Origin: Paracoccaceae bacterium
GTDB lineage: Bacteria; Pseudomonadota; Alphaproteobacteria; Rhodobacterales; Rhodobacteraceae
Reading direction: 5' to 3'
Length of the DNA: 38,608 nucleotides
Assembly (NCBI GenBank): GCA_027486345.1
Contig: JAIXPH010000008.1
Location: 1 to 38,608 of the forward strand
The position numbers were made by a program, and so were the translations under genes. How positions within the stretch are numbered: position 1 is the first letter of the stretch; every line of letters begins with the position of its first letter. Shown one piece after another: positions 1 to 38,608 of the stretch. Below the pieces are notes generated by a model. It did no database searches and was not told where the DNA came from. It saw nothing but the letters and a program-made list of their open reading frames with translations.

Positions 1-341
1 AGAACAAAAACCACAGAACCGCTAGTCTCCTAGCGCACTCTGTCCGCCTTGCATCCAGATTTTCCGAACGTCACAAACCGCTTCCGCGCCCGCTTCCGTC
101 CGTCACCGTCGCTGTTCCGCTTCGGTGAGGCGGTGTTTAGGCAAACCAACAAAAAGCCGCAAGAGGAAAAAGTGAGCTTCATTGCTTTTTTTTGACAAAG
201 CCAATTTCACACGCAAAATCTTGGGGTTGAGGGCAGATGGGACACTAGGGATGCTGCGGCGCGGCACAGATTTTCTGCTGCGCCGCATCGCCGTTTCCGC
301 TGTGCGGCAGTTATCCACAGACTCGGGGGGCACTCCCGGGC
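1..341. other. Gene-free left flank with hairpins and promoter-like sequence
   Basis: I see no convincing gene here. The stretch holds a small inverted repeat at 21-34 (GCTAG/CTAGC), an A/T-rich pair AAAAAGC (151-157) and GCTTTTT (184-190), and a strong GC hairpin at 255-287 with arms TGCGGCGC and GCGCCGCA and an inner CAGA/TCTG pair. It also holds a perfect DnaA-type 9-mer, TTATCCACA, at 311-319. A sigma-70-like pair on the plus strand, TTGACA at 192-197 and CAAAAT at 214-219 (16-base spacer), could start a transcript that runs through the GC hairpin and antisense to msrQ. The open frames covering this stretch lack ribosome sites and are shadows of msrQ or GC-rich noise. Confidence 0.4.
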
Positions 342-947
342 TCAGGCCAAGGCCGCGGCGCGGGGCCGGGCTTTCCAGACCCGCAAGGCCAGCAGAACAA
401 TGGCCGCCGACAGATATAGCAACGGCTCCACCAGCCAGACTTTCCCGATCATCACGTAATGCACCGCACCGGCCAGAATCGCCGCATAGGTCAGACGGTG
501 CAGACGCTGCCAGGCCTTTGGCCCCAGACGGCGGATCGACAGGTTGTTCGAGGTGACGGCCAAGGGGACCAGCATCAGGAAGCCCGCAAGCCCGATGATG
601 ATATACCAGCGCTTCACCAGATCGGACGCGATCTGGTCCAGCCGCAGCCCCATGTCGAGCACGGCCCAAGTGAGCAGATGCATCGTCACATAGAAGAATG
701 CCATCAGCCCGATGGCCCGGCGATAGCGGATCAGGTTCACCCCCGCCCAGCGCAACGGCGTGACACAGAGGCCCGCGACAAGGAATTGCAGTGACAGAAG
801 ACCGAGGCGCAGTTCGATCTCTTTCACCGGATCAACACCGAGCCCCCCATTCACCGTCAGCCACACGATCCAGAGGAACGGCATCACCCCCCCAAGATAC
901 ACCGCCCAAGGCGGCACCCGGCGCAACAACTGGTTCACCGCTTGCAT
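342..947 (-). CDS. msrQ: MsrQ, heme-binding membrane subunit of the MsrPQ methionine sulfoxide reductase
   Basis: This 201-residue protein is a multi-pass membrane protein of the ferric-reductase-like family. MsrQ passes electrons from the respiratory chain through b-type heme to periplasmic MsrP. Hydrophobic helices fill most of the length, and histidines suited to heme ligation lie in the helix with VTMHLLTW and in the segment LHRLTY...AVHYVMIGK. I chose the ATG at 947 over the longer frame to 1004 because it lies one base after the msrP stop (TGACATG), so the two genes are translationally linked. The longer frame only adds residues encoded inside msrP. The gene follows msrP in the usual order. 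Length and topology fit the family. Confidence 0.92.
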   Translation of the reverse strand: MQAVNQLLRRVPPWAVYLGGVMPFLWIVWLTVNGGLGVDPVKEIELRLGLLSLQFLVAGLCVTPLRWAGVNLIRYRRAIGLMAFFYVTMHLLTWAVLDMGLRLDQIASDLVKRWYIIIGLAGFLMLVPLAVTSNNLSIRRLGPKAWQRLHRLTYAAILAGAVHYVMIGKVWLVEPLLYLSAAIVLLALRVWKARPRAAALA

Positions 948-948
948 G

Positions 949-1878
949 TCAGAAATCCTTTGCCAGATCCTGACCGGCATAGAGGCTGGCCACCTGATCG
1001 GCATAGCCGTTGAACATCAGCGTGTCCTGCCGTCCGGCGAAAATGCCCGCGCCGATGCGCCGTTCACTGGCCTGGGACCAGCGCGGATGGTCCACTTGCG
1101 GGTTCACGTTGGAATAGAAGCCGTATTCGGACGGTTGCAGCATGTTCCACGTCGTCTGGGGCTGATCGGCGACCAGACTGATCTTGACGATGCTCTTGAT
1201 CGACTTGAACCCGTATTTCCACGGCACCACGAGGCGGATCGGTGCGCCGTTCTGCTTGGGCATCTCTTCACCATAAAGACCGGTGGCAAGAATGGTCAGC
1301 GGATGCATCGCCTCATCCAGACGCAGCCCCTCGCGGTAGGGCCAATCGAGGATGGGGCGGGTCTGGCCCGGCATCTCTTCGGGGCGGACAAGGGTTTCGA
1401 ACGCCACATAGCGTGCGCCCGATTGCACGCCCACACGGTTCAGCAGACCGGACAGCGAAAATCCGATCCATGGCACCACCATCGACCATGCCTCGACGCA
1501 GCGGAAGCGGTAGATGCGTTCCTCGATCGGTTGGCCCTTCACCACATCGGCAAGGTCATACGTGCCGGGGCGGTCCACCATGCCGCCGATCTCGATCGCC
1601 CAAGGGTCGGTCGTCAGCGCGGCGGCGTTGGCAGCGGGATCGCCCTTGTCGGTGCCGAATTCATAAAAGTTGTTGTAGGTGGTGATGTCTTCAAAGCTGT
1701 TGGGCGCCTCGTCCGTGGACAGCGGGCTTTTCGCCGCCTCGATCCGCGCGGCGGCAGGCCCGGCCAAGGCACCCGCTCCCAGCGCAAGGCCCCCCGCCCC
1801 GGCCAACAGGCCACGGCGGCTGAGCCAGAGCGATTTTGGCGTCACATCGGACCAGGTCAGGTCTGTCTTCCGGCGCAT
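949..1878 (-). CDS. msrP: MsrP, periplasmic molybdopterin-dependent methionine sulfoxide reductase
   Basis: This 309-residue catalytic subunit repairs oxidised methionine in periplasmic proteins using a molybdopterin cofactor. The N terminus carries a twin-arginine signal ([11 protein letters not shown], residues 20-30), followed by an Ala/Gly-rich hydrophobic stretch, so it is exported folded by Tat. The cysteine expected to bind molybdenum is Cys127 in RFRCVEAW. The C-terminal half has the family signature [14 protein letters not shown]. An AAGGAGAG ribosome site lies just upstream of the ATG at 1878. The gene is first in a two-gene operon with msrQ and diverges from the fasciclin gene across a 290-base control region. 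Confidence 0.95.
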
Positions 1879-2168
1879 CTTGCACTCTCCTTGGTCAATC
1901 GGTGATATTCAGTCATGCGTGACGACCCTGCCACAAAAGGCAACGCACATCCGCTCACGTTAGCGATACGCCTGTGTGGCGCACAAAGTTTCAATCACGC
2001 CTGTTCACCCTTGGTCACGACCAGTTTGATTGAAATGCGCGGAGGCAAAGGCTTAGGCGGCGGGCCTGCTCCGGCAAGGCGGACACACGGATATGTCAGT
2101 GTGATCCAAGACCTTTGGTTGTGCTTATCCCTGATGCCAATACCGGCACAGACAAAGGAGTGACGCCT
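1879..2168. promoter_or_regulatory. Divergent control region of msrP and the fasciclin gene
   Basis: This gap must hold the promoters of both divergent genes. It contains two nested symmetries: arms TTTCAATCA (1989-1997) and TGATTGAAA (2027-2035) are perfect inverted repeats 29 bases apart, and between them sits TGGTC-AC-GACCA (2012-2023). These could be operator sites or a cruciform, and I cannot name the factor. Near the fasciclin gene there is an ECF-like promoter, listed separately. Confidence 0.4.
2102..2130 (+). promoter_or_regulatory. Candidate RpoE(ECF)-type promoter of the fasciclin gene
   Basis: The -35 element TGATCC (2102-2107) is followed after 17 bases by TTATCC (2125-2130), leaving about 38 bases to the start codon. 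TGATCC is the -35 sequence known for the singlet-oxygen sigma factor RpoE (with ChrR) of Rhodobacter sphaeroides. From memory, a fasciclin-domain gene is among its targets there. The -10 match is looser. An identical arrangement occurs at 26804-26832. Confidence 0.45.
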
Positions 2169-2654
2169 ATGTTGCGCAGAATGTTCATCGCCCTGACGGC
2201 ATCGACCCTGCTCGCCGCCCCGGCCTTTGCCGACGGCCACACCAAGGACATCGTTGATACGGCGGTCGGCGCGGGAAGTTTCACCACGCTGGTGGCTGCC
2301 GTTGAAGCCGCCGGTCTGGTGGAAACGCTGAAGGGTCCCGGCCCGTTCACCGTCTTTGCACCGACCGACGCCGCCTTTGCCGCCTTGCCCGCTGGCACGG
2401 TGGAAGATCTTCTCAAGCCAGAAAACAAGGACAAGCTGGTCGCGATCCTGACCTACCACGTCCTGCCCGGCAAAGTGATGTCGACCGACCTGTCCGAAGG
2501 TCTGAAGGCCGCCACTGTTCAGGGGGCAGAAGTGACCATCACGCTGGAAGGCGGGCCCAAGGTCAACGGCGCGGCGATTTCGACCGCCAACATCGAAGCG
2601 ACCAATGGCGTGATCCATGTGATCGACGCCGTGATCCTGCCGCCCGAGGGCTGA
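2169..2654 (+). CDS. Secreted fasciclin (FAS1) domain protein
   Basis: This 161-residue protein has a signal peptide ([20 protein letters not shown]) with cleavage expected before DGHTKD, then a single FAS1 domain. Typical FAS1 segments are visible: [34 protein letters not shown] and [10 protein letters not shown], ending with [17 protein letters not shown]. It is predicted to act in the periplasm or on the surface; FAS1 domains mediate adhesion or ligand binding, and the role of the bacterial single-domain form is poorly known. The ATG at 2169 is preferred over the upstream ATG at 2115 because it has AAAGGAG at 2154-2160 and begins the signal peptide. A strong hairpin follows the stop. The RpoE-like promoter and the divergent msrPQ suggest a link to oxidative stress. 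Confidence 0.93.
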
Positions 2655-2667
2655 TCCGCCAAAACAA

Positions 2668-2695
2668 GAAAGGGCAGGCTTTCGCCTGCCCTTTC
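2668..2695 (+). terminator. Terminator hairpin after the fasciclin gene
   Basis: Arms of 12 bases (2668-2679, GAAAGGGCAGGC, and 2684-2695) are perfectly complementary around a TTTC loop, 14 bases after the stop. The 3' flank is CCCCTGTTC rather than a run of T, so it may act as an intrinsic terminator or as an RNA-stabilising end. Confidence 0.7.
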
Positions 2696-3016
2696 CCCCT
2701 GTTCGGGCGATCCGGGGCCGAAACCCCCGACCGGCGGCGCTACAAGGCCGGAACTCGTGTCACACGGGCTTTCGTCCCATACTTTTGTCTGCATCTACAA
2801 TACCTAAGACCGTGCGCAGTCAATTGTCCGTGGGATCAGGCTTCGGTGACGCCAATATGCAACAAATTTCGCCTATTTTTTAGGCAATGCCTAGGTTTTC
2901 ACCCCCGGCGCGCCGTATACGAACTGCCAAGATGCGAATGAACGTCGAATCGCCCGACAGGTTCCTTTCGATCCGCGAAAAACTTGCCACCCGCTCTGAG
3001 CGCCAGATGTGGTCGA
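2696..3016. other. Gene-free gap between the fasciclin gene and clpB
   Basis: I see no gene here. The short plus-strand frame from 2887 has no ribosome site. The notable content is a cluster of TGCCTA/TAGGCA half-sites at 2871-2893, listed separately. The local sequence around it is more AT-rich than the surroundings. Confidence 0.4.
2871..2893. promoter_or_regulatory. TAGGCA/TGCCTA palindrome cluster (copy 1)
   Basis: GCCTA-TTTTT-TAGGCA (2871-2886) is followed at once by A-TGCCTA, giving three alternating half-sites. The 16 bases 2871-2886 recur exactly at 20827-20842, in another long intergenic gap. Symmetry and exact recurrence point to a protein-binding site; the factor is unknown to me. 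Confidence 0.5.
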
Positions 3017-3034
3017 GGGCGGGTCACCCCGCCC
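3017..3034 (-). terminator. GC hairpin after clpB
   Basis: Arms GGGCGGG and CCCGCCC enclose a four-base loop, beginning 9 bases past the clpB stop on the minus strand. There is no T-run after it, so it is a weak terminator candidate or a 3'-end-protecting hairpin. Confidence 0.5.
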
Positions 3035-3043
3035 CCTTCGGCC

Positions 3044-5656
3044 TCAATGCACCACGACCTGAGCCGGACGCACCCGCCGAGAGGCGCTGACCCGGTCGCC
3101 GATGATCAACCCTTCGGCCCCGGCGCTGACATGGACGGTCGCGCCGTCGAGGACATCCCCCGCAAGGATCATCTCGGCCAGCGGATCTTGCAGATGGCGC
3201 TGGATCACCCGCTTCAGCGGGCGCGCACCAAAGACCGGATCATAGCCTTCCTCTGCCAGCCACGCCTTGGCGTCACGGTCAAGTTCCAGCGCGATCTTGC
3301 GCGCAACCAACCGCTTTTCCAGCCGCTTGAGCTGAATATCGACGATCCCGCCCATATCGGCCCGCGCCAGACGGTCAAAGATGATCGTCTCATCCAGACG
3401 GTTCAGGAACTCGGGGCGGAAATGGCCGCGCACCGCCTCCATCACCTCGGCCCGCGCCGCCGCCACATCCGCGCCTTCGGGCAGTTCCGACAGCGCTCGC
3501 GCGCCGAGGTTGCTGGTCAGCACGATCAGCGTCTGCTTGAAGTCCACAGTCCGGCCCTGACCATCGGTCAGAATGCCGTCATCCAGAACCTGCAACAGCA
3601 CGTTGAACACATCCGGGTGGGCCTTTTCCACCTCGTCGAACAGGATGACCTGATAAGGACGACGCCGCACCGCTTCGGTCAGCACACCGCCCTCATCATA
3701 GCCGACATAGCCCGGAGGCGCGCCGATCAGACGGGCGACAGCGTGCTTTTCCATGAATTCGGACATGTCGATGCGGACCATCGCGGATTCATCGTCGAAC
3801 AGGTATTCCGCCACCGCCTTGGTCAACTCGGTCTTGCCCACGCCCGTGGGGCCAAGGAACAGGAAAGACCCCAGCGGCCGGTTTTCATCATTCAGCCCCG
3901 CCCGCGCGCGGCGGACGGCATTTGCCACCGCCACGACGGCCTGACGCTGGCCGATGACCCGCTTGCCAAGCTCTTCCTCCATCTTCAGCAGCTTGTCCCG
4001 CTCGCCTTCCAGCATCTTGGTGGTGGGGATGCCGGTCCAGCGTTCCACCACTTCGGCGATCTGTTCGGGGCGCACGGCCTCGGACACCAAGGCATCGCCT
4101 TCGCGCGCCTCTGCCTCGGTCAACGCCTTTTCCAGACCGGGAATGCGGCCATATTGCAATTCCCCCGCGCGGGCGAAATCGCCGTCCCGTTTGGCCTGTT
4201 CCAACTCCGCCCGTGCGCGTTCCAGTTGCTCCTTCAGATCCCGCGCCTTTTCCAGCGAGTCACGTTCTGCCTGCCACTTGGCCGTCATCTCGGCCGAGCG
4301 TTGTTGCAGGTCTGCAAGTTCCCGTTCCAGCTTTTCCAGCCGGTCCTTCGACGCCGCGTCATCCTCTTTCTTCAGTGCCTCGGCCTCGATCTGGCCTTGC
4401 AGGATCTGGCGGTCCAGCGCGTCCAACTCCTCGGGCTTGGAATCCACCTCCATCCGCAGGCGGCTGGCGGCTTCGTCCATCAGGTCGATCGCCTTGTCGG
4501 GCAGGAACCGGTCGGTGATGTAGCGGTGCGACAGCGTCGCCGCCGCAACAAGGGCCGAGTCCGAAATCCGCACGCCGTGGTGCAGTTCGTACTTTTCCTT
4601 GATCCCGCGCAGGATGGAAATCGTATCCTCGACGGTGGGTTCAGACACCATCACCGGCTGGAACCGCCGGGCAAGAGCTGCGTCTTTTTCCACATACTTG
4701 CGGTATTCATCCAGCGTCGTGGCACCCACGCAGTGCAGATCGCCCCGCGCCAGCGCCGGTTTGATCAGGTTCGCGGCATCCATCGCGCCGTCGGACTTTC
4801 CGGCACCCACCAGCGTGTGCATCTCATCGATGAACAGGATGACGTCGCCATTGGCAGAGGTCACCTCGTTCAACACCGCTTTCAGACGTTCCTCGAAATC
4901 GCCGCGATACTTTGCCCCGGCGATCAGCGCGCCCATGTCCAGCGCCATCAGCTTCTTGTTACGCAGGGATTCCGGCACATCGCCGTTGACGATGCGCAGC
5001 GCGAGGCCCTCGGCAATCGCCGTTTTGCCGACGCCGGGTTCCCCGATCAGCACAGGATTGTTCTTCGTCCGGCGCGACAGCACCTGCATTGTGCGGCGGA
5101 TTTCTTCGTCCCGACCAATGATCGGGTCAATCTTTCCCTCGGCCGCGGCCTCGGTCAGGTCGCGGGCGTATTTCTTCAGCGCGTCATAGCCCTCTTCCGC
5201 CGAAGCGGTATCGGCGGTGCGCCCCTTGCGGATGTCGTTGATCGCGGCGTTCAGGTTCTGCGCCGTCACCGCGCCCGCATCCAGCGCCTGCTTGGCCGCG
5301 CCCGGCACCATGGCCAGCGCCATCAGGATGCGTTCGACGGGAACGAAACTGTCCCCGGCCTTTTTCGCCAGCTTTTCGGACTCGTCCAGCACCTTGACCA
5401 GACCGGGGTCCATGAAGGGTTGCGCGTCGCCCGTGACCTTGGGCAATTTGCCCAGCGCCAAGGCTACCGCCTGCGACACGCGGGCGGGTTCGCCCCCGGC
5501 GCGGCGGATCAGGTTCGCGGCCATCCCCTGATCGTAATCCATGATCGCCTTCAGCAGATGTTCGGGCGCCAGACGTTGGTGATTTTCCCGAACAGCGATG
5601 GTTTGCGCGGCCTGAAGGAAACCACGCGACCGTTCCGTGAACTTTTCCAGGTTCAT
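3044..5656 (-). CDS. clpB: ClpB, ATP-dependent protein disaggregase
   Basis: This 870-residue Hsp100 chaperone pulls polypeptides out of aggregates together with DnaK. Domains in order: an N-terminal Clp repeat domain (about residues 1-145), AAA domain 1 with Walker A GEPGVGKT near residue 205 and Walker [11 protein letters not shown], a long charged coiled-coil middle domain (roughly 390-530), AAA domain 2 with GPTGVGKT near 605 and [10 protein letters not shown], and a C-terminal small domain with [13 protein letters not shown]. The pore loops KYRGDFEER and GYVGYDEGG are present. Two ATGs lie close together (5662 and 5656); the second has AGGAGAG at proper spacing while the first touches it, so I chose 5656. 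A sigma-32-like promoter lies about 70 bases upstream. Confidence 0.97.
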
Positions 5657-5727
5657 CGGCATCTCTCCTTTTCAAAGCACCGCTTTCGGACGCCCTGAAA
5701 AGGCACGTCCGCACGGCCTTGGGCAAA

Positions 5728-5757
5728 AGATGGGAGCAATCCAGCCCCCCTGCAAGA
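5728..5757 (-). promoter_or_regulatory. Candidate RpoH (sigma-32) heat-shock promoter of clpB
   Basis: On the minus strand CTTGCA is followed after 16 bases by CCCATCT. The heat-shock consensus is CTTGAA, then CCCCATNT after about 13-16 bases, so there is one mismatch in the first box and a full match in CCCATNT. The expected start would leave a leader of about 60-70 bases before clpB, a classic heat-shock gene. Confidence 0.5.
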
Positions 5758-5908
5758 CCCGGCCCCGGACCTGCGACCATTTTCCCGCCGGCTGACGCCC
5801 GCCGACTGACGAAGGTCTGCCACGCTCCATCCCGATGCACACTGCCCGAGGTCCTCCAAAACCGTCAGAATCACCCGTACAGGCCAAGAATAAGAACAGG
5901 CAGCCAAA

Positions 5909-6196
5909 ATGCTTTCGATTACATCCCGCATCCTGCGGGAGGTAAGCTTCGATCCGGCAGGAAACAGGTTTCTTGGCCGGGTCGAACTTTCCTTTCAGGA
6001 TGATGCGGACGACCCGCCGCATCTGGCGCGGCTCATGGTCAGCATCGCCTTGCCCCATCGGGCCCGCTATCCCCAGATCGAAGCCGCCCTTCTGGACGCG
6101 GCAGAGCGCGAGTTGCGGCTTCGTCTGGCCCGGCTGCATCCCGGCCCGTCCAACATCTTTGCCGAAAACGCACCGACAACCCGGTTGGCCGCCTGA
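5909..6196 (+). CDS. Small conserved-looking hypothetical protein
   Basis: I do not recognise this 95-residue protein. It is soluble, with no signal peptide or membrane segment, and rich in Arg, Leu and Ala. It begins LSITSRILREVSFDPAGN, has an amphipathic stretch near AALLDAAERELRLRLARL and ends NAPTTRLAA. The ATG at 5909 has no good ribosome site (only ACAGG further up), so translation is uncertain. It diverges from clpB across 250 bases. The reading frame shows the usual third-position GC preference, and the overlapping frames do not look better. It is probably a real small gene, but the call rests on coding look and gap-filling only. Confidence 0.55.
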   Translation: MLSITSRILREVSFDPAGNRFLGRVELSFQDDADDPPHLARLMVSIALPHRARYPQIEAALLDAAERELRLRLARLHPGPSNIFAENAPTTRLAA

Positions 6197-6273
6197 CAGC
6201 TTACCCCGACACGCCCGTTCCAAGCTGCCAGCAGGACGGTGCGCGCCCCTTTCCCCGACGGGGAGAGGGGCAA

Positions 6274-7101
6274 CTACACCTCATAGCGCATATAGGCAAA
6301 GGCCGATCCGTCCGGCGCCCAGCTTGGCACGTTGATCGTGCCCTGCCCGCCGATGAATTCGCGGATGCGGTGGCGGTTTCCCCCTTCGGGGTCACATAGC
6401 ACCAGCGCCACCGCCAGATCTTCGGGGTGGCCCAGCGTGCCCGGCGGATAGGCCAGATACACCAGATGCCGCCCATCGGGCGACGGATGCGGAAACCAGT
6501 TCACATGGTCATCGGCGAAGAGCTTGCGCTGATCCGACCCGTCAGCATTCATCACCCAGATCTGCGCATGGCCATCGCGGTCACAGTTCCAGTAGATCCG
6601 CGCGCCATCCGGGCTGTAATCCGGACCATCGGAATGGCCTTCGCCCATGGTCAGCCGCGTTTCCGTGCCGCCACCGAACGGGATCGTGTAGACGTCGATC
6701 ACCCGGCTGCCGCCCCGCGCCGCGACATAAGCCAGCCGCGCGCCATCGGGCGACCAGCCGTGCCACCACGACGGCGCATCAGGAAGGACCTGCACCGCGT
6801 CCCCGCCTGACACCGACATCACAAAAATCTCGGACCCACTGCCGCGATGCAAGGAGGCCACAACCCGCGCCCCGTCCGGCGAGATGCCGTGGTCATTGTT
6901 GCAGCGGCCTTCCACCCCAAGCGGCACAGGATGCAGCGCGGGCGCGTCCAACGGCACGCGGAACAGCGCACCCTCGCCATTGACCAGCAACCAGTCACCC
7001 GAGGGGTGCCAGTTCGGCGCCTCGATCCGACCCTGATGCCGCAGCACCTCGCGCGTCTGACCCGAGGCCAGATCGTAGATTTCAAGGATCGACGTCACCA
7101 T
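6274..7101 (-). CDS. Cytoplasmic TolB-like PD40 beta-propeller protein
   Basis: This 275-residue protein is made of six PD40/WD40-like beta-propeller repeats, each with the hallmark (S/H)PDG turn: NWHPSGDW, GISPDGARVV, GWSPDGARLAY, DYSPDGARIYW, HPSPDGRHLVY and SWAPDGSAFAY. Unlike TolB it has no signal peptide and no N-terminal TolB domain, so it should be cytoplasmic. The substrate or partner is unknown. The ATG at 7101 overlaps the cutC stop by 7 bases and has GAGG upstream, so it is translated with cutC and the ROK kinase. The operon suggests a role in handling a sugar or an internal signal, but that is inference. Confidence 0.88.
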   Translation of the reverse strand: MVTSILEIYDLASGQTREVLRHQGRIEAPNWHPSGDWLLVNGEGALFRVPLDAPALHPVPLGVEGRCNNDHGISPDGARVVASLHRGSGSEIFVMSVSGGDAVQVLPDAPSWWHGWSPDGARLAYVAARGGSRVIDVYTIPFGGGTETRLTMGEGHSDGPDYSPDGARIYWNCDRDGHAQIWVMNADGSDQRKLFADDHVNWFPHPSPDGRHLVYLAYPPGTLGHPEDLAVALVLCDPEGGNRHRIREFIGGQGTINVPSWAPDGSAFAYMRYEV

Positions 7102-7814
7102 GCCCGCACCTCTGCCACAAGTTCGCGGACAGCCTGTTCCGATGTCTCGCGGCGGTCAACCGGGCCAAAGCCCAGACGCACCACCGCGGGGTCTTCGGCG
7201 ACGGCCATGCCGCAACTGGCATGCACCGCCCGAGGGGACAGGCCGCGCAACTCGCCCACCGTCGCCGCCGTGATCCCCGATCCTGGCATCACGGTGATAC
7301 GCCCTGCCGCGCGGTCGATCAGACGGCCCAATTCGCCGATCCCCGCCACCGCCCGCGTCGCGCCGCCAGAGGTGAGGATGGTCCCGATCCCCAGATCAAT
7401 CGCCTGTTCCATCGCGGTCACCCGATCCTCGATCAGGTCGATGCAGCGGTGCAGCGTCACCGCCAGCCCCGCCGCATCCGTCATCAAGGCCCGCAGCGCG
7501 GGCAGGTCCAGACCGCCCTTGTCATCCAGCGCGCCGATGACGATGCCGTGCAGGCCCGCTTCACCCACCGCGACCACCTCATCGCGCATCGCGGTCAGGT
7601 CGGCGTGGCTCCAGTGAAAACCGCCCGCGCGGGGACGGATCATCGCATGGACCGGCACACCGCAATCCGCCGCCGCCGTCATCAGGCCGACCGACGGGGT
7701 CAGGCCGCCCAGTGCCAGCGCCGCGCAGAGTTCAATCCGGTCCGCCCCGCCGTGCACCGCCGCGGCGATGCCTTGCGGGCTGTCCACACAAATCTCGACC
7801 AGCGTGTCAGCCAA
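7095..7814 (-). CDS. cutC: CutC-family TIM-barrel protein
   Basis: This is a protein of about 239 residues of the CutC family, a TIM barrel first linked to copper homeostasis though its true reaction is unclear. Family segments are VEICVDSPQGIAAAVHGGADRIELCAALALGGLTPS near the start, then MIRPRAGGFHWS, and later ILTSGGA and VMPGSGI. The ATG-initiated frame goes back to 7844, inside the ROK gene, but the family N terminus matches much better with a TTG start at 7814. That TTG has GGGGGAGG six bases upstream and overlaps the ROK stop codon region by 8 bases. The tight overlap on both sides makes it the middle gene of a coupled three-gene operon. Confidence 0.88.
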   Translation of the reverse strand: MADTLVEICVDSPQGIAAAVHGGADRIELCAALALGGLTPSVGLMTAAADCGVPVHAMIRPRAGGFHWSHADLTAMRDEVVAVGEAGLHGIVIGALDDKGGLDLPALRALMTDAAGLAVTLHRCIDLIEDRVTAMEQAIDLGIGTILTSGGATRAVAGIGELGRLIDRAAGRITVMPGSGITAATVGELRGLSPRAVHASCGMAVAEDPAVVRLGFGPVDRRETSEQAVRELVAEVRAW

Positions 7815-8688
7815 AGGCCGCCTCCCCCGCCGCTGCCGCGCCAATCAGACCCGGTTCCACCCCGCTTTTGGCCGGAACGATCAAAGGTGCATCCCCCGCC
7901 CGCAGGATCATTCCCCGCACCTGAGCGTCCAGACGCGCGATGAGTTCCGGCACATTGGCGAGGCCACCGCCCACCGGCACGAGGGAGGCCCCCACCGTGT
8001 TCAGGATCATCGCCAAGGGCGGTGCTAGGATCGCGGCCCACAGGTCCACCGTCTGGGCTGCGTTCGGCTCTGCCCTGCGCCAATCGTTCAGAATGACTTC
8101 CGAGGTTGCCTCGACCCCGTGCAGATGCAGATGCAGCCGTTCGATCCCCCGCGCGCCGCCCACTGTGTCGATGCAGCCCAACTGTCCGCAACCACAGGGC
8201 AGATGCGGTGCAAGGCTGCGGTCCACCACCGGCCCATGCCCCCATTCGCCGGCAAATCCCCCCGGCCCGGTGACCAGCCTGCCATCCACCACCAGCCCGC
8301 CGCCAACCCCGGTGCCAAGGATCACGCCAAAGACATTGCGATGCCCGACAGCCGCGCCCGCCTTGATTTCAGCCAGCACAAAGGCATCCGCGTCATTGAC
8401 CACCACGCAGGGCAGGCCAAGAGCCGCCGTCACCTCTGCCGCCAGACATTTCCCATCCGCGCCGGGAATATTGGCGACCTTCAGGGCGCCCGTCGCCGGA
8501 TCGACCACGCCCGCGATGGCGATGGCCACGCCCCAGGGCTGCTGACCTTCGGCAAAACCCGCAAGGACGCGCAGAAATGCCGCGAAATCGTCCTGTGGCG
8601 TGGGGGCATAGCCCAAGGGCTGCACGATCCCGCCCACCGCCATCGCCGCCTTGATCCGGCTGCCGCCGATGTCGAAACACAGGATCAT
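7807..8688 (-). CDS. ROK-family sugar kinase, N-acetylglucosamine kinase-like
   Basis: This 293-residue ROK (repressor, ORF, kinase) protein has no N-terminal DNA-binding domain, so it is a kinase rather than a regulator. Visible motifs are the phosphate-binding DIGGSRIKAA at residues 6-15, VVNDADAF, LGTGVGGGLVVDG and the zinc-binding HLPCGCGQLGC near the middle. The family phosphorylates glucose, N-acetylglucosamine, N-acetylmannosamine or similar sugars, and the exact substrate cannot be read from sequence. The ATG at 8688 begins MILCFDIGG as in other family members; the long extension to 8901 is out of family and would run into pyrF's leader. It leads the operon with cutC and the PD40 protein. 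Confidence 0.9.
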   Translation of the reverse strand: MILCFDIGGSRIKAAMAVGGIVQPLGYAPTPQDDFAAFLRVLAGFAEGQQPWGVAIAIAGVVDPATGALKVANIPGADGKCLAAEVTAALGLPCVVVNDADAFVLAEIKAGAAVGHRNVFGVILGTGVGGGLVVDGRLVTGPGGFAGEWGHGPVVDRSLAPHLPCGCGQLGCIDTVGGARGIERLHLHLHGVEATSEVILNDWRRAEPNAAQTVDLWAAILAPPLAMILNTVGASLVPVGGGLANVPELIARLDAQVRGMILRAGDAPLIVPAKSGVEPGLIGAAAAGEAAFG

Positions 8689-8827
8689 CTCTCTCGCCCC
8701 TTGGTTTGGGGATGGTGTAGCAGGCTGGGGCGGGGACGGGAATCCTCCAACCGGGCGCGACGTCTCCCGTTGCGCCCTTGCCATTGAGGCCCTATGACGC
8801 GCCCAAATCCCAACCCAGAGGCCCCCC

Positions 8828-9517
8828 ATGTCCGATGACCGCCTGATCGTCGCCCTCGACGTGCCGAACGTGGTGCAGGGGCTGCAACTTGCCGACCGCA
8901 TCGGCGACGCGGCCAGTTTCTACAAGATCGGCCTTGGCATGCTGACGGGCGGCGGCCTCGCCTTGGCCAATGAGCTGAAACAGGAACGTGGCAAGCGCAT
9001 CTTCCTGGACATGAAGTTCTTTGACATCGGCGCGACGGTTGAGGCCGCTGTCAGGGGCATCGCCCAATATGACCTCGATTTCCTGACCGTGCACGGCGAC
9101 CCGCAGGTGGTGCGCGCGGCGCAAGAGGGCAAGCGCGGGACCGAGCTGAAAATCCTTGCCGTCACCATCCTGACCTCGCTGGATCGCGCGGACCTTGACG
9201 CGAACCTGATCAAACCGGGCGATATCCATGAGATCACCTTGGAACGCGCCGCCCGTGCCTTGGCCGCCGGGGCCGATGGCGTGATCGCCAGCCCGCAAGA
9301 GGCCGCGATGATCCGCGCCCTGCCCGAGGCAGTGGGCAAGCTGATCGTCACCCCCGGTGTCCGCCCTGCCGGGGCCGCCGCCGGAGACCAAAAGCGCACC
9401 GCCACCCCGCATCAGGCCATCAGCGACGGCGCCGATCACATCGTCGTCGGCCGTCCGATCTGGCAAGCCGCCGATCCGGCAGCAGCGGCACGGGCGGTGA
9501 TCGCGGAACTGCCCTAA
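8828..9517 (+). CDS. pyrF: Orotidine 5'-phosphate decarboxylase
   Basis: This 229-residue enzyme makes UMP from OMP, the last step of pyrimidine synthesis. It is a short TIM barrel starting DDRLIVALDVPN. The catalytic D-x-K-x-x-D array is Asp61-Met-Lys63-Phe-Phe-Asp66 in FLDMKFFDIGATV, and the phosphate-binding end is TPGVRPAGA and DHIVVGRPIW. The protein stands alone here. It diverges from the ROK gene and converges with the yoeB-like toxin gene, with one base between the stops. Confidence 0.97.
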   Translation: MSDDRLIVALDVPNVVQGLQLADRIGDAASFYKIGLGMLTGGGLALANELKQERGKRIFLDMKFFDIGATVEAAVRGIAQYDLDFLTVHGDPQVVRAAQEGKRGTELKILAVTILTSLDRADLDANLIKPGDIHEITLERAARALAAGADGVIASPQEAAMIRALPEAVGKLIVTPGVRPAGAAAGDQKRTATPHQAISDGADHIVVGRPIWQAADPAAAARAVIAELP

Positions 9518-9518
9518 G

Positions 9519-9785
9519 TCAGTAGTGGAACCGGCATTGGGCGATTTCCAATGTCTGATCCACGCCGCTGCCGGTGACGCGGTAGACCAGCCGGTGCTCT
9601 GACGTTATGCGACGGGACCACCATCCCGATAAGTTGCCTTTCAACCCTTCCGGCTTGCCCGTGCCCGTGAACGGATGTCTGCGGCATTCCTCTATCAACG
9701 CGTTGAGGCGGTTCAAAGCATTTGGATCGCTGGCTTGCCAATGCAGATAATCCGCCCAACCGTGGCTAGAGAATTTAACCTTCAC
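9519..9785 (-). CDS. yoeB: YoeB/Txe-family ribosome-dependent mRNA endonuclease toxin
   Basis: This 88-residue toxin matches the YoeB family end to end. In E. coli YoeB the catalytic residues are Glu46, Arg65, His83 and Tyr84; here Glu46 and Arg65 fall at the same numbers and the protein ends in His87-Tyr88. Other family segments are GTGKPEGLKGNLSGWWSRRI and HRLVYRV. The start is GTG at 9785, which overlaps the antitoxin's 3' end by 11 bases, so toxin synthesis depends on antitoxin translation. The known activity is cleavage of mRNA in the ribosomal A site. All key residues are intact, so I expect it to be functional. Confidence 0.95.
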   Translation of the reverse strand: MKVKFSSHGWADYLHWQASDPNALNRLNALIEECRRHPFTGTGKPEGLKGNLSGWWSRRITSEHRLVYRVTGSGVDQTLEIAQCRFHY

Positions 9786-10032
9786 GGATCAGGTCTTTCT
9801 CAATCCCGCCCCCGGCGTTCAATTCGGCAATCGACTCGCGCAGGCGCTCGGCATTTCGCGGCGAGGAGAGCAGGTGCAGCGTTGCCTGAATCGCATCCCA
9901 TTCGCCTTGCGCGACCATCACCACCGACTCACGCCCCGTGCGGGTGATCACGGTTTCTTCCCGGTCTTGAACCACGCGGTCCATCGCTGAAGCCAGTCCG
10001 TTACGGGCGTCGGTATAGGTGATGACGTTCAT
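9775..10032 (-). CDS. yefM: YefM/Phd-family antitoxin
   Basis: This 85-residue antitoxin pairs with the YoeB toxin. The N-terminal Phd/YefM DNA-binding fold is evident in MNVITYTDARNGLASAMDRV and the following VITRTGRESVVMVAQGEWDAI. The C-terminal part (SSPRNAERLRESIAELNAGGG) is the toxin-wrapping tail. I chose the ATG at 10032, which starts with the family's MNVITY, rather than 10077. The YefM side usually represses the operon, and a repeated ACATG(G)TCA element upstream is a candidate operator. Confidence 0.93.
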   Translation of the reverse strand: MNVITYTDARNGLASAMDRVVQDREETVITRTGRESVVMVAQGEWDAIQATLHLLSSPRNAERLRESIAELNAGGGIEKDLIREG

Positions 10033-10057
10033 GGCTCTACCCCAGATTGCCCCCTCA

Positions 10058-10083
10058 ACATGGTCAGAATCCTGCACATGTCA
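10058..10083. promoter_or_regulatory. Candidate operator of the toxin-antitoxin operon
   Basis: Direct repeats ACATGGTCA (10058-10066) and ACATGTCA (10076-10083) lie 18 bases apart, 26-51 bases upstream of the antitoxin start. Their position suits autoregulation by the YefM-YoeB complex. They do not match the E. coli TGTACA box exactly. Confidence 0.3.
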
Positions 10084-10105
10084 AGATTAGAGCAGGCAAA
10101 GCAAA

Positions 10106-10131
10106 GCCGCCCCAACCTGCGCCGGGGCGGC
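10106..10131 (-). terminator. Terminator after the saccharopine dehydrogenase operon
   Basis: Arms GCCGCCCC (10106-10113) and GGGGCGGC (10124-10131) are perfect complements. Read on the minus strand, the hairpin lies about 20 bases after the stop of the preceding gene and runs into TTTGCTTTGC, a T-rich flank. Confidence 0.65.
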
Positions 10132-10150
10132 CCACCATGTTCAACAAACC

Positions 10151-11290
10151 TCAAACGTGTTGAACACGCTTCAGATATTGCGCCAGCGTGCCGACCTCAG
10201 CCATCCATTTGGCCAGCAGCGCCGGGTCATGCGGGGCGGCGTGGACGCCCGCGCTGATTTCTCCCGTCAGCACCGACTCGACGGCCAGCGACACGGGCAC
10301 CGACACCAGACGCGCCATCGCGGTGCCGCGCGCATCGCCCCAGGCGTCCATCGCCCATTCCTCGTGCCAGACGGTCTGGCCGTCACGCTCTGCCTTCAGC
10401 GATACGAACAGGACCACGCGGTCCGGTTCGCCCTCGTCATAGGAATTCTCGGCCCAGAATTGCGCCGCCATCTCGGCCAGACGGGCGTCACCTGCGGGAC
10501 CTTCCAACGTTTCAATCTCACGGAACACCGGGGTCCAGGCGTCGGCCCAGCCATTCAGGCGGATGGTGCCACGGACGAAGGTCTTGACCTTCCATGCCGG
10601 GTCAAAGTGGTAGTCCTGCATGAAGGGATAGCTGTCGCGGTTGGGATAAACCTCAAAGCTTTCGGGCTCCGGCAGCGATGCGTCGTAAGAGGTGATCGCA
10701 TCCCAAGGCCGCGCGACCTTGAACTCTTGGAAATCCTTCAGCGACCGCGACGGCGACCGCAGCGCCTTCAGCACGCCCAGCGGCGACCATGAGAATTTGT
10801 AGCGGAACGCATTGGCGATCTTCGGCACACCGCCGCAATACGAGGTGAAGGACAGCAGGTTGTCAGGATCAAAGGCGTCGGATGCCCGATACCGCGCGAC
10901 CAGATCATGCGCCATCAGGTGGTCAATGCCGGGGTCCAGACCGACCTCGTTGACCGAAGCCAACCCCTGCGCCTTGAACGCCGCATCCAGCGCGCGCATT
11001 TCCGGCGCGATGTAGCTGGAGGAGACAAAGTTCGCGCCCTTGTCCAAGCAGACCTTGGCGATGCCGACATGCTGGTCGGCGGGCAGCATGGAAATCGCCA
11101 CATCGCCGGGCTTCAAGGCCGCCGCAAGCGCGGTCAGATCATAGGCGCGGATGTCGGAGGTGAGATCGCCCACCGCTTCACGCGCCTTCTCAACGGTGCG
11201 GTTCCACACCACCACCTTGTGCCCCGCGCCGATCAACCGCCGCAGACCCGGCACCGATGACAAGCCCGTGCCGCACCAATGAATCGTCAT
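10151..11290 (-). CDS. Saccharopine dehydrogenase family protein (glutamate-forming type)
   Basis: This 379-residue protein belongs to the saccharopine dehydrogenase/reductase family (Lys9-like). It starts with a nucleotide-binding fold (MTIHWCGTGLSSVPGLRRLIGAGHKVVVWNR), followed by SMLPADQH and the substrate-side segment NEVGLDPGIDHLMAHD typical of the enzyme that splits saccharopine into glutamate and 2-aminoadipate semialdehyde. The ATG at 11290 has GGGAGAGAG just upstream. The partner gene upstream encodes the lysine-ketoglutarate half, so the two proteins would do in two steps what a fused LKR/SDH does in plants and animals. Two adjacent palindromes separate the genes. Confidence 0.85.
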   Translation of the reverse strand: MTIHWCGTGLSSVPGLRRLIGAGHKVVVWNRTVEKAREAVGDLTSDIRAYDLTALAAALKPGDVAISMLPADQHVGIAKVCLDKGANFVSSSYIAPEMRALDAAFKAQGLASVNEVGLDPGIDHLMAHDLVARYRASDAFDPDNLLSFTSYCGGVPKIANAFRYKFSWSPLGVLKALRSPSRSLKDFQEFKVARPWDAITSYDASLPEPESFEVYPNRDSYPFMQDYHFDPAWKVKTFVRGTIRLNGWADAWTPVFREIETLEGPAGDARLAEMAAQFWAENSYDEGEPDRVVLFVSLKAERDGQTVWHEEWAMDAWGDARGTAMARLVSVPVSLAVESVLTGEISAGVHAAPHDPALLAKWMAEVGTLAQYLKRVQHV

Positions 11291-11301
11291 GTCTCTCTCC
11301 C

Positions 11302-11347
11302 GCAAAAATCTTCGAAGATTTTTGCAAATTCCTTCGAAGGAATTTGC
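11302..11347. repeat. Two abutting perfect 24-base palindromes between the saccharopine genes
   Basis: The first palindrome covers 11302-11325 and the second 11324-11347, sharing the bases GC. Both are centred on TTCGAA and both begin GCAAA and end TTTGC. The first reads GCAAAAATCTTC plus its complement and the second GCAAATTCCTTC plus its complement. They fill the gap between the upstream stop (11357) and the ribosome site of the downstream gene (about 11292-11300). In RNA they would form two stacked hairpins or one long structure. Confidence 0.85.
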
Positions 11348-11356
11348 TGTTCGCCG

Positions 11357-12406
11357 TCACACCGTCGCGATGTGCCGGTCATAGTCCGTCTTGGCCCGAC
11401 CCCAGACACCCGCCGCCAGATCAGGCAGCGTGAGCAGGCTGGGCAGCAATTGCGCCGCGTAATCCTGACTGCTTTCGACCGGCAAAAGCGAGGGCAGGTT
11501 GTCGATCGCCGTCACATCCAAGGGTGGCGCGTCATGCACCCGCAGCGCAGGCGCGTCCCAATCCGTGGCGCGGTCATAGACCTTGATCGGCGAAAAGTCC
11601 GAGGTCGGATCGCAAGCGATATCCCCGATCACCGTCAGCTTGCGCGGATCGGTCTTGGCCGATGCCGGAACGAAGACAGGGCAACCCGGACGGGCGAGGA
11701 TGCAGTTCAGGAAAATCTCGTGCTCCAGCACCTCGGGGAACGGCCCGCCGGATGCGGTTTCGGCCATGTCCCATTTGGTGACCGCCACATCCATCTGCGC
11801 GCAGAGGTCCGCAGCCCCGCTCCCGACACGGCCCAAGGCACCGATGACGATGGCGCGGGGGCGGCCCAGACCGTCCAGTTCCCGGTTCAGATCGGCGATC
11901 AAGGCCGCCTTGCCCGGATATTTCGCCACCGGCCCGGCAATCCCACTGCGCTGCTGCGCCGCCCAGCATTTCAGCGCCACAGCAGCCCCGGCGAACCCGG
12001 CCCAATAACCAAAGGCCGCGACACGGCGACCGTCTTCGTTCACCAGATATTCCAGATCATAAAGCGTGCCGCCCCCGGCCTTGAACCGTTTGAGCAGGTC
12101 CCGCCCCGCCGGCTGGCCCTTGTAGGCATGGCCGAACATGATGTGGCGGTGGGTCAGGGGGGTGCCATCCTCGGGCAGTTCCTTCAGCCCGAAGATGATC
12201 GCGTCGGCAGGGGCCTGAGGCCACAGGTTTTCCGCCGCAATCTCGCAGCCCGCCGCGCGGTAGCCGTCGATGGGGATCGCACGGACCGACGACTCCTCGA
12301 CCGTCACGCGCAGCCCGGCCTTGACCAGCGCCGCCGCGCCTTCGGGCGTCAGGCCCACGCGTTCTTCGTTCGGGCGCTGTTCGGCCCGGACCCACAGATG
12401 TGTCAT
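11357..12406 (-). CDS. Saccharopine dehydrogenase, lysine-forming type (Lys1-like)
   Basis: This 349-residue protein resembles fungal Lys1 and the lysine-ketoglutarate reductase half of LKR/SDH, which interconvert lysine plus 2-oxoglutarate and saccharopine with NAD(P). It starts THLWVRAEQRPNEERVGLTPEGA, the alanine dehydrogenase/PNT-like N-terminal domain, and carries the nucleotide-binding segment AIVIGALGRVGSGAADLC near the middle. The ATG at 12406 has GAGGGAAG upstream and overlaps the stop of the WGR gene as ATGA. Chromosomal pairing with a Lys9-like gene makes lysine degradation to 2-aminoadipate semialdehyde likely. Direction in the cell is inferred, as bacteria of this group make lysine by the DapB route also present in this window. 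Confidence 0.87.
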   Translation of the reverse strand: MTHLWVRAEQRPNEERVGLTPEGAAALVKAGLRVTVEESSVRAIPIDGYRAAGCEIAAENLWPQAPADAIIFGLKELPEDGTPLTHRHIMFGHAYKGQPAGRDLLKRFKAGGGTLYDLEYLVNEDGRRVAAFGYWAGFAGAAVALKCWAAQQRSGIAGPVAKYPGKAALIADLNRELDGLGRPRAIVIGALGRVGSGAADLCAQMDVAVTKWDMAETASGGPFPEVLEHEIFLNCILARPGCPVFVPASAKTDPRKLTVIGDIACDPTSDFSPIKVYDRATDWDAPALRVHDAPPLDVTAIDNLPSLLPVESSQDYAAQLLPSLLTLPDLAAGVWGRAKTDYDRHIATV

Positions 12407-12627
12407 GCTTCCCTCAAATCCGCATATCCGCGCCGATGCGCCTGTTTCAGCCAGCGTTCCGCGGCCTTGCACGCCTCGCGCAGGTTGGAAAACCACACCA
12501 AGGCCCGCTGTCCCGCCCGCCCGCGTGCGCCCCATTCGCGCAGCACGGTGTATTCCCCGAACAGGTTGTAACTCACCTCGACCCGGTAGAACCGGGCACC
12601 GTCCCTGATCAGCAGATAATCCAGCAA
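12403..12627 (-). CDS. Small WGR-domain protein
   Basis: This 74-residue protein consists almost wholly of a WGR domain: RFYRVEVSYNLFGEYTVLREWGARGRAGQRALVWFSNLREACKAAERW, with the W-G-R core at about residues 32-37. WGR domains occur in PARPs and in bacterial MolR-like proteins and are thought to bind nucleic acid. A stand-alone form is common in Rhodobacteraceae but has no assigned role. The gene starts at the ATG 12627 and its stop overlaps the start of the Lys1-like gene as ATGA, so it is the first gene of that operon. The link with lysine breakdown may be only transcriptional. Confidence 0.85.
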   Translation of the reverse strand: MLDYLLIRDGARFYRVEVSYNLFGEYTVLREWGARGRAGQRALVWFSNLREACKAAERWLKQAHRRGYADLREA

Positions 12628-12689
12628 GGCATGCGTTCCTTGATCGTCCGGTCAATCCTTAACGGCAACCCCGCGCAGGGGAAAGGGCG

Positions 12690-13478
12690 TCAAAGGTCGA
12701 AGCTGGCGAAGACCGGCACATGGTCAGACGGCTGCTCCCATCCCCGGCAGGGGCGCAGGATGCGGCTGCCATGCGCGGCATTGGAGATATCAGGCGTGGC
12801 CCAGATGTGATCCAGCCGCCGCCCCTTGTCCGCCGCGTCCCAATCCGCTGCCCGATAGGACCACCACGAATACAGAAGACCCGAGGGGATATCCTGCCGC
12901 GTGACATCGACCCAGCCGCCCGCGTCCTGTGTCTGCGCCAAATGCTCCACCTCAATCGGGGTATGGCTGACGATCTTCAAAAGCGCCTTGTGCGACCAGA
13001 CGTCATCCTCGCGCGGGGCGATGTTCAGATCCCCGACGAGGATGCTTTTCGCAGGCTTCTGCGCACGGAAATGGTCGCGCATGTGGGTCAGGAAATCCAG
13101 CTTCTGGCCGAATTTTTCATTCTCTGCCCGGTCCGGAATATCGCCGCCTGCGGGGACGTAACAGTTGTGGATCACCACCCCATTGGGCAGGCGTGCCGCC
13201 ACATGGCGGGCATGGCCCAGCGTGGCGAAGTCCATGGACCCGGCATCCCCCAGCGGAAGCTTGGACAGGATCGCCACCCCGTTGTAGCCCTTCTGCCCCC
13301 GCGCCACCATGTGGGTGTAACCAAGGCTATGGAAGGTCTCGACCGGGATTTTCTCCACCGGGCTTTTGCATTCCTGCAGGCAGAGCACATCCGGCCCTTC
13401 GTCCGCCATCAGTCGCGCCACCAACCCTTCGCGCAGGCGGACAGAGTTGATGTTCCATGTGGCAAGGGTGAAGGGCAT
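12690..13478 (-). CDS. xthA: Exodeoxyribonuclease III
   Basis: This 262-residue enzyme is an AP endonuclease and 3'-5' exonuclease of base-excision repair. The exonuclease-endonuclease-phosphatase fold motifs are all present: TWNINSVR at the N terminus, LQECKSP with the metal-binding Glu, NCYVPAGGD, GDLNIAPREDDVW with the Asp-Asn pair, RRLDHIWAT and the C-terminal SDHVPVFASFD with the catalytic His. I chose the ATG at 13478 because MPFTLATWN is the normal family start; the ATG at 13505 adds a short Arg-rich piece. Confidence 0.96.
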   Translation of the reverse strand: MPFTLATWNINSVRLREGLVARLMADEGPDVLCLQECKSPVEKIPVETFHSLGYTHMVARGQKGYNGVAILSKLPLGDAGSMDFATLGHARHVAARLPNGVVIHNCYVPAGGDIPDRAENEKFGQKLDFLTHMRDHFRAQKPAKSILVGDLNIAPREDDVWSHKALLKIVSHTPIEVEHLAQTQDAGGWVDVTRQDIPSGLLYSWWSYRAADWDAADKGRRLDHIWATPDISNAAHGSRILRPCRGWEQPSDHVPVFASFDL

Positions 13479-13544
13479 GATCCGGCTCCGCTGGCGTGGG
13501 CGCAAACCCTAAGCGCGGCGAAGCCAGACCTCAAGCCGTGGGGA

Positions 13545-13859
13545 TCAATCCGACAGGGTGAAGGACGTCATGGCGCAGAGGTCGGCGGACCCCGTCACCT
13601 CATTCCCGTTGTCGGCAACGAAGCGCATGTCGTATTCGCACACGCTCAGCCCGCCGGGGACGGTGATCAGCCCGCTTTCGCCGGGGGCCAACACGGTGCC
13701 CGCCATGATGTCATTGCCCCATTCATCCACCGACACCGGCGAGACGAACAGGTTGGCCAGCGTGATCGAACTTTCGTTGATCAGTTCGAACTGCAAGTCC
13801 TGCGCAAGGGCAGGCACCGCCGACAGCGAGAGGGCAAGGGCGGCAAAGGCAAGGCGCAT
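13545..13859 (-). CDS. Secreted small protein of unknown function
   Basis: This 104-residue protein has a clear signal peptide (RLAFAALALSLSAVPALA, cleaved before QDLQF) and a mature domain of about 85 residues rich in beta-type sequence: FELINESSITLANLFVSPV, then WGNDIMAGTVLAPGESGLITV. Two cysteines, in SVCEYD and ADLCAM, could form one disulfide. I do not recognise the family by function. Its pattern (NNSS/TLANLFVSP...LAPGES) resembles a periplasmic beta-sandwich domain. It stands alone downstream of the small-RNA region. Confidence 0.82.
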   Translation of the reverse strand: MRLAFAALALSLSAVPALAQDLQFELINESSITLANLFVSPVSVDEWGNDIMAGTVLAPGESGLITVPGGLSVCEYDMRFVADNGNEVTGSADLCAMTSFTLSD

Positions 13860-13960
13860 CGGATACTCCGCGTCGCAAAGTCGTCAGTCAAGCCGGGGGA
13901 CGACTCGGGCCCCGTTCAGCATAGATAAGATGCATTGCGGCCTTTCCAAAGGGGCCTGCA

Positions 13961-14060
13961 AAGAAAAAGCCCGACCGCGGGGGCGAGATGCCATCGGGGC
14001 CGGGCCTGCAGTCCAGTCAGGGAGGTAAGGCCATCCTGCAGGAAGCGGGCCACGGCGTCC
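13961..14060 (-). ncRNA. Candidate small RNA B with C-rich loop and terminator
   Basis: Read on the minus strand, this has a stem CCTGCAG (14042-14036) pairing with CTGCAGG (14011-14005) whose loop shows ACCTCCCTGACTGGA. It is followed by a terminator hairpin: GCCCGGCC (14005-13998) against GGTCGGGC (13976-13969), then TTTTTCTTTG. The two hairpins share a base, so they may be alternatives or abut. The C-rich loop is complementary to Shine-Dalgarno sequences. The core CCTCCCTG-N2-3-TGGACT is shared with candidate A. The 5' end is a guess, placed just after the FnrL box. Confidence 0.55.
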
Positions 14061-14074
14061 TTGATTCAAATCAA
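14061..14074. promoter_or_regulatory. Perfect FNR/FnrL binding site
   Basis: The sequence TTGAT-TCAA-ATCAA matches the FNR/FnrL consensus TTGAT-N4-ATCAA at all ten defined positions. It lies between the terminator of RNA candidate A and the stem of RNA candidate B. A -10-like GATATT on the minus strand (14078-14073) touches it, which would fit repression of B under low oxygen. Activation at -41.5 would put the start near 14026, inside B. The nearest protein start downstream is 13859. Confidence 0.65.
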
Positions 14075-14089
14075 TATCTGCCGCGCATC

Positions 14090-14160
14090 AAAAAAAGGCC
14101 GGGCATGAAGCCCGGCCAAGTCCAACAGGGAGGATGCCGCGTCATAACCCCGACGCGACA
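14090..14160 (-). ncRNA. Candidate small RNA A with C-rich linker and terminator
   Basis: On the minus strand: a hairpin GCGTC/GACGC (14156-14152 and 14143-14139), a single-stranded linker GGCATCCTCCCTGTTGGACTT, then a perfect 8-bp terminator GGCCGGGC-TTCAT-GCCCGGCC (14117-14097) followed by seven T. The order hairpin, C-rich linker, terminator is that of a trans-acting small RNA that can pair with ribosome sites. It could instead be the 3' end of the cenR transcript, processed from it, since cenR ends about 175 bases upstream. Confidence 0.55.
14097..14117 (-). terminator. Strong intrinsic terminator of RNA A
   Basis: Perfect 8-bp GC stem GGCCGGGC/GCCCGGCC with a five-base loop, directly followed on the minus strand by seven T residues (14096-14090). 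This is the most canonical intrinsic terminator in the window. Confidence 0.85.
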
Positions 14161-14289
14161 AGGGGAACTTGGGAAACGGGTGGCCACATGTCGTCAATCT
14201 GGCACAGAGAGGTGGATAACTGGTGAATCCGCCAACAATATGACCTTGGGTTGTGTAACGACCGCTGGCGAGCCTTTGTTTAATGGATT

Positions 14290-14330
14290 TGCGCGGGCGT
14301 GGCATCGCTGCAACAATTTCCGCCCGCGCA
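14290..14330 (-). terminator. Hairpin following the cenR stop
   Basis: Ten-base perfect arms TGCGCGGGCG (14290-14299) and CGCCCGCGCA (14321-14330) with a 21-base loop start four bases after the cenR stop. The flank on the minus strand is AAATCC, so it is a poor intrinsic terminator but may mark the 3' end of the message. Confidence 0.5.
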
Positions 14331-14334
14331 ACCC

Positions 14335-15021
14335 TCAGGCGACCAGACGGTAACCACCACTTTCGGTGACCAACAACCGTGCGTTGGACGGATCGGGCTC
14401 GATCTTCTGGCGCAGCCGGTAGATGTGGGTTTCCAGCGTATGCGTCGTCACTCCGGCGTTATACCCCCACACCTCGTGGAGGAGGATGTCACGCGCCACA
14501 ACCCCTTGTTGCGCGCGATACAGGAACTTCAGGATGTTCGTCTCTTTTTCCGTCAGGCGGATCTTCTTGTCCTTTTCATCCACCAGCATCTTCTGCGCGG
14601 GCTTGAAGGTGTAGGGGCCAAGCTGGAACACCGCGTCTTCGGATTGTTCATGCTGGCGCAACTGGGCGCGGATACGGGCCAGCAGGACCGGGAACTTGAA
14701 GGGCTTGGTGACATAGTCATTCGCCCCGGCATCAAGGCCAAGGATGGTGTCCGCATCCGAATCATGCCCTGTCAGCATCAGCACCGGGCATTTCACACCC
14801 TGCTTGCGCATCCGGCGGCACAGCTCGCGCCCGTCGGTGTCGGGCAGGCCGACGTCCAGAATGACCAGATCGTAATGGCCCAGCTTGGCCTTCTCCATCC
14901 CCTCGGCCCCGGTGCGGGCTTCGAAGACGTCGAAATCCTCGGTCATCACCAACTGCTCGCTCAACGCTTCGCGCAGGTCATCGTCATCATCGACAAGCAG
15001 GATTTTCCGTAGCGTGGCCAT
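14335..15021 (-). CDS. cenR: OmpR-family response regulator, CenR-like
   Basis: This 228-residue regulator has a receiver domain (about 5-120) and an OmpR-type winged helix (about 130-228). In the receiver, acidic residues DDDDD lie at 11-15, the phosphorylated Asp is Asp56 in LVILDVGLP, and the switch residues are in LMLTGHD and YVTKPF. The DNA-binding part shows LTEKETNILKFLYRAQQGVVARDILLHEVWGY. The opening TLRKILLVDDDDDLREALSEQL resembles CenR, an essential cell-envelope regulator of alphaproteobacteria; that assignment is from memory of the family and not certain. No sensor kinase lies next to it. The ATG at 15021 starts the receiver; the extension to 15168 is unlike the family. Confidence 0.88.
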   Translation of the reverse strand: MATLRKILLVDDDDDLREALSEQLVMTEDFDVFEARTGAEGMEKAKLGHYDLVILDVGLPDTDGRELCRRMRKQGVKCPVLMLTGHDSDADTILGLDAGANDYVTKPFKFPVLLARIRAQLRQHEQSEDAVFQLGPYTFKPAQKMLVDEKDKKIRLTEKETNILKFLYRAQQGVVARDILLHEVWGYNAGVTTHTLETHIYRLRQKIEPDPSNARLLVTESGGYRLVA

Positions 15022-15201
15022 GCGAACCCTCCGACAGCGACACATCCCGGACAGACGACGCCGGGCTTGCGACCACAGATGCGCCCGCCTCACCTTTGCG
15101 ACAAGCCGGGCGAAACATCTCTCACGCGGACGTGTCGCTTTGGCGGGAATTGTTTCATTTTCCGTCACACCGGCCTAAGTGATGCGGGCAGGAGACCCAC
15201 G

Positions 15202-16311
15202 ATGACCGCAGCCCACCTGAACCCCCGCCTTGCCCCCAGCCCGGTCGAACGGCTGGCCCGCGCCCGCAGCGACCTGCGGATGGGCGTCCCCGTGCTGCTG
15301 ACCGGGGCAGGCTGCGCCGCCTTGGTCGTGGCGGTTGAGGCGCTGGACGCTGACCGTCTGGCCGCGCTGCGTGCTACAGGCCGGGCGGAACTGGCGCTGA
15401 CGGCGCGGCGGGCGGAAACGCTGAAGGCCATCGCCTATGATGGAGATGTGGCGCGGATCGCCCTGCCCGCCTCGGCCGATCTGACATGGCTGCGCGCGCT
15501 GGCCGATCCGGCGGGGGATTTGAACTGGCCGATGAAAGGCCCGCTGCAAACCCTGCGCGACGGTCCCGCCGATCTGCACCGCGCAGCACTTCGGTTGGCC
15601 AAATCGGCGCATCTTCTGCCTGCCGCCGTGCTGGTGGCGGTGAACCACCCGCTGCAACTGGCGCAGGAGTCGGCCTTGACGCTGCTGTCCCTACACGAAA
15701 TCGGGCCAGAGTTTGACCGCCTGTCGCCGCTGCACCCCGTGGTGAACGCACGTCTGCCGATGGTGGCGTCCGACTCTGGCCGCGTGCATATCTTCCGCCC
15801 CGAAGATGGCGGGACCGAGCATTACGCGATTGAGATTGGCCGTCCCGACCGCGCCTTGCCCGTGCTGGCCCGCCTCCATTCGGCCTGCTTCACGGGCGAT
15901 GTCTTGGGCAGCCTGAAGTGCGACTGCGGCCCGCAACTGAACGCCGCCCTGACCCAGATGGGGCAGGAGGGCGCGGGCGTGCTGCTTTACCTGAACCAAG
16001 AGGGCCGCGGGATCGGACTTGCCAACAAGATGCGGGCCTATTCCTTGCAGGATCAAGGCTTTGACACGGTCGAGGCCAACCACCGTCTGGGGTTCGAGGA
16101 TGACGAGCGGGATTTCCGCATCGGGGCCGATATCCTGCGCCGGATGGGCTTTGCCGCCGTGCGCCTGCTGACCAACAACCCGCGCAAGATGGCGATGATG
16201 CAAAGCTGCGGCTTGGCGGTGACGGACCGGGTGCCCTTGCGCGTGGGTCAGACCGTGCAGAACGCGGCTTACCTCGCCACCAAGGCCGCGAAATCGGGGC
16301 ATTTGCTGTGA
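15202..16311 (+). CDS. ribA: GTP cyclohydrolase II with degenerate RibB-like N domain
   Basis: This 369-residue enzyme opens GTP in the first step of riboflavin synthesis. The C-terminal half (about 185-369) is a complete GTP cyclohydrolase II with zinc cysteines 229, 240 and 242 (HSACFTGDVLGSLKCDCG) and the catalytic NQEGRGIGLANKM (265-277). The first 175 residues look like a worn-down DHBP synthase: ALRATGRAELALTARRAETL lines up with the RibB segment around LALTPER, but the catalytic acid cluster (EDREN-type) is missing. So the DHBP synthase reaction should come from another gene. The ATG at 15202 has AGGAGA upstream. It overlaps the next gene as GTGA. Confidence 0.93.
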   Translation: MTAAHLNPRLAPSPVERLARARSDLRMGVPVLLTGAGCAALVVAVEALDADRLAALRATGRAELALTARRAETLKAIAYDGDVARIALPASADLTWLRALADPAGDLNWPMKGPLQTLRDGPADLHRAALRLAKSAHLLPAAVLVAVNHPLQLAQESALTLLSLHEIGPEFDRLSPLHPVVNARLPMVASDSGRVHIFRPEDGGTEHYAIEIGRPDRALPVLARLHSACFTGDVLGSLKCDCGPQLNAALTQMGQEGAGVLLYLNQEGRGIGLANKMRAYSLQDQGFDTVEANHRLGFEDDERDFRIGADILRRMGFAAVRLLTNNPRKMAMMQSCGLAVTDRVPLRVGQTVQNAAYLATKAAKSGHLL

Positions 16312-16817
16312 AGGCCACGGATATCATCGTCACCCGCTGGGGCCTGCGCTTCATGGGGCGGACGTTCCCTTGCTCCATAGGGCGCGGCGGAATCATCCCC
16401 GCCCGCAAGAAACGCGAAGGCGATGGCGCGACGCCGGACGGGATGCATCGCATAGTCGGGATGCTCTATCGTCCTGACCGGCTGACGGCCGCGCAACTGC
16501 CCGACTGGGCGCTGCCTTTCGGCCCGTCCGACCTGTGGTCCGATGACAGCCGCGACCCGGACTACAACCTGATGGTCCGCGGCCCGCATCCGTGGTCGCA
16601 TGAGCGGCTGACCCGCCCTGACCCGATGTATGACCTGATCCTGCTGACCGACTGGAACTGGCCGCAATCGGTGCCGGGGCGGGGATCGGCGATCTTTCTG
16701 CACACATGGCGCAGTCCCCGCCGCCCCACGGCAGGCTGTGTGGCGCTGTCTCAACCCGACCTGATCTGGATCGCCAACCGTATCCTCCACCGGACGCGGC
16801 TGATCATTCGGCGCTGA
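16308..16817 (+). CDS. L,D-transpeptidase (YkuD) domain protein without signal peptide
   Basis: This 169-residue protein carries a YkuD/L,D-transpeptidase catalytic domain. The catalytic motif is His132 in IFLHTW followed by PTAGCVALS with Cys144. Such enzymes cross-link peptidoglycan or attach proteins to it, in the periplasm. No signal peptide is visible: it begins KATDIIVTRWGLRFMGRTF. So either export uses another way, the true start differs, or it belongs to a cytoplasmic YkuD-like subgroup. The start is GTG at 16308, overlapping the ribA stop by four bases (GTGA), so translation is coupled to ribA. The coupling leaves no room for an upstream signal sequence in this frame. Confidence 0.87.
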   Translation: MKATDIIVTRWGLRFMGRTFPCSIGRGGIIPARKKREGDGATPDGMHRIVGMLYRPDRLTAAQLPDWALPFGPSDLWSDDSRDPDYNLMVRGPHPWSHERLTRPDPMYDLILLTDWNWPQSVPGRGSAIFLHTWRSPRRPTAGCVALSQPDLIWIANRILHRTRLIIRR

Positions 16818-16850
16818 TCACCCTTTCCAAACCGCTTTGGACCGCGTAAT

Positions 16851-16870
16851 CTCCGCCCAAATGGGAGGAG
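16851..16870 (+). promoter_or_regulatory. Hairpin covering the amylosucrase ribosome site
   Basis: CTCC-G-CCC (16851-16858) can pair with GGG-A-GGAG (16863-16870) around an AAAT loop, with a single G/A mismatch. The whole GGGAGGAG Shine-Dalgarno sequence would be buried. The ATG follows six bases later. Confidence 0.4.
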
Positions 16871-16876
16871 CCGCCA

Positions 16877-18763
16877 ATGCCCCGCACGCCGTCCACCGCG
16901 GATGACGACATCTTTGATTTGCGCTTGAACCGCAGCGCCCCTGACCTGTGGCCGATGCTGGACGCGCTTTATGGTCAGCGCAACGACTATGACGCCTTCA
17001 AGGCTGCCTTGCTGAAATCCCTGCGCAAGGCATGGAAAGACCGCGCACCAGACCTGAAACGGCTGGACCTGATCCGCGATCTGGAACCCGACTGGTTCCA
17101 ACGCGCCGATATGGCGGGTTATGTCTTCTACATCGACCGCTTCGCGGGCACTCTGCCCAAGGTTCTGGAAAAACTGGATTATCTGGACGATTTGGGCGTC
17201 AACTACGTCCACTTCATGCCCTGCCTGAAGCCCCGTCCCGGTGACAGCGACGGCGGCTATTCGGTGATGGACTACCGCGCCATCAACCCTGCTTACGGCA
17301 AGATGGCGGATTTTGAGGCGGTCACGGCCGAACTGCGCCAGCGCGGGATTTCGGTCTGCATCGATCTGGTGCTGAACCACACCGCCAAGGAACACGCCTG
17401 GGCGAAAAAGGCCGCCAAGGGCGATCCGAAGTATCAGGATTACTACCTGATGTTCGACACGCCCGATCTTCCAAAGCGCTATGAAGAAACGCTGGTTGAG
17501 GTTTTCCCCGACAACGCCCCCGGTAACTTCACCCACTACCCCGATTTCGGCAAATGGGTCTGGACCACTTTCAACGAACACCAGTGGGACCTGAACTGGG
17601 CCAATCCGCAGGTATTCCTTGAGATCGTCGAGATCATGCTCTTCCTCGCCAACCGGGGCGTGGATGTGCTGCGACTGGACGCCGTGGCCTTCATGTGGAA
17701 GCGGATGGGCACGCGCTGCCAGTCCGAACCCGAAGTGCATATGATCCTGCAAGCCCTGCGCGCCTGTTCGCGCATCGCTGCCCCCGCCGTGCTGCATCTG
17801 GAAGAGGCGATTGTCGCCCCGGCGGAAATGCTGCCCTATCTGGGGCGCGGACGGCATGACGGCAAAGAGGGGAACCTCGCCTATCACAACAGCCTGATGG
17901 TGCAGTTCTGGTCCTCGCTCGCCACCCGTGACACGCGGTTGATGACGCATGTGATGGCGACGCATTTCCCGGACCGCCTGACCAATGCGACCTATGCCAC
18001 CTATATCCGCTGTCATGACGATATCGGCTGGGCCGTGACGGATGAGGATGCCGGGGCGCTGAACCTGTCCGGTCCCGCGCATCGGGCGTTCCTGTCGGAT
18101 TTCTACGACGGCACCTTTCCCGGCAGTTTCGCACGCGGCACGCTGTTTCAGGAAAACCCCGCCACCGGGGACAAGCGTATCTCGGGCAGCTTCGCCAGCC
18201 TTGCCGGTCTGGAGAAAGCCTTGGCCGAGGGCGATGCCACAGGGCGCGAGCAGGCCTTGCAGCGCATCCTGATGGGCCATGCGCTGATCGCGGCCTTTGG
18301 CGGGATTCCCCTGATCTACATGGGCGATGAACTCGCGCTCTTGAACGACTACGGCTACCGCGATGTGCCCGAACACGCCCATGACAGCCGTTGGGTGCAT
18401 CGCCCGCGCATGGATTGGGAGGCCGCCGCCAGCCGCCACACAGGCGACACTGACGCCAGCCGCATCTTTACCGGCGTGCAGCATATCCTTGCCCGCCGCC
18501 GCGCCACCCCGGCGCTGCATGCGGCGCATGCGACGCAGATCCTGCACTGCGATACGCCCGGCATCTTTGCCTTCCGCCGTGCCGCGCCGACAGGGGCCTT
18601 GGTCTGCCTGTTCAACTTCACCGAAAGCTGGCAGCACATCCCCGAAGGCTGGCTGCGCGCCCAAGGGGCCACGCGCCTGCATGACGAGTTGTCGGATGCC
18701 GCCGTGCAGGTGCATCACGGCAACATCGCCCTGCCGCCGCATGCACGGGTCTGGATCAGCTGA
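16877..18763 (+). CDS. Amylosucrase (GH13_4)
   Basis: This 628-residue glycoside hydrolase family 13 enzyme makes alpha-1,4-glucan and fructose from sucrose. The N-terminal helical domain (about 1-75) and barrel follow Neisseria amylosucrase. Catalytic residues are visible: nucleophile Asp268 in VDVLRLDAVAF, acid/base Glu310 in LHLEEAIVAP and transition-state Asp381 in RCHDDIGW. The conserved LVLNHTAKEH and FGGIPLIYMGDE segments are also present. There is no signal peptide, so it should act in the cytoplasm. No sucrose transporter, fructokinase or regulator lies nearby, so sucrose may be made internally or imported by a distant system. GGGAGGAG precedes the ATG. Trehalose synthase-type GH13 is the main alternative, less likely given HDDIGW and LEEAIV. 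Confidence 0.9.
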   Translation: MPRTPSTADDDIFDLRLNRSAPDLWPMLDALYGQRNDYDAFKAALLKSLRKAWKDRAPDLKRLDLIRDLEPDWFQRADMAGYVFYIDRFAGTLPKVLEKLDYLDDLGVNYVHFMPCLKPRPGDSDGGYSVMDYRAINPAYGKMADFEAVTAELRQRGISVCIDLVLNHTAKEHAWAKKAAKGDPKYQDYYLMFDTPDLPKRYEETLVEVFPDNAPGNFTHYPDFGKWVWTTFNEHQWDLNWANPQVFLEIVEIMLFLANRGVDVLRLDAVAFMWKRMGTRCQSEPEVHMILQALRACSRIAAPAVLHLEEAIVAPAEMLPYLGRGRHDGKEGNLAYHNSLMVQFWSSLATRDTRLMTHVMATHFPDRLTNATYATYIRCHDDIGWAVTDEDAGALNLSGPAHRAFLSDFYDGTFPGSFARGTLFQENPATGDKRISGSFASLAGLEKALAEGDATGREQALQRILMGHALIAAFGGIPLIYMGDELALLNDYGYRDVPEHAHDSRWVHRPRMDWEAAASRHTGDTDASRIFTGVQHILARRRATPALHAAHATQILHCDTPGIFAFRRAAPTGALVCLFNFTESWQHIPEGWLRAQGATRLHDELSDAAVQVHHGNIALPPHARVWIS

Positions 18764-18767
18764 GCCT

Positions 18768-20666
18768 TTAGCGGTCGTGGAAATAGTCGTGGATGGCCTG
18801 CGCCATCGCCTCGGATATGCCCGCGACCGCCATCAGGTCTGACAGACCGGCACGGGACACCGCCTTGGCCGATCCGAAATGCGCCAGCAGCGCGCGTTTG
18901 CGGGTCGCGCCGACGCCGGGGATATCATCCAAGGGTGTTGCCCCCACCGCCTTGGCCCGCTTGGCCCTATGCGCACCATTGGCCCAACGGTGCGCCTCGT
19001 CGCGCAGGCGTTGCACGAAATAAAGCACCGGGTCATTGCGCTGCAGGGCAAAGGGCGGCTCTCCGGGGCGGTGGAATTCCTCTTTCCCGGCATCGCGGTC
19101 AATACCCTTGGCCACGCCGATGAAGGGGATATCGTCCACTCCCAATTCAGCCATGATCTCGCCCACCGCCGACACTTGGCCTGCGCCGCCGTCGATCAGC
19201 AAAAGGTCGGGCCAGCCATCAGTCTTGCGGTCGGGGTCTTCCTTCAGCAGGCGTTCAAAGCGGCGCATCAGCACCTCTTTCATCATGCCGAAGTCATCAC
19301 CCTGCTTGCCCGCATCGCCCTTGATGTTGAACTTGCGATACTGGCCCTTGATGAAACCATCCGGCCCCGCAACCACCATACCCCCCACGGCATCTGACCC
19401 CTGGATATGGGCGTTGTCGTAAATCTCGATCCGGCGCGGGGGGGCGTCCAGATCAAACGCCTCGGCCAGACCCGCCAGCAGTTTGGATTGCGCCGCGCCT
19501 TCGGCCATGCGCCGTGCCAGCGATTCCCGCGCGTTGCGGGCGGCGTTTTCCACCAGCTCCGCCTTTTCGCCGCGTTGGGGGACGGCCAGTTCCACCTTGC
19601 GCCCGGCGCGATCCGCCAGCAATTGCGCCACAAGGTCTTCGTTATCCACCGGATGCGACAGCAGGATCAGCCGCGGCGGTTCCTTGTCGTCGTAGAACTG
19701 GGAAATGAACGCCTCAAGGATTTCAGGCGCCTCTGCCCCTGACCCCGTGCGCGGATAGAAATCCCGGTTGCCCCAGCTTTGGTTGGCGCGGATGAAGAAC
19801 ACCTGCACGCAGGCCTGCCCGCCCTCAAGATGCAGAGCGATCACGTCGGCCTCTGTCACGCCGCGCGGGTTGATGCCTTGCGCCTGTTGCACATTGGTCA
19901 GGGCGCGAATGCGGTCGCGCAGGGCGGCGGCGCGTTCAAACTCCATCTGTTCGGACGCCAGCGCCATTTCCGTGGCCAGTTCGGCCTGCACCTGCGTCGA
20001 CTTCCCCTCAAGGAAGCGTTCGGCATCGGCCACCTGATCGGCATATTGTTCGGGGGTCACCCGGCCCACACAAGGGGCGGAACAGCGCTTGATCTGGAAC
20101 AGCAGACAGGGGCGCGTCCGGCTTTCGAACATCGAATCCGCGCAGTTGCGCAGCAGGAACACCTTTTGCAACTGGTTCAGCGTGCGGTTCACCGCGCCTG
20201 CACTGGCAAAGGGGCCAAAATAGCTGCCCTTTTCCGTCCGCTTGCCGCGATGTTTTTTCAGTTGTGGGTAGGCGTGTTCCTTGCCGATCAGGATGTTCGG
20301 GAACGATTTGTCATCCCGCAGCAGCACGTTGTAGCGCGGCTTCAACTGCTTGATCAGGTTCTGTTCCAGCAGCAACGCCTCGGTCTCGGTCCGGGTCGTC
20401 AGGAACATCATCGACGCGGTTTCCGAGATCATCCGCGCGATGCGCCCCGAATGCTGCGGCGATGGGCGCGAGTAGTTCGACACCCGCGCCTTCAGGTTCC
20501 GCGCCTTGCCGACATAGAGCACCTCGGCCTTGGCGTTGAGCATGCGGTAGACGCCGGGACTGGAGTCCAGGGTCTTGAGATAGGCGTAAATCACCCCATG
20601 CCCGGTCGCCACCGGCGCTTCGGTGTGCGGATCAGTGTGGGTCTCGGTCGGGTCGTCAGAAGTCAC
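18768..20666 (-). CDS. uvrC: Excinuclease ABC subunit C
   Basis: This 632-residue nuclease makes both cuts during nucleotide-excision repair. Domains in order: GIY-YIG nuclease (SSPGVYRML...[17 protein letters not shown]), a cysteine-rich linker ([19 protein letters not shown]), the UVR helix pair that binds UvrB (about 200-240), the RNase H-like C-terminal nuclease ([32 protein letters not shown]) and tandem helix-hairpin-helix motifs ([20 protein letters not shown]). The N-terminal 25 residues are an acidic, Thr/His-rich extension. The start appears to be GTG at 20666. I see no alphaproteobacterial LexA box (GTTC-N7-GTTC) upstream. The gene converges with amylosucrase, four bases between stops. 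Confidence 0.96.
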
Positions 20667-20978
20667 GGCAAAAGCCCCGGATCAGAGTCATCGATTCCCG
20701 TGCTTGGCTGCTACGAAGCACCGGGCGTGGCAAGAGCAAAGCTGTCCACGGTTTCTGTGGATAAGTCTGCGTAAAACATTTCGGAAGTGCGGCTTTTTCC
20801 TTGTTTCAAGGGGGGTTTGTCGGTCTGCCTATTTTTTAGGCAGTTTTGCAACCACATGATATCATGCAAGAATTTTTTTACACTCCCTGCAAATATCTGA
20901 AATTCCAAAGGAATTGTAACGCGGGCGTGAAGGCGGCGGCCAGAGTGGACAACTTTCGAGCGCAGGCTCAGCGAAGGG
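20667..20978. other. Gene-free region upstream of uvrC
   Basis: No gene is supported. The stretch is AT-rich for this genome and holds a perfect DnaA-type box TGTGGATAA (20756-20764), the second copy of the TGCCTA palindrome (20826-20842) and a 12-base perfect palindrome CATGATATCATG (20855-20866). The uvrC promoter should lie in the part next to 20700-20800. Confidence 0.45.
20826..20842. promoter_or_regulatory. TGCCTA-N5-TAGGCA palindrome (copy 2)
   Basis: TGCCTA-TTTTT-TAGGCA, extended by one more pair (C..G) to seven-base arms at 20825-20843. Its last sixteen bases repeat exactly those at 2871-2886. The position, about 160 bases upstream of uvrC and 130 past the SDR stop, leaves the target gene open. 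Confidence 0.5.
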
Positions 20979-21755
20979 TCATTCCACCCCATCCCCATCG
21001 GGCGTTTTCCAGACCAGATGCTGCCCGCCATCCACCGCCAACATCTGCCCCGTGACGGCCGCCGCATCCAGAAAATATCCCAAGGCGGCGGTGATGTCGG
21101 CGGGATTTGCGCCGCGTTCCAACAGGGTAGACGCCCGCTCGCGCGCGAAATCGGCGGGCGTCTGGTGCGCGCCTTGCAGCGTCGGACCGGGACCGATCGC
21201 ATTGACGCGCACATGCGGGGCCAGGCCCTGCGCGGCGGTGCGGGTCAGCGCCCAGAGGCCCATCTTGGCGATGGTGTAGCTGGAGAACTCTGGTGTCAGT
21301 TTGTGGATCCGCTGGTCGACCATGTTCACGACCAAGGCCCGCGCCATGGGTTCGCCCTGCGCGTCCGTTTCGGCCTGCGGGGCCTGCCGGGCGAAGTGCT
21401 GGATCAGCACATAGGGCGCGCGCAGGTTCGATTCGATGTGACGGTCCCAACTCTGCCGCGTGGCGGTCTGGATCGTGTCCTGTTCAAAGATCGAGGCATT
21501 GTTGACCAACACTGTCAGCGGCCCGCCCAAACCCGCCACGGCGCGGGGGATGAGGGTTTCAGTCTGGGATTCGTCCAGCAGATCGGCATGCAGGGTGACC
21601 GCCTGACGGCCCAGCGCGCGGATCTCTGCCGCTGTCGCTTCGGCCCCGTCCTGTGATGCGGCGTAATGCACGGCCACATCCGCCCCACGCCGCGCCAGAT
21701 AAAGCGCCATCGCGCGGCCCAACCGGCCGCCCGCCCCCGTCACCAATGCCCGCAT
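20979..21755 (-). CDS. Short-chain dehydrogenase, pteridine reductase/FolM-like
   Basis: This 258-residue SDR has the nucleotide-binding TGAGGRLGRA (6-15), NNASIF (85-90) and the catalytic YTIAK (Tyr160, Lys164). The usual catalytic Ser thirteen residues before the Tyr is replaced by Asp147 (NMVDQRI). That Asp-Tyr-Lys triad is the mark of pteridine reductases such as Leishmania PTR1, so I expect a reductase of dihydromonapterin or dihydrofolate. NAIGPGPTL after the active site also fits. The gene is third in an operon with the S49 peptidase and a zinc-ribbon protein. The substrate is inferred from family only. Confidence 0.85.
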   Translation of the reverse strand: MRALVTGAGGRLGRAMALYLARRGADVAVHYAASQDGAEATAAEIRALGRQAVTLHADLLDESQTETLIPRAVAGLGGPLTVLVNNASIFEQDTIQTATRQSWDRHIESNLRAPYVLIQHFARQAPQAETDAQGEPMARALVVNMVDQRIHKLTPEFSSYTIAKMGLWALTRTAAQGLAPHVRVNAIGPGPTLQGAHQTPADFARERASTLLERGANPADITAALGYFLDAAAVTGQMLAVDGGQHLVWKTPDGDGVE

Positions 21756-21759
21756 CGTG

Positions 21760-21951
21760 CTATCCCTTCTTGCGGCAGTCGCAACCGCCCTTGCCGATGA
21801 GATAGCGCCCGCAGGACGGACAGCGAGGGGGTTTCCCCCCCGTCAGCCCAGACTTGATCCGGCGAGTCACCGCGCCGGGAAACAGTTTGGACCCGATGAA
21901 GCCGATGACGGCCATGACCAACAGAAACAGGATCGCGGTTTTCAACAGCAT
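21760..21951 (-). CDS. Small membrane protein with C-terminal zinc ribbon
   Basis: This 63-residue protein has one hydrophobic helix (LLKTAILFLLVMAVIGFIGSKLF) followed by a basic linker and a compact zinc-ribbon-like end CPSCGRYLIGKGGCDC. I do not know its function. I chose the ATG at 21951 because it lies one base after the S49 peptidase stop (TGACATG); the longer frame would lie inside that gene. Four bases separate its stop from the SDR start, so the three genes form one unit. It could anchor or recruit a partner at the inner membrane. Confidence 0.82.
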   Translation of the reverse strand: MLLKTAILFLLVMAVIGFIGSKLFPGAVTRRIKSGLTGGKPPRCPSCGRYLIGKGGCDCRKKG

Positions 21952-21952
21952 G

Positions 21953-22747
21953 TCAGAGACCGTAACGGCCCCAAAGGGCGCGCTCCTCGACCGAGTTGAC
22001 CACGGTATCGACAGCCGCGAGGCCAAGACGCTGGAACAGGCCGCGCCGGATGCCCAATGGCACAAGACGCACCTTGTCCCCGTAAAGCGCCTTCAGCTTG
22101 GGCACCGGATGCGCCAGACCATCCGCCAACCCGACATCCACCGCCCGTTGGCCGACAAAGACATCGGCGTTGAACAGATCCTCTGCCGCCGACAGTCGCG
22201 CGCCGCGCCGGTCTTTGACATGCTGGATGAAGGCGTCGTGGATCGGTTGCTGGATCGCTTTCAGCCGGTCCACATCCTCGGGCTTTTGCGGCAGGAAGGG
22301 ATCGGCCAGCGATTTCGACTTGCCCGCCGTCACCACCCGCCGTTCGATCCCCTGCCGCGCCATCAACTCGGGGAAGCCGAACGAGGCGAAGATCACCCCG
22401 ATGGACCCGGTGATGCTGGAAGCGTCCACCCAGATGTCATCCGCCGCGCAGGCCAGCCAATAGCCGCCGGATGCCGCCACATCCTCGACAAAGGCATGGA
22501 CGGGGATGTCCTTTTCCTCCGCCAGCCGCCGGATGCGCGCCGCGATCAGCGACGATTGCACCGGCGACCCGCCGGGGGAGTTGATGATCAGCGCCACCGC
22601 CGCAGGCTTGCCCTTGGCAAAGGCGCGCTCGATCAACGGCGCGAGTGCGGCATCGTTCAGGCTGCGCCCGCCGGTGCCAATGGCGCCCGACAGCCGGATC
22701 ACCGGCACCACGGGAGGTTTCTTCAGAAAGGGAATGAAACGTTTCAT
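21953..22747 (-). CDS. S49 family serine peptidase (SppA/SohB-like)
   Basis: This 264-residue peptidase of family S49 (signal-peptide peptidase type) uses a Ser-Lys dyad. The nucleophile is Ser93 in EDVAASGGYW and the general base is Lys145 in TAGKSKSLADP; the 52-residue gap matches Bacillus SppA. Other family marks are INSPGGSPVQSS and DASSITGSIGVIFASFGFPELM. It is the short single-domain form. No clear N-terminal signal anchor is seen (MKRFIPFLKKPPVVPVIRL), so it may be loosely membrane-associated. It degrades leftover signal peptides or membrane fragments in other bacteria. It leads the operon. Confidence 0.92.
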   Translation of the reverse strand: MKRFIPFLKKPPVVPVIRLSGAIGTGGRSLNDAALAPLIERAFAKGKPAAVALIINSPGGSPVQSSLIAARIRRLAEEKDIPVHAFVEDVAASGGYWLACAADDIWVDASSITGSIGVIFASFGFPELMARQGIERRVVTAGKSKSLADPFLPQKPEDVDRLKAIQQPIHDAFIQHVKDRRGARLSAAEDLFNADVFVGQRAVDVGLADGLAHPVPKLKALYGDKVRLVPLGIRRGLFQRLGLAAVDTVVNSVEERALWGRYGL

Positions 22748-22809
22748 ACCCTACAGCTAAGCGCAGCAGCCCTTGCGGACAAGCGCGGAACGGGGTCAGG
22801 CTGGGTCAC

Positions 22810-23703
22810 ATGATCGACAAGCTGGAAATGTTCATCGCCCTTGCCAACGAACGCCACTTCGGCCGCGCGGCCGAGGTGTGCGGTGTGACGCAACCCACCC
22901 TGTCCAGCGCCATCCGGCAGTTGGAGGACCAGTTGGGCGTGCAACTGGTGTTTCGCGGCAGCCGGTTCCAGGGCCTGACCCCCGAAGGTCAACGCGTGCT
23001 GGATTGGGGACGGCGGATCGTCGGCGACATGCGCGCGATGAAGGACGAGATGCGCTCCGTCCGGGCGGGGCTATCGGGCAACCTGCGCGTGGGCGTGATT
23101 CCCACCGCGATGCCGATGGTGGCGGGGCTGACGGGTCCCTTCACGCAAAAGCACCCCAATGTGCGGGTCACCCTGTTGTCGCGGACCAGTGCCGAGATTC
23201 TGGCCGGGATCGAAAACCTCGATCTCGATGCCGGGATCACCTATCTGGACAATGAACCGCTGGGACGGGTGGCGCAGGTGCCGCTGTACCATGAGTTTTA
23301 CCGCCTGCTCTGCGCCAAGGGTTCGCCCTTGGCGGACCGCGAAAGCGTGGATTGGGCCGAGGTGGCGGAACAGCCGCTGTGCCTGCTGACCGGTGACATG
23401 CAGAACCGCCGCATCGTCAACCAGCATCTGGCCGAGGCGGGGGCGCGCGCCGCGCCGCAGATCGAGTCAAACTCCACCATCGCGCTGACCGCGCATGTGC
23501 TGACCGGGCGGTGGGCCTCTGTCGTGCCGCGCGAGCTTGCGCTGATGTTTGCGGGTGGCGGGCAATTGCGCGCCATCCCCATCGTCACGCCCGAGGTTGA
23601 ACACCTCGTCGGCCTGATCGCCGCGCGGCGCGACCCGCTGACCCCCGTCCTTGCCGCCCTGATCGCCGAGGCGGAACGTTTCGGAAAGCTGTCGGGCGTG
23701 TAG
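22810..23703 (+). CDS. LysR-family transcriptional regulator
   Basis: This 297-residue regulator has the LysR winged helix-turn-helix at the start (MIDKLEMFIALANERHFGRAAEVCGVTQPTLSSAIRQLEDQLG) and the periplasmic-binding-protein-like effector domain from about residue 90. In related genomes a close family (FALANERHFGRAAE...TQPTLSSAIRQLE) neighbours formate dehydrogenase genes, but none is present here, so the target is unknown. It diverges from the S49 operon, which is a candidate target because LysR proteins often control the adjacent divergent gene. It is convergent with truB. Confidence 0.93.
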   Translation: MIDKLEMFIALANERHFGRAAEVCGVTQPTLSSAIRQLEDQLGVQLVFRGSRFQGLTPEGQRVLDWGRRIVGDMRAMKDEMRSVRAGLSGNLRVGVIPTAMPMVAGLTGPFTQKHPNVRVTLLSRTSAEILAGIENLDLDAGITYLDNEPLGRVAQVPLYHEFYRLLCAKGSPLADRESVDWAEVAEQPLCLLTGDMQNRRIVNQHLAEAGARAAPQIESNSTIALTAHVLTGRWASVVPRELALMFAGGGQLRAIPIVTPEVEHLVGLIAARRDPLTPVLAALIAEAERFGKLSGV

Positions 23704-23727
23704 TGCGGGGGGACCCGGTTCCGGAGG

Positions 23728-24630
23728 TCAGTTGAACACGCGGCTGGGGTGCAACTCGCCGCTGCGGTAAACCCCGACGGCAACCGCGCGACCTTGGTAC
23801 GAGGCCCAGGCCTCAGTCCCCCATTCGACGCCGGACGCGATGACCATGCTGGGATTGCCGTTCTTGAGCCGCGCCGCGCCTTCGGGTGTGGCGGGCAGTT
23901 CGGGCAAGTCGGCAAGGCCACGCTCCAGCGGCAGCAAAAGCGCGTCGATGTCATCCGTCCGGGCGAGACGGTCGATGTCTTCCAGACTGACCCCCTCATG
24001 CGCGTCAAAGGGACCGGACCATTCCCGCCGCAGCCATGCCACATGGCCAAGGCAGCCCAGCGCCGCGCCCAGATCGCGCGCGATGGAGCGGACGTAGCCG
24101 CCCTTGCCGCAGACCATTTCCAATTCGACATGATCCGGATCGGGACGCGCCAGCATCGTCAGGCTGTCCACCCACAGCGGGCGGGCGGCAAGATCCATCT
24201 GCTCGCCCTCGCGCGCCAAGTCATAGGCGCGTTCGCCATCGACCTTGACGGCGGAAAACTGCGGCGGGACTTGGTCGATCTGGCCGCGGAAGGCCGCCAG
24301 CGCATCAAGGATCGCGTCATCCGTCGGGCGTGCGTCACGGGTTTCAAGCACCGACCCTTCGGCGTCATCGGTGGTGGTCGAAGCCCCCAGCCGCACCATG
24401 AAGCGGTAGCACTTCAGCGCGTCGGTGATATGGGCGACGGTCTTGGTCGCCTCGCCCAGCGCGACGGCCAGAACGCCGGTCGCCGCCGGGTCCAGCGTGC
24501 CCGCATGGCCGGCCTTTTGCGCCTGAAACCCCCATTTCACCTTGTTGACCACGGCGGTCGAGGTGATCCCGGCGGGCTTGTCCACCACAAGCCAACCCGA
24601 AACCGCCCTGCCTTTTTTACCACGCGCCAT
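23728..24630 (-). CDS. truB: tRNA pseudouridine-55 synthase
   Basis: This 300-residue enzyme makes pseudouridine 55 in the T loop of tRNA. The catalytic Asp is Asp47 in [12 protein letters not shown], and the family start [19 protein letters not shown] is clear. The C-terminal part contains a PUA-like domain end. GGAGG stands six bases before the ATG at 24630. It follows rbfA and a phosphodiester-glycosidase gene, fitting the widespread rbfA-truB pairing in ribosome maturation. Confidence 0.96.
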
Positions 24631-24681
24631 ATCTGCCTCCGCCGTCGAAGCCCTGCCTGCTAGAGAAGCACGGCCCCGCCG

Positions 24682-25428
24682 TCAACCGCGCGGAACGACG
24701 GTGCCGATGATCGGCCCCAGCGGCAGCCCCCGGTCATGTCGCCCCAGATCGGGCGCGTAGAGCCGAGAAATGGAGCCATCCAGATAAAGCGCATCGGGCG
24801 TCTTCAGCACATCGCGGAACAGCCGGGCGAATTGGTGAAAGGTCACGCGGCTGTCAGAGATGGCGAAATAGGCGGTCTGGCCATCTGCCGAGACCCCCAC
24901 GCCGTTGCGGATATAGACCGAGTCCGAGTCCACCAGAAACCGTGGATGCAGCGCGCCATCGATCACCAGCATCGGCCCGGATTGTGTGGCGATGCGGCAG
25001 GGTTTCGGCGCGGCGGCGAAGGCGCGCGATTCGGTGACGGAAAACCCGTCCGGCCCGGCACAGAACACGCCATTCGGGCGCATGCCGAAATTGCCCGGCC
25101 CCTCTGCCGTGACAATGGCCTGCGATTCCACACCGTTCTCGATATAAAGCCCCAGCGGCGACCAATCCGGGGCATACATGCCCGCGTTCATGGCAAAGCC
25201 CAGCTTTTCGCCCTGCGGTTCCAGCGCCTGATTGATCGCGGCGAACCCGCCGAAAAGCCCATCCGTGCCAGAATGGAACAGGCGCAAATCCTGATCCGCC
25301 GTCACCGTGCAGACGGCGTAATCGCGACTCTCATGCTGGACGGTCTGGCACGCGCCGGGGACGAGGCGTTCGGCATGGACGACACCGGGCAGCAGGGTCA
25401 GCACCGCTGCCCAGATCAGCCGGATCAT
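24682..25428 (-). CDS. Secreted phosphodiester glycosidase (NAGPA/DUF2233-like)
   Basis: This 248-residue protein has a signal peptide (IRLIWAAVLTLLPGVVHA, cleaved before ERLVPG) and a NAGPA-like domain known for removing N-acetylglucosamine from phosphodiesters. Family pieces are AMNAGMYAPDWSPLGLYIENG, NFGMRPNGVF, SGPMLVIDGALHPRF and the end DALYLDGSISRLYAPDLG. Three Cys are present in the mature part. Its ATG overlaps the rbfA stop as ATGA, so the gene is wedged between rbfA and truB in an otherwise ribosomal operon. The natural substrate is unknown; cell-wall or teichoic-like linkage sugars are possible. Confidence 0.86.
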   Translation of the reverse strand: MIRLIWAAVLTLLPGVVHAERLVPGACQTVQHESRDYAVCTVTADQDLRLFHSGTDGLFGGFAAINQALEPQGEKLGFAMNAGMYAPDWSPLGLYIENGVESQAIVTAEGPGNFGMRPNGVFCAGPDGFSVTESRAFAAAPKPCRIATQSGPMLVIDGALHPRFLVDSDSVYIRNGVGVSADGQTAYFAISDSRVTFHQFARLFRDVLKTPDALYLDGSISRLYAPDLGRHDRGLPLGPIIGTVVPRG

Positions 25429-25847
25429 TCTTCGCCTTCATCCTCGTCGGTGCGGGCGATGTCGCGCTGCACCTTTTCATCGGCAAACAGACGGCGCGTC
25501 TCATCCAGACGATCAAAGGTCTCATCTGCGCGGAAACGCAGGTCGGGGGCGTATTTCAGCGTCAGTTCCGCCGAAACGCGGTGGCGCAGTTCAAACTTGT
25601 TGCGCGCCAAGGCCGCGATGGCATCTTCCACCGGCACCGTGCCCATCAGCGGCATGACATAGACTGTCGCCACCTTCAGGTCATTGGAGACCGACACCTC
25701 ACCCACGGTGATGGACATGCGGTTCAGGTCGGGATCGTGGATCTCGGCCCGGTTCAGCACGTCAGACAGCGTGCGGCGGATCAATTCACCGACACGAAGC
25801 TGGCGCTGCGACGGGCCATCGCCCGAAAAGGAACGTTTGTTGGACAT
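25425..25847 (-). CDS. rbfA: Ribosome-binding factor A
   Basis: This 140-residue protein binds the 30S subunit during maturation and cold adaptation. It has the KH-like fold: RQLRVGELIRRTLSDVLNRAEI, then ITVGEVSVSNDLKVATVYVMPL and the LNRMSITVG region, with a C-terminal acidic tail ending DEDEGEE. The ATG at 25847 gives the standard MSNKRSF N terminus; the long extension to 26069 is not part of the family. It heads the rbfA - glycosidase - truB operon and diverges from dapB. Confidence 0.95.
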   Translation of the reverse strand: MSNKRSFSGDGPSQRQLRVGELIRRTLSDVLNRAEIHDPDLNRMSITVGEVSVSNDLKVATVYVMPLMGTVPVEDAIAALARNKFELRHRVSAELTLKYAPDLRFRADETFDRLDETRRLFADEKVQRDIARTDEDEGEE

Positions 25848-25946
25848 GCCGCCCACATAGGGCTTTTGCCGCGCCCGCGCAACGGCAGGCTTTCGCGGAC
25901 GGGGCCAAGCGGCTAAAGCAATCGCAACAAGACAAGGGAGAGTGCC

Positions 25947-26756
25947 ATGACCGATCTGCCGGGCATCGTCATCACGGGGGCTTCGGGCCGGATGGGCCAG
26001 ATGCTGGTCAAGGGCATCACCGCCCATGACAAGGCGCGTCTGGTCGGTTGTGTCGAACGGTCGGGCCATGCGTGGGTGGGGCGTGACATCGGGGAATGCA
26101 TGGGCGGCGCACCCCTTGGCGTGACCGTGACCGATGACCCGCTAGAGGCGTTTTCGCGTGCCCAGGCCGTGATCGACTTCACCGCCCCTGCGGCAACCGT
26201 GGAATTTGCAGCTCTCGCCGCGCAAGCCCGTGCCGTGCATGTGATCGGCACCACGGGGCTAGAGGCCGCGCATATCGCCAAGATCGAGGCCGCCGCCCGC
26301 CACGCCGTGATCGTGCGCGCAGGCAACATGAGCCTTGGGGTCAACCTTCTGGTGCGCATGACGCAAAAGATCGCCGCCGCCTTGGATACCGATTGGGATA
26401 TCGAGGTGGTTGAGGCGCATCACCGCATGAAGGTGGACGCCCCTTCGGGAACCGCGCTGATGCTGGGCCGCGCTGCCGCCGAAGGGCGCGGCGTGGCGCT
26501 GGACGACGCGATGGTGTCAGGCCGCGACGGCATCACCGGCGCGCGGGAGCGGGGGACGATCGGGTTCAGCGCGATCCGGGGCGGGGATATCGTGGGCGAA
26601 CATGACGTGATCTTTGCCGCCGATGGCGAGCGCGTGGTGCTGCGCCACGTGGCCACTGACCGCACGATCTTTGCCCGTGGCGCCATCCGCGCGGCGCTGT
26701 GGGGGCAGGGGCAAAAGCCCGGCCATTATGACATGATGGATGTTTTGGGCCTTTGA
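25947..26756 (+). CDS. dapB: 4-hydroxy-tetrahydrodipicolinate reductase
   Basis: This 269-residue enzyme reduces the dipicolinate intermediate in lysine and diaminopimelate synthesis. The nucleotide-binding start is [15 protein letters not shown] and the catalytic segment is [15 protein letters not shown] near residue 155-170. It belongs to the NAD(P)-dependent class with [15 protein letters not shown]. The ATG at 25947 has AGGGAGAG upstream. It diverges from rbfA. The lysine-making dapB here contrasts with the lysine-breaking saccharopine genes at 10-12 kb. Confidence 0.96.
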
Positions 26757-26803
26757 CGGTCTTGAAACTTTTGCCCGCGATCCTTCGTTTCTGAAGGCGC
26801 GGG

Positions 26804-26832
26804 TGATCCGTTTCGGACCCTGCGCCGTATCC
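26804..26832 (+). promoter_or_regulatory. Candidate RpoE(ECF)-type promoter of the 122-residue secreted protein
   Basis: TGATCC (26804-26809), 17 bases, then GTATCC (26827-26832), 21 bases before the ATG at 26854. The arrangement repeats that at 2102-2130, TGATCC-N17-(T/G)TATCC. A transcript start right after this would give a short leader, with CAGGTG as a weak ribosome site. It lies past the dapB stop, so the gene can be expressed separately. Confidence 0.4.
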
Positions 26833-26853
26833 ATCGGTCAGTCAGGTGTCGCC

Positions 26854-27222
26854 ATGTTCCGTCCGGTTCTTGCAGTCCTCGTGCTTTTGCTGTCCTTGAC
26901 CGCGCTGCCGGCGCGGGCCGACGGCTACGCGCGCATCACCACACGCGAAGATTTTGTCGCCGCCGTCGAAGGGCGCGACATGCGGATCGGGCTTTTGGGC
27001 ATCACCCTGAACGTCCGCGCCGATGGCAGCATCACGGGCGATGCCATGGGATGGCCGGTGACCGGCAAGTGGGAATGGCAAGACGGATATTTCTGCCGCG
27101 AAATGGATTGGTCGGGCACGCCGATCCCGTTCAACTGCCAGCTTGTGGAACGCCGGGGCGACGACATCCGCTTTACCGTGGACAAGGGCAAAGGCGACAG
27201 CGCCCGCTTTGCCCTGCGCTGA
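26854..27222 (+). CDS. Small secreted protein, often mis-named as dihydrodipicolinate reductase
   Basis: This 122-residue protein has a signal peptide (FRPVLAVLVLLLSLTALPARA, cleaved before DGYARI) and a mature domain of about 100 residues with FVAAVEGRDMRIG, LNVRADGSITGDAMGWPVTGKWEWQDGYFCREMDW and two Cys (FNCQ, YFCRE) that may form a disulfide. I remember this family being labelled dihydrodipicolinate reductase in Rhodobacteraceae genomes, probably carried over from the neighbouring dapB, but there is no reductase motif here. Its true function is unknown. I chose the ATG at 26854 as it starts the signal peptide. Confidence 0.83.
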   Translation: MFRPVLAVLVLLLSLTALPARADGYARITTREDFVAAVEGRDMRIGLLGITLNVRADGSITGDAMGWPVTGKWEWQDGYFCREMDWSGTPIPFNCQLVERRGDDIRFTVDKGKGDSARFALR

Positions 27223-27231
27223 CCCGCGCCA

Positions 27232-27414
27232 TCAGAAATCGATGGCCAGCCCCTTTTTCTCCCAATCGCCGTAGCGCACAGGCTCTGGCCCGTCGCGTCC
27301 GCCCAGTTCCGGCGGCAGGTCCAGCGCGCGCGCGGCTTTGCGGCGCTCTTCCGCCTCGGCCAAGGCGCGCAGGGCCTCGGGCGGCAGCGGGCGGTCTTCG
27401 GTCTGATCGGTCAT
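27232..27414 (-). CDS. DUF1674 / SDHAF4-like succinate dehydrogenase assembly factor
   Basis: This 60-residue protein ends in the DUF1674 signature GGRDGPEPVRYGDWEKKGLAIDF, as in mitochondrial SDHAF4, which protects the flavinated SdhA subunit during complex II assembly. The first half is a charged helix (PPEALRALAEAEERRKAARA). Length is typical for the bacterial form. It stands apart from the sdh genes, between the secreted protein (convergent) and rsmB (divergent). Confidence 0.9.
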   Translation of the reverse strand: MTDQTEDRPLPPEALRALAEAEERRKAARALDLPPELGGRDGPEPVRYGDWEKKGLAIDF

Positions 27415-27498
27415 GGCTGGGGTTCCTTGTGCCTGCTGCTTGATATACGCCCCCTTGCAAGCGCAACAAGGGCGCAGGGCGTCGCGGGGGTGACCAAG

Positions 27499-28749
27499 AT
27501 GGCGGCAGAGGGTTTGGCGGCACGCGCGGCGGCGGTGGGCCTGATGGGCGCGGTGCTGGGCGAAGGGCGGCTTCTGGCACAGGTGCTGGCCGATCCGCAG
27601 GGGCCTTTGGCGGGGCTTGGCCCGTCAGACCGCGCACGGGCGCAACGGCTGGCAACAGCGGCGCTGCGGTTGGTGGAACCCGTGGACAAGCTGCTGGAAA
27701 AGAACCTGCGCAAGGCCCCACCCCGTCTGGTGCTGAACGCGCTGCGGCTGGCGGTGACAGAGCTTTCCATGGGCGGGGCCGCGCATGGTGTGGTGAACGC
27801 GGCGGTCGAGATTGTGCGGCGTGGAAATCGCACCGGCCATATGGCCGGGCTGGTGAATGCCGTGCTGCGGCAAGTGCCGGAGCATCCGCTGGCCGCTTTG
27901 CCGCCGCAACGCCTGCAGCGCTGGCTGCGGCAACCTTTGGTGCATGTCTACGGGCGCGAGGTTGTGGCACTGATCGAATCGGTGCAGGCCAAGGCCCCAC
28001 CGCTGGACCTGACGCTGCGCGCGGGTTTTGACGCGCCCGAGGGTGAAGTGTTGCCCACCGGCAGCCTGCGCCTGACCGATCCAGGGCAGCTTTCCGCCCT
28101 GCCGGGGTATGACACGGGCGGCTGGTGGGTGCAGGATGCCGCCGCCGCTTTGGCAGTGGGTTTGTTGGCCCCGCAAAAGGGCGAAAAGGTGCTGGACCTT
28201 TGCGCCGCGCCGGGGGGCAAGACACTGCAACTGGCCGCTGCGGGGGCAGAGGTCACCGCGCTGGATATCTCGGGTCCCCGTCTGGCACGCTTGCAGGAAA
28301 ACCTTGCGCGCACGAAGCTGACAGCGCGGGTGGTGACGGACGATGCCTTTGGCTTCACCGAAACCGGCTTTGACGCGGTATTGCTGGATGCGCCCTGTTC
28401 GGCCACGGGCACCATCCGCCGCCACCCAGACCTGCCCTTTGTCAAGGATGGCTCGGAACTGGCGGAACTGACGGACCTGCAAGCTCGGATGCTCGACCAT
28501 GCGCTGACGCTGTTGAACCCCGGCGGGCGGCTGGTCTTCTGCACCTGCTCGCTGCTGCCTGAGGAAGGCGAGGCGCAGTTGGACGCCGCTTTGTCCCGCC
28601 ATCCGGGGCTGACCGTCGAACGCATCGCCCTGCCGGGCGTTGATGACACGTGGTGGACCGCCCAAGGCGGCCTGCGCCTGCGGCCGGATTACTGGGCCGA
28701 CAAGGGCGGGATGGACGGGTTCTTCATGGTGCGCTTGCGCAAGGCCTAG
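27499..28749 (+). CDS. rsmB: RsmB-family rRNA (cytosine-C5) methyltransferase
   Basis: This 416-residue enzyme methylates a cytosine of 16S rRNA (C967 in E. coli). An N-terminal NusB-like helical domain (about 1-140) precedes the methyltransferase. SAM binding is at VLDLCAAPGGKTLQLAAAGA, and the two catalytic cysteines lie in LLDAPCSATGTIRRHPD and VFCTCSLLPEEGE. I chose the ATG at 27499 (MAAEGLAARAAAVGLM); a GTG at 27490 in the same frame is possible. The stop overlaps the RluA-type gene's stop by four bases in convergence. Confidence 0.92.
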   Translation: MAAEGLAARAAAVGLMGAVLGEGRLLAQVLADPQGPLAGLGPSDRARAQRLATAALRLVEPVDKLLEKNLRKAPPRLVLNALRLAVTELSMGGAAHGVVNAAVEIVRRGNRTGHMAGLVNAVLRQVPEHPLAALPPQRLQRWLRQPLVHVYGREVVALIESVQAKAPPLDLTLRAGFDAPEGEVLPTGSLRLTDPGQLSALPGYDTGGWWVQDAAAALAVGLLAPQKGEKVLDLCAAPGGKTLQLAAAGAEVTALDISGPRLARLQENLARTKLTARVVTDDAFGFTETGFDAVLLDAPCSATGTIRRHPDLPFVKDGSELAELTDLQARMLDHALTLLNPGGRLVFCTCSLLPEEGEAQLDAALSRHPGLTVERIALPGVDDTWWTAQGGLRLRPDYWADKGGMDGFFMVRLRKA

Positions 28750-29399
28750 AACGGACAGGGGGCGGCGAACTGCACCCATTCCCCGGTGCCCGGATGATGC
28801 AACCCCAGCGTTTCGGCGTGCAGCATCAGGCGGGAATGATCGGCCAGCGTTTCGGGCGCATAGATCTGATCGCCAAGGATCGGATGCCCGATGGCCAGCA
28901 TATGCACCCGCAACTGATGGCTGCGACCGGTCAGCGGAAACAGGCGGATGCGGGTTTCCGTATCGCTGCGCGAGATCACCTGCCAATCGGTGCGGGCGTG
29001 CTTGCCATCCTGATGGTTGACCATCTGGCGCGGGCGGTTCGGCCAATCGACCGACAGCGGCAGATTGACCGTGCCGCTGTCCGCTGCAACCCGTCCTTGC
29101 ACGCGGGCGAGGTAGCTTTTCTTCGCCCGCCGCTGTTCAAACTCTTGCCCCAGATGGCCCTGCGCCGCCTTGTCCCGTGCAAACAGGATCAGGCCCGAGG
29201 TGTCGCAATCCAGCCGATGCACCACCAGCGCGTCAGGATAGATCGCCTGCAAGCGGGAGATCAGACAATCCGCCCGCCCCTCCAGCTTTCCCGGTACGGA
29301 CAAAAGACCGGCAGGCTTGTCCACCACGATCAGCCGGTCATCCAGATTCAGGATGACCGGAGGGCCGGGCGGCGGATCGTAGGAAAACTCGATTCTCAC
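28746..29399 (-). CDS. RluA-family pseudouridine synthase
   Basis: This 217-residue enzyme isomerises uridine in rRNA or tRNA. The family motif HRLDCDTSGLILFAR includes catalytic Asp64, and the N-terminal stretch LIVVDKPAGLLSVPG is typical. There is no S4 RNA-binding domain in front, so it resembles the short RluA/RluE-like or TruC-like branch. The start is GTG at 29399, overlapping the preceding gene's stop (GTGA), so it is translated with the homocysteine methyltransferase. Its exact target position is not visible. Confidence 0.92.
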   Translation of the reverse strand: MRIEFSYDPPPGPPVILNLDDRLIVVDKPAGLLSVPGKLEGRADCLISRLQAIYPDALVVHRLDCDTSGLILFARDKAAQGHLGQEFEQRRAKKSYLARVQGRVAADSGTVNLPLSVDWPNRPRQMVNHQDGKHARTDWQVISRSDTETRIRLFPLTGRSHQLRVHMLAIGHPILGDQIYAPETLADHSRLMLHAETLGLHHPGTGEWVQFAAPCPF

Positions 29400-30292
29400 G
29401 CGACCTGATGCCCCGCAGCGCGCAGCGCCTCGGCCAAGGCGCGGATATGGGCAGGCCCGACCTCACAGCAGCCGCCAACGATGGTGGCCCCATGGGCGAC
29501 CCAGGACATGGCAAAGTCCACGTATTTCGCAGGCGTCAGATCGTGACGGTGGGTCAGTTCCTTGACCGTCGGCTTGTCCTTCAGGAATTCGTGGTCGATG
29601 TGGGTGAAGCCATTGGCATAGGCCCCGAACGGGACACCAAAGGTCGCCACCACGGCCATCGCCGCCGCCATCGCTTCGGGCACCGAACAGTTGACCAGCA
29701 CGGCGGCGGGCTTCACCTCATCCACCACGCGGCGCAGATCGGCCAAAGGCTCGCCCGACCGCAGCAGGGTGCCATCGGCGTCATCCACAGTGACGGACAG
29801 CCAGACCGGCTTGCCCGCCGCTAGCGCGCCCTTGGCCGCACCTTCGGCCTGCAGGACAGAAGCCATGGTTTCGCACAGGATCACATCGACATGCGGGCCA
29901 AGGATCGCGGCGATTTCGGCGTATTTCGGCACCGCCACATCCAAGGGTTGCGTCACATCGGCCCGATACGTCGCCACCAGCGGCCCCATCGATCCGGCAA
30001 TCCGGCCCGATCCATGCACATTGCGCGCATCGACCGCTGCCTGCACCGCCTTTTCGTGCAAGTCGCGGAACAGATGGTCCAGACCAAAGCCCTCCAGCCG
30101 GTCATGGTGGATGGCATAGGTGTTGGTCGTGGCGACGGTGGCCCCGGCGGCGAAGTAATCGTCGTGGATTTCCCGCACGAGGTTGGGGTGATCCAGCATA
30201 ACCCGCGTGGCCCAAAGCGGCGTCGGATCATCGCCCGACCGCGCCACAAGTTCCTGCCCCATGCCCCCATCCAGAAGCGTGATCGTCGCCAT
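29396..30292 (-). CDS. Homocysteine S-methyltransferase family protein
   Basis: This 298-residue zinc enzyme transfers a methyl group to homocysteine to make methionine. The N terminus is TLLDGGMGQEL and zinc-binding cysteines are Cys202 (VNCS) and Cys275-Cys276 (VGGCCEVGP). The donor is unknown; family members use S-methylmethionine, betaine or S-adenosylmethionine. It lies upstream of the RluA-type gene and overlaps it by four bases. With msrPQ and msrC in the window it adds to methionine-related genes. Confidence 0.92.
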   Translation of the reverse strand: MATITLLDGGMGQELVARSGDDPTPLWATRVMLDHPNLVREIHDDYFAAGATVATTNTYAIHHDRLEGFGLDHLFRDLHEKAVQAAVDARNVHGSGRIAGSMGPLVATYRADVTQPLDVAVPKYAEIAAILGPHVDVILCETMASVLQAEGAAKGALAAGKPVWLSVTVDDADGTLLRSGEPLADLRRVVDEVKPAAVLVNCSVPEAMAAAMAVVATFGVPFGAYANGFTHIDHEFLKDKPTVKELTHRHDLTPAKYVDFAMSWVAHGATIVGGCCEVGPAHIRALAEALRAAGHQVA

Positions 30293-30353
30293 GTCCGCAC
30301 CTATTCCTTGACTGCCGCCTCAATATCCCAAGGCGTGCGGCTTTGCCACCCGC

Positions 30354-30737
30354 TCAGCCCTCGGTGGGGAATTGAGGCAGGTCATCCGCAATCTGATAAT
30401 AATCGCCCGACTCGGACATGTACCAATGGCAGGCGGTCTGCAGCCCTGTCGGCCCGTCCAGCGCCCCTGCGGCGATGGAGATCGTCGTGCCGCCCTCGGG
30501 TTGCCAGAACAGGGATGACCCGCAGCGGCTGCAAAAGCCCCGCCGCGCGATGGGGGTGGCGGAAAACCACGCCAGACCCTCGTCGCGGGTCAGATGGAAC
30601 CGGTCCAGCGGCACCGAGGTGGCCGCCCAGAAATGGCCAGACGTCTTGCGGCACGTCTCACAATGGCAGGCGATCACTGGGCGCAGCGGGCCCTCGGCGC
30701 GAAAGGTGACGGCCCCGCAGGCGCATGACCCGTTCAT
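30354..30737 (-). CDS. GFA / CENP-V domain protein
   Basis: This 127-residue protein is a GFA-type zinc fold, first described in glutathione-dependent formaldehyde-activating enzyme. Zinc cysteines occur at GSCACGAV (5, 7), CHCETCRKT (around 24-29) and FCSRCGSSLFW (around 68-71). The reaction of most members is not established. The ATG overlaps the upstream msrC stop as ATGA, so it is translated with msrC. Confidence 0.9.
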   Translation of the reverse strand: MNGSCACGAVTFRAEGPLRPVIACHCETCRKTSGHFWAATSVPLDRFHLTRDEGLAWFSATPIARRGFCSRCGSSLFWQPEGGTTISIAAGALDGPTGLQTACHWYMSESGDYYQIADDLPQFPTEG

Positions 30738-31195
30738 TGCGCGTCCCGGAAAATCTCGGCCAGCAGCGGCACGATCCAGGCTTCATCCTCTGCCGTGAAG
30801 GCGGCCGGGGTGTTGCTGTCCAGATCGAGAACGCCCAGAAGCCGCCCCTGTCCGTTCCAGACCGGCACCACGAGTTCCGACCGGGTGGTCGAGGAACAGG
30901 CGATATGGTCGGGAAAGGCGTCCACATCCGGAACGTTCAGCACCTTGCCCGTCCGCGCCGCCGCCCCGCAGACCCCGCGCGAAAAGGGGATCACCAGACA
31001 GCCATGCCCGCCTTGATACGGCCCGATCTTCAGCAGGTCGGGCGCGACGACCCGGTAAAAGCCGGTCCAGTCCGAGAACGGATGGCCATGATGGATCTCA
31101 CAGGCCAGTGTCGCCATCAGCGCGACGGTGTCCGTCTCGCCATGGCAAAGCGCGTGGATCTGGGCGGAAAGGGCAGAGCGGTCAAAGTCGGACAT
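30734..31195 (-). CDS. msrC: Free methionine-(R)-sulfoxide reductase
   Basis: This 153-residue GAF-fold enzyme reduces free methionine-R-sulfoxide. The three cysteines of the E. coli enzyme (84, 94, 118) are here Cys66, Cys76 and Cys100, with the same 10- and 24-residue spacing. The family blocks DWTGFYR, LKIGPYQGG, RGVCGAAARTG, VPDVDAFPDHIACSSTTRSE and VVPV are intact. I chose the ATG at 31195 because it matches the family start, not 31261. It is first in a two-gene unit with the GFA protein. Confidence 0.93.
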   Translation of the reverse strand: MSDFDRSALSAQIHALCHGETDTVALMATLACEIHHGHPFSDWTGFYRVVAPDLLKIGPYQGGHGCLVIPFSRGVCGAAARTGKVLNVPDVDAFPDHIACSSTTRSELVVPVWNGQGRLLGVLDLDSNTPAAFTAEDEAWIVPLLAEIFRDAQ

Positions 31196-31421
31196 GGGGC
31201 AACCTGTGTCAGGGAGGCCGCCTGAATATCGGGACGACAGGGCGCTGTCCAACGCTTGCAATGGAACCCCGGCATCGCAGGCTGGGTGGGGGCTTTCGCC
31301 AACGACGCCGGGGTGCAGCCAATTGCGAGCTACCCCTCCTGTATCGGCTGGGGGCCAGGCAGATTTAGGGGCGGATTCCGGTCTTTCTGCGTCACATCAG
31401 GGAAATTCGAAACAATCCGCC

Positions 31422-31853
31422 TCATGCCGCCAGATTGTTTGCGGCGACGACGATGAGCAACCGGTTCAATCCATCCGTCCGCCGGTAATGCAGACGGTGT
31501 GACAGGCTGTGGATCAGGAACCAGCCATAGCCGCCTTCGGCTGGCGAATCATCCTGCGCCGGCAGCCGGGCGGAGGGCAAGGCCAAGCCCGGCAAGGGGC
31601 GCCCCCGGTCCAGCAAGCGGCAGATAAGGTGGTGCCGGCCGCGCAACAGCGTCAGCCGCAAACAGCCGTGCGCACCGGCATAGGCATGTTCAACGATGTT
31701 GTTCATCGCCTCCGCCAGCACCAGCTCACAGCTTTGGGCGGCATCGGGCGGCACCCCGCGCAGCACAGAGGCCCGGCGCAGGCGCGCCAACACGGCCCGC
31801 ACCTCCACCGGTTGGGCGGCAAAGCTGTCGTCAAAGCGGCAGTCAGGCGCCAT
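31422..31853 (-). CDS. RsbW/SpoIIAB-like ATP-binding anti-sigma kinase
   Basis: This 143-residue protein is a GHKL-type ATPase of the anti-sigma-factor serine kinase family. The N box is ELVLAEAMNNIVEHAYAG, with DRGRPLP as the G1-like region and GGYGWFLIHSLSHRLHY as the G2 region. Such proteins hold a sigma factor until the STAS partner is dephosphorylated. The ATG at 31853 overlaps the STAS gene by 11 bases; an upstream TTG at 31883 is less likely. No sigma factor or PP2C phosphatase gene lies beside it. Confidence 0.87.
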   Translation of the reverse strand: MAPDCRFDDSFAAQPVEVRAVLARLRRASVLRGVPPDAAQSCELVLAEAMNNIVEHAYAGAHGCLRLTLLRGRHHLICRLLDRGRPLPGLALPSARLPAQDDSPAEGGYGWFLIHSLSHRLHYRRTDGLNRLLIVVAANNLAA

Positions 31854-32169
31854 GCAGTGACCCGGCGGCGGGGTGGATGGCAAAGACCATGTCCATCCGC
31901 GTCAGCCGCAACACCCGCACCACCGGCGGCGTGGGCGACAGCAGATCCAGCGCGCGACCGCCCAGCATCCGCCGGATCGCCACCAGGGCACCCAGACCGC
32001 TGCTGTCCAGAAAATCCACCTGGCTCAGGTCAAGCACCACCCGGCCCGTGCCCCCTTCGGCCAGTTGCAGGATCTGGTCCTTGAACGGCACCGCACCGGC
32101 GGCGTCGATCCGATCCCCCTGCACGCGGATGATGAGATCGGTTTCGTCCTGCTCTGCTTGCAGTTTCAT
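31843..32169 (-). CDS. STAS-domain anti-anti-sigma factor (RsbV/SpoIIAA-like)
   Basis: This 108-residue protein is a STAS domain with the phosphorylated serine motif VDFLDSSGLGALVAIRR (Ser56/Ser57). Unphosphorylated, it binds the kinase encoded next and frees the sigma factor. The ribosome site GGAGG lies close to the ATG at 32169 but would be masked by a hairpin (next entry). It overlaps the kinase gene by 11 bases. The gene lies 63 bases downstream of hspQ on the same strand. Confidence 0.93.
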   Translation of the reverse strand: MKLQAEQDETDLIIRVQGDRIDAAGAVPFKDQILQLAEGGTGRVVLDLSQVDFLDSSGLGALVAIRRMLGGRALDLLSPTPPVVRVLRLTRMDMVFAIHPAAGSLHGA

Positions 32170-32172
32170 GTC

Positions 32173-32190
32173 GCCTCCGTCTTTGGAGGC
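32173..32190 (-). promoter_or_regulatory. Hairpin hiding the STAS-gene ribosome site
   Basis: On the minus strand GCCTCC (32190-32185), AAAGAC, GGAGGC (32178-32173), GAC, ATG. The Shine-Dalgarno sequence GGAGG is fully paired in a perfect 6-bp GC-rich stem, so translation should need melting or a competing RNA or protein. The start codon is three bases away. Confidence 0.6.
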
Positions 32191-32232
32191 AGCATGGGGC
32201 GGTCAGGTAAAGGAAGTGTTAGCCGGATCGCG

Positions 32233-32559
32233 TCAGTTCAGTTGGAACTGCAACGGATAGCGGCCATCGGCAAAATCGCCGAACAGGTCACCCAGATCGG
32301 GGTGGTCCACCGGTTCCCCGGTATCATCCGGGACAAGGTTCTGTTCCGACACGTAAGCCACGTAGAAGCTTTGGTCATTTTCGGCCAAGAGATGGTAGAA
32401 GGGCTGATCCTTGGCGGGACGGCTGTCTTCCGGGATCGCGTCATACCATTCTTCGGTATTGGAAAATCGCGGGTCCACATCGAACACGACGCCGCGGAAC
32501 GGATGCTTCCGGTGACGGACCACCTGACCAAGATGGTATTTCGCACAGGCTGTCATCAT
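32233..32559 (-). CDS. hspQ: Heat-shock protein HspQ
   Basis: This protein of about 108 residues is of the HspQ/YccV hemimethylated-DNA-binding family, known in E. coli as a heat-shock protein that affects DnaA and modulates Lon. Family segments: YHLGQVVRHRKHPFRGVVFDVDPRF, DQPFYHLLAEND and YVAYVSEQNLVPD. Several ATGs lie near the start (32568, 32559, 32556); 32559 has GGGGA at better spacing. A clear sigma-32 promoter was not found. Confidence 0.92.
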   Translation of the reverse strand: MMTACAKYHLGQVVRHRKHPFRGVVFDVDPRFSNTEEWYDAIPEDSRPAKDQPFYHLLAENDQSFYVAYVSEQNLVPDDTGEPVDHPDLGDLFGDFADGRYPLQFQLN

Positions 32560-32682
32560 GCTTCGCATCCCCTTGCGCTTTTCCTAATCCCGATCAAGGG
32601 GGGTTGTCCATCACCGTGTCACACCAAACGGGAAACAATCTGTGCGAGGCGTTCCTGCAATGGCTCAACCCGGCGTCGCGGC

Positions 32683-33108
32683 TCATGCCCGCAGCGCTTG
32701 CACCAAGCCAAGGCTCTGCCCACGGACCGCATCATGATAACGCGCCAACCGGTCAGGTGTGAAATGGCCGATATCTGCCAACAGGTTGACCGTGCCCACC
32801 ACCAGCGTGCCATCCGAAACGGGAATGTTCACCGCTGAGCCCAGCCCCATTGCGGTGATCAGCGCATGGTCGAAAAACAGCGCGGCAAAGGCATCGGGCG
32901 TGTTGGCGACAAAGGTTTCCCCCCGCGTGATGCACAGATCAAACCACGCATCCCGCGCCATCGGCTTGGTTCCCGTGGCAGGGTATTCGGCGGGGTGCGA
33001 GGAATACAGCCGCCGGAACAGCATGGCGTCGAAATCATGCGCCGTCACCGTGAACAGGATCGTTCCCAGCGCCGCACACTCGGCATGAAGCCGTTCCAGC
33101 GCGGTCAT
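32683..33108 (-). CDS. GAF-like domain protein
   Basis: This 141-residue protein has a small GAF-like sensor fold without an output domain: LGTILFTVTAHDFDAMLFRRLYSSHPAEYP, then MGLGSAVNIPVSDGTLVVGTVNLLADIGHFTPD at the end. It may bind a small ligand. Its ATG overlaps the holA stop as ATGA, so it is the last gene of the leuS-lptE-holA unit. It may relate to polymerase or nucleotide sensing, but no evidence beyond position is seen. Confidence 0.86.
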   Translation of the reverse strand: MTALERLHAECAALGTILFTVTAHDFDAMLFRRLYSSHPAEYPATGTKPMARDAWFDLCITRGETFVANTPDAFAALFFDHALITAMGLGSAVNIPVSDGTLVVGTVNLLADIGHFTPDRLARYHDAVRGQSLGLVQALRA

Positions 33109-34127
33109 CGCGCCCGCGCCATCATCGCCAGACGGATCAAGGTGCGCTCCATCACCGCCATCCCCGGCGCGCGGGAGGCGGATCGCAGCGTCAGGTCGGT
33201 TTCAAGGATCGCAGCGACCGCCCGGTCGATGCCATCGCGCGACCACATCCCCGCCTGCCGGGTCATGGCGTCCTTGACCTTGAAATTGCCGCGAAACCGC
33301 GCAAGCCCGGATTGCACGCCGCCCGGATCGGCCATCGCCGCCTGCAATCCCCGGAAATGGCGCAGGGCGGCGATGCAGATCGTCACGGGGTTGGTCCCCT
33401 GCCCTTCCAGCCGCCGCACCAACAGACCGATCTGCCCGGCATTGCCATCGGCGGCGACCATGATCAGGTCATCCACCCCGGCCTCGATGCTGGACGGGGC
33501 GAGGGCCGCCACATCCTGCGGGACAAGCGGCGTGGGGTCGCCATGTTTGTAGAGCGCCACCTTTTCCAGAAACTGCCGGAAATCGCCCGGGTCCAACGCA
33601 CGGGCCAGCGTGGTCAGGTCCGCCATCGCCGCAGGCTCAATCCGGGTCAGACCGGCCTTTTGCAGCGCGGATTCAATCTCTTCGCGGCTGGGCGGTTCAT
33701 CGTAAAGCGCGACGGCATAGGTGTTCAGGTTCTTTTCAAACACGACCTTCAACGGCGCGGTCTTGCCCTTCAACTCCCCCGCCGTGACGATGATCTGCGC
33801 GTCACCGGGACGCCACTCCTTCAGCGCGGCGTCGAACTGCGGGGCAAGGCCATCGGTCGCCTCTTCGACAAAGACCACGCGCGGGCCGGGGAAGAATCCC
33901 TGCGCCTTGATCGCGTCAATCAGGCGCGCCGGGTCCTTGCGCAGGTCGCTGCCGGACATGCGGGTCAGGCGCATCTCGGCCTCGCCCTCCTTGCCGACCA
34001 GCGCGAGGATCACCTCTTGCCGCCGGAGTGCCACGCGCATGGCGTCAGAGCCGTAGATCAACAGCCCCGCCTTGGCAGGATCGGGCTTGGCGAAGTAGCG
34101 AACCGCCTCGCCCCCTTTCAGGATCAT
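33105..34127 (-). CDS. holA: DNA polymerase III delta subunit
   Basis: This 340-residue clamp-loader subunit opens the beta clamp. The first block GLLIYGSDAMRVALRRQEVILALVG carries the delta start; FFPGPRVVFVEEATDGL and DAQIIVTAGELKGKTAPLKVVFEKN follow. It overlaps the lptE stop as ATGA and the downstream GAF gene as ATGA. The lptE-holA linkage is common in proteobacteria. Confidence 0.94.
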   Translation of the reverse strand: MILKGGEAVRYFAKPDPAKAGLLIYGSDAMRVALRRQEVILALVGKEGEAEMRLTRMSGSDLRKDPARLIDAIKAQGFFPGPRVVFVEEATDGLAPQFDAALKEWRPGDAQIIVTAGELKGKTAPLKVVFEKNLNTYAVALYDEPPSREEIESALQKAGLTRIEPAAMADLTTLARALDPGDFRQFLEKVALYKHGDPTPLVPQDVAALAPSSIEAGVDDLIMVAADGNAGQIGLLVRRLEGQGTNPVTICIAALRHFRGLQAAMADPGGVQSGLARFRGNFKVKDAMTRQAGMWSRDGIDRAVAAILETDLTLRSASRAPGMAVMERTLIRLAMMARAR

Positions 34128-34618
34128 GGTGCCAAATCCACAGAAGCGGCGAGGATTTGCGTCGCCGTCTGATCGGCCAGAATCACCATCAAGCGCCGGG
34201 TGGCATCATCCGACGCCACTTGGGTGGATATCGTGGTGCCCGCCGCCGACCACGAGGTGAAGCCCGTCGCCGTGCCGCCAGCAACCCGCTGCGTGCTGGC
34301 GATGTCGTCCAATGACCAAACCACGCGGCCGTTCAAGACATAACGGGTGATGGCATTCGCGGTGGTATAGCCGCCAGCCTGCGCGCTGACCGTCAGGCCA
34401 TAGCGCAGGGCATAGGTCGGGGCTTCGGGCCGCCCGAACTGCACCTCAAGCTGTTTGACCAGTTCAAAGGCGTTTGGGTCGGTCGGCTCCTGATAGGAAA
34501 TCCGTCCCCGCAGCGCCTTTGCCGGGCCGTTGGGGCCGTAAGCCGGGGTGAAGCCGCAGGCCGCCAAGGGGGCGGCGGCCAGCAGGGCGAGCATGGATCG
34601 GCGGTTAGACCACGACAT
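34124..34618 (-). CDS. lptE: LPS-assembly lipoprotein LptE
   Basis: This 164-residue lipoprotein plugs LptD in the outer membrane for LPS insertion. The lipobox is LAAC with Cys21, followed by [19 protein letters not shown], the typical LptE opening. Sequence is otherwise divergent, as usual for this family; the tail carries [19 protein letters not shown]. The start overlaps the leuS 3' end by 14 bases, and it is coupled to holA. Length fits. Confidence 0.92.
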
Positions 34619-37157
34619 TGATGATGCGCCCCGGAACGACGATGATCTTCTTGACCGGCTGACCGGCCAGGAACTTGATCACATCCTCATTCGCCAGCGC
34701 CAGTTTTTCAACCTCTGCGGTGGGCAGGTCTTTCGCCACGGTGATTTCGCCGCGCCGCTTGCCGTTGATCTGGATCGGCAGCGTCACCGAATCGTCCACC
34801 AACAGCGCCGGGTCGGCCTTGGGCCACGGGGCCTGCGCCACCAGACCCGCACCGCCCAGCATCGCCCAGACCTCTTCGGCCAGATGCGGCGTCATCGGCT
34901 GCATCAGTTGCGCCATCACCCGCATCGCATCCCGCTTGGCCGCAGCCCCGGCTTGCGATTTCTGCACGGCGTTGGTGAATTCATAGAGCTTGGCGATGGC
35001 CTTGTTGAAGGCGAACCCTTCGATGCCCTTGGTCACCTCATCCACCGCGCGTGCGGTGGCCTTGGCAAGGGCGAGGTCATCGCCGTTTGCCGGGGCATCC
35101 GACTGCGCAACCTCATCCGCGATGCGCCAGACGCGGGACAGGTGTTTGTAGGCGGCCTCGGCCCCCGATGCCGTCCATTCCACATCCCGTTCGGGCGGGC
35201 TGTCGGACATCACGAACCAACGCGCGGTGTCCGCGCCAAAGGCCGCGATGATGTTCATCGGGTCCACGACGTTCTTCTTGGACTTGGACATCTTGGCCGA
35301 GGGGATCACCTCAACCGCCGTGCCGTCTTTCAACGTCGCGCCGGCATCGCCGCGAAGGATGTCTTCGGGCAGGTGATAGACCGGGCGGCCATTGGCGTCG
35401 GTGGTCTTGTAAATCTCATGCGTGACCATGCCTTGGGTGAACAGGGCATTGAACGGCTCAACCGCTTTGGACGGCAGATGGCCGGTCTTGTTCATCGCGC
35501 GTGCGAAGAAGCGAGAGTAGAGCAGGTGCAGGATCGCGTGTTCGATCCCGCCGATATACTGGTCCACGTTCATCCAGTAATCGGCATCTTCCGCCACCGT
35601 CGGGGTGGAGGCACGCGGGGCGGTGAAGCGGGCGTAGTACCAGGACGAATCGACGAAGGTGTCCATCGTGTCGGTTTCCCGCCGCGCGGGTGCGCCACAT
35701 TTCGGGCAGGCGCAATCGCGCCATGTCGGGTGGCGGTCCAGCGGGTTGCCAGGGACGTCAAAGGTCACGTCGTCGGGCAGGGTGACGGGCAGATTCTCTT
35801 TCCGCTCTGGCACCACGCCACAGGCGGCGCAATGCACCACCGGGATCGGGCAACCCCAATAGCGCTGGCGCGAGATGCCCCAATCCCGCAAGCGGAATTT
35901 CGTCACACCGGTGCCGTAGCCGTTCGCCTCGGCATGGGCGATGGCGGCGGCGATGGCCTCATCCCCCGTCTGCACCTCAGCCCCCGAGAATCCGCGCACA
36001 TAGCGGACGCGCTCGGATTTCATCGGCACAAAGGCGGTGGTCAGCGGCGCATCTTCTTCACCTTCGGCCACGAAGACCGCCTTGATCGGCAGGTTGTACT
36101 TGGTGGCGAAGTCAAAGTCGCGCTGGTCATGGGCGGGGCAGCCGAAGATGGCCCCCGTGCCGTAATCCATCAGGATGAAGTTGGCGATCCAGACCGGCAG
36201 TTCCCAGTCCGGGTTCAGCGGATGCTTGACGCGGATGCCGGTGTCATAGCCGATCTTTTCCGCCGTCTCGATCTCTTCGGCGCTTGTGCCACCCTTGCGG
36301 CATTCGGCGACAAAGGCGGCGACGGCGGGATCAGACTCCAATGCCTTGGCCAATGGGTGATCCGCGCTGATCGCCGCGAAGGATGCCCCCATCAGCGTGT
36401 CGGGCCGGGTCGTGTAAACCTCCAGCCGGTCAAAGCCCGCAGGCGCGCCCACGGTTTCAAAGCCGAATTGCAGCCCGCGTGAACGACCAATCCAGTTCGC
36501 CTGCATCAGTCGCACCTTTTCCGGCCAGTCGGTCAGACCGTCCAGGGCGTTCAGCAGGTCTTCGGAATAGTCGGAAATCTTGAAGAACCACTGCGTCAGC
36601 TCGCGCCGTTCCACCGCAGCGCCGGACCGCCAGCCCTTGCCGTCGATCACCTGCTCATTGGCCAGAACGGTCATGTCGACCGGGTCCCAGTTCACCACCG
36701 CATTTTTGCGATAGACGAGACCCGCCTCCAGCATGTCGATGAACATGGCCTGTTGTTGGCCGTAATACTCCGGGTCGCAGGTGGCGAATTCGCGCGACCA
36801 GTCGATCGACAGGCCCAGCGGCTTCATCTGCGCGCGCATGTCGGCGATGTTGCCGTAAGTCCAATCCTTGGGGTGGCCGCCCCGCTCCATCGCGGCATTC
36901 TCGGCGGGCATGCCAAAGGCGTCCCACCCCATCGGGTGCAGCACAGAATAGCCCGCGGCGGCTTTCTGACGGGCGACCACATCGCCCATCGTGTAGTTCC
37001 GCACATGGCCCATGTGGATGCGCCCCGACGGATAGGGGAACATCTCAAGCACGTAATACTTGGGCTTGGACGGGTCGCGCTTGGCCAGAAAGGTTCCGGC
37101 ATCCTCCCAGGCGGCTTGCCATTTCGGTTCGGTAACACTGGGTTCGTAGCGCGACAT
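34605..37157 (-). CDS. leuS: Leucyl-tRNA synthetase
   Basis: This 850-residue class I synthetase charges tRNA-Leu. The HIGH motif is in [15 protein letters not shown] (HMGH at 48-51) and the KMSKS motif is at 622-626. The editing domain carries [14 protein letters not shown] and the zinc-type Cys segment around [15 protein letters not shown], then [21 protein letters not shown]. The ATG at 37157 has GAGGGG upstream. It starts the leuS-lptE-holA-GAF unit. All active-site segments are intact. Confidence 0.98.
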
Positions 37158-37252
37158 CTCTGGCCCCTCGGCGTGTGCTTGCGCGCGTGGTTATAGGAAG
37201 CACAACCGCCAAGGTCCAGTGAGCGTGGATGACAGCCCCTTCGCGGCGGGAC

Positions 37253-37480
37253 TCACGGGTCGCGGTTCACGCTGTTGCGATCCGCGTCCCCTGCCAGAAT
37301 GCGGGAAAGCGGCACGAGTTGCCAAATCGCGGACACACCCACCAGCACATAGATGACGCGCGCAAGGGTCGCGCCCTGCCCGCCAAACAGAGCCGCGACG
37401 AGATCGTACTGGAACAGTCCCACCAGCAGCCAATTGAGGCCGCCGATGATGATCAGAACAAGCGTGACGATGTTGAGCAT
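37253..37480 (-). CDS. DUF378 small membrane protein
   Basis: This 75-residue protein of DUF378 has two hydrophobic helices (IVTLVLIIIGGLNWLLVGLF and VIYVLVGVSAIWQLVPL) and a glycine-containing turn (ALFGGQGATLA). Function unknown. GGAGGT stands ten bases before the ATG. It lies between the lipoprotein gene and leuS on the same strand. Confidence 0.9.
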   Translation of the reverse strand: MLNIVTLVLIIIGGLNWLLVGLFQYDLVAALFGGQGATLARVIYVLVGVSAIWQLVPLSRILAGDADRNSVNRDP

Positions 37481-37557
37481 ATGCGTGTGGACCTCCGTGC
37501 CAGACGAAGGCCAAACCTTTGCACGTCAAAGTTGTTCCTGCGATTGCAGGGCCGGAC

Positions 37558-38097
37558 TTACAGGCCCAGATCGCGGATGCGCAGCTGGCGTGCACGGGTC
37601 AGGATAGCATCCTCCACCGCGCGGGCGGTTTCCGGGGCAACCGCCCCGCCGCCACGCGATTGCAGCGCCACCTTCAGCGACCGCGCGTCAAGCGAGGGGT
37701 CCTGCACGTAGATCGTCGCCCGATAGGCGCGACCGCCGCCCGGCGGCGTGCCGTAGCCCGTGCTGATGACACCGGTGAAGGGATCGACGGATTCCACCGG
37801 CAGGAAGTCCAGCACTTCAAGCGAGGCTTGCCAGAGGTACTTGTTCACCTCGACCGTCGTGTTCGGATCGCGGTTGTTGCTGAACAGACCCCAGACGGTT
37901 TCACGGCTGTCTTCGCCGCTGGCGCGTGCGAGGGCCGCGCGTTGCGCATCGGCACGGGCAGAGCGTTCCACCTGATCCGGCGTCGGCGCGCCATTGCGGC
38001 GGAACAAACCGCTGTCCCCGCCAAGGCTGCCGCATCCGGCGAGGGAAAGCGCCAAACCCGTCATCAACACCAGTCGAGCCGCGCCAAGCCGCTTCAT
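37558..38097 (-). CDS. DUF3576 lipoprotein
   Basis: This 179-residue protein is a lipoprotein by its lipobox LAGC (Cys22). The rest carries the DUF3576 pattern: GVNKYLWQASLEVLDFLPVESVDPFTGVISTGYG, RAYRATIYVQDPSLDARSLKVALQSRGGGAV and a C-terminal ILTRARQLRIRDL. It is often found next to leuS in alphaproteobacteria. Its job is not known; envelope assembly is likely given its neighbour lptE. GGGGGA precedes the ATG. Confidence 0.92.
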   Translation of the reverse strand: MKRLGAARLVLMTGLALSLAGCGSLGGDSGLFRRNGAPTPDQVERSARADAQRAALARASGEDSRETVWGLFSNNRDPNTTVEVNKYLWQASLEVLDFLPVESVDPFTGVISTGYGTPPGGGRAYRATIYVQDPSLDARSLKVALQSRGGGAVAPETARAVEDAILTRARQLRIRDLGL

Positions 38098-38199
38098 TCA
38101 GTCCCCCGTCGTCCTTTGCCTGTTGTCTAGCCTGTCCGCCAAGGCGTGCCAAGACTTTTCCCCCCGTCCCGGCGGCACGCCGCACGGCGGAATCGGATG

Positions 38200-38243
38200 C
38201 CCGCACGGGGGTGACGGCCATATGGCCCTTCATCCCGTGCGGG
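38200..38243. repeat. Large symmetrical hairpin
   Basis: Ten-base perfect outer arms (38200-38209 and 38234-38243), a symmetrical 6x6 internal loop and a perfect inner 12-base palindrome GGCCATATGGCC (38216-38227). It lies between divergent genes, so terminator function is unlikely; it may be an RNA leader or a protein site. Confidence 0.5.
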
Positions 38244-38309
38244 TCAGCGGGGCAGGACCCCGCCAAATCACACCCGAGACTTGACCCGCCGCATATCTCC
38301 GGGGGCAGT

Positions 38310-38353
38310 CACAACGACTGTGGCAAGACTGCACCACGGCCCGTGTCGTTGTG
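38310..38353. repeat. Hairpin upstream of the porin
   Basis: Nine-base perfect arms (38310-38318, 38345-38353) with an inner GTGG/CCAC pair (38320-38323, 38334-38337). It stands about 105 bases before the porin start and could fold in a long leader RNA or be a separate element upstream of the promoter. Confidence 0.45.
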
Positions 38354-38459
38354 CTTGGCGTCTTCGGCAAAGTTGCATTTCGATAATTTAAGAAAGATTA
38401 ACAACACATCCCCACTCCGGAGTTTCCCGGATGGGTTCCTAAGAAAACGAGGGAAAACC

Positions 38460-38608
38460 ATGAAAAAGATTCTTCTCGCCACCACCGTCCTGGTTGGCAC
38501 CGCTGGCTTCGCTTCCGCTGAAGTTACCCTGTCGGGCAACGGCCGCATGGGCATCACCTATGCCGAAACCGCTGCTGTCGGCGACAAAGAAACCTCCTTC
38601 AACTCGCG
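38460..38608 (+). CDS. Porin (Rhodobacter type), 5' part only
   Basis: Only the first 49 residues are in the window. A signal peptide (KKILLATTVLVGTAGFASA) is cleaved before EVTLSGNGRMGITY, the first beta strand of Rhodobacter-type general porins. The gene runs off the right edge. Such porins let small solutes cross the outer membrane and are very abundant. Codon use is of the highly expressed kind (AAG, CTG, GGC). The ATG at 38460 follows CGAGGGA. Confidence 0.92.
   Translation, partial: MKKILLATTVLVGTAGFASAEVTLSGNGRMGITYAETAAVGDKETSFNS

Follow-up and report, generated by a model that had tools for sequence, protein, structure and literature searches.

Two C-rich units behind cenR

The stretch of DNA analyzed here (the window, 38,608 nucleotides from a Paracoccaceae bacterium) raises the question of what two short C-rich units, each ending in a terminator, are doing one behind the other downstream of a response regulator gene, and how their transcripts come into being. 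A preliminary description had taken them for two tandem, related small-RNA candidates on the minus strand with a link to cenR, and the sequence, a terminator scan and the predicted folds all agree with that layout. Read along the minus strand, the order is cenR, unit A, a binding site (box) of the FNR type and then unit B. Unit A is the known small RNA SorX. What is new is unit B with its FNR box, and the more interesting result is the recurrence across the family of a predicted FNR promoter on SorX itself. The box is the strongest feature of the locus and had gone unmentioned in the preliminary description. The reading that we favor, with a probability of roughly 0.7, is that SorX derives from the 3' untranslated region (3'UTR) of cenR, and that unit B is a SorX-like anti-Shine-Dalgarno RNA which FnrL would activate from a class II FNR promoter when oxygen is low.

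Unit A and its parent gene

The cenR gene (positions 14338 to 15021, minus strand; start codon approximate) encodes an OmpR-type response regulator with Response_reg (104.8 bits) and Trans_reg_C (69.9 bits) domains, and is the parent gene of SorX. Its product is 92.98% identical to the CenR that adjoins SorX in a genome (G069) taken to be that of R. sphaeroides 2.4.1 from its SorX coordinate, 2598225 as compared to the published 2,598,224 (PMC6238624). The cenR gene of the window is the counterpart of ompR-1/RSP_0847 of that species. Unit A (14091 to 14165, minus strand, 75 nt) lies directly behind the response regulator gene on the same strand, which is the placement of a cenR/ompR-1 3'UTR product. 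It matches the SorX model RF02784 over its full length (model positions 1 to 73 of 73) with 80.9 bits against a cut-off of 46.6, and this is the sole Rfam match at gathering threshold within the window. The unit is built from a 5' hairpin, CCTCCCTGTTGGACTT, a perfect 8-bp GC stem (14117-14097) and seven T, and the terminator scan places the intrinsic terminator at 14097 to 14117 on the minus strand, with eight GC pairs, a loop of 5 and TTTTTTT. Relative to shuffled sequences, the fold of unit A has a z-score of -4.33. The perfect stem and the seven T had been described correctly, whereas two details needed correction: unit A reaches 14165 rather than ending at 14160, and the gap from CCTCCCTG to TGGACT, given as 2-3 nt, is 1 nt in unit A and 2 nt in unit B.

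In R. sphaeroides, SorX, formerly called RSs2461 (PMC5036791), is a 75-nt RNA processed out of the 3'UTR of cenR/ompR-1 (RSP_0847) (PMC6238624, PMC8625941), and processing by RNase E, binding to Hfq and the target potA have been reported (PMC6238624, PMC9438474, PMC5036791). The picture in the literature is that of a photo-oxidative-stress RNA that is born by mRNA processing (including PMC6238624, PMC8625941, PMC9438474, PMC5036791). Unit A has the length of the published mature SorX, the same place and the same parent gene. Judged by its sequence and setting, it is an ordinary SorX, already known, and the proposal that unit A is a new candidate, along with the idea that the locus holds wholly new RNAs, had to be given up.

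The next gene downstream on the minus strand (13545 to 13859) encodes a protein of 104 aa whose N-terminus (MRLAFAALALSLSAVPALAQ...) is signal-like and which has no match in Pfam. Genes similar to it are found behind SorX in many genomes of the genus; it is not counted as part of the element, since what follows unit B differs from genome to genome. Elsewhere in the window, positions 16877-18763 on the plus strand encode an alpha-amylase family protein with an amylosucrase-like C-terminus. The segment CCTCCCTG occurs three times in the window, always on the minus strand (31217, 14133 and 14025). Weak matches (26-28 bits) in other genomes of the genus give a hint of another SorX-like RNA 5-7 kb upstream, but for the window this was rejected, since behind the one remaining copy of the segment, at 31217, no terminator is visible by eye. 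A phage origin was also rejected, as phage records gave no match.

Unit B, a shorter and diverged SorX-like copy

Unit B (13963 to 14026, minus strand, about 64-68 nt) lies directly behind SorX and is like it in the seed, CCUCCCUG..GGACU, and in the terminator, but it differs in that it has no 5' hairpin, scores below the 46.6-bit cut-off and possesses an FNR box of its own. It consists of CCTCCCTGACTGGACT, a GC-rich stem with a long loop, and TTTTTCTTT. Sequence and alignment delimit the anti-Shine-Dalgarno seed ACCTCCCTGACTGGACT at 14010 to 14026 (minus strand), and the fold places the terminator, a GC stem with a long loop followed by the T-rich end named above, at 13958 to 14007 (minus strand), much as the preliminary description had it. 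In the 65-nt fold no hairpin precedes the seed, and the predicted start, A14026, falls at the seed itself. The fold is only slightly better than those of shuffled sequences (z -1.84, with 10 of 200 shuffles as good). At its cut-off no Rfam family matched unit B, and the SorX model gave no match to it up to E=10, so that by the Rfam definition unit B is not a SorX.

The kinship of the two units was established by comparison within the genus. A covariance model (R1) based on 10 of the tandem units in the genus, and on neither the window genome nor its sister (G006), detects unit B with 32.2 bits in the window (E=3.9e-8) and 35 bits in the whole genome (E=5.1e-7). In the genome ranking, unit B comes after a SorY-like RNA (52.5 bits) and SorX (50.5 bits), and the next match has 23.2 bits. 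All 12 tandem units of the genus can be aligned over seed and terminator; a single substitution and a 1-nt indel are the only departures from an invariant core. The seed hardly varies and is better conserved than the spacer. The terminator stem is kept in 12 of 12 relatives and shows little covariation, with a two-sided change in one of its 10 predicted pairs. From the R1 matches and the genus alignment, unit B is therefore a tandem, 5'-shortened SorX-like paralogue. The SorY-like RNA at the head of the ranking (L002; G000:C46:170944-170998, plus strand, with CATACCTCCCTGTTGGACTTGGGCCGAGC...) brings the seed group in the window genome to three members; it has 42.8 bits with the SorX model and gave no SorY match at gathering threshold.

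Several known systems resemble the two units in part. SorY (RSs1543, RF02651) has the same seed and terminator design, and the SorX of the window scores 42.6 bits with the SorY model, but SorY differs in its locus and its 5' part, and unit B reaches only 12.3 bits against the SorY cut-off of 111. SorY is reported to have its own promoter (PMC6238624). CcsR1-4 of R. sphaeroides likewise form a tandem array of homologous C-rich RNAs downstream of a protein gene (PMC8625941), but their parent gene is ccaF1 and that of the window units is cenR; since the parent gene here is a response regulator, membership in the CcsR family was rejected. The preliminary description had thought the units distinct from CcsR in context and core; the context is indeed different, but the core is common to SorX and SorY. 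FnrS of Escherichia coli, a small RNA started by FNR in the absence of oxygen, has an outline similar to the one proposed for unit B; according to the FnrL study in R. sphaeroides, RSs2461 has no sequence similarity to it (PMC4263372). MmgR/suhB of other alphaproteobacteria (RF00519; CCUCCCU..GACUU and then a terminator) gives 24.6 bits for unit A and 20.5 bits for unit B, where it is the best sub-threshold Rfam match, and both values are far below the cut-off of 41 bits. We take it that the genomic context of MmgR/suhB, the seed and targets of FnrS, and the loop motif of CcsR likewise differ from what is seen in the window.

The FNR box ahead of unit B

Between the SorX terminator and unit B there is an FNR/FnrL box, TTGATTTGAATCAA (14061 to 14074, minus strand), which is a perfect dyad and the only FNR dyad in the window with at least 9 of 10 matches. 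The center of this box is 41.5 nt ahead of A14026, the A of ACCUCCCUG, and from work on E. coli FNR we take this spacing to be the position of a class II activator. A putative -10 element, CAGGAT (14033 to 14038, minus strand), would occupy positions -12 to -7; it is weak, with 3 of 6 matches to consensus, and a sigma-70 promoter scan reported no promoter in the unit B region. The preliminary description had offered two origins for the units, independent genes or pieces processed from the cenR transcript. For unit A the second holds, as published for this 3'UTR product; unit B, situated behind the terminator of SorX and preceded by an FNR box in class II position, is probably a gene of its own.

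The genome contains fnrL (NF045989, 470.7 bits, cut-off 300), and the motif TTGATN4RTCAA occurs at 18 places in its 4.08 Mb, as compared to none for a reversed-pattern control. Six of the 18 places precede fnrL/hemN, ccoN (two boxes), ccoG, ctaD (where the stretch is incomplete and below cut-off) and bchE, all of which are FnrL targets in Rhodobacter. The bchE box (G000:C39:101588-101672) is 18 nt from a weak R1 match on the opposite strand (18.8 bits, E 0.09), probably by chance.

Tandem units and box spacing in related genomes

SorX is present in 18 of the 19 genomes of the genus that were searched. In nine of these 18, the SorX model detects another copy immediately behind SorX, below threshold at 32-43 bits, and inspection reveals a tandem second core in 12, the other six having no unit B. 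An FNR box accompanies five of the 12 tandem units, in each case exactly 49 nt before CCTCCC and across a divergent spacer, and is missing from seven. With seven of 12 tandem units lacking the box and six of 18 SorX genomes lacking unit B altogether, the FNR switch of unit B is not essential. In a tree of cenR (19 rows), the FNR-type, box-less and missing states of unit B are intermixed, with six changes and with 5 of 16 inner branches well supported. Four of the box-less units (L009, L011, L014 and L016) have in common an AT-rich stretch, similar to TTCGTTAAGGAATTTTATACGnnnCCGTGnTAAA and located 30-60 nt ahead of the second core, which is perhaps the site of a different regulator.

A pattern search for an FNR box followed by 24-54 nt and then the core segment was carried out on 394 genomes of the family, one per genus except for two of the window genus. 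It gave 17 matches, with none in the reversed control, and 13 of the 17 have a box-to-core distance of 49-53 when 38-68 was allowed (binomial 6e-8, a value that is too small because many rows are related). All but one of these 13 adjoin cenR, and none of the four matches at other distances (40, 43, 57 and 66) does so. The exception (L153, genome G195) has a SorX-like core followed by a terminator and, 50 nt ahead of that core, an FNR box; no cenR lies within 1.5 kb, making it an unlinked copy.

A wider set of 215 unique SorX loci was assembled from 141 family loci, 18 genus loci and 56 named loci, the last being the non-duplicates among 61 with core and T-run out of 80. Twenty-four of the 215 are tandem. 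A box with at least 9 of 10 matches precedes the second unit in 10 of the 24, always at -48 to -50 from the core, and permuted motifs gave 0-1. The remaining 14 tandem units have no such box, and these same loci have none on SorX either.

FNR boxes on SorX itself

At E<=1e-11, SorX was found in 282 of the 394 family genomes. The 141 family loci are the best-scoring among the matches listed for those 282 and not a random draw; G136, G046 (twice), G000, G018, G213, G197 and G302 were left out, three of which (G213, G197 and G302) carry FNR boxes, and L159 was dropped as having no exact core. In 48 of these best 141 loci, an FNR dyad with no more than one mismatch lies 20-130 nt before the core, as compared to 0-2 for each of 19 permuted half-sites. 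Measured from the 5' end of the SorX model, the center is at -41.5 in 17 of the 49 such sites and at -42.5 in 9. Common to these 26 loci are TTGACNNAGATCAAAG and, at the -10 position, a CTTTA-like element, where the bases T35-A38 after the box are kept in 17-24 of 26 loci (T36 in 20, T37 in 24, A38 in 21). From the placement of these boxes, an FNR promoter appears in many genera to give rise to SorX, with the same 5' end that processing produces in R. sphaeroides. One example is Ruegeria (Silicibacter) lacuscaerulensis ITI-1157, which has an FNR-type SorX with the box TTGATGTGGATCAA 78 nt before the core. In five loci (L139, L140, L141, L146 and L148) the FNR box and the cenR stop codon (TTGA...) overlap; some 12 nt separate the box from SorX downstream, and the box-to-core distance is 50-52. 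The transcript predicted from such a box would be SorX without its hairpin.

Over the full set, a box on SorX occurs in 64 of 215 unique loci (permuted motifs, 0-3), and the distribution is uneven: 0 of 24 tandem loci versus 64 of 191 loci without a tandem unit (Fisher 1.9e-4, or 0.0099 without the genus rows, both again optimistic given the relatedness of many rows). This pattern of exclusion fits a history in which FNR control moved from SorX to the copy and was then lost in some lineages. Across the family, SorX may often use the same FNR promoter, with tandem loci having the box on the copy or nowhere.

This fits published FnrL ChIP-seq in R. sphaeroides, in which a peak was found in the putative promoter of RSs2461 and the RNA was listed as a direct target (PMC4263372). 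Since RSs2461 is SorX, a link between FnrL and SorX in that species has already been proposed in print. Those authors were unable to measure the effect of FnrL on the RNA, which their microarray did not include, and in 2014 the peak was published with nothing further on it (PMC4263372). A search of the open-access literature found no paper on an FNR promoter of SorX, on its conservation or on a tandem copy. In the presumed R. sphaeroides genome, which has no unit B at this locus, the best FNR site is TTGCGTGAGATCAA, with only 8 of 10 matches and located over the cenR stop codon. A purine is found 41.5 nt from the center of this site, with TATAAA at -12 to -7. The start predicted in this way, 2598196, misses the published end of pre-SorX (2598182) by 14 nt, a discrepancy that points either to two distinct ends or to an error in the prediction. 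The conserved class II box, together with the box-bearing tandem copy, would give the FnrL ChIP peak a concrete promoter.

A broader proposal, to which we give even odds, sees SorX as fundamentally a low-oxygen RNA of the Rhodobacteraceae under FNR control, which can arise in either of two interchangeable ways, by cutting of the cenR message or from an FNR class II promoter. In the lineage of the window, SorX would have kept the cenR route and unit B the FNR route, and the seed of unit B would since have diverged toward other targets. If true, one anti-Shine-Dalgarno seed would be tied to both lack of oxygen and oxidative stress, and the locus would be a clear case of a small RNA that duplicated and split its regulation.

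Alternative readings of unit B

Three other readings of unit B must be weighed against these results. Because at least two proteins besides FnrL that match most of the Crp/Fnr helix-turn-helix DNA-binding domain are encoded in the genome, these could also bind the box, and unit B might be a promoter-driven SorX copy whose box is read by a CrpK- or NnrR-type protein, the signal being NO or something else other than oxygen. CrpK and FnrL of R. sphaeroides are indeed reported to be alike in DNA binding, but the ChIP peak at RSs2461 was that of FnrL (PMC4263372), and in the window genome the same motif stands before fnrL/hemN, ccoN, ccoG and bchE; we consider this reading unlikely. A little less probable still is a role for unit B as a leader whose terminator attenuates, such that FnrL drives the gene for the 104-aa secreted-type protein and the hairpin does no more than tune read-through. 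This gene has the same orientation as unit B and lies 166 nt beyond the core, and similar small genes follow unit B in the window genome (G000) as well as in G005, G006, G003 and L052. However, an exonuclease III-like gene is found behind the FNR-type unit B of L047, L049 and L071, and in L138 another gene lies 480 nt away, so that a leader role becomes less likely as the downstream gene differs between loci. The stronger conservation of the seed relative to the spacer also argues against it, as do the FNR boxes fixed to SorX itself, which have no shared downstream gene.

Least probable, and in our judgment quite improbable, is the reading in which both units are pieces of one long cenR 3'UTR; unit B would then be another product of processing, or a spare terminator, and the presence of the FNR box would be incidental. 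SorX is made in this manner in R. sphaeroides (PMC6238624), and the majority of tandem units (14 of 24) do without a box of at least 9 of 10 matches. Nonetheless, a perfect SorX terminator separates the two units, and where the box occurs it is held at its fixed distance from the core in 10 of 10 cases while the spacer diverges.

Proposed mechanism and predicted targets

According to the preferred reading, an FnrL-activated unit B next to a processed SorX, SorX would be cut out of the cenR 3'UTR as published for R. sphaeroides, and unit B would be a diverged tandem duplicate of the seed and terminator of SorX, in which the 5' hairpin was lost and a separate promoter acquired. At low oxygen, the oxygen-sensing FnrL would bind the box at -41.5 and an RNA of about 65 nt would start at A14026. 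The free C-rich 5' end of this RNA, possibly with the participation of Hfq, would then pair with ribosome sites of the AGGGAGG type and block translation.

The pattern CAGGGAGG-N3-10-ATG occurs 14 times in the genome versus 4 times in the reversed control, an excess that mainly reflects how ordinary such sites are as Shine-Dalgarno sequences. By duplex energy, the best predicted target of unit B is glgC, with a 12-nt match and -27.5 kcal/mol. The match is found in 2 of the 15 genus genomes with a readable start (the start was unreadable in 3 more), and the AGGGAGG site of glgC is also present where no unit B exists, so glgC is a weakly supported lead as a candidate target. Other genes with predicted sites for the C-rich segment include those for the rhamnose ABC transporter rhaS, a CO-dehydrogenase-like large subunit and pheS.
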